A DNA stretch of 53,876 nt from an uncultured Luminiphilus sp. (GTDB taxonomy: Bacteria; Pseudomonadota; Gammaproteobacteria; Pseudomonadales; Halieaceae): NCBI GenBank assembly GCA_905182485.1, contig CAJJBO010000010.1, positions 1 through 53,876 on the forward strand, in the 5' to 3' direction. How positions within the stretch are numbered: position 1 is the first letter of the stretch; every line of letters begins with the position of its first letter. A program made the position numbers and the translations under genes. Below are positions 1-53,876 of this stretch, one piece after another. The notes under the pieces were generated by a model, which saw only the letters and a program-made list of their open reading frames with translations, searched no databases and was not told the origin of the DNA.

Positions 1-1062
1 GCATGCCGCAGGCCTGCAGCATTTGCTCCACCGATGCTTGTTCATCCAAAGGCAGGCCCGCATAAATGGCTTGCACTCGTTGTAACAGGTAAAAACGGTA
101 AGGCGAGGCTAAAGCAGTGATCGTTTGCCCTCGCACACTGAACTCGGCCCTGCCCAGCAGAGTTGCCCAGCCGACCCACCGCGGCCGCCCCTGCTTCTGG
201 CTGCTGTTGAGCCAGCCAGTCATTAATCACCCCAGCAGCAGCACGAGTCTCGGGCACAAAGTCTTCCGCCACTGCGCGCAGAACCGCCATCAGCGTTTCC
301 GGTACCTCATCGTTGTTCAAAAAATCGGTGCCCGGCGTAAAAAACTCCGGCACGTCCTGGTCTGGGACGGTTCATCCGTTCAACCCACCGGTACACCCGC
401 GGGGCACGCTGCTGCATCAATGACGCCGGATAAGGATCTCTTCCCAAATGCGCATACAGGGGTGCGAGCAATCCGTAATCGCCAACACAGGGTTTCCAGC
501 CCAACAGGTAGGGGTACTGTTCAAAGTGTGCATTGAAGGCATCGAGGTACTCTGTATAAAGCGCCTCTACCAAAGGCTGAGATTCCTCAGTGACGCCAAA
601 CACGGCTGTGACATGACGCATTCGGTTCATCATATGCTCGGTTTTTTCGGCGCGCTCTGGTGTATCTCGCTGTGCGTGCAAAAAGTGATGCTGCACAAAA
701 TGAAGGTTGTCTTCCGGGAAATTCCAGCGATAGTGCATCGCCGGCCTCAGCAGCCCATCGTGACCAATCACGTCAAACAGCGCGCTGATAATCTGCTGGC
801 AGGCCCCCTGTGGTTGGCTCGGCCGGCCGTTGGTCGATTCAAAGTGCTCAATGATCGCAGCGCCGTCCCGAATGACCTCTCCTGCGGGAGTGACTAGCGT
901 CGGTATTGTCGCGAGCTTGGCCTTGGGTAACACCTCAGCCTTAAAACTTTCATGGCCGGTAGACCGTTCCTGAAAAGCAATACGCTGCTTAATGAGATAA
1001 GCGCGAGCCCGACCTGAATAGAGTGAATGGGACAGGGCATACAAACGATGCAGATCGGTCAT
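1..1062 (-). CDS. Glutathione S-transferase family protein (3' partial, frameshifted)
   Basis: Reads leftward from ATG at 1062 and runs off the left edge. The N-terminal thioredoxin-like GST domain (residues ~5-75) begins LYALSHSLYSGRARAYL and contains the cis-Pro segment ATIPTLV, followed by a helical C-terminal domain. The long ORF stops making sense after VERMNRP (near 370). The GST-like sequence continues in a second frame (DVPEFFTPGTDFL) and then a third frame (SVRGQTITALASPYRFYLL, ~40-150) up to the edge, so there are at least two indels. The ATG overlaps the stop of the sulfatase upstream (ATGA), which suggests translational coupling in one minus-strand operon. At about 350 residues it is longer than classical GSTs (~200-220). 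The substrate cannot be told from sequence. Confidence 0.75.
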
Positions 1063-2883
1063 CTCAAAACGTCCTTTTTCATTCGATACGCCACATAAAA
1101 GGGCAGCAACAACAGCAGGGTCAGTAGGAAGATAAGGATTTGCTCCCCCGACTTTTTGTGAAGCGTGTTGAGGAACAACTGCTTCATCTGTGTGTAACCA
1201 TCCGGAAGCGGCAAAACACCATTCTCTTCCTGATATTGCTGATAGCGGGACAGCATGCGCTGAAAGAGGGCCGGCTGTGTAGCGGCTAAATCCACCGTTT
1301 CACCGGGGTCTTCAACAATATTGAAAAGACGCCACTGCCCATCGCCCAGCGGCGCCTGATTGACCACCACCTTGTAATCCCCTTGGAACAAAGCCCCGTG
1401 CCCCGTTAACTCATATCCTACGGCGTCGTCCTCGCCGTAGACGCGCTCAACCTCCCCCCTCAATAGCGGCGTCAGGTCACGACCAATCAGCGGCAGTACC
1501 GGTCGCCCCGCATAGCGATCGGCAGCGCAGTGCCGGATAGGGCAAGAATGGTGGGGGTAATGTCGGTGGCCCAGGCAAACGCGCGGTTCAGCTCACCCGG
1601 CTGTCGTAGGATCGCTAATATCATAGACACGCATGCCTCCCTCACCGGCATAAAATTTGTAGTGCGAGAGCGGACTGGCTGAGGCGCTGGCGAAGCTCGG
1701 GCCTATCGTATTAAAGCTGCCCTTCAGGCCCAAGCGATCATAATCTGAGTCGTAACCCAGCTGACGAGGACCCGATAGTTTGGGCAAAGGCCATCTGATC
1801 AGCAGCGCCACTCGCCTCACTGCCGTTATCCGAGGTGAAAATAAAGATGGTATTGATTTATCTGACCCTGTGACTTGAGATACGCCACCAGACGACCGAT
1901 GTGAAAATCCATGGCTTCGATCATGCCCGCATAGACCGCCATACCTTTGCTCTCAAATGCTTGCGTCTGCTCATCCAGCGCATTCCAGTCATCAGTCGTC
2001 GACATATCCACCATCGCGGTATCCGGCGGCACGATGCCCAGCTGCACCGCTGCTAAGCCGCCGCTGATGACGCAGCGACGTCCCATCCCGCGTCGTACAC
2101 CCCTTGATATTTATCGATATAGGCCTGCGGCGCCTGCACGGGCATATGCACCGCCTGAAAAGGCAGATAAGCAAAAAACGGTTTGCCGTCTTCACGGTTG
2201 CTATCGATGAACTCAATGGTCTTATCAACGAGAAACCGTGAAGAGTAAAAGTCCTCCGCATAGAAGTGAAGCGCTCGCCGTCGGCGAACCAGTTCGCCCG
2301 ATCGTATAGCTGGGAGGATAAGTACGCTGCTCCCAGTTATCCGCCCCGGTATCCGCCATAGCAATAGTGCGGTCAAATCCCCGGCGACTGGGTCGTTTAT
2401 CCCGACTCGACCCCAAATGCCATTTACCTGCCATATAGGTGTGGTAACCAGTTCCCCTCTAACAGGCTCAGCCACGGTCACTACGTTATCACCCAACTCG
2501 CCCTGATACTGAGCATGTACTCGTTGCTCGGGCGCCAGTAGCTCTGGAATGTTCGAAACACCCGCCGCGTGGCTATCCACACCAGTGAGTAGCATCGCTC
2601 GAGCTGGCGCGCAGTTGGCGGCGGTATGGTAGTTCGTGAACCGCACCCCTTGCTCAGCCAAGGCAGACAGCGCAGGGGTGCTGACCTCGCCGCCATAGGA
2701 GGCAATGTCGGTATACCCCAAGTCGTCTGCGAGAATAAAAACGATATTGGGGCGTGAAGCGACAGTCGATAGCACATCGCTAGCCCCCTCAGCTTCGTCG
2801 TTTGCCTGCACCGCGGCAGTGGACAAGCTGAACGAGATCGCAGTCGCTAGACCCCACCCACAGAGGCGAACAATGTTCACCAA
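1059..2883 (-). pseudogene. Sulfatase (arylsulfatase-like), exported, interrupted by many indels
   Basis: Formylglycine-dependent sulfatase. It starts at TTG 2883, one base after the stop of the upstream small membrane gene, with a Sec-type signal peptide. The mature part opens RPNIVFILADDLGYTD, giving the metal-binding Asp pair, and carries the CxPxR maturation motif as NCAPARAMLLTG, then MAGKWHLG. The reading frame breaks repeatedly: two indels near 2440-2470, others near 2318, 2268, 2075, 1850, 1755 and below 1600. The homologous sequence can still be followed across frames, including TSDNGSEASGAADQM and the tail WRLFNIVEDPGET. The C-terminus (1059-1463) ends in a hydrophobic helix with a basic end (IFLLTLLLLLPFYVAYRMKKD), so the enzyme is probably membrane-anchored. 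It is either a decayed gene or, given the same error type in core genes, heavily mis-sequenced. Substrate unknown. Confidence 0.8.
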
Positions 2884-2884
2884 C

Positions 2885-3151
2885 TCAAGCCTCGTTGGCC
2901 AGCCGGCGCGCGGCTATGAGCAAAATGATCGACACGATCACCTCAGGCGCAATGAGGTCCAAGGCCAATGCGGCATCGTGCACCAACCAGGCGACAATCC
3001 GCCCAATGGCCGTGAACGAGAGCAACATGATCGGTGGGTAATACCAACTGCGACGCCCACTGATGAGTGCTATTAACAGGCAACTCGCCAGTGTCAAAAA
3101 GAAGGCAGACATATCACCCACCTGAGAACTCAAGCCCACACCTTGGTCCAA
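2885..3151 (-). CDS. Small integral membrane protein, DUF4345-like
   Basis: Encodes 88 residues with three hydrophobic segments (about 15-30, 38-56, 66-80) and the segment FTAIGRIVAWLVHDAALALDL, which resembles the DUF4345 family. Those proteins are usually around 120 residues with four helices, so the N-terminus may be missing. Sequence in the same frame reads a little further upstream to a stop near 3170, which could be another indel. The stop lies directly before the TTG start of the sulfatase, so the two are co-transcribed. No function is known for the family and I assign none. Confidence 0.55.
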   Translation of the reverse strand: MDQGVGLSSQVGDMSAFFLTLASCLLIALISGRRSWYYPPIMLLSFTAIGRIVAWLVHDAALALDLIAPEVIVSIILLIAARRLANEA

Positions 3152-3311
3152 GGTCAGACCTATCGTAGGGGCACGCTAGGTTGCAGACAGCCATTTCGCA
3201 ACTCCGTTACTTGTAATCAGGCGGTAAGACCGATCATGGCCAGGACTGTTATTGATCGCTATTCGCTTGCTTCCCTTAGATCTGGGACGCGATTCACTCG
3301 TACATGCCGCC

Positions 3312-4178
3312 TTAATATTCAGTGGACTTGCTGGCCACCAACTCGCAGCATGCTATGCGCCGTCTCTCAGGCCGGAGTTCTGATTCTGCCCCGTGACAAA
3401 ACGCTTCTTCATCGTCAACCACAACGAGGGTCGCAAGGAAGTCCATGAACCTGGTGTTGCTTTCAAAAATAACCCCGGCTTTTCGCAGCTCTGTCTCTGG
3501 GTGCTGGGGAGTAATTTCTATTATGCCCAGCTCCTTAATCTGTTTGTCAGTTACACCGGTCATACGCCGACCGGCGATCAATGGCTTACCGTCACGGTCT
3601 TTTGCATTAATGAGGCCCAATACGCCGTGGCAAACGCCACCAATAACCGGTTCGTTGCTGGCGTAGTATGCTTCACTGACCTTCTCGGCCAATACGGGTG
3701 AATTGCGCCAGGTCATAGGCCGCACCCCAGCCACCCGAGAGGAATACGATATCGTACTGGCCGATGTCGACGCCGGCGATAGGGATAGCGTTTTTCACTT
3801 TCGCCTGCGCCAGCGTGTCGTTGAGGTAACGCTCGTCTTCCGGCGATTTGACCATAAACCGCAAAGTTTGAGGATCAATAGGAATTTCGCCGCCGCGAAT
3901 ACTGGCGAGATCCACGTCCATGCCGCCGTCAAGGAAGGTGTAGTAAGGGTGGGTCAGCTCAGAAGCCATCACACCAGTTGCCTCCCCCTCGGTTTCACCC
4001 GGCGCCGCCAGCACGTCGTGACTGGTCGTAATAATGAGGGCGCGCTTGCCCGCTAAGGATACCGTGGGTCCGCTGTAGGTCGGATGCAGCCCCGCCTTAT
4101 GCAAAATGGTCGGGAGCGACAGGAGTACTACGCCGCCTAAGGCGACGAGGATAAACCACCAGCGAGTAATTTTTTCAT
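3312..4178 (-). CDS. DJ-1/PfpI family protein with N-terminal membrane anchor (frameshifted)
   Basis: Class I glutamine amidotransferase-like fold of the DJ-1/PfpI/Hsp31 group. Visible elements are KRALIITTSHD at the first strand, DIVFLSGGWGAAYDL, and the nucleophile elbow GGVCHGVLGL with its Cys. The start at ATG 4178 has GGAGA upstream, and the start frame dies after 13 codons. Restoring one A in the A6 run just after the ATG gives MKKITRWWFILVALGG, a membrane-spanning helix that runs straight into the domain. A second break lies near 3680-3720. The C-terminus becomes VTGQNQNSG, the usual end of this family, only in another frame near 3350. There are therefore at least three indels, and the true stop may be the TGA at 3319. 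Family members include glyoxalases, chaperones and proteases; which one this is cannot be decided. Confidence 0.72.
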
Positions 4179-4674
4179 GGGCTGTCTCCAGTTATCTTTC
4201 AGGGTCTGATTAATCGGCGCCAGACCGAATATTATGTCATAAATAATGCCATAATAAGCAGGATGCTTCAAGTCGCTCATCGACGGTATCCCTCGGCACG
4301 AAGCAGCTCTCCAGTCAGCGCGCCAGAAAATGGTAAAGCGCCGCGGACTTGGCACGTGAATGGGCCGCAAAACCGGTCTATGCAGTACTCGCCTAGCTCG
4401 CAAAAGCAGTGACAGGGGTGCCGCCAACGACACCGATCGGAGCTTGCAAGCCAATCTGCGAGCCAAGCAGGACACGGACTGATAGGCGATGACCGAGTCA
4501 CAGGCTGCGGCTGGTTTTTATGGAGCGGTGCGTAGTCTTTATGCAGAGTCAGTGATTTTTTATGGAAAGGCGCTAAGCGATTGTGAAGCGAAGTGAATCA
4601 TTGTTTCAGCCAGTATGGACGCCAAGTTGGCAGCAACGCTCATCTCTCACCGAATGTGTCACGTCGGCCTGTTG
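4179..4674. other. Non-coding gap, no gene recognised
   Basis: Roughly 500 bases between the TetR gene and the DJ-1/PfpI gene, both on the minus strand. Minus-strand open frames occur at 4137-4501, but their compositions (many Arg, Cys, Trp) look like random translation and match no family I know. Two similar A/T-rich pieces (around 4515 and 4553, TTTTTATGGA) repeat about 40 bases apart. I see no clear promoter, terminator or RNA gene. Confidence 0.4.
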
Positions 4675-5275
4675 TCAATCCGCAGAGATCACGTTTTTTA
4701 GCAACGTCCTAAGGAGGTTAACACTGGCCGTCTTACTGAGCCCTTGATGGGAACGCAATCTGTCCCACATTTCGAAGGACGTGATTGCGTCGATCGACTC
4801 ACGTGTCTCATCGGGCAGAGAGTGCAATTCAGGCAACAGGTTATCTAAGTCCTTGCGCAAGCCGCGCTGGTTGCGCGCATAATTGTCGCGCAATGTCTGA
4901 TAACGCCACAGTTGGGCGCGAGTGCCCTGTGTAATATTCGTCACGCTCTCGAAGGCGTCGGCGCGGCGCCTCACCATGCCATCAATGCGCTCCTCCAAGT
5001 GTGCCGCTACGATCACCGCCGATGAAGAGCGCCTCATAAGAGTCACGAATATGATCGTCGATGGCCTTAAATAGCGACTCCATATCCTCGAAATGGCGAA
5101 AAAAAGAGCGAATGCCAACACCAGCACGATCAGCGATCTGTTGGGCGGTAGGAACTAAAACGCCCTCCTCCTGCAACACCAGCACAGCGTCAACGAAGGC
5201 CAGCCGACTTCGCTCGCTGCGAAGCCGGCGTCCATCGACTCTGCCCTCGCTGTCCGGCTTCAAAAAATCGCTCAT
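4675..5275 (-). CDS. TetR/AcrR family transcriptional regulator (frameshifted)
   Basis: The N-terminal helix-turn-helix domain is clear: RSERSRLAFVDAVLVLQEEGV, then TAQQIADRAGVGIRSFFRHFEDMESLF (residues ~20-75), the usual TetR recognition-helix layout with RSFFRHF in place of YRHF. Near 5003 the frame shifts by one base. Removing one G reads RSAHLEERIDGMVRRRADAF and continues through the helical ligand-binding domain to the stop at 4675. The rebuilt product is about 200 residues, normal for the family. It could control the DJ-1/PfpI gene downstream or the divergent side, but no inverted-repeat operator is obvious upstream of 5275. Ligand unknown. Confidence 0.8.
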
Positions 5276-5475
5276 ACAGTGTAATGACCTGATCTAGTGT
5301 TATTCAGCATCAATTGTCATGCCTCGCTATTCTGGTGAAACGACAAGATGGTGGAGCCGTCTCAAGCCAATGGCGTCTCCCCACCATCGCGGCTTGCACC
5401 TTATTACTACGGTTCCTTTTACTAGCTGGTTTCTTCTTAATAGAGCGCCAACCAATGAAGAGCAGTCTATCAGCG

Positions 5476-5772
5476 TTAGCCTAGCAACGCTTCGAACGCC
5501 TCTATCTCCGGCGCACCTGCAACCGATCCGCCCAGCACGTCATTGGCCGCAAGAAAATAATCTGATTTTCGATGTGCCTCAAGCGCTTCTGAATCCGTGT
5601 ACTGTTCCATCACAATGTAAAGTTGTGGGTCGGTTTGGCTGCGATTTAATGCCTAAAATATGTTCCCCGGTTCATTGGCCCTCACTTTTGCAGCAGCTCT
5701 AAAAAAGCCTTTTCAAAGGCCTCATTCTTACCCTCCTGAACCATAATTTTGGCTAGTAACCCAATCGGTCAT
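5476..5772 (-). pseudogene. Antibiotic-biosynthesis-monooxygenase (ABM) fold protein, frames broken
   Basis: No long open frame exists here, but the minus strand spells an ABM/YgiN-type dimeric ferredoxin-like protein once frames are joined. ATG 5772 (GGAG upstream) reads MTDWVT. A shift gives KIMVQEGKNEAFEKAFLELL, a second shift at an A4 run (~5695) gives KVRANEPGNIF, and an in-frame TAG is followed by ALNRSQTDPQLYIVMEQYTD and EAHRKSDYFLAAN, ending at TAA 5476. The EQY/Hx6-FxAAN pattern is typical of quinol monooxygenase-like ABM proteins of about 95-100 residues. It has at least two indels and one stop. Given errors elsewhere it may be intact in the organism. Substrate unknown. Confidence 0.65.
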
Positions 5773-6022
5773 TACTCGTTCTCCACATCATAAAATCATG
5801 GTAAGCGCGCCTACTTTTAACCCTAACAACCTATTGCTCTGAGCAGGCAACAGGCTTGTGCTAACACCGGCAGATCCGCAGGGCGCACCATGTAGTTATT
5901 ACCTGAGTCAGCCTACTGAGCGGGTCCATTTTGAACAGAAGTTCCAGCAACCATCCGGTCATCCATTTGGTGACGGCGATGCTCAGTGAGTGACGTCATG
6001 TCATCGCGTTAGTAGCGGAACG

Positions 6023-8300
6023 CTATTCCTGCTTTGCCAAGATCTCAGCAACAGCCAATGCGCTGACATTATAAATCGCACGCGGTGTCGCTGAGTTCAC
6101 CATAATATGCGCCGGTCGTTTGAGTCCGGACATATAAGGGCCAATCAGTAGACCATTCGCCGTCTGCCGGAGCAGTCCCAGCGCAATATTGGCGGCATCA
6201 AGACCGGGGAACACCAGCAGATTGGCCTTCCCTCGAAGTTGGCTGTCACCATAAATGGTGTCTCGGTAGGCCGAGTCCAACGCCGTCAACGAATGCATCT
6301 CGCCATCTATTTCCACATCAGGCAACTTAGCTCTGAGAATTTCGCTGGCTTGGCGCATTTTTCTAGCGGAGGGCGCATTAGAAGACCCAAAGTTGGAGTG
6401 TGATAACAGCGCCACACGAGGCGTGATGCCGAAATGCCTGCACTTGCTCTATGCCCAGCAGCGTTTTGGAGACAATTTGTTCAACGCTTGGGTCTAAGTC
6501 GATAAAACAATCTGTCAAAAACAGGGGGCCGTCATCAAATAGTAGGGTCGTTAATGTTGATGCACGAACGTCGTTACCCTCTGTCCCAATCACCGATCGC
6601 AAGGTCTCGAAATGATCCGCGAATCGACCCACCTTGCCGCAAATCATTCCGTCTGCATCACCATTACGCAACGCCATAGCTGCAATCATCGTGCTATCGG
6701 TTCTCAGCAGCACACTGCTGCCCTCTACCGATACACCGCCGCGTCCCGCAATGCTATGAAAGTCTCGTGAGTACTCGTCGTACTTGTCATAACTGCGCGG
6801 ATTGATGACGTCGACATCTTCGCCCAGCTTGATTCTCAATCCCAAGGCGTCGATCACTTCGTTTATCGCGTCGGGACGGCCCACTAGCATGGGACGCGCA
6901 ATGGCCTCATCCACTACCGTTTGCACTGCACGCAACACGATCTCGTTTTCAGCGTCTGAATAGACGAGTTTCAAACCACTGTTAGTCGCCGCATTCACAA
7001 CTGGCTGCATAAACATACCCGAGCGCGTGACGTGCTTGCTGAGGCTTCGTCGATAGGCGTCAAGATCCTCGATGGGGCGGCTCGCCACACCACTTTTCAT
7101 CGCCGCCTCAACGACAGCGACTGGCACCCGCTCGAAGAGGCGCGGATCAAAGGGCTTAGGAATGATGTAGTCCGGGCCAAACTTAAGTGACTGACCGTCG
7201 TAAGCCTGCGCCACCTCTTCCGAGGCCTCTTGTTGGGCGAGATCGACCAGACCATACGCACAGGCAATTTTCATTTCGTCGTTAATTGTGGTCGCACCGC
7301 AGTCGAGCGCGCCGCGAAAAAGGAAGGGGAAACACAGTACGTTGTTGACCTGATTCGGGAAATCCGATCGACCCGTGCCAATAATGGCGTCCGGACGCGC
7401 CTCGCGCGTTAGGTCGGGGTGAATCTCAGGATTGGGGTTTGCCATTGCCAGAATCAGCGGGTTGGGCGCCATCCCTCTTACCATATCCTGCGTCACACAG
7501 TCGGCAGTGGACAGGCCGAAGAAAATATCAGCACCGACCATGGCTTCTGCAAGCGTGCGCTTGTCGGTCTTCCTAGCGTAGCGCTCCTTGAACTCGTTCA
7601 TACCTTCTTCACGCCCCTCATAAATGAGGCCCTTGCTATCACACATCATCACATTTTCGCGTTTGAGCCCCAGGCTCACAATCAGATCTGCGCAAGACAT
7701 GCTGGCCGATCCTGCACCAGAGATCACGAGCTTAACTTCTTCCATTTTTTTCCCCGTGAGCTTTAGCCACGAGATCACAGCCGCTGTCGACACCACGGCG
7801 GTGCCATGCTGATCGTCATGAAAGACCGGGATATTCATGCGCTCACGAAGCTGACGCTCAACATAGAAGCATTCAGGTGCTTTGATGTCTTCAAGTACGA
7901 TGCCGCCGAAGGTGGGTTCGAGTGCGGCGATAATATTGACCAGCTTCTCGGGGTCTCTCTCTTCGATTTCTAAATCGAACGTATCGATGTCCGAGAACTT
8001 CTTCATCAGAACGGCTTTACCTTCCATCACCGGTTTGGACGCAAGCGCTCCGATGGCCCCTAGGCCCAGAACAGCAGTGCCATTGGTGATGACAGCGACG
8101 AGATTGCCGCGGGCGGTCACCTGCGATGCGTTTAACGGATCTTCGACAATGTACTCGCAAGCGTGGGCAACACCAGGTGAATAGGCCATAGATAGATCCG
8201 CCTGCGTTTCAAGCGGCGTGGTGGCTCTTACCTCCAGCTTTCCTGGTTTCCCCTCAATATGGTACTTGAGGGATTCCTCCTTAAAGGTGGGCTTCTCCAT
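6023..8300 (-). CDS. maeB: NADP-dependent malic enzyme, MaeB type (malic enzyme–phosphotransacetylase fusion)
   Basis: Catalyses oxidative decarboxylation of malate to pyruvate with NADP. The first ~420 residues are the malic enzyme half ([22 protein letters not shown]-type motif as [16 protein letters not shown], nucleotide loop VISGAGSAS). The second half is the phosphotransacetylase-like domain found in MaeB, thought to be regulatory (acetyl-CoA) rather than catalytic. Total is about 758 residues, the usual MaeB length. One extra T near 6430 (TTT for TT in the codons of QAFGITPRV) shifts the frame. The last 130 residues (6023-6415) are in another frame and complete the phosphotransacetylase domain. 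ATG 8300 starts [14 protein letters not shown], as in homologues. It is transcribed alone, away from the carboxymuconolactone-decarboxylase-like gene. Confidence 0.93.
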
Positions 8301-8817
8301 CCGAGACTCCGAGTTGTCAGTCAGTTATCGCGTCTTCTTCATCATGATCCAATTAATCTTCTAGAAGACGTCCCCGCAGCCCGCTATGGCCGCGAATCAA
8401 AACGAGACAAGTGAAACATGAATCAGCGCGTCAAATAATGAAAGTTTTACAGTCTGTGACATTGTTATGGTTAATCTTACGTCTCAGGTACCGTATTGGT
8501 TGTCGGTTGCGGTTGGCGGTTGTCGGTTGTCGGTTGTCGGTTTTCAGTCGAGGCTTTTTACCAACCAACATTGGTAGGAATCGCATCCGGTTTTGAACGG
8601 ACGGATTTCGACGATCCCGCAAACACTGTAAATGGAGTCCGCAACAAACCATTGCAGTCAATCGGTGCGCTCTAAACCAATGGACAGTAAAAAAGCGCCT
8701 CACATGAAAACCAATCGGTGGGCGAGAAGGCAGTCATCTGATGGCCCTCATGCGACTCACCACTCTATGATGGCAGTGTTCGATAGGCGGTCACCAACCA
8801 TAACAGGGAGCTTTATC
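8301..8817. other. Intergenic region between maeB and the CMD-like gene
   Basis: About 520 bases between divergent genes. It must hold the maeB promoter (left side) and the promoter of the plus-strand gene at 8818. The only structure I can point to is the heptamer tandem repeat at 8498-8545. The open frames on either strand here are low-complexity by-products of that repeat. Confidence 0.5.
8498..8545. repeat. Heptamer tandem repeat (GGTTGTC)n
   Basis: Seven head-to-tail units of GGTTGTC or close variants (GGTTGTC, GGTTGC, GGTTGGC, GGTTGTC x3, GGTTTTC) fill this stretch. One unit is a base short. It sits midway between divergent genes, roughly 200 bases from the maeB start and 270 from the next gene. 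Tandem heptamers of this sort expand and contract by slippage. I cannot tell whether it has a regulatory role. Confidence 0.85.
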
Positions 8818-9526
8818 ATGTCGACAAACACCGCGTTGAAAGACTTAGAGGCTGTGCGCGACAAAAGGGGCTATCTACTCCCACATCACGGGTTGTTAGC
8901 CCTTTCCGCACCGAATCTGCTAGCAGCACTACGATCAACTTTATTCCTCGCTCACGCTCACAGATCGATACCTCGATCGACATGATCATGAATTCGTTTG
9001 GTTGGGGGTATTAATGAGTACCCAAGAAGCCCTCGGTACACACCACGTGCAGCGCTTCCTCAACGCAGGGGGCACCGCTGATGAAGTCGGTAGCGCAGCG
9101 GCAATTACCGCCATCGCCAATGGCAGTCGCCATCATCTTTTTATCGAGGATCACTGGACGCCCCACCTGCCGGACGTCAATGCTCAACACCAGTACCTCT
9201 CGCTGTTCAACAAGATGACACCCGATATCTCAGCACCCCTTGCCCACATCACTGCCTGTGCGGTGCATACCTGCGTCGGCAATTGGCGAGCATTGGACTG
9301 GCAAATACGCGCGGCCTACGCCGCCGGCACCGAGGAGATTTTATTAGCAGAGGCGCTGTCGCTTGCGATGTTTCCAGGCAGTGTTCCACACTACGTTCGT
9401 GCGGCAGACGTGTGGCGGCAGCTGATCCTCAGCAAAGCCGTCGAGGCCTCCGAACCCTTTCAGCAATGGGCCTCACTGGGCGGTCAAGGCGGGTTCGATG
9501 AAGCATCCCTTATGAAGCAGCCTTAA
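8818..9526 (+). CDS. Carboxymuconolactone decarboxylase (AhpD-like) family protein, frameshifted
   Basis: ATG 8818 follows GGGAG at a good distance and reads MSTNTALKDLEAVRDKRGYL, the family's usual opening. Near 8933 the frame is lost. The next frame gives HYDQLYSSLTLTDRYLDRHD, EFVWLGVLMSTQEALGTHH and then two all-helical repeats to the stop at 9526. About 235 residues when joined, which fits two-domain members. The CxxC redox pair of true AhpD proteins is absent: the place where it could sit reads TACAVHTCVGNW with widely spaced cysteines. Peroxidase activity is therefore doubtful and the substrate unknown. An ABM-fold gene follows 103 bases downstream on the same strand, probably in the same operon. 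Confidence 0.75.
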
Positions 9527-9629
9527 TGTTTGACGTTAGGGCTCACAAATACGCTCGTTATCAAGCCCTGAATAGATCGTCGAAACATGATAAAACTGCA
9601 GCTCTAATTTGAGGTAAGGAGCCGTCAGT

Positions 9630-9981
9630 ATGTCGCGAGTCGTTGTGTCCGGGGTCGTTGAATTTCCTCCTGAAGCGCGGGAAGACGCGTTGGTCAAAGC
9701 TAAGGCGCTTATTGAAGGGGCTTACACAGAGAAAGGGTTGCCTTCACTATCACTGGACTGCAGACCTCAACCATCCCGGGCGGGTCATCGTGTTTGAGGA
9801 ATGGGATTCGGGCGCGGATCTCGACGCACACCTCAAAGGTGACTGGTATCGCGACATGTTCGCGCACCTCTCTCAGTACACTATTTTGAGCGCCGATATC
9901 AGCAAATACAGAGTCACACTCAAAGAACTGGTCTATGGCGACGACGGCATTGCCAGCGGCTACTTTTCCGACGAAAAATAA
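9630..9981 (+). CDS. ABM-fold monooxygenase family protein (frameshifted)
   Basis: ATG 9630 lies behind GAGGTAAGGAG and encodes MSRVVVSGVVEFPPEAREDAL, the first strand and helix of an antibiotic-biosynthesis-monooxygenase fold. At ~9736 one extra G in GGG shifts the frame. Removing it gives EKGCLHYHWTADLNHPGR, VIVFEEWDSGADLDAHLKGD and the terminal strand, ending at 9981 (about 117 residues). The CLHYHW and EEW...DAHL patterns are the family signature. Cofactor-independent oxidation of quinols or polyketides is known for relatives; the substrate here is unknown. It is the second ABM gene within 4 kb. Confidence 0.78.
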
Positions 9982-10076
9982 ACCTCTTCAGCTGGCTCCG
10001 GCAGTGCACATAAACGCAATGCCTGTAATGATGAAATGACGCTCCGCCTGCAGATCAGGCATCAGTGACCCTTGAA

Positions 10077-11429
10077 CTAGCGTGACGCCTTCCAAGATTG
10101 AATCTTGCGATAAATGGTCGAGGGGGCAACCTGCAGGCGCTTCGCAGCACGATTAATACTGCCGTCACACTCCGCAATGGCGGCTTCAATAGCGATTTTT
10201 TCGGTGAGCCATAGAGGCTGAATACCTGAATCGTGGGCGGCCAGGTCCTCAACTCGCGGCGTATCAGACAGGCCATCCGTATCAACCGCCAGTTCAGTCC
10301 CCGAGATCATACGATCCACCATCGCCTGATCAATCTGGTGCGCCACTCCGGTGAGCACCAACTGCCTGAGTGCATTTTCGAGTTGCCGAACATTTCCCGG
10401 CCAGGAATATCCTCTCAGCGCATTGGCCGCTTCGTTACTCAATGAACTCGGCGCTTTGCCCTCTTCCTCGGTGATACGCGACAAGAACCCATCAGCCAAC
10501 AACAAGATGTCATCGGCTCTTTCACGAAGCGGCGGCATTCGCAGCGGCACAACGTGAAGGCGATAATAAAGATCTTCCCGCAGACGACCCTCGCGCATTT
10601 CAAAAAGAGGATCACGATTCGTAGAAGCAATAATACGTACGTCGGCGGTTACCTCGCGGGTCGCGTCGACCGGCCGGTAAGTCCCATGCTGAATCAGTCG
10701 CAAGAGCAGCGATTGCGCTTCGAAGTTCAAACTGCACACTTCATCGAGAAAGAGTGTTCCCGCATCAGCCTGTGCCACCAGTCCATCTGGCGCAGCATCG
10801 CTTCTGCCAAATAACGCACGCTCGAGTTGATCAGCGGTTAACGCAGCGCAATCCACCACCACAAAAGCCGCTGGTGCACGCGCTGACAACTGATGAATCG
10901 CTCTTGCCGCCAGCTCCTTGCCGGTGCCGCTTTCTCCCATGAGAAAAGCCGTCGCTTTCGTACCCGACAATAACTCGACCGTGTCAAATACGGCCTGCAT
11001 GGCAGAGGACTGGCCAACCAGAGACCCCAGGCGCTCTCGTTTGGCCGATAGATGCTCAACTTGCTGGCGCAGCTTGAGCTGATCGGCGGCGTTGAGCAGC
11101 GTCACGCGCAATCTTGCCGCATCGAACGGCTTGCTGAGAAAATCCGTGCCACCGCGGCCCATTGCTTGCTCGGCATATTCAGCACCGTGCCCTGTCATAA
11201 CGACCACTGCTGGCTGAGGCGAGAGGCGCTTCACGTCCTCCAATAAATCGAGGCCATTTCCATCGGGCAGTTCGATATCAAGCAGGATGAGTTGCGGTGC
11301 CGAGTCGATAAGCTGCTGTTGCGCAGCACTCAGTGTCTGTACCGACGACACGTCAAGACCGCTGCCATCAAGATATCGCGCATAGATCTCGCAGAGTGTC
11401 GCACTGTCCTCAACAATGAGGGTTTTCAC
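10077..11429 (-). CDS. NtrC/LuxO-type response regulator lacking the GAFTGA loop
   Basis: Intact, 450 residues. The receiver domain (1-115) has the acidic pair E7/D8, phospho-acceptor D51 in LILLDIELPDG, T79 and K100. The AAA+ domain has Walker A GESGTGKE (165-172), Walker B LFLDE (226-230) and the arginine-finger region REDLYYRL. A Fis-type HTH ends the protein (NRAAKRLQVAPSTIYRKIQSW). Overall it resembles LuxO. However, the sigma-54 contact loop GAFTGA, expected between ALFG (206-209) and the QADAGTLFLDE segment, is absent: the sequence there is RSDAAPDGLVAQ. AAA+ regulators without this loop (TyrR and HupR are known cases) do not activate sigma-54 promoters, so it probably acts on sigma-70 promoters or as a repressor. 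No sensor kinase gene adjoins it. Confidence 0.88.
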   Translation of the reverse strand: MKTLIVEDSATLCEIYARYLDGSGLDVSSVQTLSAAQQQLIDSAPQLILLDIELPDGNGLDLLEDVKRLSPQPAVVVMTGHGAEYAEQAMGRGGTDFLSKPFDAARLRVTLLNAADQLKLRQQVEHLSAKRERLGSLVGQSSAMQAVFDTVELLSGTKATAFLMGESGTGKELAARAIHQLSARAPAAFVVVDCAALTADQLERALFGRSDAAPDGLVAQADAGTLFLDEVCSLNFEAQSLLLRLIQHGTYRPVDATREVTADVRIIASTNRDPLFEMREGRLREDLYYRLHVVPLRMPPLRERADDILLLADGFLSRITEEEGKAPSSLSNEAANALRGYSWPGNVRQLENALRQLVLTGVAHQIDQAMVDRMISGTELAVDTDGLSDTPRVEDLAAHDSGIQPLWLTEKIAIEAAIAECDGSINRAAKRLQVAPSTIYRKIQSWKASR

Positions 11430-11506
11430 GTCAGGCCCGCCTCCTGCGGATACACAACGACCGGCTCGAGCCTCTCGTACAACCGAGCGCTCATCACGAT
11501 CTTAGA

Positions 11507-12553
11507 TCAGTTGGAGGTTACCAGTTTTTGGTCGCTCTGGGCGTGAATCCAGTAAAGAACCGCAGTGAGCAATAAGACCGCACCAACTTGGTGTGTCGCC
11601 GCCACCGGAATCGCCACCTGTGTCATCACAGTCCCAATCCCTAGCAACAGCTGGCCGGTGAGAACGCCCAGCATCAGCATGGCGCTCCGCCGAACCCGAG
11701 CGCTGTCGCCAGTCCGTATTGTCTGCACGCTAAAAAATACGACCAACAGCGCCACCGCATAAGCCAACATGCGGTGATTAAAATGAATGGTCGCCACGCC
11801 TTCAAAGGTCGCTTGCCAGCCCTGAGCATAATATCCGGCAGGGACGAAGGTTTCTCCCATCAACGGCCAAGTGGGGTAAGCAAAACCTGCATCAGTTCCC
11901 GCCATAAAACCGCCGGACAAGATCAGCGTGTATACCCCAACCAACAACACTCCTCCCGGCAGACCAATATGCTTTAGTGCGGGAGACAGGCCCGCTCCGA
12001 CACGCAGCAACACCCACATCATCAAGGCATAAATTGCCACCGCCACGCCCAGGTGGGCAGTCAGGCGATACTGTGACACCGATGGCCGATCAACCAAGCC
12101 ACTTTGCACCATGTACCACCCGAGGAGGCCCTGAGCACCGCCCAACACCAAGAGTAAAATCAGGGTCGGTAGCAGCTGCGGTGCGATCATCCGCCTCAGC
12201 GCAAAAACGACCAACGGTACGAAGTACATGAGACCGATCAAACGGCCCAGCACGCGATGTAAGTACTCAAACCAAAAAATCTGCTTAAAACCGCCAAGAT
12301 CCATCCCTTGGTTATTCTTCAAGTACTCTGGGTATTGCTGGTAGGTCTCAAAGGTTTGCAGCCACTGGGCCTCTGTGAGCGGTGGGATCACCCCCATAAT
12401 CGGGCGCCAATCAACCATCGACAAACCGGATTCAGTCAGCCGTGTGACACCACCCAATAAAATCATTCCCAAGATCGTGGCAGCACAGATTGCCAGCCAT
12501 CCTGCTATCCAGCGCGCATTGTGTTGCGCGTCCACTGTTATCGCTGTCATCAT
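11507..12553 (-). CDS. ctaA: Heme A synthase, COX15/CtaA family
   Basis: Integral membrane enzyme that oxidises the C8 methyl of heme O to make heme A for cytochrome aa3-type oxidases. 348 residues with eight hydrophobic helices. Visible motifs are GGVTRLTESGLSMVDWRPIMG at the first loop, EYLHRVLGRLIGL and HFNHRMLAYAVALLV (heme-ligand histidines), and ATHQVGAVLLL near the end. Two Met codons open the gene (12553 and 12550). It is divergent from uup, with 86 bases between them. No other cytochrome oxidase gene is in the window, so it is separated here from the usual ctaB–cox cluster. Confidence 0.93.
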   Translation of the reverse strand: MMTAITVDAQHNARWIAGWLAICAATILGMILLGGVTRLTESGLSMVDWRPIMGVIPPLTEAQWLQTFETYQQYPEYLKNNQGMDLGGFKQIFWFEYLHRVLGRLIGLMYFVPLVVFALRRMIAPQLLPTLILLLVLGGAQGLLGWYMVQSGLVDRPSVSQYRLTAHLGVAVAIYALMMWVLLRVGAGLSPALKHIGLPGGVLLVGVYTLILSGGFMAGTDAGFAYPTWPLMGETFVPAGYYAQGWQATFEGVATIHFNHRMLAYAVALLVVFFSVQTIRTGDSARVRRSAMLMLGVLTGQLLLGIGTVMTQVAIPVAATHQVGAVLLLTAVLYWIHAQSDQKLVTSN

Positions 12554-12639
12554 CCCGCCCCCCTAGAGTACTCATTCTAGCGAAAACCACGCAGAAAGTG
12601 CGTGGTAGCGTAAACTCGAGGCCGTCGCAGGAGACCTTT

Positions 12640-14551
12640 GTGCCACTCATTAGACTCAATCAAATCGAATTCAGCATCGGTACACAGATGCTATTGGATA
12701 AAGTCAGCCTGACGCTAGAAAAGGGAGACCGACTCGGTTTGCTCGGCCGCAATGGTGCTGGAAAGTCTACGTTGCTGCGCATTTTGTCAGGTGAATTACT
12801 GCCAGAAGACGGTGAACGCTGGGTGGACCCTAATATCCAGGTCACCCGGCTTGAACAAGCGCTGCCTGAGAATCTCGACCTCACCACTTATGAGTATGTG
12901 GCGACCGGGCTGGCAGACGTGGGCGCGTTGCTCAGTCGCTTCCACTCGCTGGCCGCAGACGGTTCAGCGGAGGCACTGAAAGAACTCAGTACGATACAGG
13001 ATCAACTCGAACATGCTGACGGCTGGTCTCAGCACCACCCCGCTCTCGCTGCGCGGCCTGCAGCTCGACCTCACCGCCACCGAGGCGCTATCGACCTTAT
13101 CAGGCGGTTGGCGGCGGCGCGTCGCGCTGGCACGCGCACTCGTTAGCGAACCTGACGTGCTGCTGCTCGATGAGCCGACCAATCACCTCGACATTCCCTC
13201 TATCGACTGGCTAGAGCAGCAGGTCCAGCAGTTTGGTGGCGCCATTGTCTTAATCACCCACGATCGCCGTTTTTTACAAAGAGCCTGCACCCACATCGGC
13301 GAACTTGACCGAGGTCACCTCGCGTTGTGGGAGTGTGACTATGAGCGATTTCTGTTTCTACGTGATCAACAAGCCGCCGCCGAGCAGCGCGCCGACGCGC
13401 TGTTTGATAAAAAATTAGCACAAGAAGAAACCTGGATTAGGCAGGGTATTAAAGCGCGCAGAACGCGTAACGAAGGACGAGTCAGAGCGCTGGAGAGCAT
13501 GCGCGAGGAACGCAGTCAGCGAAGAGCCGCACAGGGTAAGGGCCAGTTTCGCATCGAAGAAGCAGCGCGCTCCGGCAAGCGAGTCGTCGAGTTAGAGCAA
13601 GTCTCCTTTTCTTACGAGGAAGAGAAGATCGTGGATAACTTCTCAACCATTATTCAGCGGGGCGATCGGATCGGTATTGTTGGTGGCAATGGCGTCGGTA
13701 AAAGCACACTGATCAAACTGTTACTGGGCGAGCTGAGCCCCAACGAAGGCACCGTCTCGATTGGCACGAAGTTAGAGGTCGCCTACTCGGATCAACTGCG
13801 GGGAGAGCTCGACCCCGAGAAAGACCTCATTGACAACATCTGTGGCGGACAGCAGTTTATCGAAATCAATGGTCAGCGCCGCCATGCAATCAGTTATCTC
13901 AGCGATTTCCTCTTTACCCCCGAACGGATTCGCACACCAGTGAAAGCACTCTCAGGGGGAGAAGTGAATCGCGCCATTCTCGCGCGACTCTTCACTCGAG
14001 CCGCCAACCTTCTAGTGCTTGATGAGCCCACCAATGATTTGGATATCGAAACGCTCGAACTGCTCGAAGAAATCCTCCTCGATTTTAAAGGCACGGTGCT
14101 CCTGGTCAGCCACGACCGACATTTTATGGACAGCGTAGTCACCAGCCTATTGGTCATGCCTGGCAGCGGCCAAATTGAGGAACAGGCGGGCAGTTATTCT
14201 GACTGGGAGGCCCGTGGCGGTCAGATTGCGGAGTCCTCGCTGACAAAACATTCCCCGAGCCAAACGCCGTCGACCGAGCCCGACAATCCGGTAAAGCCCA
14301 CCCAGACTGTGACGACAACGGCAACGAAGAAAAAACGAAAACTCAGCTATCAGGAGCAACGAGAGCTGAAGGGACTACCGGCCGAAATTGAGGCGCTGGA
14401 ACAGCAGCACGCGGCATTGCTTGCCACCATCTCCGCGCCCGGTTTTTATGAGCAAACGCCAGAACAGGTGGCAACGACGTTGACCACTGTCACCGAATCA
14501 GAGCAGGCACTCGATCACGCACTAGAGCGGCTGGTCGCGCTAGAGGGTTAA
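12640..14551 (+). CDS. uup: ABC-F family ATPase Uup (frameshifted)
   Basis: Soluble ABC-F ATPase with two nucleotide-binding domains and no membrane part; Uup acts on ribosomes and influences replication and recombination intermediates. GTG 12640 (GGAG upstream) begins MPLIRLNQIEFSIG. The first Walker A is GRNGAGKST, with signature LSGGWRRRVALARAL and DEPTNHLD; the second is GGNGVGKST with ALSGGEVNRAILARL and DEPTNDLD. A C-terminal charged, coiled-coil-prone tail (KKKRKLSYQEQREL onward) is characteristic of Uup and binds DNA in the E. coli protein. One indel near 13022-13036 splits the first domain just after EHADGW. The rebuilt length is ~637 residues. It converges on the aminotransferase gene with a 5-base gap. 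Confidence 0.92.
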
Positions 14552-14556
14552 CATCG

Positions 14557-15750
14557 TCAGAGGACGGCAGACACCGCGTTCACCACGCGATCCATGTTGC
14601 CTGCATTGAGCCCGGCGATATTGATGCGGGAGGAATCTAAGACGTAGACCGATTTGTCGTTTCGCAGGCGCTGAGCCTGCTCAACACTCAGGCCCAAAAA
14701 CGAAAACATGCCATGCTCTTCGCTGATAAAGGCAAAGTCTCGATCTGTCTTAGCGATCAGGGCGTCACAGAAATCGCGTCGCAGGCCATTTATACGTTGG
14801 CAAATTTGAGCCAGCTCCGCTTCCCACTGACTGAGTAAGTCTGGGGAAGACAACACCCGCCCCGCCAGCAAAGCACCATGGGCAGGCGGCATCGAATAGA
14901 CACGCCTCGCAGCGGAAACCGCCTGACTCGCCATCGCCTCAGCGGCACGCGCGTCGCCGCCCAGAAACATCACTGCACCCGCTCGCTCTCGGTACAGACC
15001 AATATTCTTTGAGGAGGACACCGCGATGATCATCTCGGGGACATGATCGATCAAACAACGCAGTCCGGCAGCATCGTCACTGAGCCCCGCTCCCATCCCT
15101 TGATAGGCAAAATCAACCATCGGCACCAATGCTCGTTCCGCCATAAAAGTGGCCAACGCCTGCCATTGCTCTGCGTTGGGATCGACCCCACTGGGATTGT
15201 GACAACAGCCATGCAATAACACGATGTCTCCCGGCGAGGCGGCCTCGAGATCTTCCAGCATGGCGGTAAAATCGAGTCCTCTGATTGCGGCCGAATAGTA
15301 GCGATAGCTTTTGAACTGCAGCCCTACCGAGCCCATCAGCGGAATATGGACAGGCCAAGTGGGATCGCTGACCCAGACCGTCGCAGTGGGCGCCGCAGCA
15401 AAGATCACCTCAGCACCCAGACGCACAGCGCCGCACCCCCCTGGGGTTTGCACTGCTGTCAGACGATCGCGCAATAGCGCACGGCGCTCCTCTCCCAGCA
15501 CCAGAGTTTGCACGCCCTCAAGATAGGCCGCATCACCCTGAGGCGGCATGTAGACCTTGGTCATCTCTTCTTGTACGAGGTCTCGCTGTGCCTGCTGCAC
15601 TGCCTCGAACACAGGACATAGGCCCGTCTCATCCATGTAGACGCCCAGAGTAAGGTCGACTTTATCGGGGTTACTGTCCGCGCGGCACGCGGCAGCCAAG
15701 CCGAGAATAGAATCGGGGGGAAGCACAGCAAGAGAATCGAACATAGGCAA
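14557..15750 (-). CDS. tyrB: Aromatic/aspartate aminotransferase (class I, PLP)
   Basis: Intact, 397 residues, fold type I aminotransferase of the AspC/TyrB group. It shows the N-terminal KVDLTLGVYMDETG (usually V-D-L-G-V-G-x-Y), GGCGAVRLGAEV, HGCCHNPSGVDP (N of the PLP pocket), VDFAYQGMG (Asp/Tyr contacts to PLP) and the Schiff-base lysine in SSSKNIGLYRERAG, with Arg following. C-terminal GMFSFLGLS is also typical. Two starts are possible, 15750 (MPMFDS) and 15744 (MFDSL); homologues favour the shorter. AspC and TyrB cannot be separated from sequence with certainty. It is divergent from cmoA. Confidence 0.88.
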   Translation of the reverse strand: MPMFDSLAVLPPDSILGLAAACRADSNPDKVDLTLGVYMDETGLCPVFEAVQQAQRDLVQEEMTKVYMPPQGDAAYLEGVQTLVLGEERRALLRDRLTAVQTPGGCGAVRLGAEVIFAAAPTATVWVSDPTWPVHIPLMGSVGLQFKSYRYYSAAIRGLDFTAMLEDLEAASPGDIVLLHGCCHNPSGVDPNAEQWQALATFMAERALVPMVDFAYQGMGAGLSDDAAGLRCLIDHVPEMIIAVSSSKNIGLYRERAGAVMFLGGDARAAEAMASQAVSAARRVYSMPPAHGALLAGRVLSSPDLLSQWEAELAQICQRINGLRRDFCDALIAKTDRDFAFISEEHGMFSFLGLSVEQAQRLRNDKSVYVLDSSRINIAGLNAGNMDRVVNAVSAVL

Positions 15751-15858
15751 GGCTCAGCATAGAAGGCAATAAGACGACGCGAATTATGCGGGACTAGCCG
15801 ACAACGCGACAAGCCCTGTTATCCTTTACCGTCTCAACCATCAGCCCCCCGCTACGCT

Positions 15859-16601
15859 ATGAGCAAATCTCCTGACCCTACTCGTGATGAGTTGTTCGCG
15901 GAACCGCTAACGCAACCTGAACTGTTCACCTTTAGTGAGTCGGTCGCAGGCGTCTTTCCCGACATGATTAACCGATCGGTACCGGGGTATGCGACGGTCG
16001 TGGCAATGACGGGCGTACTAGCGGCGCAACATGCTCGCCCCGACTCAACGATTTACGACCTCGGGTGCTCGTGGGGCGCGTCATTATTATCCGCGGCACG
16101 CAAAATCGACTACCCCTCCTGTCAACTCATTGGGATCGACAATTCCGAGGCCATGCTCAAGCGGGCCCGCCTGAATTTTCAGGAGCAACTCAGCGATCAG
16201 CGGGTGGTGCTGCAGGAAGCGATATCATGGACACTCAACTGGAAAACGCCAGTGTGGTTATTTTGAACTACACCTTGCAGTTCGTCCCGATCAAGCATCG
16301 CGAGACACTCCTCAAGCGAATTTATAATAGTTTGACGCCGGGAGGCGTTTTGATTTTATCTGAAAAGCTTACGTTACCCGATCCACAGATGAACGATTAC
16401 CTCATCGAACTGCATCACAATTTCAAACGGCAACAGGGCTACAGCGATCTCGAAATAGCGCAAAAAAGACAAGCGCTAGAGGATGTCCTGATCCCAGAGA
16501 CACGTCACCAGCATGTTGAGCGGTTACACCAAGTGGGCTTTAGCCGCTGCGATATCTGGTTTCAGTGCCTCAATTTTGCCTCGCTCATTGCCATCGCATG
16601 A
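15859..16601 (+). CDS. cmoA: Carboxy-S-adenosyl-L-methionine synthase CmoA (frameshifted)
   Basis: Converts SAM plus prephenate to carboxy-SAM, the donor used by CmoB to make cmo5U at tRNA wobble position 34. The Rossmann-fold SAM-binding motif YDLGCSWGASLLSA is near residue 65, followed by IGIDNSEAML. The first frame ends in noise after VVLQEA. One missing base near 16219 restores DIMDTQLENASVVILNYTLQFV, and the rest reads cleanly to 16601 (about 247 residues, normal). The stop overlaps the cmoB start as ATGA, the standard cmoAB arrangement. Confidence 0.93.
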
Positions 16602-17586
16602 CGATACCTGCCGAATTGGTTGCTGACTGGGAGCAACTCAACGCTCGCTGGCAAACCACGACACTGCAGCCGTGGCTAACGATATTGCCCGACCAACTCG
16701 CATCGGGGCTGTCGCCGGAACGCTTTGGTGATTTACCGAGATGGCGCGACGCCCTTGCTAACCTGCCGGCACTCCCAACAGGGTCGCCGCAACTCACTTC
16801 AGCACGCGTCGGGCTATCAGGTGAAGCGAGCCCGTCAACGCTGAGTATGCTGAGGTCCGCATTGATGGGGCTGCACCCTTGGCGAAAAGGCCCTTTTGAG
16901 CTGTGTGGACTGCATGTCGACACAGAATGGCGATCTGACTGGAAATGGGAATCGCCTTGAACCTGCACTAGAATCTCTCGCCGGCAAGCGAGTGCTTGAT
17001 GTCGGCTGCGGTAATGGCTATCACTGTTGGCGCATGCTCGGCGCAGGGGCCGCGGAAGTCATTGGCATCGACCCAACGCCGCTCTTTATTCTCCAGTTCA
17101 AGGCCCTACAACGCTATTTGAATCAAGACCATATTCACGTCCTGTATTAGGCATTATCTGCCAAAAGACTTGCCGGCCTTTGATACCGTCTTTTCAATGG
17201 GAGTGCTCTATCACCGGCGAGACCCGCTCGCCCATCTGAAAAGCCTCAAGGGCAAACTCGTGCCCGGGGGACAACTGCTGCTTGAAACGTTGGTCGTAGA
17301 GGGTGATCAGGACACGGTGTTGGAGCCCAACGGGCGCTACGCCCGCATGGGTAACGTATGGCACCTCCCCAGCCCAGACCTGGCGCGTCGTTGGATGAGC
17401 GAGGTCGGCCTGATCGACGCCACAGTGGTCGATGTCGGCCCGACTTCAGTAGCGGAACAACGCAGCACAGAGTGGATGACCTTTCACTCGCTGTCTGACT
17501 TTTTAGATCCGCAAGACCCTCGACTGACGGTAGAGGGCTATCCTGCTCCAAGGCGGGCAATCTTAACCGCGAGAGCGCCGGGGTAA
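16598..17586 (+). CDS. cmoB: tRNA U34 carboxymethyltransferase CmoB (two frameshifts)
   Basis: Transfers the carboxymethyl group from carboxy-SAM to 5-hydroxyuridine-34 of tRNA. The ATG at 16598 overlaps the cmoA stop. The N-terminal region leads to [28 protein letters not shown], then the SAM-binding motif [39 protein letters not shown] and [20 protein letters not shown], all characteristic of CmoB. Breaks lie near 16947 (extra G in the TGGGAA run) and near 17148 (just before [14 protein letters not shown]). Rebuilt length is about 330 residues, close to E. coli CmoB. It converges on lon. Confidence 0.93.
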
Positions 17587-17592
17587 GTGGAC

Positions 17593-20031
17593 CTAATGCA
17601 GTTGCCGACCGTCTGCTGAGGCATCAAAAACAATATCGAACACATCCCTAAAGTGGCGCACAAAATGCACCTTAATGCCCTCAGATAAGTAAGCCGGTAA
17701 CGCCTCATAATCGCCCTTATTGCCAAAGGGCAAAATGACTTCGGCCATGCGGGCTCGGCGCGCCGCGATGACTTTCTCTCGGATCCCCCCTACGGGCAGA
17801 ACCTGACCAGTCAGTGTCAGTTCACCCGTCATGGCGAGTGGGCGTCGAATACGGTCGCCCCGCGCCAGTGAGACCAGCGCTGTCGCCATCGTGACACCAG
17901 CACTGGGCCCGTCTTTTGGCGTTGCGCCCTCAGGGACATGAAGTGCACCATCGAGAGATCAAAAAAATCAGGCTCGCAAGCCAGTTCGCGCAGATGGGCC
18001 ACCACGTAGCTATACGCAATTTCTGCACTCTCTTTCATCACGTCACCCAGCTGCCCAGTCAGCTTGAAGCCACGATTCAGCGTATGGATTTTAGATGACT
18101 CGATACTGAGCGTCGTACCCCCCATCGCGGTCCAAGCGAGACCGGTGACGACCCCTTTCCCTCGAAGCGCGCGCTCAGGTTTAAACGTCGGCTGGCCCAA
18201 CATTTGCTCTACTTCTCGCTTACCGATGCGAATACGAGTGTGATCGCCCTCAACGAGTTGCATGATGGCGGCACGCATTAACGAACTTAACCGTTTCTCT
18301 AGGCCACGCACCCCCGCTTCACGACTGTAGGCGTCAATCACCAGTTTTAACGCCGCATCGTTAATCCGGATTTGACGGGGCTGAGCACCATGCCGCTCCA
18401 GTAATTTTGGCCAAAGATGGTTTTTGGCAATCAACAATTTTTCTTCAGCGATGTAACCGGACAATCGAATCTCTTCCATACGATCCAGCAGCGGAGTGGG
18501 AATCGTATCGAGCTGATTGGCCGTGCACACGAAAAGCACCTTTGACAAGTCGACCCGCAGGTCGAGGTAATGATCTAGAAAGTCACTGTTTTGTTCCGGG
18601 TCGAGCACTTCCAGCAGAGCGGAAGCCGGGTCGCCCTGAAAACTGGCGCCAATTTTATCAATCTCATCCAGCATGATGACAGGATTCGCTACCTCTACCT
18701 CTTTCAGCGCCTGCACCAGTTTGCCTGGCATCGCCCCCACATAGGTGCGGCGATGGCCTTTGATTTCGGCTTCATCTCGCATACCACCCAAACTGAAACG
18801 ATAAAATTGTCTCCCCAGAGCGGCAGCAATCGATTTGCCAATACTCGTTTTACCCACACCCGGCGGCCCCACGAGCAATAAAATAGAACCGTTAATACTG
18901 CCCTTAAACGCGCCCACTGCCATAAATTCGATAATGCGCTTCTTCACGTCTTCCAGCCCATCATGGTGGGTCTCTAGGGCTTTGCGGGCATGCGACAGAT
19001 CGAAATTATCCTCAGAACAAACCCCCCACGGCACTGATGTGGCCCAGTCGAGGTAATTGCGGGTCACGCCATACTCGGGCGAACCCGATTCCAACACCTG
19101 TAATTTACTGAATTCCTCCTCCAGTCGATCCAACACCTTCTGTGGCGGCGAGAGTCCCTCTAAGCGCAGTCGAAACCTGTCTACGTCCGAGGTGTTGTCG
19201 TCCTTGGAGAGCCCCAACTCTTTCTCAATCACTTTCATCTGCTCGCGCAGAAAAAATTCACGCTGATGGGTCGAGACTTTGTCATTGACCTGAGACGTAA
19301 TCTGCCCCTGTAACGTTGCGACCTCTTTCTCTCGCTTAAGCAACTCGAGCACTTTTGTCATCCGGGCAGTCAGCGGCAGAGTGTCGAGTACGGCTTGAAG
19401 ATCCATCACCACTCGCCGTCGTCAGCGCCGCAGCAAAATCTGCCAGCAAGGAGGGTTGACTGGGATTGAACTGGCCGATGTGCTGCTTGAGTTCTTCGCT
19501 GTAAAGCGGATTCAAGGGCAACAGTTTTTAATGGCTGCAATAATTGCTATCTCTATTAAAATGGTCGCTATCGCGATGGCCCTCCGACTGGGGATACTCG
19601 ACTTGTGCAATAAATGGGCTCTGGTCGCTGAGCCAGCGAACGATGCGGAATCTCCGGAGACCTTGCGCCAAAAATTGGCCCGAGTTATCTGAGGCCCCCG
19701 GTGGGCGATGCAGTCGGACTGCACAACCCATGGTAGGCAATTGCTCCGCCTTGACGCCTGCTGGGTCGGCTTTGTCGACAAAGGCCAGCCCGAGTAATCC
19801 TGATCCCTGCTCCGCGATCGCATCTAGCGTGGCTTGCCAGTTATCTGGATTAAACGCGACCGGCTGTACTTGGCCGGGAAAAAACGGCCGACCGGGCAGC
19901 GGCAGTAACACCAGCGTATCGGGCAATACCTCGTCTGCTACCGCAGGGGCTGGATGATCGCCTGCCGTGCCCTCCTCTGCCTCGGGTGGCAAAATTTCGC
20001 CTTCTTGCTGTATCTCGTCTGCGTGATCCAC
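17593..20031 (-). CDS. lon: ATP-dependent Lon-family protease, second type (several frameshifts)
   Basis: Order of domains: LON substrate-binding N-terminus ([19 protein letters not shown]), coiled middle, AAA+ (Walker [14 protein letters not shown], Walker [12 protein letters not shown], sensor [15 protein letters not shown]) and C-terminal serine–lysine protease domain ([15 protein letters not shown] with catalytic Ser, [13 protein letters not shown] with catalytic Lys). The catalytic Ser segment is only readable after correcting a break near 17940; other breaks are near 19405, 19528 and 19570. Rebuilt length is ~810 residues. The R-P-F-F-P-G/A-Q-V start resembles the second Lon of pseudomonads and marine gammaproteobacteria rather than the classical clpX-linked Lon, and no clpP/clpX/hupB neighbours are present. 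Convergent with cmoB. Confidence 0.9.
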
Positions 20032-20163
20032 CTTGACCTCTGCGCCTCATTACGGCTGTCATCTTCAATCAGAGAAGAAATAGGGTCGAGGCAGGGGTTT
20101 TTCAAGCCATCCGGGGGCAATGGATGCCCGACAACGAGACAGTGAGGGTTACGTTAGGCGCGA

Positions 20164-20502
20164 TCAATCGTCGCTGTGAGAGGGCGCCATCGGTTGTGCC
20201 GAGAGAGGAAACGGAGCAATTTTAGCGCTAGTGGCTTCAGAGATTCGCGCGGCACCCTCTTTCTCCACCTCATCGATTCGAACAATACATTGCATAGGGA
20301 TGTAACTTCTTTTGACACCTGAAAACTCATTTTTGAGTTTTTCTTCGCTGGGATCGACGACGATTTGTGACTTCTCGCCAAAAACCAGCTCCTCGATCTC
20401 TACAAACCCCCACATATCACTTTGGTAAATTTGACGAGCAAAAACCTCATACACCTGTCCGCCGTTATGAAAGATCACTTTATAAATGGGCTGAGACGGC
20501 AT
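20164..20502 (-). CDS. DUF1820 family protein
   Basis: 112 residues from ATG 20502. The core YKVIFHNGGQVYEVFARQIYQ, then SDMWGFVEIEELVFGEKSQIVVDPSEEKL and VKRSYIPMQCIVRIDEVEKEG, is the conserved DUF1820 sequence of gammaproteobacteria. The C-terminal 25 residues (Ala/Pro/Ser rich) are not conserved in character. An in-frame upstream Met at 20568 exists, but the family starts at MPSQPIYKVIFHN. It is a cytoplasmic protein of unknown function, and the gene is divergent from miaB, 153 bases away. Confidence 0.88.
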   Translation of the reverse strand: MPSQPIYKVIFHNGGQVYEVFARQIYQSDMWGFVEIEELVFGEKSQIVVDPSEEKLKNEFSGVKRSYIPMQCIVRIDEVEKEGAARISEATSAKIAPFPLSAQPMAPSHSDD

Positions 20503-20655
20503 TATTGCTCCGAGGTTTTCGAGTGTTGGCAGGCAAAAAGGGGCGAAATGGTAACACTTTGCGCGCAAAGCTCCAGCAACAGGAGGGATTTTTAACGAGC
20601 AGAGGCTATACTCCGCGCCCTGACTGGCTGTAAAGGGCGCGCACCCTAGGCACTT

Positions 20656-22003
20656 ATGACCACCATAGTAGTAAAAAACTCCATATCGTCACTCACGGAT
20701 GTCAAATGAACGAATATGATTCTTCTAGAATGCGTGATCTGCTTGGAGAAAGTCACCAGATGGTAGCAACTGATTGTGCGGAGGACGCTGACGTCATCCT
20801 GCTCAATACCTGCTCCATCCGCGAAAAAGCCCAAGAAAAAGTCTTTCACCAATTAGGACGCTGGAAACAGCTGAAACAAAAAAATCCGGACCTCATTATC
20901 GGTGTGGGCGGCTGTGTGGCCAGTCAGGAAGGGGGCGAAATCGGCAAACGGGCTCCCTTTGTGGATCTCATTTTTGGTCCGCAGACACTGCACCGCTTGC
21001 CAGAAATGATCGAAGATCGGCGACGCGGTAAAGAGGTCGTGATCGATATTAGCTTTCCCGAAATCGAAAAATTCGACCGCCTCCCCGAACCCAGCGTGGA
21101 AGGACCCAATGCGCGTGGGTGAATGTGATCTACGGCTGCAACGAGCGCTGCACCTTCTGCGTCGTGCCCTACACCCGCGGAGAGGAAGTCTCTCGGCCCG
21201 TTGATGATGTCATTGCAGAAGTGGCCAGTTTGGCGAGTCGCGGGGTTAGAGAAGTCAATTTGCTGGGCCAAAATGTGAACGCCTTTAGGGGTCTGAATCA
21301 CTTGGGCGACATCGTGGATTTTGCGGAGTTGCTCCATTTGGTGAATCTCGTCCCAGGGATTGACCGCATTCGCTACACCACCTCTCACCCCATGGAATTT
21401 TCTGAGGCAATTGTGGCCTGTTACGCAGAGATCCCTGCCTTAGTGGATCATTTGCATTTACCCGTGCAAACAGGCTCTGACCGTATTTTGATGGCCATGA
21501 AGCGCGGCCATACGGCACTCGAATACAAGGCTATTATTCGTGCGTTGCGCAAAATACGGCCCAATATTTCTCTCTCGTCAGATTTCATCATCGGGTTCCC
21601 CGGTGAAACAGAAGAAGACTTCGCCGCCACCATGCGGTTAATCGAGGAAGTGGGCTTCGATAGTTCTTTCAGTTTTATCTATAGCGCTCGACCCGGCACA
21701 CCGGCGGCGGAGTTACCTGATAACACGTCTGAAGAAGAGAAGAAAAAGCGCCTGCATATTTTACAGGCACGCATTGCACAACAAGCGCAACGCATTGCGG
21801 ACAACATGGTGGGCACTCGTCAAAAAATATTAATCACTGGCCACGCCAAACGCGATCCGGGGCAACTTTCCGGGCGCACAGAAAATAATCGGGTGGTCAA
21901 CTTTTCCTCTGACGATACGACGCTGATTGGCGACTTTATCGAAGTGGACATCACTGCGGCCTACCGCAATTCGTTGCTTGGCCAGCTGCCCGCAGCCATT
22001 TAA
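20656..22003 (+). CDS. miaB: tRNA-2-methylthio-N6-dimethylallyladenosine synthase MiaB (two frameshifts)
   Basis: Radical-SAM methylthiotransferase that turns i6A37 into ms2i6A37 in tRNAs reading UNN codons. From ATG 20656, one missing A in the A6 run near 20683 must be restored to read [20 protein letters not shown], the UPF0004 domain with the first auxiliary-cluster cysteine; NTCSIR and GGCVASQEG supply the others. A second missing base near 21113 joins [26 protein letters not shown], the CxxxCxxC radical-SAM cluster. A TRAM domain closes the protein ([26 protein letters not shown]). Rebuilt length is 449 residues. It heads the run to ybeZ–ybeY–corC–lnt. Confidence 0.94.
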
Positions 22004-22082
22004 AGGTCGCAGAGGGAGTTGACTCCGCCCACAGGGCGAGTATCGTTCATTTCCCATAGTGACTAAGGCGGCTTGAAAACCG

Positions 22083-23123
22083 TTGGACACCCACCTTTTG
22101 TCAGCCGAGGACGCGTCTTCGGATGTGACGCCACCGACTATTTTTTCCCTCGAACCCAATGATGCGCGTCATCTAGCGGCGCTGTGTGGGCAACTGGATA
22201 CCCATTTGCGGCAAATCGAAAACCGTTTGGGGATCACGATTCACAACCGCGGTAACACCTTTGAGCTCCGGGGCAGCGAATCTCGCTGCAACATGGGCGC
22301 TGCGTTGCTCACATCACTCTACGCTGACATCACCAATGGCATACGGCCAAGCCCCGATAGTATTCACCTTCGATTACAGGACGCCGACTTGGAAATGCTC
22401 AACGAGACTGAGACGCCGGATGCCAATATTGAGACGACCAGTCTCATCCGCACGAAACGTCTCTCCGTGCGACCGAGAGGCCAGAATCAGCGCAGTTACG
22501 TGGCGGCAATTAACCATCACGACATTAACTTTGGCATCGGTCCAGCGGGTACGGGTAAAACCTACCTTGCGGTCGCTTGCGCTGTGCGAGCGCTTCTCAA
22601 CGAAGAGGTGAAACGCATTTTACTCGTCCGCCCCGCCGTCGAAGCGGGAGAACGTCTTGGTTTTTTGCCCGGGGACCTGTCACAAAAAGTCGACCCTTAC
22701 CTCAGGCCACTCTACGATGCGCTCTATGAAATGCTCGGATTCGAGACAGTCAGCAAATACATTGAACGCCATATTATCGAGATCGCACCGCTGGCATTTA
22801 TGCGAGGCCGAACCCTGAATCACGCCTTCATCATTCTCGACGAGGCCCAGAACACGACGCGCGAACAAATGAAAATGTTTTTGACGCGCATTGGATTCGG
22901 ATCAACGGCAGTCGTCACGGGCGATACCAGCCAGGTTGACCTTCCTCGAGGCACGCAAAGCGGGCTAACGCATGCGGCGCAGGTGCTGGAAGACGTTGAG
23001 GGCATCGCCTTCACCCAATTTGGGATCAAAGATGTCGTCCGTCATCCCGTCGTGCAGCGCGTGGTCAGTGCGTATGAAGCCTACGAACGGGCAGCCGACC
23101 ACGCGAAAGGGAATCCAACATGA
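22083..23123 (+). CDS. ybeZ: PhoH-family ATPase YbeZ
   Basis: Intact, 346 residues from TTG 22083. The N-terminal ~110 residues include a KH-like segment (LRQIENRLGITIHNRG). The PhoH P-loop ATPase domain has Walker A GPAGTGKTYLAV, LLVRPAVEAGERLGFLPGDL, the Walker B-like FIILDEAQNTTREQMKMFLTR and VVTGDTSQVDLPRG. YbeZ works with YbeY in rRNA processing and ribosome quality control in other bacteria. It overlaps ybeY by 4 bases. The start codon is the only weak point: there is no ATG at the conserved N-terminus. Confidence 0.93.
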   Translation: MDTHLLSAEDASSDVTPPTIFSLEPNDARHLAALCGQLDTHLRQIENRLGITIHNRGNTFELRGSESRCNMGAALLTSLYADITNGIRPSPDSIHLRLQDADLEMLNETETPDANIETTSLIRTKRLSVRPRGQNQRSYVAAINHHDINFGIGPAGTGKTYLAVACAVRALLNEEVKRILLVRPAVEAGERLGFLPGDLSQKVDPYLRPLYDALYEMLGFETVSKYIERHIIEIAPLAFMRGRTLNHAFIILDEAQNTTREQMKMFLTRIGFGSTAVVTGDTSQVDLPRGTQSGLTHAAQVLEDVEGIAFTQFGIKDVVRHPVVQRVVSAYEAYERAADHAKGNPT

Positions 23124-23602
23124 ATCTCGTGATGGCGGTAGAGCGCGCCACGCTCGTCCCAACTCCAGAGGATGACGCGATAGAGCTCTGGGTGACACAA
23201 GCGCTCGAAACCGCTAACCGGAGCTTGTCACCCTCGCCGGAACTCTCCATCCGGATTACCGATACTGACGAGGCCGCCCAGTTTAATGAGACCTATCGTG
23301 CCAAGGCGGGGGCGACCAATGTGTTGTCGTTTCCCGCTACCCCACCGCCCGAGACCCACTCTGGGTTATTGGGTGATCTGGTGATCTGTGCACCACTGGT
23401 TATCGAGGAAGCTCAAACACAAGATAAGCAAGCGACTGCCCATTGGGCCCACCTGGTGATGCATGGCGTTTTACATCTGCTGGGGTATGACCATCAAACA
23501 TCCGCTGAGGCAGAGGCGATGGAGCTGTTAGAAATCAGCGCACTGGCCCGTCTCGGTTATGCCAATCCCTATGACATGAAAACACCGTTAGGGAGTCCCT
23601 AA
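23120..23602 (+). CDS. ybeY: Endoribonuclease YbeY
   Basis: Single-strand-specific metalloribonuclease for 16S rRNA 3' maturation. 160 residues. The zinc site H-x3-H-x5-H is HGVLHLLGYDH (residues ~115-125), and NVLSFPA plus LLGDLVICAP are the other family motifs. ATG overlaps the ybeZ stop, and corC begins two bases after its own stop, so the three are translationally linked. Confidence 0.95.
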   Translation: MNLVMAVERATLVPTPEDDAIELWVTQALETANRSLSPSPELSIRITDTDEAAQFNETYRAKAGATNVLSFPATPPPETHSGLLGDLVICAPLVIEEAQTQDKQATAHWAHLVMHGVLHLLGYDHQTSAEAEAMELLEISALARLGYANPYDMKTPLGSP

Positions 23603-23604
23603 GC

Positions 23605-24459
23605 GTGAACGATGATCGAAAATCCGAAGCGGAAGAGCGATCTTGGCTGGATCGACTTTCCCATTTTATCAGCGGGGAACCGCAGACAAAGTCAGACCTG
23701 GAGGACGTCCTCTCTCTAGCAGAAGAGCACGAGATCATCGATCAAGATGCGCGCAAAATCATGGAAGGCGCACTGCTTGTCACCAACATGCAAGTGCGAG
23801 ACATCATGATCCCAAGAGCGCAAATGATTGTCATCGATTCGGACGAAAGCGTACAAGAGGCACTGCCGAAAATCATTGACGCCGGACACTCTCGGTTTCC
23901 CGTCATTGGGGAGGGCATGGATGATGTGATTGGGATTTTACTCGCGAAGGACCTGTTACCGCTGGTTGAAAGCGATAGCGCGCCACCCGCCCTGCGTCAA
24001 TTAATGCGCCCAGTGATCGCCGTACCCGAGAGTAAACGACTGAACGTTTTACTGAGAGAGTTTCGGCAAAATCGAAACCACATGGCTATTGTCATCGACG
24101 AATACGGCGGCATCGCAGGGTTGATCACGATCGAAGATGTACTGGAAGAGATCGTCGGAGAAATCGAAGACGAGACAGACGTGGCGGAGAAAAAGCCCAT
24201 ACGACCGATGAGCGACGGCACGTTTTTTGTCGAAGCCCTCACGGCTATTGATGACTTTAATGCCTTTTTTGATACCGAGTTCAGCGATGACGAGTTCGAT
24301 ACCATCGGCGGCGTTGTCGTCAATGCATTCGGTCAGCTACCCAGTCGAAATCAGTCAATACAGCTCAATAATTTTGAGTTCAGCGTCATCCGTGCGGACG
24401 AGCGTCGCCTTTCCAGTCTTCGGGTGAGGCCTGTTGCTGATATCGATTCCGGCGAGTAG
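23605..24459 (+). CDS. corC: CorC/YbeX family protein with CBS domains
   Basis: 284 residues from GTG 23605 (MNDDRKSEAEERSWLDRL). It contains two CBS domains (about 65-190; VRDIMIPRAQM, HMAIVIDEYGGIAGLITIEDVLEEIVGEIEDE) and a CorC-HlyC C-terminal domain (DTIGGVVVNAFGQLPSRN). In enterobacteria it is linked to cobalt/magnesium efflux and, genetically, to ribosome maturation with YbeY. It is cytoplasmic, lacking the DUF21 membrane part. Its stop overlaps the GTG of lnt. Confidence 0.94.
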   Translation: MNDDRKSEAEERSWLDRLSHFISGEPQTKSDLEDVLSLAEEHEIIDQDARKIMEGALLVTNMQVRDIMIPRAQMIVIDSDESVQEALPKIIDAGHSRFPVIGEGMDDVIGILLAKDLLPLVESDSAPPALRQLMRPVIAVPESKRLNVLLREFRQNRNHMAIVIDEYGGIAGLITIEDVLEEIVGEIEDETDVAEKKPIRPMSDGTFFVEALTAIDDFNAFFDTEFSDDEFDTIGGVVVNAFGQLPSRNQSIQLNNFEFSVIRADERRLSSLRVRPVADIDSGE

Positions 24460-25935
24460 TGATTTCTCTGCGAAGGCTCATCCCCGGCTGTGCTCTGTTA
24501 GCGGGCGTGCTGTTTCCGCTTGGGCTGTCACCGACCGCGCTTTGGCCTCTGGTCCCGCTGAGCGCAGGAGTGCTTTTCGCGCTACTTGAATGGCAGCGGT
24601 CTCAACCGGCCTTTCGTATTGGTTATCTCTATGGCCTGGGTTTCTTTGGCACTGCCGTGTCCTGGGTTTATGTCAGCATCCATACCTACGGCGCAACACC
24701 CGCTTGGTTGGCGGTTTCCTTCACCCTTTTATTCTGCGGTGGGCTCGCACTATTTTTTGGTGCACAACTGTGGGGCTTCAAGCGCCTATCAAGCCAGCAT
24801 GTTTACTGGCGAGTGATTCAGTTTGCCTCTTTGTGGGTGTTATTCGAATGGCTCAGGAGCTGGATATTGACGGGATTTCCCTGGGGTTATGCCGGTTACG
24901 GTGCCCTAGCCTCTCCGGTGAGCGGATGGGCTCCGTTGGTGGGTGTTTATGGCTGCTCCTGGCTGTTGGTCGCAATGGGTTGCTCGTGGGCCATCCTGTT
25001 GCGGCGCCATCGCATGACCTCACACTGGGCGATCAGTCTCGGCGTGACGGGCACCATCCTATTATCAGGTCAACTGCTTACCACCGTGACCTGGACAAAA
25101 CCACTGGGCGACCCGATAAGGGTCGCGATTGTGCAACCCGCAGTGCCACTAGCAAAGAAATGGACCCGGCGACACCGAGAGGACATTCTGAACGACCTAG
25201 CAGCCACCACCGACCCACTCTATGGGACGCATGAACTGATTGTCTGGCCAGAATCTGCGTTGCCGGGCTATCGCGATCAGATGCAACGGTTTTTGACCTC
25301 AATTGATACCCAAGCGGCAGCACACGGCGCCACCGTCATTACCGGCATACCCAGCCGTGATAACCAAGGGCGTTACAACAGCATCGAGGCGTTGGGCGCT
25401 GGATCGGGGATCTATCACAAACAAAAACTGGTCCCCTTTGGTGAATATATCCCCTTCGAATCCTGGCTGAGAGGGGTCATTGGTTTTTTCGACCTACCCA
25501 TGTCGCAATTCACCCCCGGACCCGCTAACCAAGCACCCCTCGTTATGGGCAATATAGCGATAGCGCCCTTCATCTGTTATGAGATGGTCTATCCCGATTT
25601 TGTTGCGGCAGGTAGCAAAGGCTCGCAGTTACTGGTCACGATCAGTAATGACACCTGGTTCGGCGAGTAGCATTGGACCTTGGCAACATTTTCAGATGGC
25701 GCGCTTCCGCGGTGTGGAGCTCGGTCGTGACATCATTCGAGGCACCAACGATGGTGTGTCGGCCATCATCGGTGCCAACGGTCATATCGTCTCCACCGCG
25801 CCTCAGTTCACTCAGGCGGTCATCAGCGGGCAGGTTCAACCTCGATCGGGTGCTACCCCTTACGCTATTTCTGGGAGCCTTCCCATTCTAATTTTCTCGT
25901 TGATCAGCTTGTTACTGGGACGAGATCCGCAGTAA
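24459..25935 (+). CDS. lnt: Apolipoprotein N-acyltransferase Lnt (frameshifted)
   Basis: Inner-membrane enzyme that adds the third acyl chain to lipoproteins. GTG 24459 overlaps the corC stop. The first ~220 residues are membrane helices, then a nitrilase-like periplasmic domain. The catalytic triad is visible as Glu in LIVWPESALPGYRD, Lys in YHKQKLVPFGEYIPFE and Cys in IAPFICYEMVYPDF. One extra G near 25664 creates a premature stop after NDTWFG. Removing it joins SSIGPWQHFQMARFRGVELGRD, and the frame then runs to 25935 (about 491 residues). The gene is essential in most gammaproteobacteria, so the frameshift is almost surely a sequencing error. Confidence 0.93.
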
Positions 25936-26040
25936 TACTGGTAAACTTCAGGCGCCATCTGGCGGACAGACGGCGCTGGCGCGCGCGCGGGCACCGTCAT
26001 GATCTGAATGGCATCTCACCTGCTTTCGATTAGAGGACAC

Positions 26041-28489
26041 ATGAGTCAAGAATACGAGCCACAGTCACTTGAACGCGATCTGCAGCATCATTGGTTGCAG
26101 AACAATCGTTATGCCGTTCAGGTAGACGATCAGCGAGAGAAGTTTTACTGCCTTGCCATGTTTCCCTATCCCAGTGGAAAGCTACACATGGGGCATGTGC
26201 GCAATTACACCATTGCCGATGTCATAGCGCGTTATCAGCGGATGATGGGCAAAAATGTACTCCAGCCGATGGGCTGGGATGCCTTTGGCTTACCCGCAGA
26301 GAATGCCGCGGTCGCTAACAAAGTTGCGCCAGCGCTGTGGACGCGAGAAAACATTGACCACATGCGCACCCAGCTTAGGCGTCTGGGCTTTGCCTACGAC
26401 TGGGATCGTGAGCTGGCAACCTGTGACCCCGAATACTATCAGTGGGAGCAATGGTTCTTCACACAGTTGCACGAGAAAGGCCTGGTCTATAAAAAAATGG
26501 CGACGGTTAACTGGGATCCCGTTGACCAAACGGTCCTGGCTAACGAACAAGTCATCGACGGGCGCGGCTGGCGCTCTGGCGCCGTTATCGAGCGCCGAGA
26601 AATCCCCCAGTGGTTTATTCGCATTACCGCTTATGCCGAAGAACTCCTAGAGGGCCTGGACACGCTGGATGGCTGGCCCGAGGCCGTCCGTACCATGCAG
26701 CGTAATTGGATTGGTAAAAGTCGCGGTGTAGAGCTGGCGTTCGGCCTTGATACACCGATTGCCGGCTTGGAAAAAATCGAAGTCTACACCACGCGACCAG
26801 ACACGCTCTTCGGCGTGACCTATATCAGCCTCGCTGCCGAGCACCCGATAACGCTCTCCCTCGCCGAGCACAACCCCGCGCTATCGGCGTTTGTTGATCA
26901 CTGCAAGCAGTCCTCTGTGGCTGAGGCAGATATGGTTAAAGCCGAAAAGATGGGCATGGATACAGGTCTTCGCGCACGCCACCCACTCACCGGGGAGGCC
27001 GTGCCAGTTTGGGTCGCAAACTACGTATTAATGGATTACGGCTCCGGCGCGGTGATGGCGGTGCCAGCGCACGACGAGCGAGATTGGGAATTTGCCAAGA
27101 AATATGATTTGCCACTCAAGGTCGTGATTTGCGATGCCGAGGGTGCGCCGGCTGATATCCACGCATCGGCCTACACAGAGCGTGGGGTGCTGACCGCGTC
27201 TGACCAATTTGACGGCTGCAGTTTCGATACCGCTTTCGAGCAGATCGCCAAGGCGCTGACAGACATCGACATGGGTCGTGTGACCACCCAGTTTCGCCTG
27301 CGTGACTGGGGCGTGTCACGGCAGCGCTATTGGGGCACGCCCATCCCGATGCTCAACCTTGCCGACGGCCAAGACATCCCCATTCCCATGAACCGCCTTC
27401 CATCGTTATTGCCGGAGGATGTTGTCATGGATGGCGTAATCTCCCCGATCAAGGCGGATTCCGCGTGGCGAAAGTTCACACTTGAAGACCAAGCCTGCGA
27501 GCGTGAGACAGATACCTTCGATACCTTTGTGCAATCGTCCTGGTATTACGCTCGCTTTACTTGTCCCGACTATGCAGAACAAATGTTAGATGAGCGTGCA
27601 AATTATTGGTTGCCGGTAGATCAATATGTGGGTGGCATAGAACACGCTGTGCTTCATCTCTTATATGCGCGCTTCTTTCATAAGCTTATGCGTGATGCCG
27701 GGCTAGTGTCGAGTGATGAGCCCTTCAAGCGGCTACTGACCCAAGGAATGGTGCTCAAAGACGGTGCCAAAATGTCGAAGTCACGCGGTAATACGGTTGA
27801 TCCTCAACCTCTTATAGACACTTACGGCGCCGACACGGTGAGACTCTTCAGTATGTTCGCTGCACCACCTGATCAGTCGCTTGAGTGGTCTGACTCGGGG
27901 GTTGAGGGCGCTCACCGCTTCATCAAGCGCCTGTGGCGATTAGCGCATGACGTTGGGCTCCCTGACACCTCTGTAGACCTCGGCGCGCTCACATCGGTAC
28001 AAAAAAATCTGCGGCGAAAAGTGCATGAAACCTATTACTTACAGGACAGACGACTACGGACGCCGACAAACCTTTAATACGGCGGTGGCCGCTATTATGG
28101 AACTCTGTAATGAGCTCGGCCGGCACCCCCGTGACACTGAGCAAGACCGAGCCGTCGTCGGTGAAGGCGTGCATGCCGTACTCAGAATGCTGTGGCCGAT
28201 TACGCCGCATTTATGCGAGTACTTGTGGCGACAGCTCTCTGGAGACGCTTTCGAAGAGGGGGCCTGGCCCAGCGTCGACGACAGCGCACTAGACCGCGAT
28301 GAGCTAGAAATAGTGATTCAGGTCAATGGTAAGGTGAGGGGTAAAATGAGTGTGCCGGCCACAGCGGACAGCACCGAAATCGAAGCCCTGGCGAAGGACC
28401 AAGAGAATGTACAACGCTTCCTTATCGACAAAACCATTAAAAAGGTGGTGGTTGTGCCCAATAAACTCGTGAACATTGTTGCGCAATGA
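26041..28489 (+). CDS. leuS: Leucyl-tRNA synthetase (frameshifted)
   Basis: Class I aminoacyl-tRNA synthetase, ~815 residues. ATG 26041 (GAGG upstream) starts [18 protein letters not shown]; the earlier in-frame Met at 26008 is not conserved. HIGH motif as [16 protein letters not shown], the CP1 editing domain ([32 protein letters not shown]), and KMSKS as [11 protein letters not shown]. Near 28035 the frame breaks after RRKVHET. The anticodon-binding domain resumes as [22 protein letters not shown] and ends VNIVAQ. This gene must be functional, so the break marks a data error. Its stop overlaps lptE by 4 bases. Confidence 0.95.
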
Positions 28490-29013
28490 TGTCGACTTTA
28501 CCTGACCAACCTTACCGACTCGCCAAGCTAGCCTGTTTGCTGGCTGTTTTTTCATGCCTGATGAGCTGTGGTTTTCAACTCAAGGGGACTGGCTCAAGTG
28601 GCCAGTCGATAGGACTTCAAGGTCTTGAGCTGCGCCTAATCAGTGTCCAACCTCGATCAGATCTGACGCGAGAGGTCTCCCGCGAGCTCTCGAATGCGGG
28701 AGCCGTCCTGACCGACGCCACCGACCCGGCGTTACAACTGACCTTGCAAGCTGAGCAGTTTAGGCAGCGAAACGTGTCGCTGACTGCTCAAGCGCGAGCC
28801 GCCGAGTTAGAACTGACCCTATCGGTAGACTTTGTGCTCGAGCAAGCAGAACAGGACCCCACCGAGGCCCGTGCAACGGTCTCCAGACAAATGCTCAATG
28901 ACCCCCGCAACATTGTGGGCAAAACCGAAGAGTTACGGCTACTGCGGGAAGAGATGCGACGCGATCTTGCCGCACAGATTGTCCGCCGCATTGGACATAG
29001 TCTCTCCCGCTAA
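28486..29013 (+). CDS. lptE: LPS-assembly lipoprotein LptE
   Basis: Outer-membrane lipoprotein that plugs the LptD barrel. 175 residues with a lipobox signal peptide ending CLMSCGFQLKGTG, where the Cys after LMS would be acylated, and GFQLKG is the standard LptE start. The rest is the short alpha/beta fold with a charged C-terminal helix. Position between leuS and holA is the conserved gammaproteobacterial arrangement. It overlaps both neighbours by one to four bases. Confidence 0.93.
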   Translation: MMSTLPDQPYRLAKLACLLAVFSCLMSCGFQLKGTGSSGQSIGLQGLELRLISVQPRSDLTREVSRELSNAGAVLTDATDPALQLTLQAEQFRQRNVSLTAQARAAELELTLSVDFVLEQAEQDPTEARATVSRQMLNDPRNIVGKTEELRLLREEMRRDLAAQIVRRIGHSLSR

Positions 29014-30050
29014 TGCAGCTTAAACCGAATCAACTTGCTGGCCAGCTGAAGAAAGGGCTGACAACGTGTTACCTCGTCTCCGGAGATGAGCCCTTGCTCG
29101 TGCAAGAAGCGGCTGACGCGATTCGTCAGGCGGCACGGGACGGCGGCTATCAAGAACGGCAACGCATTACCATTTCTGGTAAAAGTGACTGGCTCGAGCT
29201 GGGGCATGTCTCCAGCGCGCTGTCGCTGTTCGCTGAGCATAAGTTAATCGAAATTGAACTCCCCAATGGCAAACCGGGTGCAGAGGGCAGCAAAGCACTC
29301 TCTGAGTTTTTAGCCAGTAGCCCCGACGACATCTTACTCATCGTCAGTGGTCGCATTGATAAGCAGTCACAAAAAAGCAAATGGTATACCGGGCTCGATC
29401 AAGCCGGCGTCATCGTACCGATATGGCCTGTCTCTGCCGCTGAATTGCCGGGGTGGATAGCCGCCCGCATGAAGCTGGCTGGATTACAAGCCGATGCCGA
29501 CGCAGTCGCCTTATTGGCTGAACGTTTGGAGGGAAATTTATTGGCCGCCGCGCAAGAGATTGAAAAATTACGGCTGCTGCACGGCGAGCAGACCATATCA
29601 GCCGATATGATTGCCGATACCGTATCGGATAATGCGCGTTACGATGCCTTTCGGCTCGTGGATGTGGCCCTCACCGGTGATGCGCGTGGTGCGATCAGAA
29701 CACTGAGGGGCCTCAAGTCAGAGGCGGTGCAGCCGCCTGTATTGCTATGGGCGCTGGCACGCGAGGTGAGACTGCTCGCTAATCTCAAACGAGATATCGC
29801 CGGGGGCGCTTCGGTTAACACCGCCCTGAATCAACGCGGTGTATGGCGAAGCCGACAGACCCTGATTCAGTCGGCTCTCAAGCGACTTTCAGGGCGGGAT
29901 CTGGCAAAGATGCAGGCATTGACCTTTCAGGCCGATGGCAGCAGCAAAGGGTTTTTAACAGGCGCCCCTTGGGATCTCATGGAGACGCTTGTCGTGGTGA
30001 TGGCTCAAGGCTCTGGCGTGCCGGCGAGTAAAACTGAACGTTTAAAATAG
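29013..30050 (+). CDS. holA: DNA polymerase III delta subunit HolA
   Basis: Clamp-loader subunit that opens the beta sliding clamp. 345 residues. It begins MQLKPNQLAGQLKKGLTTCYLVSGDEPLLVQEAADAIR, the conserved delta N-terminus, and includes VSGRIDKQSQKSKWY in domain I and PPVLLWALAREVRLLANLKR in the collar domain. ATG overlaps the lptE stop. The last 46 bases overlap the 3' end of the convergent MFS gene. Confidence 0.95.
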   Translation: MQLKPNQLAGQLKKGLTTCYLVSGDEPLLVQEAADAIRQAARDGGYQERQRITISGKSDWLELGHVSSALSLFAEHKLIEIELPNGKPGAEGSKALSEFLASSPDDILLIVSGRIDKQSQKSKWYTGLDQAGVIVPIWPVSAAELPGWIAARMKLAGLQADADAVALLAERLEGNLLAAAQEIEKLRLLHGEQTISADMIADTVSDNARYDAFRLVDVALTGDARGAIRTLRGLKSEAVQPPVLLWALAREVRLLANLKRDIAGGASVNTALNQRGVWRSRQTLIQSALKRLSGRDLAKMQALTFQADGSSKGFLTGAPWDLMETLVVVMAQGSGVPASKTERLK

Positions 30051-31271
30051 AGTAATCCGAGGGCACCCAATCCGATCGTGCCCGCCACAGCCGATACCCA
30101 CTCGAAGCCAAAGCCATCGACGCTGGCACCCACGACCGCAGCACCCACTGCGGGGACCCCCATCGCCATCATCGTCCATACGCTCAGTACGCGACCCCTA
30201 AATCGTGGGTTCACCGTCAACTGAATGAGCGTCTGACATCCGGTACCCGCCACCGTCGTCATCGTACTCAAGCACGATACCCAACAGCCCATAGCCACCA
30301 CGCCAGCGACCCACTGCAAACTCATCAGCGTCAAACACGCTAGCGCAATAGCGCCGTAAACCAGTCCCAGCAAACGCGCCAAGTTGGCTGACTGGCGGCT
30401 CACCAACAGCCCGCCCAGTACAGAGCCGAGGCCCGCCATCGCGACTAAAATAGCCAGCTCAGACGAACCCCCTCTTAGCACCTGCCCTGACAAGGCCGGC
30501 AGTAATTCAATGATCGTGCGACCCAGCACCCCATTGAGCGCCGTAAACAGCAACAGTAACTTCAGATCAGTTTGACGAATCAAGTGCCGAAACCCATCAG
30601 ACAACTGTATCCAGTATGAGTTGGGAGCCTCTGGAACCGCGTCGCGCACCACCGTGAGCCGGGAGAGCCCCGCAAATGAAGTGATGAACAGCAGCATAGA
30701 CACCAGCCAAGCAAAGGCGGTCTCCGTTTGAGCCACCAAAGCCGCGCCGATTGCCGGCCCGATCATGCGCGCTACGTTAAATGACATCGTGGAATAGCCG
30801 ACAGCGCTGGGTAAAGCAGCCCGCGGGACAAGCAAGGGCACCATGGCAAGACGCATCGGTGAGTGCAGTGAGGTGGCAATACCCAAGGCAGTGGCCAAAC
30901 CCGCGAGTGCAAAGCGGTCGTACCACGCCAGCCAAGTGGTGATCGCGCCCACCAGCGCGATAGTGCTATGAATCAGCATAGAAAGCCGCAAACCCTGTCG
31001 AGGATTGACGCGATCCGACAAAATACCAAACCAAGGCGACAACAGCAGCGCAGGCGCCAACATAAGCGCGCCGGTAATACCGACCCAAGTTGCTGAGTGA
31101 GTGAGGTCCCAAGCACCTCCAGCCCAGTAAAAAGCGCAATAACCAGGCGCCCAAGCTCGAAAACCAGCTCACAGGGTAGTAATGACGAAACCGCGCATCT
31201 GATAACGCAGATCGATGCACCTGTCGCATTTCACGACGGTCAGAAAAATCCTCACTTGATTTTTTTGTCAT
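30005..31271 (-). CDS. MFS transporter (frameshifted near N-terminus)
   Basis: Major facilitator, MFS_3/EntS-like, with 12 predicted helices over ~420 residues. The inter-helix motif after TM2 is FGILSDRVNPRQGL (the G-x-x-x-D-R-x-x-R-R type loop). The first helix (SSLGAWLLRFLLGW) lies in another frame, with a break near 31120. The start is taken as ATG 31271, whose codon sits 7 bases from the LexA operator shared with imuA; ATG 31229 (MRQVHRSALSDARF) is an alternative closer to typical family N-termini. No Shine–Dalgarno is obvious for either. Substrate unknown; the family includes siderophore and drug exporters. The 3' end overlaps holA. Confidence 0.8.
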
Positions 31272-31276
31272 GCTGA

Positions 31277-31301
31277 AATACTGTTTATTTATACAGTATT
31301 G
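31277..31301. promoter_or_regulatory. LexA operator (SOS box) of imuA, also adjacent to the MFS gene
   Basis: Core TACTGTTTATTTATACAGTA (31279-31298) matches CTGT-N8-ACAG and extends to AATACTGT...ACAGTATT. It lies 78 bases before the imuA ATG and 7 bases from the putative ATG of the divergent MFS transporter. The 25-base stretch is identical to the one in front of dnaE2. Read in the MFS direction it contains TATAAA, as the imuB operator does. Confidence 0.93.
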
Positions 31302-31378
31302 TTGCAGCCGCTTTTTGATCGGCAATTCCTCTCGAAGGAATGACAAACAAAAACAGCAGTCTAAAACGGGAGTACATC

Positions 31379-32125
31379 ATGAATTATCTACTCGAAGACA
31401 TTTTTCGCCGCGCCGATACTTGGCAGGGTATGAGCCAGAAAGATCGCGTTTTCTTGGATCCCAGCGCACCGTCGGCCAATGCAGGGGCGCACTCAGCTCA
31501 AGCTATCGCAACCGGTTTTGACGCGCTCGATGCACAACTGTACAGCAGTGGGTGGCCGCTGGGGGGATGTATCGAGGTCATTAGTGACCAGTGCGGGCTC
31601 GATGCGATGGGCGTATTCATGCCCACCATGAAAAAACTCTCTGGCCAATCGCGCTGGCAAGTCTTTATTGATCCTCCCTACACGCCTTATGCCCCTCTAC
31701 TTGCAGGAGAAGGCATTGATCTGCAAGAAATTATGCTGGTGCACCCGCGCAATCGTGAGGAGCTACTGTGGTCAGTTGAACAGGCACTACGCAGTAGCAC
31801 CTGTAGTACGGTCTTTGCTTGGCTTGGCGCCACTGATTATCGTTATGCAGAGTTGCGGAAAATTCAGTTGGCTGCAGCCAGCCATGGCACATTAGCCATA
31901 CTGTTCCGATCCTCGGAAGCATTGGCACAACCCTCTCCTGCCAGCCTAAAAATCCACGTTGAAGGCTATCGAAAAGTTAAAATTATTAAGCAACGAGGCG
32001 GTATTCAAAGTGCGACGATCCCATTACCGGGCAATGAGTCACTGCCTATCGCCCACACTGAATGGTCCTTTATCGACCAGTTAGACAACCGTCAGTCCAC
32101 GCCAGATTATCGCCCTTCTGCCTGA
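31379..32125 (+). CDS. imuA: ImuA, SOS mutasome accessory protein (RecA-like)
   Basis: 248 residues. ATG 31379 is preceded by GGGAG at a 6-base distance, better placed than the in-frame ATG at 31340. The segment ATGFDALDAQLYSSGWPLGGCIEVISDQ is the ImuA version of the RecA/SulA-type fold; no Walker A GKT is present. Later VFAWLGATDYRYAELRKIQLAA is also characteristic. ImuA supports ImuB and DnaE2 (ImuC) in DNA-damage-induced mutagenic translesion synthesis. Here imuB lies more than 5 kb away, unlike the usual imuA–imuB–dnaE2 operon. Confidence 0.9.
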   Translation: MNYLLEDIFRRADTWQGMSQKDRVFLDPSAPSANAGAHSAQAIATGFDALDAQLYSSGWPLGGCIEVISDQCGLDAMGVFMPTMKKLSGQSRWQVFIDPPYTPYAPLLAGEGIDLQEIMLVHPRNREELLWSVEQALRSSTCSTVFAWLGATDYRYAELRKIQLAAASHGTLAILFRSSEALAQPSPASLKIHVEGYRKVKIIKQRGGIQSATIPLPGNESLPIAHTEWSFIDQLDNRQSTPDYRPSA

Positions 32126-32256
32126 CCGCGACTGTTCACTGTGCAGGACCTCTAATGCCGTTACTTTAAATTGCAGCGGCTTTCATGGCTGATGGCGTAT
32201 GGCTTATGCCAAGTGAACAGCCTATGTTAGCCTTCGCTTTTTTTAACGAGACATCC

Positions 32257-32694
32257 ATGCACGATTTTCCTCACCACTATCGTTGCGTCGCCACCGCAAA
32301 TGCCAGCCAATCAGTCGTTCAGGTTGCTAGCGATGGACTGGTAACCCTCTCTACTGACGCCCCAAGAGAATTTGGGGGTCCTGGGGACCAATGGTCGCCG
32401 GAGGCGCTATTGATTGCCGCTGTGGCAGACTGCTTTGTCTTGACCTTCCGCGCGATCGCAGCGCCCTCCCGCGTCACCTGGCATGCCATTGACTGCGAGG
32501 CTACCGGCACACTAGAGCGCATTGATCGGACACCCCAATTCACTGAAATTCGTCTCGCGATTCGTATCAGCGTACCAAGTGACATGGAAGAGGAGCGAAT
32601 GACACGGGTCCTAGAGAAAGCGGAAAAAAGCTGCCTCATCACTAATTCATTGACCGCGACGGTGCACCTTGATGTCGAGATTAATCGCGAGTAA
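32257..32694 (+). CDS. OsmC/Ohr-family protein
   Basis: 145 residues from ATG 32257 (MHDFPHHYRCVATAN). OsmC fold with WSPEALLIAAVADCFVLTFRA, where the first redox Cys sits on the central helix, and AEKSCLITNSLTATVHL with the second Cys. Family members reduce organic hydroperoxides with thiols. This version is the general OsmC-like branch rather than clear Ohr. In-frame upstream Met codons (32185, 32224) precede a segment without family similarity. Its position between imuA and katG adds a second oxidative-stress gene to this block. Confidence 0.85.
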   Translation: MHDFPHHYRCVATANASQSVVQVASDGLVTLSTDAPREFGGPGDQWSPEALLIAAVADCFVLTFRAIAAPSRVTWHAIDCEATGTLERIDRTPQFTEIRLAIRISVPSDMEEERMTRVLEKAEKSCLITNSLTATVHLDVEINRE

Positions 32695-32818
32695 CGGCAT
32701 CACCGTTAGCCATGCTGCAAACCATTATCATCTGCCGACCTAACAGAGCGCTTTGCTTAACGGAGTGCTTTAATCGCGGCGCTGCCAGTGACCCAACTCA
32801 CTGTCTCATCTGACGAAG

Positions 32819-32863
32819 CGTCATTTCATAAAACGCCACTGCATAAAACGTCATCTCATAATT
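32819..32863. repeat. Three tandem 15-bp units between osmC-like gene and katG
   Basis: Three head-to-tail units at 32819-32833, 32834-32848 and 32849-32863, with consensus CGTCATNTCATAAAA. The middle unit differs at three positions and the last unit at its end. It lies between convergent genes, so both transcripts would cross it. No stem-loop results, and I see no role. Confidence 0.7.
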
Positions 32864-32902
32864 ATCAGGCGGCTGCGGGGTTTTTTATGACGCCACACCT
32901 GG

Positions 32903-35164
32903 TTACGGTGTCACACTGACCACGACGTTACCAGACTCCTCGATATCAAATCGATCGGCGTTCATCACTTTGGTCCATGCACTCGCAAAGTCTTTCACAA
33001 AGCGCTGTCGACTTTCATCAAAAGCGTAAAACTCCACCACCGCACGCAACTCCGCATTAGAACCCAGTACGAGATCGAATTCTGTGGCAGTCCATTTAAG
33101 ATCACCCGTTTGGCGGTCACGCCCTTCAAACACATACGCCTCATCTGAGGGCGCCCAAGCCGTCGTCATATCCAGCAAGTGGATAAAGAAATCATTGCTG
33201 AGCACCCCTGGACGATCGGTCAATACGCCGTGAGTACTTCCCTCGGCGTTTGCATTGAGTCCCCGCATGCCACCCAACAATACGGTCATTTCTGACACAG
33301 TCAGGTTCAATCTATCGGCTTTATCAATCAGTGCCTGGGCGGGCGTCATAAAGCCCAAATTAGCCATGTAATTGCGAAAACCATCATGCCGCGGTTCAAG
33401 CACGGCCATCGACTCGTTATCCACCGACCCCTCCAGCGCATCCACGCGACCCGGTGTAAACGGAATCGACACTGTGATCCCAAATGCTGCTGCAGCACGC
33501 TCCACACCGACATTGCCGGACAATACAATGACATCCGCTAGGGCGACCTGCTTGCCGCGAGACAAGGTCGCGTTGAAGTCATCCTGTACTTGCTCAAGCA
33601 CCGACAACACCTCAGATAACGCATCGGGGTCATTCACTGCCCACTGGTTCTGAGGCGCCAATCGAATACGTGCACCATTCGCACCACCACGCATATCGGT
33701 ACCGCGATAGGTGGCAGCGGAGGCCCAAGCGGTCGCTACCAGCTGAGTGTTGCTGAGCCCCGTCTCGGCAATCGCCCCTTTAAGCTTGGCGATATCGCGA
33801 TCACTGATCACTTTATAACGGCGGTCTGGCAGTGGGTCCTGCCAAGCCAAGGTTTCCTCGGGCACATCTGCACCGAGATAACGCACTTTGGGTCCCATAT
33901 CACGATGGGTGAGCTTGAACCAAGCCTTGGCGAAGGCGAGCTCAAACTCCTGCGGGTTAGCGAGGAAACGCTGAGAAATCTCTCGGTAGCTCGGATCAAA
34001 CTTCAGTGAGAGGTCAGTCGTGAACATGACTGGGGCGTGAGATACCTCAGCAAGGTGCGCATCGGGGACCGTGTCCGCCGCAGCATTGCCCTTGGGTTGC
34101 CACTGCAATGCCCCAGCGGGGCTGCGCGTTTGCTCCCAGTCGTAAGCAAAAAGATTGGCCAAGTACATGATCGACCACTGGGTTGGCGTAGCCGTCCAGG
34201 CACCTTCTAAACCAGAGGTTACGGTGTCCTCAGCATTGCCTTTGCCACAGACGTTCTTCCAGCCAAGCCCTTGCTCGCTGATCACCTCGGCAGTCGGCTC
34301 GGGTCCCACACAATCGTCAGGCTTATGCGCACCATGTGCTTTACCAAATGAGTGACCACCAGCGACTAAAGCGACGGTTTCTTCGTCGTTCATCGCCATC
34401 CGGCCAAACGTTTCACGAATGTCATGGGCCGCCAGCACCGGATCAGGGTTACCGTTAGGCCCCTCGGGATTGACATAAATCAGCCCCATCTGAACCGCAG
34501 CGAGTCCTTTGCGCAATTGGCGACCCTCACCGTAACGCTCATCCGCCAGCATCTTAGCTTCGGGGCCCCAATAGACCCATTCAGGCTCCCAGTCGTCTGT
34601 GCGACCACCGGCAAATCCAAAGGTTTTAAAACCCATATTTTCCATCGCAACGTTACCAGCCAGCACCATCAAGTCGGCCCATGAGATTTGGCTACCGTAC
34701 TTTTGCTTGATCGGCCAAAGGAGACGTCGCGCTTTATCGAGATTGCCGTTATCTGGCCAACTGTTCAGTGGCTCAAAACGCTGCTGACCGGCACCCGCAC
34801 CACCACGACCATCACCAGTCCGGTAGGTACCGGCGCTATGCCAGGCCATGCGAACAAAGAAAGGTCCATAGTTACCATAATCAGCAGGCCACCACGCTTG
34901 CGATTGGGTCAGCGTGTCGTTGACGTCGGCCTTCAATGCCTCAAGATCCAGCGTCGCAAAAGCAGACGCGTAATCAAAACTCGCGCCCAAGGGGTTCGCG
35001 TTATGTTCATTCTGCCGAAGCGGGGTCAGGTCAAGCGTCGTCGGCCACCACGCCTGTGCGCTTTTGGGTGTGCTCCGCGCCATCACATCGTGAGCTGGCA
35101 GCGCCATTAGGGTCGCCGCTAACGCCAGATGTGCAATGGCTAAAGTGATTGCGTTGCCTTTCAT
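32903..35164 (-). CDS. katG: Catalase-peroxidase KatG with export signal
   Basis: Bifunctional heme catalase-peroxidase, about 753 residues. Distal site [18 protein letters not shown] gives the catalytic Arg, Trp and His. [14 protein letters not shown] and [12 protein letters not shown] provide the Tyr and Met of the Trp–Tyr–Met crosslink needed for catalase activity. The proximal heme ligand is in [16 protein letters not shown]. The duplicated non-heme C-terminal domain is complete. Starting at ATG 35164 the first ~28 residues ([20 protein letters not shown]...VMA) form a Sec signal peptide, so this looks like a periplasmic KatG, as in KatP-type enzymes. An in-frame Met at 35227 would bury the signal and is less likely. 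It stands alone, convergent with the osmC-like gene. Confidence 0.95.
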
Positions 35165-35243
35165 GATCTTGCAATAAAAAAATAATGTTTTCAGATAATT
35201 GTACCCACTGATCAAAGAAACTAACAAACAAATTAAATAGTAT

Positions 35244-35270
35244 AAATCGATCGGTTTTATCGATCGATTT
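35244..35270. promoter_or_regulatory. Perfect inverted repeat upstream of katG
   Basis: AAATCGATCG, a 7-base spacer, then CGATCGATTT: 10-bp perfect arms, 80 bases before the katG start and 41 bases past the stop of the DUF885 gene. It could be an operator for katG or a transcription terminator of the upstream gene. The T-run expected of an intrinsic terminator is weak, which favours an operator. It does not match a LexA box, and I cannot assign it to OxyR. Confidence 0.5.
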
Positions 35271-35310
35271 ATTGATTTGATGCGGGCCGGTGCTGTAGCG
35301 AGCCATCTGC

Positions 35311-37152
35311 TTATGGCTTCGTAGCCAGCACATCTTGAACCAGTGTTTGAACATGGGCTTCGAGTTGATCGAGGGGCACAGCGCCTGACCCGAGCACCAC
35401 ATCGTGAAAAGCCCGGATATCAAAACGGTCACCCAATGCCTGGCGGGCCATTTCTCTCAATTCAACAATCCGTAACTTGCCGATCATATACGCAGTGGCT
35501 TGCCCGGGCATGGCGATATAACGCTCGATAGCCCGCTGACAGTCATAGACGGCATTTGGCGTATTCGTAACCAAGTACGCCACCGCTTGCGCTCGAGTCC
35601 ATTGTTTATGGTGAAGCCCCGTATCCACTACCAAACGAGCTGCTCGCCAAAGCTCCATCGATAAACGCCCAAAATTGGAATAAGGATCTTGGTAAAAGCC
35701 CATTTCTTTCGCCAAATATTCAGAATAAAGGCCCCAGCCCTCGCTAAACGCGGTGAACCGGGTATGGCGCTGAAAGTCGGGAACATGACTCAGCTCTGCG
35801 GCAATCGCCAGTTGCAAATGATGTCCGGGTAATCCTTCATGAAATGCCAATGCCTCAAGATCTGTCTTAGGCATTGAGTTCATATCGTAAAGATTCGCGT
35901 AGTAAATCCCAGGGCGAGACTCGTCTGATGGCGGGCGTTGATAAAACGCCTTACCTGCTGACCGCTCACGATACGCCTCGACGCGTTTTACCACTAATTC
36001 TGCCCGAGGCAGAACGCCAAAATACGCTGGCAACCGCTTCGCCATATCATCAATCGCCGTTCTCGCGGCGTCGAGATAGGCCGATCGCCCCTCCTCAGTA
36101 TTAGGGAACCGCAAAGCCTGATCACTTCTGACTCGCTCTAGAAACGCTGATAAATCGCCGCGTTCACCCAGCTCAGCCATCACAGCGCGCATTTCACTGT
36201 GCAACCGCTCAACATTGTCGAGCCCCGCTTGATGAATTTCTGCTGCCGTTAAACTCGTGGTAGTAAAGACGTTTAATCGGTTGGCATAGAACGCCTCGCC
36301 GTCGGGAAACCGCCACACTCCGTCCTCGGGCATCGCTCGATCTTGCTGCGACCTGACTGCCGCAATCAACTTTTGGTAGGCAGGCCGCACTGCATTGGAT
36401 AGGGCGCCCCGCGCATCTTCTCGCAGTTGATTCATCTCGGCTGGTGTTAATGCCAGTTGGTCTAGTTTGTCGTTGAAGTCAGCCCAAATCACTGACGGTT
36501 CATCGCCAGAATCAAAGGGGGCCCCCAGCAACACATTGGTCGCCGACTCGATGATTTTTGGGATCATCCAATCGACTAAGAAAAGTCCTTTATCAGCACG
36601 AATCTGTATCTGCTCAACCACACCGTCAAAATAGAGGGGCAAATTATTCAGACGCGCGATGTACGCCTCGGCATCTTGCTTCGAGTTGATGGCGTGAACA
36701 TTGATGAGCAGACTCACTGGGCTGGTATGCGGCCCGCGAAACTGATGAATCACATAACGATGATGACGAAAAGGGGCGCCCGCCAGCGTGCGCTCGAGGT
36801 CAAGTCGGTACAATCGATAGGACAATAAGCGGTCCTCCGATAACTGGGAGGTGTCGATACCGTTGAGAAAATCCAGTCGCTGTCGAGTGATTGCCAGCGA
36901 CGCCAGCTGGAAAGACTCCGTGACATCATTCCACTGATCCTGGCGGTCGTTCACGCCTAGGTAACTGGCAGAAGCAGGATAACGAACGAGATCTTCTTCC
37001 CAAGTGGCCGTGAAGAAATCTTCTAGTCGCTGCTGCTCAGCTGAAACGGGGGGGGTTAATGCCGCTTCAGGTAGCGCATTGGAATCGGACCCCCCGCAAG
37101 ACGTCAATAATAGCGCCAAAATGAGCCCAAATGACGAAGTGAAACGGGCCAT
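35311..37152 (-). CDS. DUF885 family lipoprotein, putative metallopeptidase
   Basis: 613 residues from ATG 37152, which gives a lipoprotein signal peptide: [24 protein letters not shown], with Cys after LTS. The earlier Met at 37227 places 25 residues ahead of this signal and is unlikely. The zinc-binding HExxxGH-type motif is [19 protein letters not shown], with [22 protein letters not shown] following, as in DUF885 proteins. These are anchored, probably periplasmic peptidase-like enzymes with few characterised members. It is divergent from imuB, and the intervening DNA holds the imuB SOS palindrome. Confidence 0.88.
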
Positions 37153-37331
37153 CCGGTGACGGATATCGGTCAGATTAGCGATGTTAACAGAGGCATTAGG
37201 GTGGCGATAACGAGAGGCAGTAGGCATGGCAGTTTCTCAAGCAGAGTAGTGGCTAGCTGAAAACTCAGGCAGCTAGTGTGGCAGAAATCGCACCTCTTCT
37301 GGTTGGCTGTCGCTACTTTTTAGTCAACACA

Positions 37332-37371
37332 CCCCACATACTACTGTATAAAAATACAGTAGTATGTGGGG
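37332..37371. promoter_or_regulatory. imuB LexA operator inside a perfect 40-bp palindrome
   Basis: The LexA core TACTGTATAAAAATACAGTA occupies 37342-37361. The inverted repeat is much longer than the operator: 18-base arms at 37332-37349 and 37354-37371 are perfectly complementary around AAAA. The right arm ends at the base before the imuB ATG. A likely -10 TATAAA (37347-37352) lies within the operator, with TCAACA 17 bases upstream as a possible -35, predicting a 5' leader of only about a dozen bases. Confidence 0.93.
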
Positions 37372-38814
37372 ATGTCTCTCTGGCTTTGTCTTCGTTTTGA
37401 TGTCCTCCCTCTGGAAGCCCTGCTACAGCAGCCGGAGCCACAGGATAATCGAGCAACTGTTGTTGTCGCACAACGCCTTGTCGTCGCCTGCGATGATACG
37501 GCCCGCTGTGCTGGTGTCGTACCGGGTCAAGGTGCCAGTACTGCGCAAGCCCTACTCTCACAGTATGACGCCCATATTCTGGAGCGCAGACCTGAGAAAG
37601 AAAGTGCTCTGTTGCAACAGTTAATGACCTGGGCTTATGGACTCTCACCACACTTAGAGCGCTGGCAAAACAATGCCCTGATGATTGAAGTCGGGAGCTG
37701 CTTAACACTTCATCATGGATTGGAGGCATTACTGCAGCGCATTCATAATGAAATGAGTTTGCGCGGCCTCACTGTCAACATGGGGGTCGCGGAGACTCGT
37801 ACAGCGGCCTGGTTACTCAGCCATTGCGACGCCCATTTAGCCTGCCAACCAGAGCAACCTCTCATTGATCGGCTGTCACCCCTACCGCTTACTCTACTCA
37901 GAGACGAATTCCCCACTATTGTCGATCGACTGGAAAAAGCGGGTATTCGTCAATTCTCGCAATTACTTGATATTCCACTAGCCGATATTGGTAAACGCTG
38001 TGGCATTACCTTTGTCGACTGGTTCAATCAGCTGCTAGGCAGACGCCAAGAACCCACTATCGATTATCAACCACCCACCCGCTTTCAAGACACGCTTTGG
38101 TTTGGTTTTGATATTCGCAATCGGCAAGAGCTGCACCCCGCTATGAAGCAACTACTGGTGCATTTCTGCCATTTTCTAGTCAACACTCAACTCACTAGTG
38201 GCGTCATTGAATGGCGCTGCCTTAGGCCAAAAGGCGGCAAGGAATCCTTCAAGGTCTTCTCTGAAACGGCGCATCGACAAACCAAGATCTGGCTGGAACT
38301 GTCCTGTTTGCAACTAGACAACTGGTCCCTCCCCGAGGGTATTGAAGGACTGTCCCTAGTGGCGGATCAACTGCACGAGGCTCTTCCCCCACCACAAGAT
38401 TTGTTTCATGCCGGCAGCCATCAAGCGTCGCGATACGAACTCGCGGATCGGCTACGGAGTCGGCTAGGGCTACAGGCGGTGGGTTACCTCGACTTTCGGA
38501 GAGAACACCTCCCCGAGGATACCGTGATCAAAACGCAGAGCACTCATACGATGAGTCGTCCCGATACCATCGCGTTGGGGCAACGACCATTCTGGCTTCT
38601 ACCTGAGCCACATCCTGTCCATCAAGAAGGAAAAAAGCTGTACTGGAATGGCCTGTTAGACGTCATTCACGGCCCAGAACGCATTGAGGACTGCTGGTGG
38701 AGTAAACCGACTAGCCGCGATTACTACATTGCCCAAACGCCTCAGAAGCAACCCATTTGGCTGTATCAGGATCGCCATAACCGCCGCTGGTATGTACACG
38801 GGCTATTCGCCTAG
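37372..38814 (+). CDS. imuB: ImuB, catalytically inactive Y-family polymerase homologue
   Basis: 480 residues from ATG 37372 (MSLWLCLRFDVLPLEAL); GTG at 37366 would add two. Y-family fold, but the N-terminal Asp motif of active polymerases (D-M-D-x-F/Y) is replaced by CLRFDVLPLEA and no catalytic acidic pair is seen, as in all ImuB proteins. TLWFGFDIRNRQEL is the little-finger region. QRPFWLLPEP near residue 402 is a plausible beta-clamp-binding segment. The C-terminal YVHGLFA is the standard ImuB end. ImuB is the hub linking ImuA, DnaE2 and the clamp. It is controlled by LexA through the adjoining palindrome. Confidence 0.92.
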   Translation: MSLWLCLRFDVLPLEALLQQPEPQDNRATVVVAQRLVVACDDTARCAGVVPGQGASTAQALLSQYDAHILERRPEKESALLQQLMTWAYGLSPHLERWQNNALMIEVGSCLTLHHGLEALLQRIHNEMSLRGLTVNMGVAETRTAAWLLSHCDAHLACQPEQPLIDRLSPLPLTLLRDEFPTIVDRLEKAGIRQFSQLLDIPLADIGKRCGITFVDWFNQLLGRRQEPTIDYQPPTRFQDTLWFGFDIRNRQELHPAMKQLLVHFCHFLVNTQLTSGVIEWRCLRPKGGKESFKVFSETAHRQTKIWLELSCLQLDNWSLPEGIEGLSLVADQLHEALPPPQDLFHAGSHQASRYELADRLRSRLGLQAVGYLDFRREHLPEDTVIKTQSTHTMSRPDTIALGQRPFWLLPEPHPVHQEGKKLYWNGLLDVIHGPERIEDCWWSKPTSRDYYIAQTPQKQPIWLYQDRHNRRWYVHGLFA

Positions 38815-38829
38815 GGCCGATTCCCACAT

Positions 38830-39387
38830 TCACTCAGCAGTTTGATCCAGCCAAACCAGTTCCGCTGGATCAAACTCCAACGCCGTCATGGTCTCGATAA
38901 AATGGCTGCGTAACTCGCTCGTTATGTGAGGCTCCCGAGCAAGCAACCAAAGATAATCTCGATTAAATCCCGAGACGAAGGCGTAGTCATAGTCTTCGCC
39001 TAACTCGAATACGATGTAGCTGCCATAAAATGGGCCAAAAAAAGACACTTTGAGGTGTGCAACATCAGCAGCACCCACCGATTGGGCAACGCCTTCCGCT
39101 TCGCGCCAAGCCCCGTCTTCAGCGTCAAAACCACGATTCAATACCTTAATACTGCCATCAGGATTGAGGTCATAGGTCGCAGTGACCTCACTCAGACCCC
39201 GCTCAAAGCTGTGATCGAGTCGGGCTATCTCATGCCAAGTGCCCAGATAACGGCTTTGATCGAACCCTACCACCGGCTGAATGCCGTCGGGTACACCCGT
39301 ACAGCTCAACAGCGCCAGACCCAAAAAGCCGACCAGCACACTGCGGATACGTTTGATATGACTGAATACCGTTGTCTTTTTCATCAT
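38830..39387 (-). CDS. blc: Outer-membrane lipoprotein of the lipocalin family (Blc)
   Basis: 185 residues. Signal peptide with lipobox LALLSCTGVPDG. The lipocalin GxW motif appears in RYLGTWHEIARLDHSFERGLSEVTATY. Further family features are VLNRGFDAEDGAWREAEGVA, LKVSFFGPFYGSYIVFEL and YAFVSGFNRDYLWLLAREP. Bacterial lipocalins bind fatty acids or lysophospholipids and respond to envelope stress. It is inserted between imuB and dnaE2 on the opposite strand. ATG 39387 or 39384. Confidence 0.93.
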   Translation of the reverse strand: MMKKTTVFSHIKRIRSVLVGFLGLALLSCTGVPDGIQPVVGFDQSRYLGTWHEIARLDHSFERGLSEVTATYDLNPDGSIKVLNRGFDAEDGAWREAEGVAQSVGAADVAHLKVSFFGPFYGSYIVFELGEDYDYAFVSGFNRDYLWLLAREPHITSELRSHFIETMTALEFDPAELVWLDQTAE

Positions 39388-39460
39388 GCGCTCACTGCTA
39401 ACAGACCTTAGTTTACGCTATTTCTTTTTATGCTTTTCATTTGAACCTTAGTACCGCTAG

Positions 39461-39485
39461 AATACTGTTTATTTATACAGTATTG
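39461..39485. promoter_or_regulatory. LexA operator (SOS box) of dnaE2
   Basis: Core TACTGTTTATTTATACAGTA at 39463-39482 with flanking AA and TT, identical over 25 bases to the imuA operator. The GTG start of dnaE2 lies 11 bases after the core, so little or no untranslated leader is possible if transcription starts inside the operator. No Shine–Dalgarno is visible between operator and start. Confidence 0.93.
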
Positions 39486-39493
39486 ATGCCATC

Positions 39494-42400
39494 GTGTACG
39501 CGGAACTTCACTGTTTAAGCCACTTCAGCTTTTTACGCGGCGCCTCAGCACCCGCTGAATTGGTCTCTCGAGCCGCCGAATGCGGCTATCACGCTTTAGC
39601 CGTGACAGACGAGTGCTCCCTTGCAGGCGTCGTTAAAGCACATGTTGCGGCTAAGGAACATCAGCTCAAACTGATCATCGGTAGCGAATTCACATTAACC
39701 GAAGGTATTCGGCTGGTGGCATTGGTCCCTAACCGGGAAGCCTACGGTGAACTCTCCGGCTTAATCAGTCGAGCCCGCAGGCGCTGCCACAAAGGCGAAT
39801 ACACCGTCCATCTGCGCGACATTATTTTTCATCTCAAGCGCTGCTTCCTCATTCTGCTACCCGACGATACCCACAATCAGACTGTTTACTTACAACAATT
39901 AACCCGGCTCTGTAAGGGCCGTGTATGGATCGGCGTCAGTCGCCTACTCGGCAATGATGAATGGCGACGATTTAAGCACCGTTATCATATTGCACAAGCT
40001 TTGCAGATACCGATGGTCGCTTGTGGCGAAGTACAAATGCATACGGCCAAGCGAAAATCGTTGCACGATATTCTTACCGCCATCAAAGCCAATACGCCGA
40101 TACAACAGTTGGGGGCACGTCGATTAATTAATAGTCAGCAACATCTCCGCACGCTCAATACGCTCAATGCGCTCTATCCTGAAACATTGATCACCGAGAC
40201 ACGATATATCGCCGATCAATGCCACTTTAGTCTTGATGAATTGCGATACGAGTATCCAGAAGAAGTCGTTCCTTCACACCACACAGCCAACAGTTATCTG
40301 CGCCAAGAGGTTGCTCATGGCGCTAAGCAACGTTGGCCTGATGGCATTCCCGAAGCTGTCCAAAGCCGGATACATCGAGAACTCGAGCTGATCACTGAAC
40401 TGTCTTACGAATACTACTTCCTGACCGTTTATGACATTGTGCGCTTCGCAAAGTCACGCGATATTCTATGCCAAGGCAGAGGCTCTGCTGCTAACTCGGT
40501 GGTCTGCTATTGCCTACACATCACTGAAGTCTCACCCGAGCAGATCTCACTCCTATTTGAGCGCTTTATCTCTCGTGAACGCGATGAACCCCCCGATATT
40601 GATGTCGATTTTGAGCATGAGAGACGGGAAGAGGTGATTCAGTATATCTATCATAAATACAGTCGCCGCCGCGCTGCACTCGCGGCCGTTGTCATTACTT
40701 ACCGATCACGCAGTGCTGTACGTGATGTAGGCAAAGCCATGGGGTTCGATGCGAGCTTTATCGATGAGCTGGCGAATTCCCTAGCGTGGTGGAATCGTGA
40801 ACGGGAATTAACCCAGCGCTTCGAGCATCAAGGCGTCGTTCGTACTGAAAAACTTGCGGGCCATTTTTTAACCATCGTAAAAGAAATCATTGGCTTTCCT
40901 CGACACCTCTCACAACACGTCGGGGGATTTGTCATCAGCCGAGGCCCCCTTTCCAACCTGGTTCCAGTCGAAAACGCCAGCATGCCGGAACGAACGGTCA
41001 TTCAATGGGATAAAGAAGATATCGAAGCGCTGGGACTCCTTAAAGTCGACATTCTTGCACTGGGTATGCTCTCCGCCATCCGCAAAACATTGGCGCTCTT
41101 GCATCGCGATCATGCCGATATTCAGCGTATTCAAGATATACCACCAGACGACCCCGCCACCTATCGGATGCTACAAAAAGCAGACACGCTGGGTGTTTTT
41201 CAGATTGAGTCTCGAGCGCAAATGTCGATGCTGCCACGGCTAAAACCGAATTGCTTTTATGATCTGGTTATCGAGATCGCTATTGTCAGGCCCGGTCCCA
41301 TTCAGGGCGATATGGTGCACCCCTATCTACGGCGTAAAGCAGGACTGGAATCGATCAGCTATCCCAACCCTGAGATCGAGGCAGTCCTCTCACGCACCTT
41401 AGGGGTCCCTATTTTTCAGGAACAAGTCATTCGGCTTGCAATGGTTGCGGCGGGCTTTACAGGGGGGGAAGCAGATGCCTTGAGACGCGCAATCAGTAAC
41501 TGGGGGAAAAACAGTAAGCTGCTGAGTTTTGAACATAAATTAAAGCAAGGCATGATCAATAAAGGTTATACCCCTGAGTTCGCTGACCGCCTGTTTAATC
41601 AGATTAAGGGGTTTGGGGGATATGGATTCCCAGAGTCACACTCCGCCAGCTTTGCATTATTGGCTTATGTCTCCGCTTGGCTAAAGTGCCATCATCCCGC
41701 CGCCTTTTATGTCGGCCTGCTCAATAGCCAGCCGATGGGGTTTTACTCACCTTCGCAATTAGTACAAGACGCTCAACGGCATCACATTTTAATTTTACCG
41801 ACTGATGTGAATCACAGTGATTGGGACCATCAATTGCTGTCATCAGACGACACCCGACAACCCCCCATACGACTCGGGCTAAGATTAGTTAAAGGCCTGA
41901 GTCAGGCAGCGGGAAAACGCATCTCTGATGTTCGCCGGCAACGCGCTTTTACCAACGTGGCTGATTTGCGCAGACGTGCATCCCTCGATCGCAAAAACAT
42001 GGAGGCACTGGCTGCGGCAGACGCACTCTCGAGTATCAGCGGCCATCGCCATCAAACACACTGGCAGACTATGGCTCTAGAAGATCATCAGCCTCTATTA
42101 CCCGCAGAAGCATCACTGCAGCACGAAGCACGTTCCGAAGTCAGACTACCGACACCCAGTCTAGGCGAAGAAGTACTCGCTGATTATCAGAGTACTGGAC
42201 TGAGCCTGAAGGCACATCCACTCGCGTTATTGCGCACCCAGTATCCTTTTAGCCAATGCACAACGCAAAAAGAACTCATTCGCTTGGGCAATCATCGCTT
42301 TGTCCGTATCGCCGGACTCATCACCTGTCGACAACGTCCAGGAACTGCCTCTGGGGTGGTGTTTCTGACACTAGAGGATGAGACCGGAAATATGAATGTC

Positions 42401-42577
42401 ATTGTCTGGCCAGCCGTGCAGGAACGCTACCGACAGGCCTTAATGACAAGCCAGCTTGTTATTATTAAGGGAACGGTAGAAGCTCGTAATGGCGTTGTCC
42501 ATGTCATTGCCAGTGCACTAGAAAATCATAGCGAGCGGCTTTCGACATTGACCGTGGCATCTCGAGATTTCCATTAA
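39494..42577 (+). CDS. dnaE2: Error-prone DNA polymerase DnaE2 (ImuC)
   Basis: Intact C-family polymerase, 1027 residues. GTG 39494 begins MYAELHCLSHFSFLRGASAPAEL, exactly the usual DnaE2 N-terminus (PHP domain); an in-frame stop 36 bases upstream rules out an earlier start. The polymerase active-site aspartates are in EPPDIDVDFEHERREEV (about residues 362-378), with GRGSAANSVVCYCL before it. A helix-hairpin-helix region and an OB-fold (FVRIAGLITCRQRPG; GVVFLTLEDETG) end the protein. It performs SOS mutagenesis together with ImuA and ImuB. No frameshift is seen. It converges on the CPXCG gene. Confidence 0.95.
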   Translation: MYAELHCLSHFSFLRGASAPAELVSRAAECGYHALAVTDECSLAGVVKAHVAAKEHQLKLIIGSEFTLTEGIRLVALVPNREAYGELSGLISRARRRCHKGEYTVHLRDIIFHLKRCFLILLPDDTHNQTVYLQQLTRLCKGRVWIGVSRLLGNDEWRRFKHRYHIAQALQIPMVACGEVQMHTAKRKSLHDILTAIKANTPIQQLGARRLINSQQHLRTLNTLNALYPETLITETRYIADQCHFSLDELRYEYPEEVVPSHHTANSYLRQEVAHGAKQRWPDGIPEAVQSRIHRELELITELSYEYYFLTVYDIVRFAKSRDILCQGRGSAANSVVCYCLHITEVSPEQISLLFERFISRERDEPPDIDVDFEHERREEVIQYIYHKYSRRRAALAAVVITYRSRSAVRDVGKAMGFDASFIDELANSLAWWNRERELTQRFEHQGVVRTEKLAGHFLTIVKEIIGFPRHLSQHVGGFVISRGPLSNLVPVENASMPERTVIQWDKEDIEALGLLKVDILALGMLSAIRKTLALLHRDHADIQRIQDIPPDDPATYRMLQKADTLGVFQIESRAQMSMLPRLKPNCFYDLVIEIAIVRPGPIQGDMVHPYLRRKAGLESISYPNPEIEAVLSRTLGVPIFQEQVIRLAMVAAGFTGGEADALRRAISNWGKNSKLLSFEHKLKQGMINKGYTPEFADRLFNQIKGFGGYGFPESHSASFALLAYVSAWLKCHHPAAFYVGLLNSQPMGFYSPSQLVQDAQRHHILILPTDVNHSDWDHQLLSSDDTRQPPIRLGLRLVKGLSQAAGKRISDVRRQRAFTNVADLRRRASLDRKNMEALAAADALSSISGHRHQTHWQTMALEDHQPLLPAEASLQHEARSEVRLPTPSLGEEVLADYQSTGLSLKAHPLALLRTQYPFSQCTTQKELIRLGNHRFVRIAGLITCRQRPGTASGVVFLTLEDETGNMNVIVWPAVQERYRQALMTSQLVIIKGTVEARNGVVHVIASALENHSERLSTLTVASRDFH

Positions 42578-42614
42578 TCACGGCTACCAAGCCGCCAACA
42601 TGAGGGCCCTGGCG

Positions 42615-42812
42615 TTACTCGTTATCAGATCGCACCTCGGCTTCTAGCCAACCACCTGATGCCTCGCGCACTACAAATTCAATAGGCTGACAACAGACTT
42701 GGCAGTCCTCGATGTAACTCGTATCAACGTCTTCAGGGTTCAGTAAAACCTCTATCGCTTCACCGCAGTACGGACAATAAACCGTGCTTTCTTGCAATGC
42801 ATAAGACGACAT
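42615..42812 (-). CDS. CPXCG-motif cysteine-rich small protein
   Basis: 65 residues. N-terminal zinc-knuckle-like pairs CPYCGEAIEVLL and CQVCCQPIEFVV, followed by a short WLEAEVRSDNE tail. This is the conserved CPXCG family of gammaproteobacteria, probably metal-binding, function unknown. It starts just before the end of the monooxygenase gene on the same strand, so it is likely the last gene of that transcript. Confidence 0.88.
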   Translation of the reverse strand: MSSYALQESTVYCPYCGEAIEVLLNPEDVDTSYIEDCQVCCQPIEFVVREASGGWLEAEVRSDNE

Positions 42813-42818
42813 CCGCCG

Positions 42819-44354
42819 TCAGACCGCCTCTCTCAATGGAGTAGGCTCGTCAACGCGCGCCGTCTCAAGAGACAGCGCCCCATCATCGATAGGCTCATCG
42901 CGAAACATCTTTCGATCTTTACGATAATCCTGTGGGTTCATCCATGGCATTTCATCGCCCTGCCTGGGGAAACGATCTAACATTCGCCGCATGTAACCCG
43001 CTGAGAAATCGTCAATCCAGAGTCGTCGCCGCATACCAGCAGCGAGCGTTTCTTCAATACGCGGCGTCGCCACTGTTTTTTCGGTCGTACGCATATGGTT
43101 CAACAACCGGCACACCCAAGTCGCAATCAAGTCGGCGCGCAGTGTCCAAGAGGCATTAATGTAACCAAAGGTATGCACCATATTGGGCACGTTAGTGCAC
43201 ATCATGCCTTTGTAGGTCCACTCGTTCGCAAAATCTACCGCCTCGCCATCAAGCGAAAACTCAGCCCCGCCTAGCAAAACCAACTCCAAGCCGGTGGCAC
43301 ACACAATCACATCTGCCGCCAAATGCTCTCCCGAGACAAGCTGAATGCCCTCTTCAGAAACCGACTCAATATGATCCGTAACGACTGAGGCTTTGCCTGA
43401 CTGAATGGCTCGAAAAAGATCATCGTCGGGAATCAAACACAGTCGCTGATCCCACGGGTTGTAGCTCGGTGTGAAATGCTTATCGACGTCGACCAACTCA
43501 CCAATTTCATCCCGCACTTTGCTCAACAGTGACCGCTTGACCAACGAAGGCATAATACGTGTCGATCGATAAATCCACTGCTGCCACACTGTATTACGCC
43601 AACGGACAATGTCGTATGCCAGCTTGGGCGGAAGCCGCCGCCTTAACCAATTAGCAAAACGGTCTACAGAAGGTCGTGACGTCACGTAGGTGGGTGATCG
43701 CTGCAGCATCGTGACATGGGCAGCTTGACGGGACATATTCGGCACCAGCGTCATCGCAGTCGCGCCTGATCCAATCACCACCACCTTTTTATCCGCATAC
43801 TCAAGCCCTTCTGGCCAGAACTGGGGATGAACCCAGTCGCCTTTGAAGCGATCTTTACCGATAAAATCTGGCTGATGCCCAGCGTCATAGCTGTAATAAC
43901 CGGCGCACATCATGAGCAATCCACAGCGATAGCGTCGGGTACCTTCGGACGTTTCAAGACTGAGTTGCCACTGACCCCGTTCGCTACACCAGTCGGCCGC
44001 TACCAGCTTGTGATCAAAGCGAATATGTTCTCGCAGTCGAAACTCATCTGCGGTTTCGTTCATGTAACTGAGGATAGCGGGCCCATCGGCAATGGACTTT
44101 TCCGCTTCCCACGGTTTGAAGTCATACCCCAGCGTATGCATGTCGCTATCTGACCGAATGCCTGGGTACCGGAACAAATCCCAGGTCCCACCAATTGCGC
44201 CGCGGCGTTCCAAAACAGCGAAGGTCCGGTCTGGGCAGTCACGCTGCAAGCGCACTGCGGCGCCAATGCCGGACAAGCCTGCACCGATAATGATCACATC
44301 AAATAATTCGGCGTCGGCATGTTGCACCGATCCAATGTTAGCGGTCGAATTCAT
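42819..44354 (-). CDS. Flavin monooxygenase, Baeyer-Villiger type
   Basis: 511 residues. FAD-binding GAGLSGIGAA near the N-terminus and NADPH-binding GSGATAMTL near residue 188. The Baeyer-Villiger fingerprint F-x-G-x-x-x-H-x-x-x-W-P is fully matched by FKGDWVHPQFWP. ATG 44354 (MNSTANIGSV) has AGGA eight bases upstream; ATG 44360 is possible. A longer open frame to 44450 lacks similarity. Such enzymes oxidise ketones to esters, or sulfides and amines; the substrate here is unknown. The C-terminus (residues ~450-511) is rich in charged residues. Confidence 0.9.
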   Translation of the reverse strand: MNSTANIGSVQHADAELFDVIIIGAGLSGIGAAVRLQRDCPDRTFAVLERRGAIGGTWDLFRYPGIRSDSDMHTLGYDFKPWEAEKSIADGPAILSYMNETADEFRLREHIRFDHKLVAADWCSERGQWQLSLETSEGTRRYRCGLLMMCAGYYSYDAGHQPDFIGKDRFKGDWVHPQFWPEGLEYADKKVVVIGSGATAMTLVPNMSRQAAHVTMLQRSPTYVTSRPSVDRFANWLRRRLPPKLAYDIVRWRNTVWQQWIYRSTRIMPSLVKRSLLSKVRDEIGELVDVDKHFTPSYNPWDQRLCLIPDDDLFRAIQSGKASVVTDHIESVSEEGIQLVSGEHLAADVIVCATGLELVLLGGAEFSLDGEAVDFANEWTYKGMMCTNVPNMVHTFGYINASWTLRADLIATWVCRLLNHMRTTEKTVATPRIEETLAAGMRRRLWIDDFSAGYMRRMLDRFPRQGDEMPWMNPQDYRKDRKMFRDEPIDDGALSLETARVDEPTPLREAV

Positions 44355-44524
44355 AGGCATTCCTGTCCAGCAACGTCCCGTCCGGATTACCAAGGGTACA
44401 CCTTTTTCCGACGAGCCGGATATCGCATATACCCCCGGAAGGGGAGGCACGCAGTGTGGAATGGTGGGTAACCCAACCCACTTTACCGAATGAGGTGATA
44501 CCCCTACCTAGGCGGGCAGTGGAG

Positions 44525-44604
44525 GGGTCGCGTAGTGAGGGGGTCGCTCAATGACAGGGTCGCGCAATGACAGGGCCGCTCGATGACAGGGCCGCTCGAT
44601 CAGA
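44525..44604. repeat. Five tandem 16-bp units between argG and the monooxygenase gene
   Basis: Contiguous 16-base units at 44525, 44541, 44557, 44573 and 44589, of the form GGGYCGCKCRATGACA with drift in the first (GGGTCGCGTAGTGAGG) and last (ending GATCAGA). The array lies 35 bases downstream of the argG stop and about 170 bases upstream of the monooxygenase start, both on the minus strand. The units are long enough to bind a protein each or to be a slippage minisatellite. Confidence 0.85.
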
Positions 44605-44638
44605 GAGCGCAAGCGCGGCACCCTTGGTTCTATTGCCT

Positions 44639-45859
44639 CTACTGGTGCTGCCGCCCTTTATTGGCCGCAATACGCAACCTCAGCGCATTGAGTTTGATAA
44701 ATCCCTCGGCGTCTTTCTGGTCATACGCACCATCATCCGCCTCGAAGGTGGCGATCGTCTCATCAAACAACGAATCTTGAGACCGACGCCCCGTTACCGA
44801 CACGTTGCCCTTGTAAAGAGAAACGCGAACGTCGCCATTTACCACTGATTGCGTTTGGTCTATGGCAGCCTGTAGCGCATGTCGCTCTGGGGCCCACCAA
44901 TAACCGTTGTAAATGAGCTTAGCGTAGCGAGGCATGAGCTCATCTTTCAGATGCGCCACCTCTCGATCCAAAGTGATGGACTCAATAGCGCGATGTGCAC
45001 GCAACAAAATGCTGCCACCGGGGGTCTCGTAGCAACCGCGAGACTTCATACCGACATAGCGATTCTCGACAATATCTACCCGACCAATGCCATGGGCACC
45101 GCCACGCTCATTCAACCAAGCCAAGACCTGTGCAGGTGACATTGCCTCGTCATTAATCGCAACAACATCTCCGTGCTCAAACGTCAGTGTCACTTCTTCT
45201 GCTCGATCCGGCGCTGCCTCAGGACTGACCGTCCAGCGCCACATGTCTTCCTCGGGCGCAACCCAAGGGTCCTCTAACACGTCGCCCTCATAAGAAATGT
45301 GAAGCAGGTTGGCATCCATAGAGTAGGGCGATTTCTTTTGCGCGCTAGCAAAATCCACCGCAATATCTCGCTGCTCACAATAAGCCATCAGCGCCTCGCG
45401 AGAATTCAAATCCCACTCTCGCCACGGGGCGATAACCCGAATGCCGGGTCTCAATGCATAAGCACCCAACTCAAATCGGACTTGGTCATTGCCCTTCCCC
45501 GTAGCACCGTGAGCAATCGCATCAGCACCGGTCTCTGTGGCAATCTCCACCAAACGCTGCGCGATGAGAGGGCGAGCGATCGAGGTGCCCAGAAGGTACT
45601 CACCCTCGTAAACGGTATTAGCGCGAAACATGGGAAACACAAAATCCCTAACAAACCGCTCACGCAAATCCTCAATATAGATTTCGTTAACGCCCAAACT
45701 CTCCGCCTTAGCGCGCGCCGGTTCGACCTCCTCACCTTGACCGATGTCTGCTGTGAAGGTCACCACCTCGCAGTGATAGGTGTCTTGCAACCAACGCACG
45801 ATCACCGAGGTATCGAGACCGCCGGAATAAGCTAATACGACCTTATTTACCGTCGTCAT
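44639..45859 (-). CDS. argG: Argininosuccinate synthase
   Basis: Joins citrulline and aspartate with ATP in arginine synthesis. 406 residues, intact. PP-loop at the N-terminus ([17 protein letters not shown]), the [10 protein letters not shown] motif, [18 protein letters not shown] and [17 protein letters not shown] are the family signatures. The promoter region is shared with the divergent pyrC gene. Cytoplasmic homotetramer in relatives. Confidence 0.96.
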
Positions 45860-45966
45860 AATGTCGCCTGCTGAAAAAAGGGCGGGTAGTGTACGACTGC
45901 GCGCGCATCAGCGCCACAGGTTCAAACTTGGTCGCTGAGCTCTGCTACACTGCGGGCATCCAAGAA

Positions 45967-47019
45967 ATGAACCTAACCATGACATCCCTGACACTGACAC
46001 TCCCCGACGATTGGCACATCCACCTCAGGGACGAAGCGGCACTCGGTACCACTGTTCCTGATATCGCACGCTGGGCGGGTCGAGCTATTGTGATGCCGAA
46101 TCTCAAAGAACCCGTGCGAACGGTGAGCGATGCGCTGGCCTACCGGCAGCGGATCCTCGCGGCGCGACCACCGGGGTCTCACTTTGACCCCTTGATGACG
46201 CTCTACCTCACTGATTCGACCACCGCTGAGTCTGTTGCAGAGGCCGCGCAATCTGAATTTGTCCAAGGCATTAAGTTATATCCCGCCGGCGCCACCACTA
46301 ATTCGGCAGCGGGGGTCACCGCACTCAAAGCGCTCTACCCTGTTATCGAAGCCATGCAAAAGCATGACTTACCCCTACTCATTCATGGTGAAGTCACCGA
46401 TGCGGATTGTGATATTTTTGACCGAGAAAAAGCCTTCATCGATACCGCTTTAATGCCATTAACCGAAACCTTTCCAGCACTCAGAATCGTGTTCGAGCAC
46501 ATCACAACACGCGATGCGGTGCAATTTGTCGAGGCGGGCAGCGATTGCATCGCGGCGACCGTGACGGCGCACCATCTCCTCTACAACCGCAATGACATGC
46601 TTGTAGGCGGCATCAAACCCCACTTATTTTGTCTGCCAGTGCTCAAACGGGATCAACATCAATTGGCACTGCGTCAGGCGGTGACATCGGGACATTCACG
46701 CTTTTTTCTCGGCACCGACTCAGCGCCGCACACCCAGCATGACAAGGAGTCAAGCTGCGGCTGTGCCGGGTGTTATACCGCCCATGCCGCGCTGGAGCTC
46801 TATGCGGAAGTCTTCGATGAAGAGGGTTCACTAGACAAGCTGGAGCGTTTTGCCAGTTTCAACGGACCCGATTTTTATCAACTACCGCGCAACTCGGACA
46901 CCGTGATATTGGAAAAAGTATCGCAGGAGATTCCCACTGATATGTCATTGGGATCCCATCGTTTGATTCCACTGCGCGCCGGTGAAAGGGTTCAATGGAC
47001 ACTCACGCGACAGCCATGA
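45967..47019 (+). CDS. pyrC: Dihydroorotase PyrC (class II)
   Basis: Third step of pyrimidine synthesis, closing carbamoyl-aspartate to dihydroorotate. About 350 residues. The zinc site is built from DWHIHLRDE, the carboxylated Lys in GIKLYPAGATTNS, LLIHGEV and VFEHITTRDA, with GTDSAPH late. Two ATG codons are possible, 45967 (MNLTMTSLTL) and 45979 (MTSLTLTLPDDW); the second is closer to known PyrC starts. An upstream frame to 45889 carries no similarity. Downstream rnt overlaps by 25 bases, the arrangement seen in pseudomonads. Confidence 0.94.
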   Translation: MNLTMTSLTLTLPDDWHIHLRDEAALGTTVPDIARWAGRAIVMPNLKEPVRTVSDALAYRQRILAARPPGSHFDPLMTLYLTDSTTAESVAEAAQSEFVQGIKLYPAGATTNSAAGVTALKALYPVIEAMQKHDLPLLIHGEVTDADCDIFDREKAFIDTALMPLTETFPALRIVFEHITTRDAVQFVEAGSDCIAATVTAHHLLYNRNDMLVGGIKPHLFCLPVLKRDQHQLALRQAVTSGHSRFFLGTDSAPHTQHDKESSCGCAGCYTAHAALELYAEVFDEEGSLDKLERFASFNGPDFYQLPRNSDTVILEKVSQEIPTDMSLGSHRLIPLRAGERVQWTLTRQP

Positions 47020-47669
47020 TGCCTGACACTGAGCCGTCATTAATGAAAGATCGTTTTCGGGGTTTCCTACCGGTAGTCGTTGACGTCGAAACAGGAGGCT
47101 TCAACTGCCATACCGATGCACTCCTGGAAGTTGCCATCACCTTGTTGACGATGAACGACGCCGGCGAGCTCGTCATCACCGAAACCCACAGTCGAAACGT
47201 AGAGCCCTTTGAGGGCGCTAATTTAGAGCCTTCAGCACTCGAGTTCACTGGCATAGACCCGGAAAACCCGCTCCGCGGGGCCCTGCCCGAAGCCATTGCA
47301 CTGGGTGAGTTATTTGCCCTCGTGCGGCAATCGATCAAGGCACATCATTGCACTCGCGCCATTTTAGTGGGCCACAACGCCCACTTTGACGCAGGCTTTC
47401 TCAATGTTGCAGCAGAACGAGTCGGCTTGAAACGAAATCCCTTTCATCCCTTCTCTTATTTTGACACGGCAACCCTGGCCAGCTTGGCATTTGGGCACAA
47501 CGTATTGGCGCGAGGCTGCGCCCTAGCAGGCATCGATTTCGACAATGCCGAAGCGCACTCAGCTTGCTACGATGCTGCTAAGACCGCTGAGTTGTTCTGC
47601 CTGATCGTCAACCGATGGCAGTCGCTTGGGGGATGGACGCCGCCGGTTCCGACTGGGGACCTCGAATAA
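46995..47669 (+). CDS. rnt: Ribonuclease T
   Basis: DEDD-type 3'-5' exoribonuclease that trims tRNA CCA ends and stable RNAs. 224 residues. ExoI VVDVETGGFN, ExoII GHNAHFDAGFLN and ExoIII HSACYDAAKTAELF are present. ATG 46995 has GAAAGG at a good distance and overlaps pyrC by 25 bases; ATG 47016, overlapping the pyrC stop, is the alternative. The 3' end overlaps the convergent amidohydrolase gene by 62 bases. Confidence 0.94.
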   Translation: MDTHATAMMPDTEPSLMKDRFRGFLPVVVDVETGGFNCHTDALLEVAITLLTMNDAGELVITETHSRNVEPFEGANLEPSALEFTGIDPENPLRGALPEAIALGELFALVRQSIKAHHCTRAILVGHNAHFDAGFLNVAAERVGLKRNPFHPFSYFDTATLASLAFGHNVLARGCALAGIDFDNAEAHSACYDAAKTAELFCLIVNRWQSLGGWTPPVPTGDLE

Positions 47670-49362
47670 CTCGCCCAGGGTAAGCGCCCGTAATCTGGCC
47701 TTGTCGAAAAGTAACCTGCCCCGACTTAATCGTGCAGTCATACCCTTTTGCGGTCTGAAGCAATCGCCTGCCTCCCGCGGGTAGGTCAAAGGCAACGGTG
47801 GGCAAGTTCAATTCCAAAGTATCTAGGTCAATCACATTGAGGTCAGCGAGATAGCCAGGCGCAATCACACCTCGATCGAGAAAACCGTACAACTGAGCCG
47901 TATCTCGACATTGGCGCTTGATCGCGCGCTCGAGTGGTATGCGACCCGTTGCCCGATCTCTCACCCAGTGCTGCAACATGAACGTCGTCGCCGCCGCATC
48001 ACAAATGGTGCCGCAGTGCGCGCCACCATCTGACAGTGAATTCACGCAGTCATCCGAATCGAGGGCGGTCTCTAGAAAATCTAGGTTGCCATTCACATAA
48101 TTGAGTAACGGGAAATAAATCATGCCGGTACCGTCATCGACCATCATCGTATCGTAGGCATAGGCCTCAGCTGATATACCGGCAACGAGGGCACATTGTT
48201 CAACCGACTGCTCTTTCGTGGGCTCATAATTAAACCCCGGCGTCATCGCGTACTGCATCGAAAAGCCGCTCTCCATCAAGTCCGCAATGAGTTGTAGATC
48301 TGATCCTGTCGGCTCACCTCGCTCCGCCAATAGCCGAGAACGGAAATCGTCATCTTGCAGGTGTCGCCACTGCTCATCCCAGGGAAGATCCGCAATTGCT
48401 TTCCAGCTTGGCCGTTGTGAAAAAGGATGGAAGGTCGCGCGCCAACCCAGAATCAGTCCGGTGCCACGCATCGAAATCTGGGCGACGATCTGCGCCCCCG
48501 CGTCGTTTTGCACCCGCATTTCGGCAAGCTGCTGTGCAAATGAGAGTCCCTTAATCGGCGACTCCAGCGCCGTAAAAGCCACGGGGGCACCAGTATCACG
48601 ACTTAGATCACCCATCCAGCCAAACTCATCCCAGTCGGGATGTAAATCGCTAGCGAGCTCAAACACGCCGTGTCCGACGCGCTTGAGGGCGTCGCCAATA
48701 CCCAGTAATTCTTCTTTGGTCGCGGTCGTGCCGGGGACTAGCTCTCCCTCAACCGACTTGTGAAGGATCGTTCTAGAGGTTGAGAATCCAACCGCACCTG
48801 CGGCAAGGCCCTCCTCAACAATGCTGGCCATGCGGGCAATATCGCTATCAGTCGGCGCTTCATTGGCGGCGCCTCGGTCGCCCATTACGTAAGCACGGAC
48901 TGCGCCATGCGGGACCTGCGCTGCGACATCAATCGTTCGATCTAGCTTTTCTAGCGCATTGAGATAGTCGGGGAAGGACTCCCAATCCCAGGTCATACCC
49001 TCAGCGAGCGCGCTACCCGGGATATCCTCTACGCCCTCCATCAATCCGATCAACCAGTCTTGTCGCTCAGGCGCCGCGGGCGCAAAGCCCACACCACAGT
49101 TGCCCATCACGACCGTGGTAACGCCATGCCATGCTGAGGGTGCCATTTCTTGATCCCAGGTCGCCTGACCATCGTAGTGAGTGTGGATATCCACGAATCC
49201 GGGCGCGACGATGCGCCCAGCAGCGTCAATTTCTTCTCGAGCGGACTCGTCTAGCTTACCGACAGCAACGATACGATCCCCGACGATACCGACATCCATG
49301 ATGCGGCCCGGCGCACCCGTACCATCAACGACAAAGCCACCCGAAATTTTCAAATCGTACAT
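47608..49362 (-). CDS. Amidohydrolase, N-acyl-D-amino-acid deacylase-like
   Basis: 584 residues, intact. Metal-dependent amidohydrolase of the D-aminoacylase type: [12 protein letters not shown] holds the HxH metal pair and Asp, [12 protein letters not shown] follows, SDGGAHCG carries the late catalytic Asp, and [16 protein letters not shown] plus the terminal beta-sandwich strand [12 protein letters not shown] are family features. Starts ATG 49362 ([16 protein letters not shown]). Related proteins hydrolyse N-acyl-D-amino acids, but many family members have other unknown substrates. It stands alone between rnt and the LON-N gene. Confidence 0.88.
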
Positions 49363-49484
49363 ACCGCTCCACTCCTATTCGCAACCACTACCCTTGTTAC
49401 TCAACCCACTCTAACCCTGCCGGCCATCGGCGGCACGTCACACTGCCCCCTCTGACACGCGGCTGAAACTCACCCCAGACTGCA

Positions 49485-50084
49485 TCACGGCCCATCGCCA
49501 CTGATCTCTTTCAAGAGCTTATCCACTTTAGCGAGCAGTTGATCAACCGAATCGATGCCAAGCAGTTCATACTTAATCGTCTCGTCAAACGGCAATAACT
49601 GCGTCAACTGCCAGCAAACCCGCCATGCATCTGCGGCATCGGTTTGCAGGTTCAACTGTTTTATTTGCGGGTGTCGTAACAAGCCGGTGAGCACCTCAGC
49701 AAGCCCTACCTGATCGTCAGGGAGCGGCGCTAAAAGTGGCGCATCATGAACCACGACCTTCGCCTTGATCAATCCATCGGGTTCGCGCCATGTCGACTCG
49801 ATATCAAAGCGATGCTGCCCCTCAATCGTAATGCCCAATAAGCCATTGGCCAATTGATCCCAGTCCACAATATGAGCATAAGTCCCGTAATCACCCAGAT
49901 TAGGAGTCTCGAGAGACCCGCCAGAGATCTCCGACCCTTGTCGCAGCCACGCGATACCAAACCCCTCGTTTTCTCGCATACAGCGCGCTACCAAATCCAA
50001 ATAGCGCTGCTCAAAAATTTGCAAGGGGAATCGCCCTGAGGGCAGTAATACGGAAGACAACGGGAACAAAGCAATTTCAGTCAT
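49485..50084 (-). CDS. Stand-alone LON N-terminal domain protein
   Basis: 199 residues from ATG 50084. Begins MTEIALFPLSSVLLPSGRFPLQIFEQRYLDLVARCMRE, the LON substrate-binding (PUA-like) domain, and continues to VDQLLAKVDKLLKEI, with no ATPase or protease part. Single-domain LON proteins are conserved in gammaproteobacteria but poorly understood. The start overlaps the YkgJ-family gene by four bases. An upstream Met at 50186 is inside that gene and not conserved. Confidence 0.9.
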   Translation of the reverse strand: MTEIALFPLSSVLLPSGRFPLQIFEQRYLDLVARCMRENEGFGIAWLRQGSEISGGSLETPNLGDYGTYAHIVDWDQLANGLLGITIEGQHRFDIESTWREPDGLIKAKVVVHDAPLLAPLPDDQVGLAEVLTGLLRHPQIKQLNLQTDAADAWRVCWQLTQLLPFDETIKYELLGIDSVDQLLAKVDKLLKEISGDGP

Positions 50085-50347
50085 GACAAAGACGGCGCAG
50101 TAGCGATTTCTAGCAAGGTTAGCAGGTTCAGCGCCTCTGCCCGACTGGTCCCACAAACCGATGCTTCCGGTCGAAAATGCGCGCAAACCGACGGTCGTCT
50201 TGGATCATCGAACAACACACACTTCGACTCAGTTGACAGGTGCACACACGTCATACCCGCTGGCTTACCCTCAGGCATTCCCCAAAACGGCCGGCTAATT
50301 GCCGGCGCAATGCAGCAAGCGCCGCATCGAGGTCTGCACTCGCTCAT
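50081..50347 (-). CDS. YkgJ-family cysteine cluster protein
   Basis: 88 residues. MSECRPRCGACCIAPAISRPF holds the CxxxCxxCC N-terminal cluster of the YkgJ family, with CVHLSTESKCVLFDDPRRPSVC supplying the other cysteines. Likely binds zinc or an iron–sulfur cluster; function unknown. It overlaps the RND gene by one base at its start and the LON-N gene by four bases at its end. Confidence 0.9.
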   Translation of the reverse strand: MSECRPRCGACCIAPAISRPFWGMPEGKPAGMTCVHLSTESKCVLFDDPRRPSVCAHFRPEASVCGTSRAEALNLLTLLEIATAPSLS

Positions 50348-52875
50348 CAGGATTGCGCCCTTCCGAATGGCCTGAAGATGAGGATCAACTGAGGCAACAA
50401 CAACAGCGCCCCCGCGACGGCGGCAATCATCGCCACCACGGTGAGGACACCGAAATAGAGAAGCGGCGTGAAGTTAGATAACGTGAGCGTCGCAAAACCC
50501 ACCACCACTGTCAGCGTCGTGTAATACATTGCCCGTCCAATGCTACCGTGGCTGCGCAGCATCGCCGCATGATAATCACCATCAAGGGCAATTTCGTCGC
50601 GAAAACGATGCAAGTAATGAATACAGTCATCGACACCAATACCCACCACAATCGCGGCAATCGTAATTGTCATGATATCCAGCGGAATACCGGCTAACCC
50701 CATCAGACCCAACACTAAGCCCGCAGCGAGGACGTTGGGCGCTAGGGCAAGTAATGCAATCGATAATGAACGAAATAAGACCCAAAACATCAACCCAATC
50801 GCCAAGAAAACCGTGCCGAGTGTTTTAATTTGCGAGGTAAAAAGGCTTTGAAGCACGTTGTTATAAAGCACCAGCAATGACGTAAAGTGCAGCCGCTCAG
50901 GCTCAATGCCGGTCTCGCTCAAAATCTGTTCCTGCAATTCCCGCAAATAAGCATCCCGCCTGAGTGATTCACTCGTTTCCATCACGCGCACATTCAACCT
51001 CACTTCTTGCGCAGCGGCATTGTAAAAAGGCGTAATCAACGAGTCACTGACATCTTGAGGCAGGCTGTTTTCTATCAGCGCCAGTTCTACACCGCCTAGG
51101 CGACTGCCATACAACCGATCCATCACAGCAAAAGCGGTCGATAGCGACGTGACCTTTCCTGACTCTTCTCTGTCGTCAATAATTGCGTGAACCTGATCTA
51201 TCAGCTGTCGACCCGGCACCGAAAACCAATAACTGGTCTCCGCGTCACTGCTCGCGCCAAAGCTAAAATCAATGTCGAATGCCCCATCAAAAAAACCGCC
51301 TTCCTCGTCCCAATCTTCCTCCTCCGCATTGGGCGGTTGCTCCACTTCAATCGCAGTTGATACTTCAGGTGCCGACAGAATCACATCGAGAGGGATCGTC
51401 CCACCCAGTCGCGCATCGAGCAGCTCCATGCCTTGGTAGATTTCAGTGTGCTCTTTAAAGTAATCAATAAATCGGTTTTCAACTTCGAGTGAGCGAATGC
51501 CGAGACCCGAAACAATGATTAAAAAAACGGTCACTGCACTGACAAACACCCCATACCGCTGAACGATCAGCGCGAATTTTTGGGTGAACGGCGTGTCGGT
51601 GTGCTGCGACACTGCAGGACTCGTGTCTGGGATGATCACCATCAGTGCGGGCACAAGTGTAAAAACGGTGCAAAACCCGATCACGATTCCAGTCGTCATC
51701 ATCCAACCAAAGTCGATCACCGGCTGAAGACCCGCCACAACCAGTGACGTAAAGGCAACGATCGTGGTCATCGCAGTATATAAACACGGCACGAGCATCA
51801 ATCTCGCCGCGCCCGACGCCAGCTCACGCCTCGACTCAGCAGGCTGAGCGCGATGCAGCTCTCTATAACGAACCACCAAATGGATTGATAGTGAGAGTGT
51901 CACGATCAGCAATACGGCCACCGAATTTGAGGAGATGACGGTCATGCGCCAGTCCGTGGCAGCAAGCACTCCCAGCAGCAAGGTGGCCGTAGTGCTGCAC
52001 GCAGTTAAGGGAATCAACACCCATTTCCAGCTCCGGAAAATAATCCACATTGCGATGGCCATGACGAGCAAAATAGCAGAGCCAAAGGTCAATAAGTCCG
52101 ATTGCACGAAGCTCAGCATATCGGCGGCAATCATCGGCACCCCCCCCACGAAGATGCTCGCATAGGGTTTAAACCGATCCGCCACGCCGCGTACTGCCGT
52201 GACCAATCGACCCCTCTCGTCTCCGAGCCTTGCCAGGGCAATGTCATATTCCGCCTCGACTCGGGTCAAGCTGAGTGAGCCAGTCTCATCGAGCTCATCT
52301 GACAACGCCATCTGGCGCAACGATTCTCGCCGGTCCAATAATGTTTCAGCCTCTTGATCAGCCTCTAATGAAACCAAAATCCCAGTAAGATCGCCCTCCT
52401 CACTAACGAGTAGATTGCGATAGAGCGAGCTGGTAGTCAGCTCCGTCAGTGCTAACCGCCGATCGACCTCGGGATCACGGAGAGTGGGCATACTGTCGGC
52501 GCGAGCGAGATCAGTGAGTGACAGCGGTGGGCTTTCGAGTAACGGCACATCCAGTAATGTGGTCACCCCCGAAACGCCCCGCAGCCGGCGCAGCTCGTCG
52601 ACCATTGCGGTCAGGGGCTCGAGTGAATCAGGGGACAACAAAGGCGCATCAGGCTCCCAAGTCAGAATCAGAAACTCGCCCCCTGCATACTTTGCTGACG
52701 ACTCGCGAAAATACGCAAGATCAGGGTCCCCCTGCAATAATAGAGAGTCCGAGGACGCCTCTAATCGCAGGTTAGGTAATGCGACGACCGCGCTCCCGAT
52801 GACTGCGATTACTGCAACCACGACTAGCCATGGCCGTCGAAGCAACCTGTCATAGAACGTACTTACTAATTTCAT
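50347..52875 (-). CDS. MMPL/RND-superfamily membrane exporter
   Basis: 842 residues, intact, with the RND plan of two repeats: one N-terminal helix (WLVVVAVIAVIGSAVVAL), a large periplasmic loop, then five helices, repeated. HLVVRYRELHRA and the second-half GVDDCIHYLHRFRDE loop (TM4 Gly-Asp-Asp) are characteristic of the MMPL/HAE3 branch. A strongly acidic insert around residues ~500-530 (EEEDWDEEGGFFDGAFD) is unusual and lies in the second periplasmic loop. Substrate unknown; the family moves lipids and hydrophobic compounds. It overlaps mpl and the YkgJ-type gene. Confidence 0.88.
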   Translation of the reverse strand: MKLVSTFYDRLLRRPWLVVVAVIAVIGSAVVALPNLRLEASSDSLLLQGDPDLAYFRESSAKYAGGEFLILTWEPDAPLLSPDSLEPLTAMVDELRRLRGVSGVTTLLDVPLLESPPLSLTDLARADSMPTLRDPEVDRRLALTELTTSSLYRNLLVSEEGDLTGILVSLEADQEAETLLDRRESLRQMALSDELDETGSLSLTRVEAEYDIALARLGDERGRLVTAVRGVADRFKPYASIFVGGVPMIAADMLSFVQSDLLTFGSAILLVMAIAMWIIFRSWKWVLIPLTACSTTATLLLGVLAATDWRMTVISSNSVAVLLIVTLSLSIHLVVRYRELHRAQPAESRRELASGAARLMLVPCLYTAMTTIVAFTSLVVAGLQPVIDFGWMMTTGIVIGFCTVFTLVPALMVIIPDTSPAVSQHTDTPFTQKFALIVQRYGVFVSAVTVFLIIVSGLGIRSLEVENRFIDYFKEHTEIYQGMELLDARLGGTIPLDVILSAPEVSTAIEVEQPPNAEEEDWDEEGGFFDGAFDIDFSFGASSDAETSYWFSVPGRQLIDQVHAIIDDREESGKVTSLSTAFAVMDRLYGSRLGGVELALIENSLPQDVSDSLITPFYNAAAQEVRLNVRVMETSESLRRDAYLRELQEQILSETGIEPERLHFTSLLVLYNNVLQSLFTSQIKTLGTVFLAIGLMFWVLFRSLSIALLALAPNVLAAGLVLGLMGLAGIPLDIMTITIAAIVVGIGVDDCIHYLHRFRDEIALDGDYHAAMLRSHGSIGRAMYYTTLTVVVGFATLTLSNFTPLLYFGVLTVVAMIAAVAGALLLLPQLILIFRPFGRAQS

Positions 52876-53876
52876 GCGTAAACTTTATCCTCTAATGCCG
52901 CAATGAGTCGGGTATGCAACCCTTGAAAGCCACCATTACTCATGATCACAATCTTGTCACCGGGATGCGCCAGCGCCAGCGCTCGGCTGAGCAACGTATC
53001 AATGTCACTCACCACCTCTTGATGCTCATAGGCATCCAGCGCAGCCGAGAGATTCCAGTCTAGACCTGGCGGCTCAAACCAGATGACATGATTCGCCTCC
53101 TGGGCAGCCGCGCCCAACTCTGTTCGATACTGGCCCAGGCGCATGGTGTTGGAGCGCGGCTCCACGAGCGCAATGAGCTTTCCCGATGATTGTTCGGCCC
53201 GCATGGCGCTCAAGGTTACTGCGATGGCGGTGGGGTGGTGCGCAAAATCATCAAATACCGCAATATTATGAGGCGCTCCGAGCAGTTCTAATCTGCGCTT
53301 AATGCCTGCGAACGACGCTAAGGCGTTTACGGCATCAGCAGGATCGACACCCACCTGCGCAGCCGCTGCCACCGCTGCGGTTGCATTGGCCGCATTGTGT
53401 GCACCGATCAGCGGCCACCTGAGTGGGTAAGCCTTCCCGTCAGGCGTCGTAATCGTAAAAACATTCTCAGGCGCTGGGCCGGACCGCCACGACCACCCAG
53501 CAGTCGTCGTCTCGCTAGCAGCCGTCACAGTGCTGACCGCACTCCAGACACCGCGTGCCAAAACACGGTCAATCGCATCACCCTCGCCTCGAATGATGGC
53601 GCCATCGCCCGGAATGCAGCGAATCAAATGATGGAATTGGGTCTCAATCTCGGCCAGATCAGCGAAAATATCGGCGTGGTCGTATTCGAGATTATTGATA
53701 ACGAGCGTGTCGGGTCGATAGTGGACGAACTTAGAGCGCTTATCGAAAAATGCCGAGTCATACTCGTCGGCCTCTACAACAAAATACCGACCCTCGCCCA
53801 ATCGAGCCGACAGTCCAAAATTCACCGGTACGCCGCCAATCAGAAATCCGGGCGCCAATCCTGCTTGTTCCAGTAT
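52872..53876 (-). CDS. mpl: Mpl, murein tripeptide ligase (5' partial)
   Basis: Recycles L-Ala-gamma-D-Glu-meso-DAP onto UDP-MurNAc in peptidoglycan recycling. Only the last ~334 residues are in the window, and the frame is open to the right edge (ILEQAGLAPGF precedes the first Met at 53858). Mur-ligase features are VVEADEYDSAFFDKRSKFVH, LVINNLEYDHADIF, PLIGAHNAANATAAVAAA and FDDFAHHPTAI. The EADEYDSAF(F)DKRSK form separates Mpl from MurC. Its stop overlaps the RND gene start (ATGA). Confidence 0.93.
   Translation of the reverse strand: MLEQAGLAPGFLIGGVPVNFGLSARLGEGRYFVVEADEYDSAFFDKRSKFVHYRPDTLVINNLEYDHADIFADLAEIETQFHHLIRCIPGDGAIIRGEGDAIDRVLARGVWSAVSTVTAASETTTAGWSWRSGPAPENVFTITTPDGKAYPLRWPLIGAHNAANATAAVAAAAQVGVDPADAVNALASFAGIKRRLELLGAPHNIAVFDDFAHHPTAIAVTLSAMRAEQSSGKLIALVEPRSNTMRLGQYRTELGAAAQEANHVIWFEPPGLDWNLSAALDAYEHQEVVSDIDTLLSRALALAHPGDKIVIMSNGGFQGLHTRLIAALEDKVYA

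Follow-up and report, generated by a model that had tools for sequence, protein, structure and literature searches.

In the Luminiphilus genome studied here the SOS mutasome genes imuA, imuB and dnaE2 are dispersed over 11 kb among other genes, and each of the three has a near-ideal LexA box of its own. We consider it very probable that an ancestral LexA-run ImuA-ImuB-DnaE2 operon came apart stepwise in the Halieaceae, with a LexA operator at each resulting unit; the comparison with relatives supports the view of a broken-up operon in which LexA control was kept.

The layout, first described in a sequence-only reading, is confirmed by profile matches in the window (the whole stretch of 53,876 nucleotides that was analysed), where homologues of all three mutasome genes are found on the forward strand. 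imuA lies at 31379..32125 (NF033429, 184 bits, cut-off 150); homologues align from 31379, with an alternative upstream ATG at 31340. imuB lies at 37372..38814 (PF00817, IMS domain) and dnaE2 (imuC) at 39494..42577 (PRK05672, 1406 bits, cut-off 939). The imuB open frame runs from 37366 to 38814 and is so named because its homologues adjoin imuA and dnaE2; a match is present in 134 of 140 family genomes. The start of the gene is most likely the ATG at 37372, 10 nt 3' of the imuB box, which corrects the start of the open frame. Between imuA and imuB are an OsmC-like gene (32257..32694, forward strand, within the open frame 32185-32694; PF02566), katG (32903 to about 35164, reverse strand; TIGR00198, 1061 bits, cut-off 770) and a DUF885 lipoprotein-like gene divergent to imuB (35311..37227, reverse strand; PF05960, 590 bits). 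Between imuB and dnaE2 is a Blc-type lipocalin gene, blc, divergent to dnaE2 (38830..39387, reverse strand; PF08212, 127 bits; PRK10477 below cut-off). The OsmC-like gene occupies the same place in many relatives and is missing in others, and katG is missing between imuA and imuB in part of Luminiphilus. Contiguous genes behind one operator, as in a single imuABC operon, are not what the window contains; it has the pattern of a split cassette, with separate units and a predicted SOS box for each.

The predicted LexA operators are located at 31279..31298 for imuA, in the divergent interval shared with an MFS gene, at 37342..37361 for imuB, and at 39463..39482 for dnaE2, with a 20-mer identical to that of imuA. 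The claim that each gene has a separate SOS box holds well: allowing up to 3 mismatches, TACTGTATATATATACAGTA is found at exactly 3 places in the 2.17 Mb, 42-contig, 70%-complete assembly, which are the three mutasome boxes, while its reversed control is found at 0. The gammaproteobacterial LexA motif is CTGT-N8-ACAG, and the same core precedes this genome's own lexA gene, as would be expected if the three operators belong to a LexA regulon of this type; a core site is also present in 28 of 30 lexA loci. In the window the core is seen 3 times against 0.81 expected, but as 6 of 100 shuffles also give 3 or more, the core pattern alone is weak evidence and was rejected as proof of LexA sites; the analysis therefore turned to the 20-mer, to whole genomes and to relatives. 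Genome-wide there are 17 core sites versus 22 for the reversed control, and the remaining sites were accordingly rejected as extra SOS genes; an open frame lies near 13 of the 15 core loci scanned (3 of them the mutasome boxes), and no gene identity was assigned among the open frames near the non-mutasome loci.

The dispersed layout is genus-wide in Luminiphilus. Among copies with readable upstream sequence (those cut by contig ends were left out), an 8/8 core box precedes imuA in 53/53 and imuB in 55/55, and a dnaE2 box is present in 55/55, 54 with an 8/8 core and one with 7/8. The exact TACTGT-N8-ACAGTA occurs in 57/57 genus genomes (3 sites in 38, 2 in 13, 1 in 3, 4 in 2 and 6 in 1), compared to 0 or 1 per genome for the reversed control; in the single-contig genomes G006 and G031 there are three such sites each, all at imuA, imuB and dnaE2.

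The relationship between separation and operator was studied in stretches from 57/57 genus, 49/83 other family and 18/36 order-level genomes, picked for intact contigs and for spread over genera. Over all stretches, 175 of 187 instances of a mutasome gene lying apart from the preceding one come with a box of their own, as against 1 of 44 for adjacent genes; these are gene instances counted irrespective of kinship, and four cases at contig edges, each with a box, were left out. For separated imuB the figures are 53/53 in the genus, 33/33 in the family and 1/2 in the outgroups, and for separated dnaE2 54/54, 32/43 and 2/2. Adjacent imuB has a box in 1/1 genus (G049), 0/11 family and 0/16 outgroup cases, and adjacent dnaE2 in 0/2 family and 0/14 outgroup cases, so that in the order-level outgroups examined no adjacent imuB or dnaE2 has its own box (0/30). 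In outgroup G088 imuA is 4.4 kb from imuB, which has a box; in outgroup G082 imuA is on another contig and there is no scored box, a degenerate TACTGC-N8-GCAGTA being present. Of the 12 separated genes without a box, 11 are family dnaE2 genes directly behind an integron-integrase-like gene (two of the 11 were checked by profile), and a LexA box heads 9 of these 11 integrase-like genes. The distribution of boxes between separated and adjacent instances supports the proposal that selection may keep induction coordinated.

Of the two histories that had been put forward, an operon broken up or one never assembled, the first is supported and the second appears unlikely. That the three LexA-controlled genes were never one operon in this lineage, and are close by chance, would agree with the lack of a native fully compact cassette among the family stretches examined, but imuA, imuB and dnaE2 are compact and in the same order in 12 of 18 order-level outgroups examined, early-branching family lineages keep imuA and imuB joined, with no imuB box and only dnaE2 split off, and gene order and strand are preserved in the window; we regard this alternative as very improbable. 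The compact cassettes of G058 and G169 were rejected as the ancestral state, because their DnaE2 falls outside the group formed by the rest of the family; both genomes also have another imuA elsewhere that is closer to the family type. In the DnaE2 tree, in which several nodes are weak, lineages with imuA and imuB together are for the most part found towards the base of the family clade, which fits a stepwise break-up. Less in line with it, imuA and imuB are adjacent in G150 but apart in its tree neighbour G158, and in the early branch G110 they are on different contigs. The comparison of gene order proposed by the sequence-only reading therefore has two outcomes: it favours break-up, but it also makes the layout an ordinary, ancestral and genus-wide one, a result which that reading had named as counting against it.

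In the break-up that we propose, dnaE2 would have parted from imuB first and imuA from imuB afterwards, through insertion of unrelated, mostly opposite-strand genes (here osmC, katG, DUF885 and blc), with order and orientation retained in Luminiphilus. Each new transcription unit has its own strong predicted LexA operator; the exception is dnaE2 in some relatives, which directly follows an integron-integrase gene with a LexA box at its head and may be co-transcribed with it. All units are presumably under LexA repression and freed together on damage, in which case coordination would be by operator sequence and not by co-transcription. Each operator might also run the divergent neighbour and so place the MFS gene, DUF885 and blc in the SOS regulon. 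All three boxes are in divergent intervals, and in the clade to which the window belongs about 7 nt separate the imuA box from the putative MFS start codon, but blc and DUF885 lie at varying distances and are not adjacent in every genome; control of the neighbours is possible, with a probability well below even.

These results can be set against known systems. Passages in PMC3901139 describe lexA2-imuA-imuB-imuC of Pseudomonas putida as a single transcription unit; the three genes, their order and the LexA control (predicted here) are the same, but in Luminiphilus there are three units with three predicted operators. Split mutasome cassettes in which every unit has an SOS box have been described before (in passages of the same paper): mycobacterial imuA'-imuB and dnaE2 are given there, and in part of PMC10421592, as split units, each under LexA. 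These resemble Luminiphilus in having separate units with a LexA box (here predicted) per unit; in mycobacteria, however, there are two units with imuA' replacing imuA, while the three units of Luminiphilus are still syntenic within 11 kb. In Vibrionaceae ruvCAB and uvrA-ssb, SOS units are similarly broken or split by inserted genes, with independent LexA sites in some species, and ruvC apparently lacks LexA control after the break (as far as the available passages of PMC3323433 go), unlike the separated Luminiphilus units examined, which all keep a box. Among the matches listed from open-licence PMC, titles and abstract beginnings contained nothing on a Halieaceae mutasome, an intI-dnaE2 operon or hairpins on LexA operators. 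The family offers a natural series for the replacement of an operon by a regulon, with one operator for joined genes and one each for separated genes; as a unit outside LexA should raise mutation, unusually strict control of error-prone polymerase genes becomes testable. In relatives with an integron integrase directly ahead of dnaE2, the shuffling of cassettes and the making of point mutations would come under a single switch.

What is new here is that the imuB box sits at the core of an extended palindrome, with arms that vary from species to species but remain complementary. In the window it is a perfect 40-bp inverted repeat (37332..37371; two 18-nt arms and a 4-nt loop) that has the operator at its centre and runs up to the start codon. 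Among 49 distinct genus sequences arm covariation at imuB is 0.620, versus 0.192 when shuffled; none of 500 shuffles gives a score this high, and slid versions do not exceed 0.202. In Luminiphilus the mean perfect run beyond the 20-mer is 6.42 at imuB (1.87 with arms swapped) and 1.06 at imuA (1.08), and runs of at least 6 occur in 33/55 imuB and 0/53 imuA copies. Outside the genus such runs are found in 6/49 imuA, 7/35 imuB and 5/33 dnaE2 (swapped-arm means 0.17, 0.49 and 0.34; maximum 3 each).

The fold-back protection of the IS10 transposase gene against outside transcription is a possible parallel: there, too, a hairpin present only in read-through transcripts covers the translation start, but the imuB palindrome is not in a transposon, has a LexA operator at its centre, and its function is putative. 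Read-through transcripts would form an 18-bp hairpin burying the imuB start codon, and the LexA-controlled transcript, assumed to start inside the operator and to lack the left arm, would be translated. Apart from the covariation and the long runs, this reading is favoured by 44 pair-to-pair double changes at imuB against 18 at dnaE2 and 2 at imuA in one parsimony reconstruction, by pairing that reaches background at about position 10-11, the usual place of the start codon, and by the predicted RNA fold, −33 kcal/mol (z −7.9) with both arms and −5.4 (z 0.18) when starting inside the box. Against it, pairing fades gradually outward from the box, the same reconstruction gives 65 pair-to-mismatch changes at imuB, G.T and A.C mismatches in the imuB arms (15 to 9) have no clear RNA-strand bias, so that strand-biased wobble was not carried as proof of RNA, and clade-A dnaE2 has no run of 6 (0/23) despite starting next to its box. 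Covarying arms placed where they could cover the start codon are found for genus imuB only; 15 of 18 long palindromes outside the genus stand 40-85 nt from the start codon, too far to cover it, and start-codon occlusion was for this reason set aside as their general cause in the family. We regard such protection of imuB as unlikely, if worth keeping in view, and as rather doubtful the fuller proposal that the operator doubles as the core of a species-variable, repeatedly re-paired hairpin blocking translation of transcripts from non-SOS promoters, a two-layer lock built when operon break-up exposed the gene to read-through.

Alternatively, the palindromes may have arisen, with no function required, when DNA polymerase switched templates at the inverted repeat of the operator. 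According to the abstract of PMC8794818, perfect stems as well as multi-base compensatory changes can arise in this way, and the sporadic long arms at all three genes outside the genus agree with it. It does not easily explain why long runs in Luminiphilus are confined to imuB when compared with imuA, even though 15 genomes have one and the same 20-bp duplex as operator of both genes, in opposite directions, or why core sites of the 30 lexA loci have no run above 3; we give it a little under an even chance. Should they be functional, the covarying palindromes would put mutagenesis under a second lock; should they be mutational, they would form a compact natural record of template switching.

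A further difference between the operators concerns their promoters. In the window a TTG at 31256-31258 is followed by a 17-nt spacer and the imuA box, whose left half TACTGT is a putative -10 element; in Luminiphilus a TTG 23 nt 5' of the box, with this spacer, is present in 52/53 imuA, 9/55 imuB and 1/55 dnaE2 copies. This contrast between genes, the sole pointer of its kind, hints that separate promoters may give unequal dosage of ImuA, ImuB and DnaE2.

The window, contig C10 of a 70%-complete assembly of 2.17 Mb, carries imuA, osmC, imuB and dnaE2 in that order on the + strand; katG and DUF885 occupy the osmC-imuB gap and blc the imuB-dnaE2 gap, all three on the - strand. The sequence-only reading had therefore placed the intervening genes correctly. 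It had also assigned a separate SOS box to each mutasome gene, and this is borne out by three predicted 20 bp LexA boxes, at imuA (31279-31298), imuB (37342-37361) and dnaE2 (39463-39482), which are the only sites in the whole assembly that match the consensus 20-mer with at most 3 mismatches. The imuA and dnaE2 operators are identical over 25 bases including flanks (31277-31301 and 39461-39485), which may stem from convergence, duplication or conversion. The looser core CTGT-N8-ACAG is by itself uninformative, as judged from its 17 sites genome-wide versus 22 for the reversed control, and 3 sites in the window versus 0.81 expected. The exact form TACTGT-N8-ACAGTA occurs three times in 38 of the 57 Luminiphilus genomes, twice in 13, once in 3, four times in 2 and six times in 1; G006 and G031, each a single contig, have their three exact sites at imuA, imuB and dnaE2, and in G053, also a single contig with three exact sites in total, the three mutasome boxes match the exact form.

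A lexA gene scoring above the family cut-off is present in 49/57 genus genomes. Since the window genome's own lexA has CTGTACAAAACAACAG upstream, with a second half-site CTGTATATAT directly after, and at least one core site occurs in 28 of 30 lexA loci examined, the operator type here is the usual gammaproteobacterial LexA one. In most of the Luminiphilus lexA loci (L123-L152) a second CTGT/ACAG half-site directly precedes or follows the core site, without outer arms like those described below for imuB.

Homologues of ImuB, DnaE2 and ImuA were searched in 97 relatives and across the family, in 140 genomes from 28 genera, and, among the matches listed, stretches were compared for 57/57 genus genomes (the own genome through the window), 49/83 other Halieaceae and 18/36 order-level genomes, the outgroup. 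The common genus plan is MFS(-), imuA(+), imuB(+), blc(-), dnaE2(+), with osmC, katG and DUF885 in the imuA-imuB gap in only parts of the genus. Exceptions observed are G049, with blc 3.7 kb off dnaE2 and an imuA-imuB gap of just 310 bp, and G010, with the MFS gene about 2 kb distant; in fragmented genomes genes fall on different contigs. The 11 kb dispersal, which had been read as an operon broken up or never assembled, is thus real, but it is genus-wide, which that reading itself had named as the mark of an ordinary ancestral layout. The reading frame of the MFS gene divergent to imuA (30005-31272, - strand) is broken in the window genome by a one-base length difference from close relatives, which may be either a real change or an assembly error; the frame is open in the clade relatives listed.

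Across these genomes, possession of an own box follows gene separation. Scoring a box required an 8/8 core plus two or more of the 4 flank bases, or a 7/8 core with all 4 of them, no more than 300 bp from the start; imuB less than 600 bp from imuA counted as adjacent, and 'separated' includes cases with the previous gene not within the examined stretch. Own boxes are found at imuB adjacent to imuA in 0/16 outgroup, 0/11 family and 1/1 genus cases, and at separated imuB in 1/2, 33/33 and 53/53; for dnaE2 the figures are 0/14 and 0/2 when adjacent to imuB (no genus case), and 2/2, 32/43 and 54/54 when separated. Pooled, 175/187 separated versus 1/44 adjacent genes have a box (Fisher p 1.6e-34, for gene instances not corrected for relatedness, and excluding four cases at contig edges, each of which has a box). 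In outgroup G088, with an imuA-imuB gap of 4.4 kb, imuB has its own box (7/8 core).

The 12 separated genes without a scored box are imuB of outgroup G082 and eleven dnaE2 genes, and 11/11 of the latter, each in a different Halieaceae genome other than that of the window (L193, L200, L205, L218, L222, L231, L237, L246, L247, L185, L114), lie directly behind a gene with an integron-integrase C-terminal motif. Two such genes tested with the TIGR02249 profile scored 410 and 399 bits (cut-off 265). In nine of the eleven genomes (G126, G135, G140, G150, G163, G164, G168, G174, G059) a LexA box heads the integrase-like gene, about 700-1030 bp upstream of dnaE2; in G111 a box is 329 bp upstream of dnaE2 and the integrase frame appears damaged, and in G144 the examined stretch stops too early for a box at this gene to be judged. 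These relatives possibly have an SOS-controlled intI-dnaE2 operon. An integrase-like gene also lies upstream of some dnaE2 genes with their own box (e.g. G148, G149, G155).

As for the direction of change, in a FastTree of N-terminal parts of DnaE2, several nodes of which have support below 0.65, the lineages with imuA beside imuB and dnaE2 apart (G103, G105, G097/G100, G131/G132 and G135/G148) branch early, and in Luminiphilus and most other family lineages all three genes are apart. Misfits are G110, an early branch whose imuA and imuB lie on separate contigs, and G150, nested yet with imuA beside imuB; in G060 both genes are at contig ends, so that the arrangement cannot be judged. For the compact cassettes in G058 and G169 import is the best reading, because their DnaE2 clusters with outgroup G084 (support 0.99), outside other family members, and each genome has a second, more family-like imuA elsewhere. 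A LexA box is present at both orphan imuA genes (L112, L239).

Since the review PMC3901139 reports that nearly all configurations exist, including imuA, imuB and imuC at distinct loci with an SOS box each, the dispersed mutasome adds one more example to an arrangement already described. It contrasts with Vibrionaceae ruvC, which, according to PMC3323433, apparently lost its LexA control once the operon was disrupted. The additions here are the quantified link between box and separation, the series of stepwise layouts, the palindromes with covarying arms and the proximity of intI to dnaE2, none of which was found among the matches listed in open-licence literature.

The imuB box extends on both sides into pairing arms, in the window CCCCACATAC and GTATGTGGGG. 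Among 49 distinct genus imuB sequences, double changes occur at all ten outer pairs, and arm covariation is 0.620 versus 0.192 shuffled (0/500 shuffles as high; slid maximum 0.202), although related sequences can exceed shuffles in this test. The mean perfect run at imuB is 6.42, versus 1.87 with arms swapped between species (n=55); at imuA it is 1.06 versus 1.08 (n=53), and dnaE2 is mixed, with 2.89 versus 1.66 (n=55) and runs of at least 6 in 9/32 clade B and 0/23 clade A sequences. In one parsimony reconstruction on an ImuB tree, pair-to-pair double changes number 44 at imuB, 18 at dnaE2 and 2 at imuA, and pairing losses 65, 69 and 37, respectively (tips 50, 50, 45).

One explanation of the imuB palindrome is a fold-back lock on read-through transcripts. 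The predicted fold of an RNA with both arms (-33 kcal/mol, z -7.9) extends across the start codon, and that of an RNA starting inside the box (-5.4, z 0.18) does not. The reach of the arms as far as the start codon and the lack of such pairing in the imuA control favour a lock, which we nonetheless consider unlikely. Template switching, which can generate such stems according to PMC8794818, comes closer to an even chance as the source of the palindrome: long arms appear sporadically elsewhere in the family (6/49 imuA, 7/35 imuB, 5/33 dnaE2), 15/18 of them 40-85 nt from the start codon; imuB pairing fades gradually outward, with no clear wobble bias (15 to 9); and clade A dnaE2 starts beside its box, yet is without long arms.

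Finally, the sequences on either side of the boxes are compatible with unequal promoters of the three genes. A TTG lies 23 nt before the imuA box in 52/53 genus copies, leaving a 17-nt spacer to the box TACTGT as putative -10; at imuB it lies 23 or 24 nt before the box in 20/55 copies and at dnaE2 22 or 23 nt before it in 5/55. The distance from box end to start in the genus is 9-16 nt at imuB (median 10), 5-18 at dnaE2 (median 10) and 45-162 at imuA (median 69), the start being the residue aligned with the first of the window protein, so that the true start may differ by a few codons. In several other genera (L189, L191, L203, L207, L216, L224, L220, L226, L232) the dnaE2 start codon is 1-2 nt past the LexA box, which suggests a leaderless message; in those loci a TTGAC-like element often lies about 10 nt before the box.
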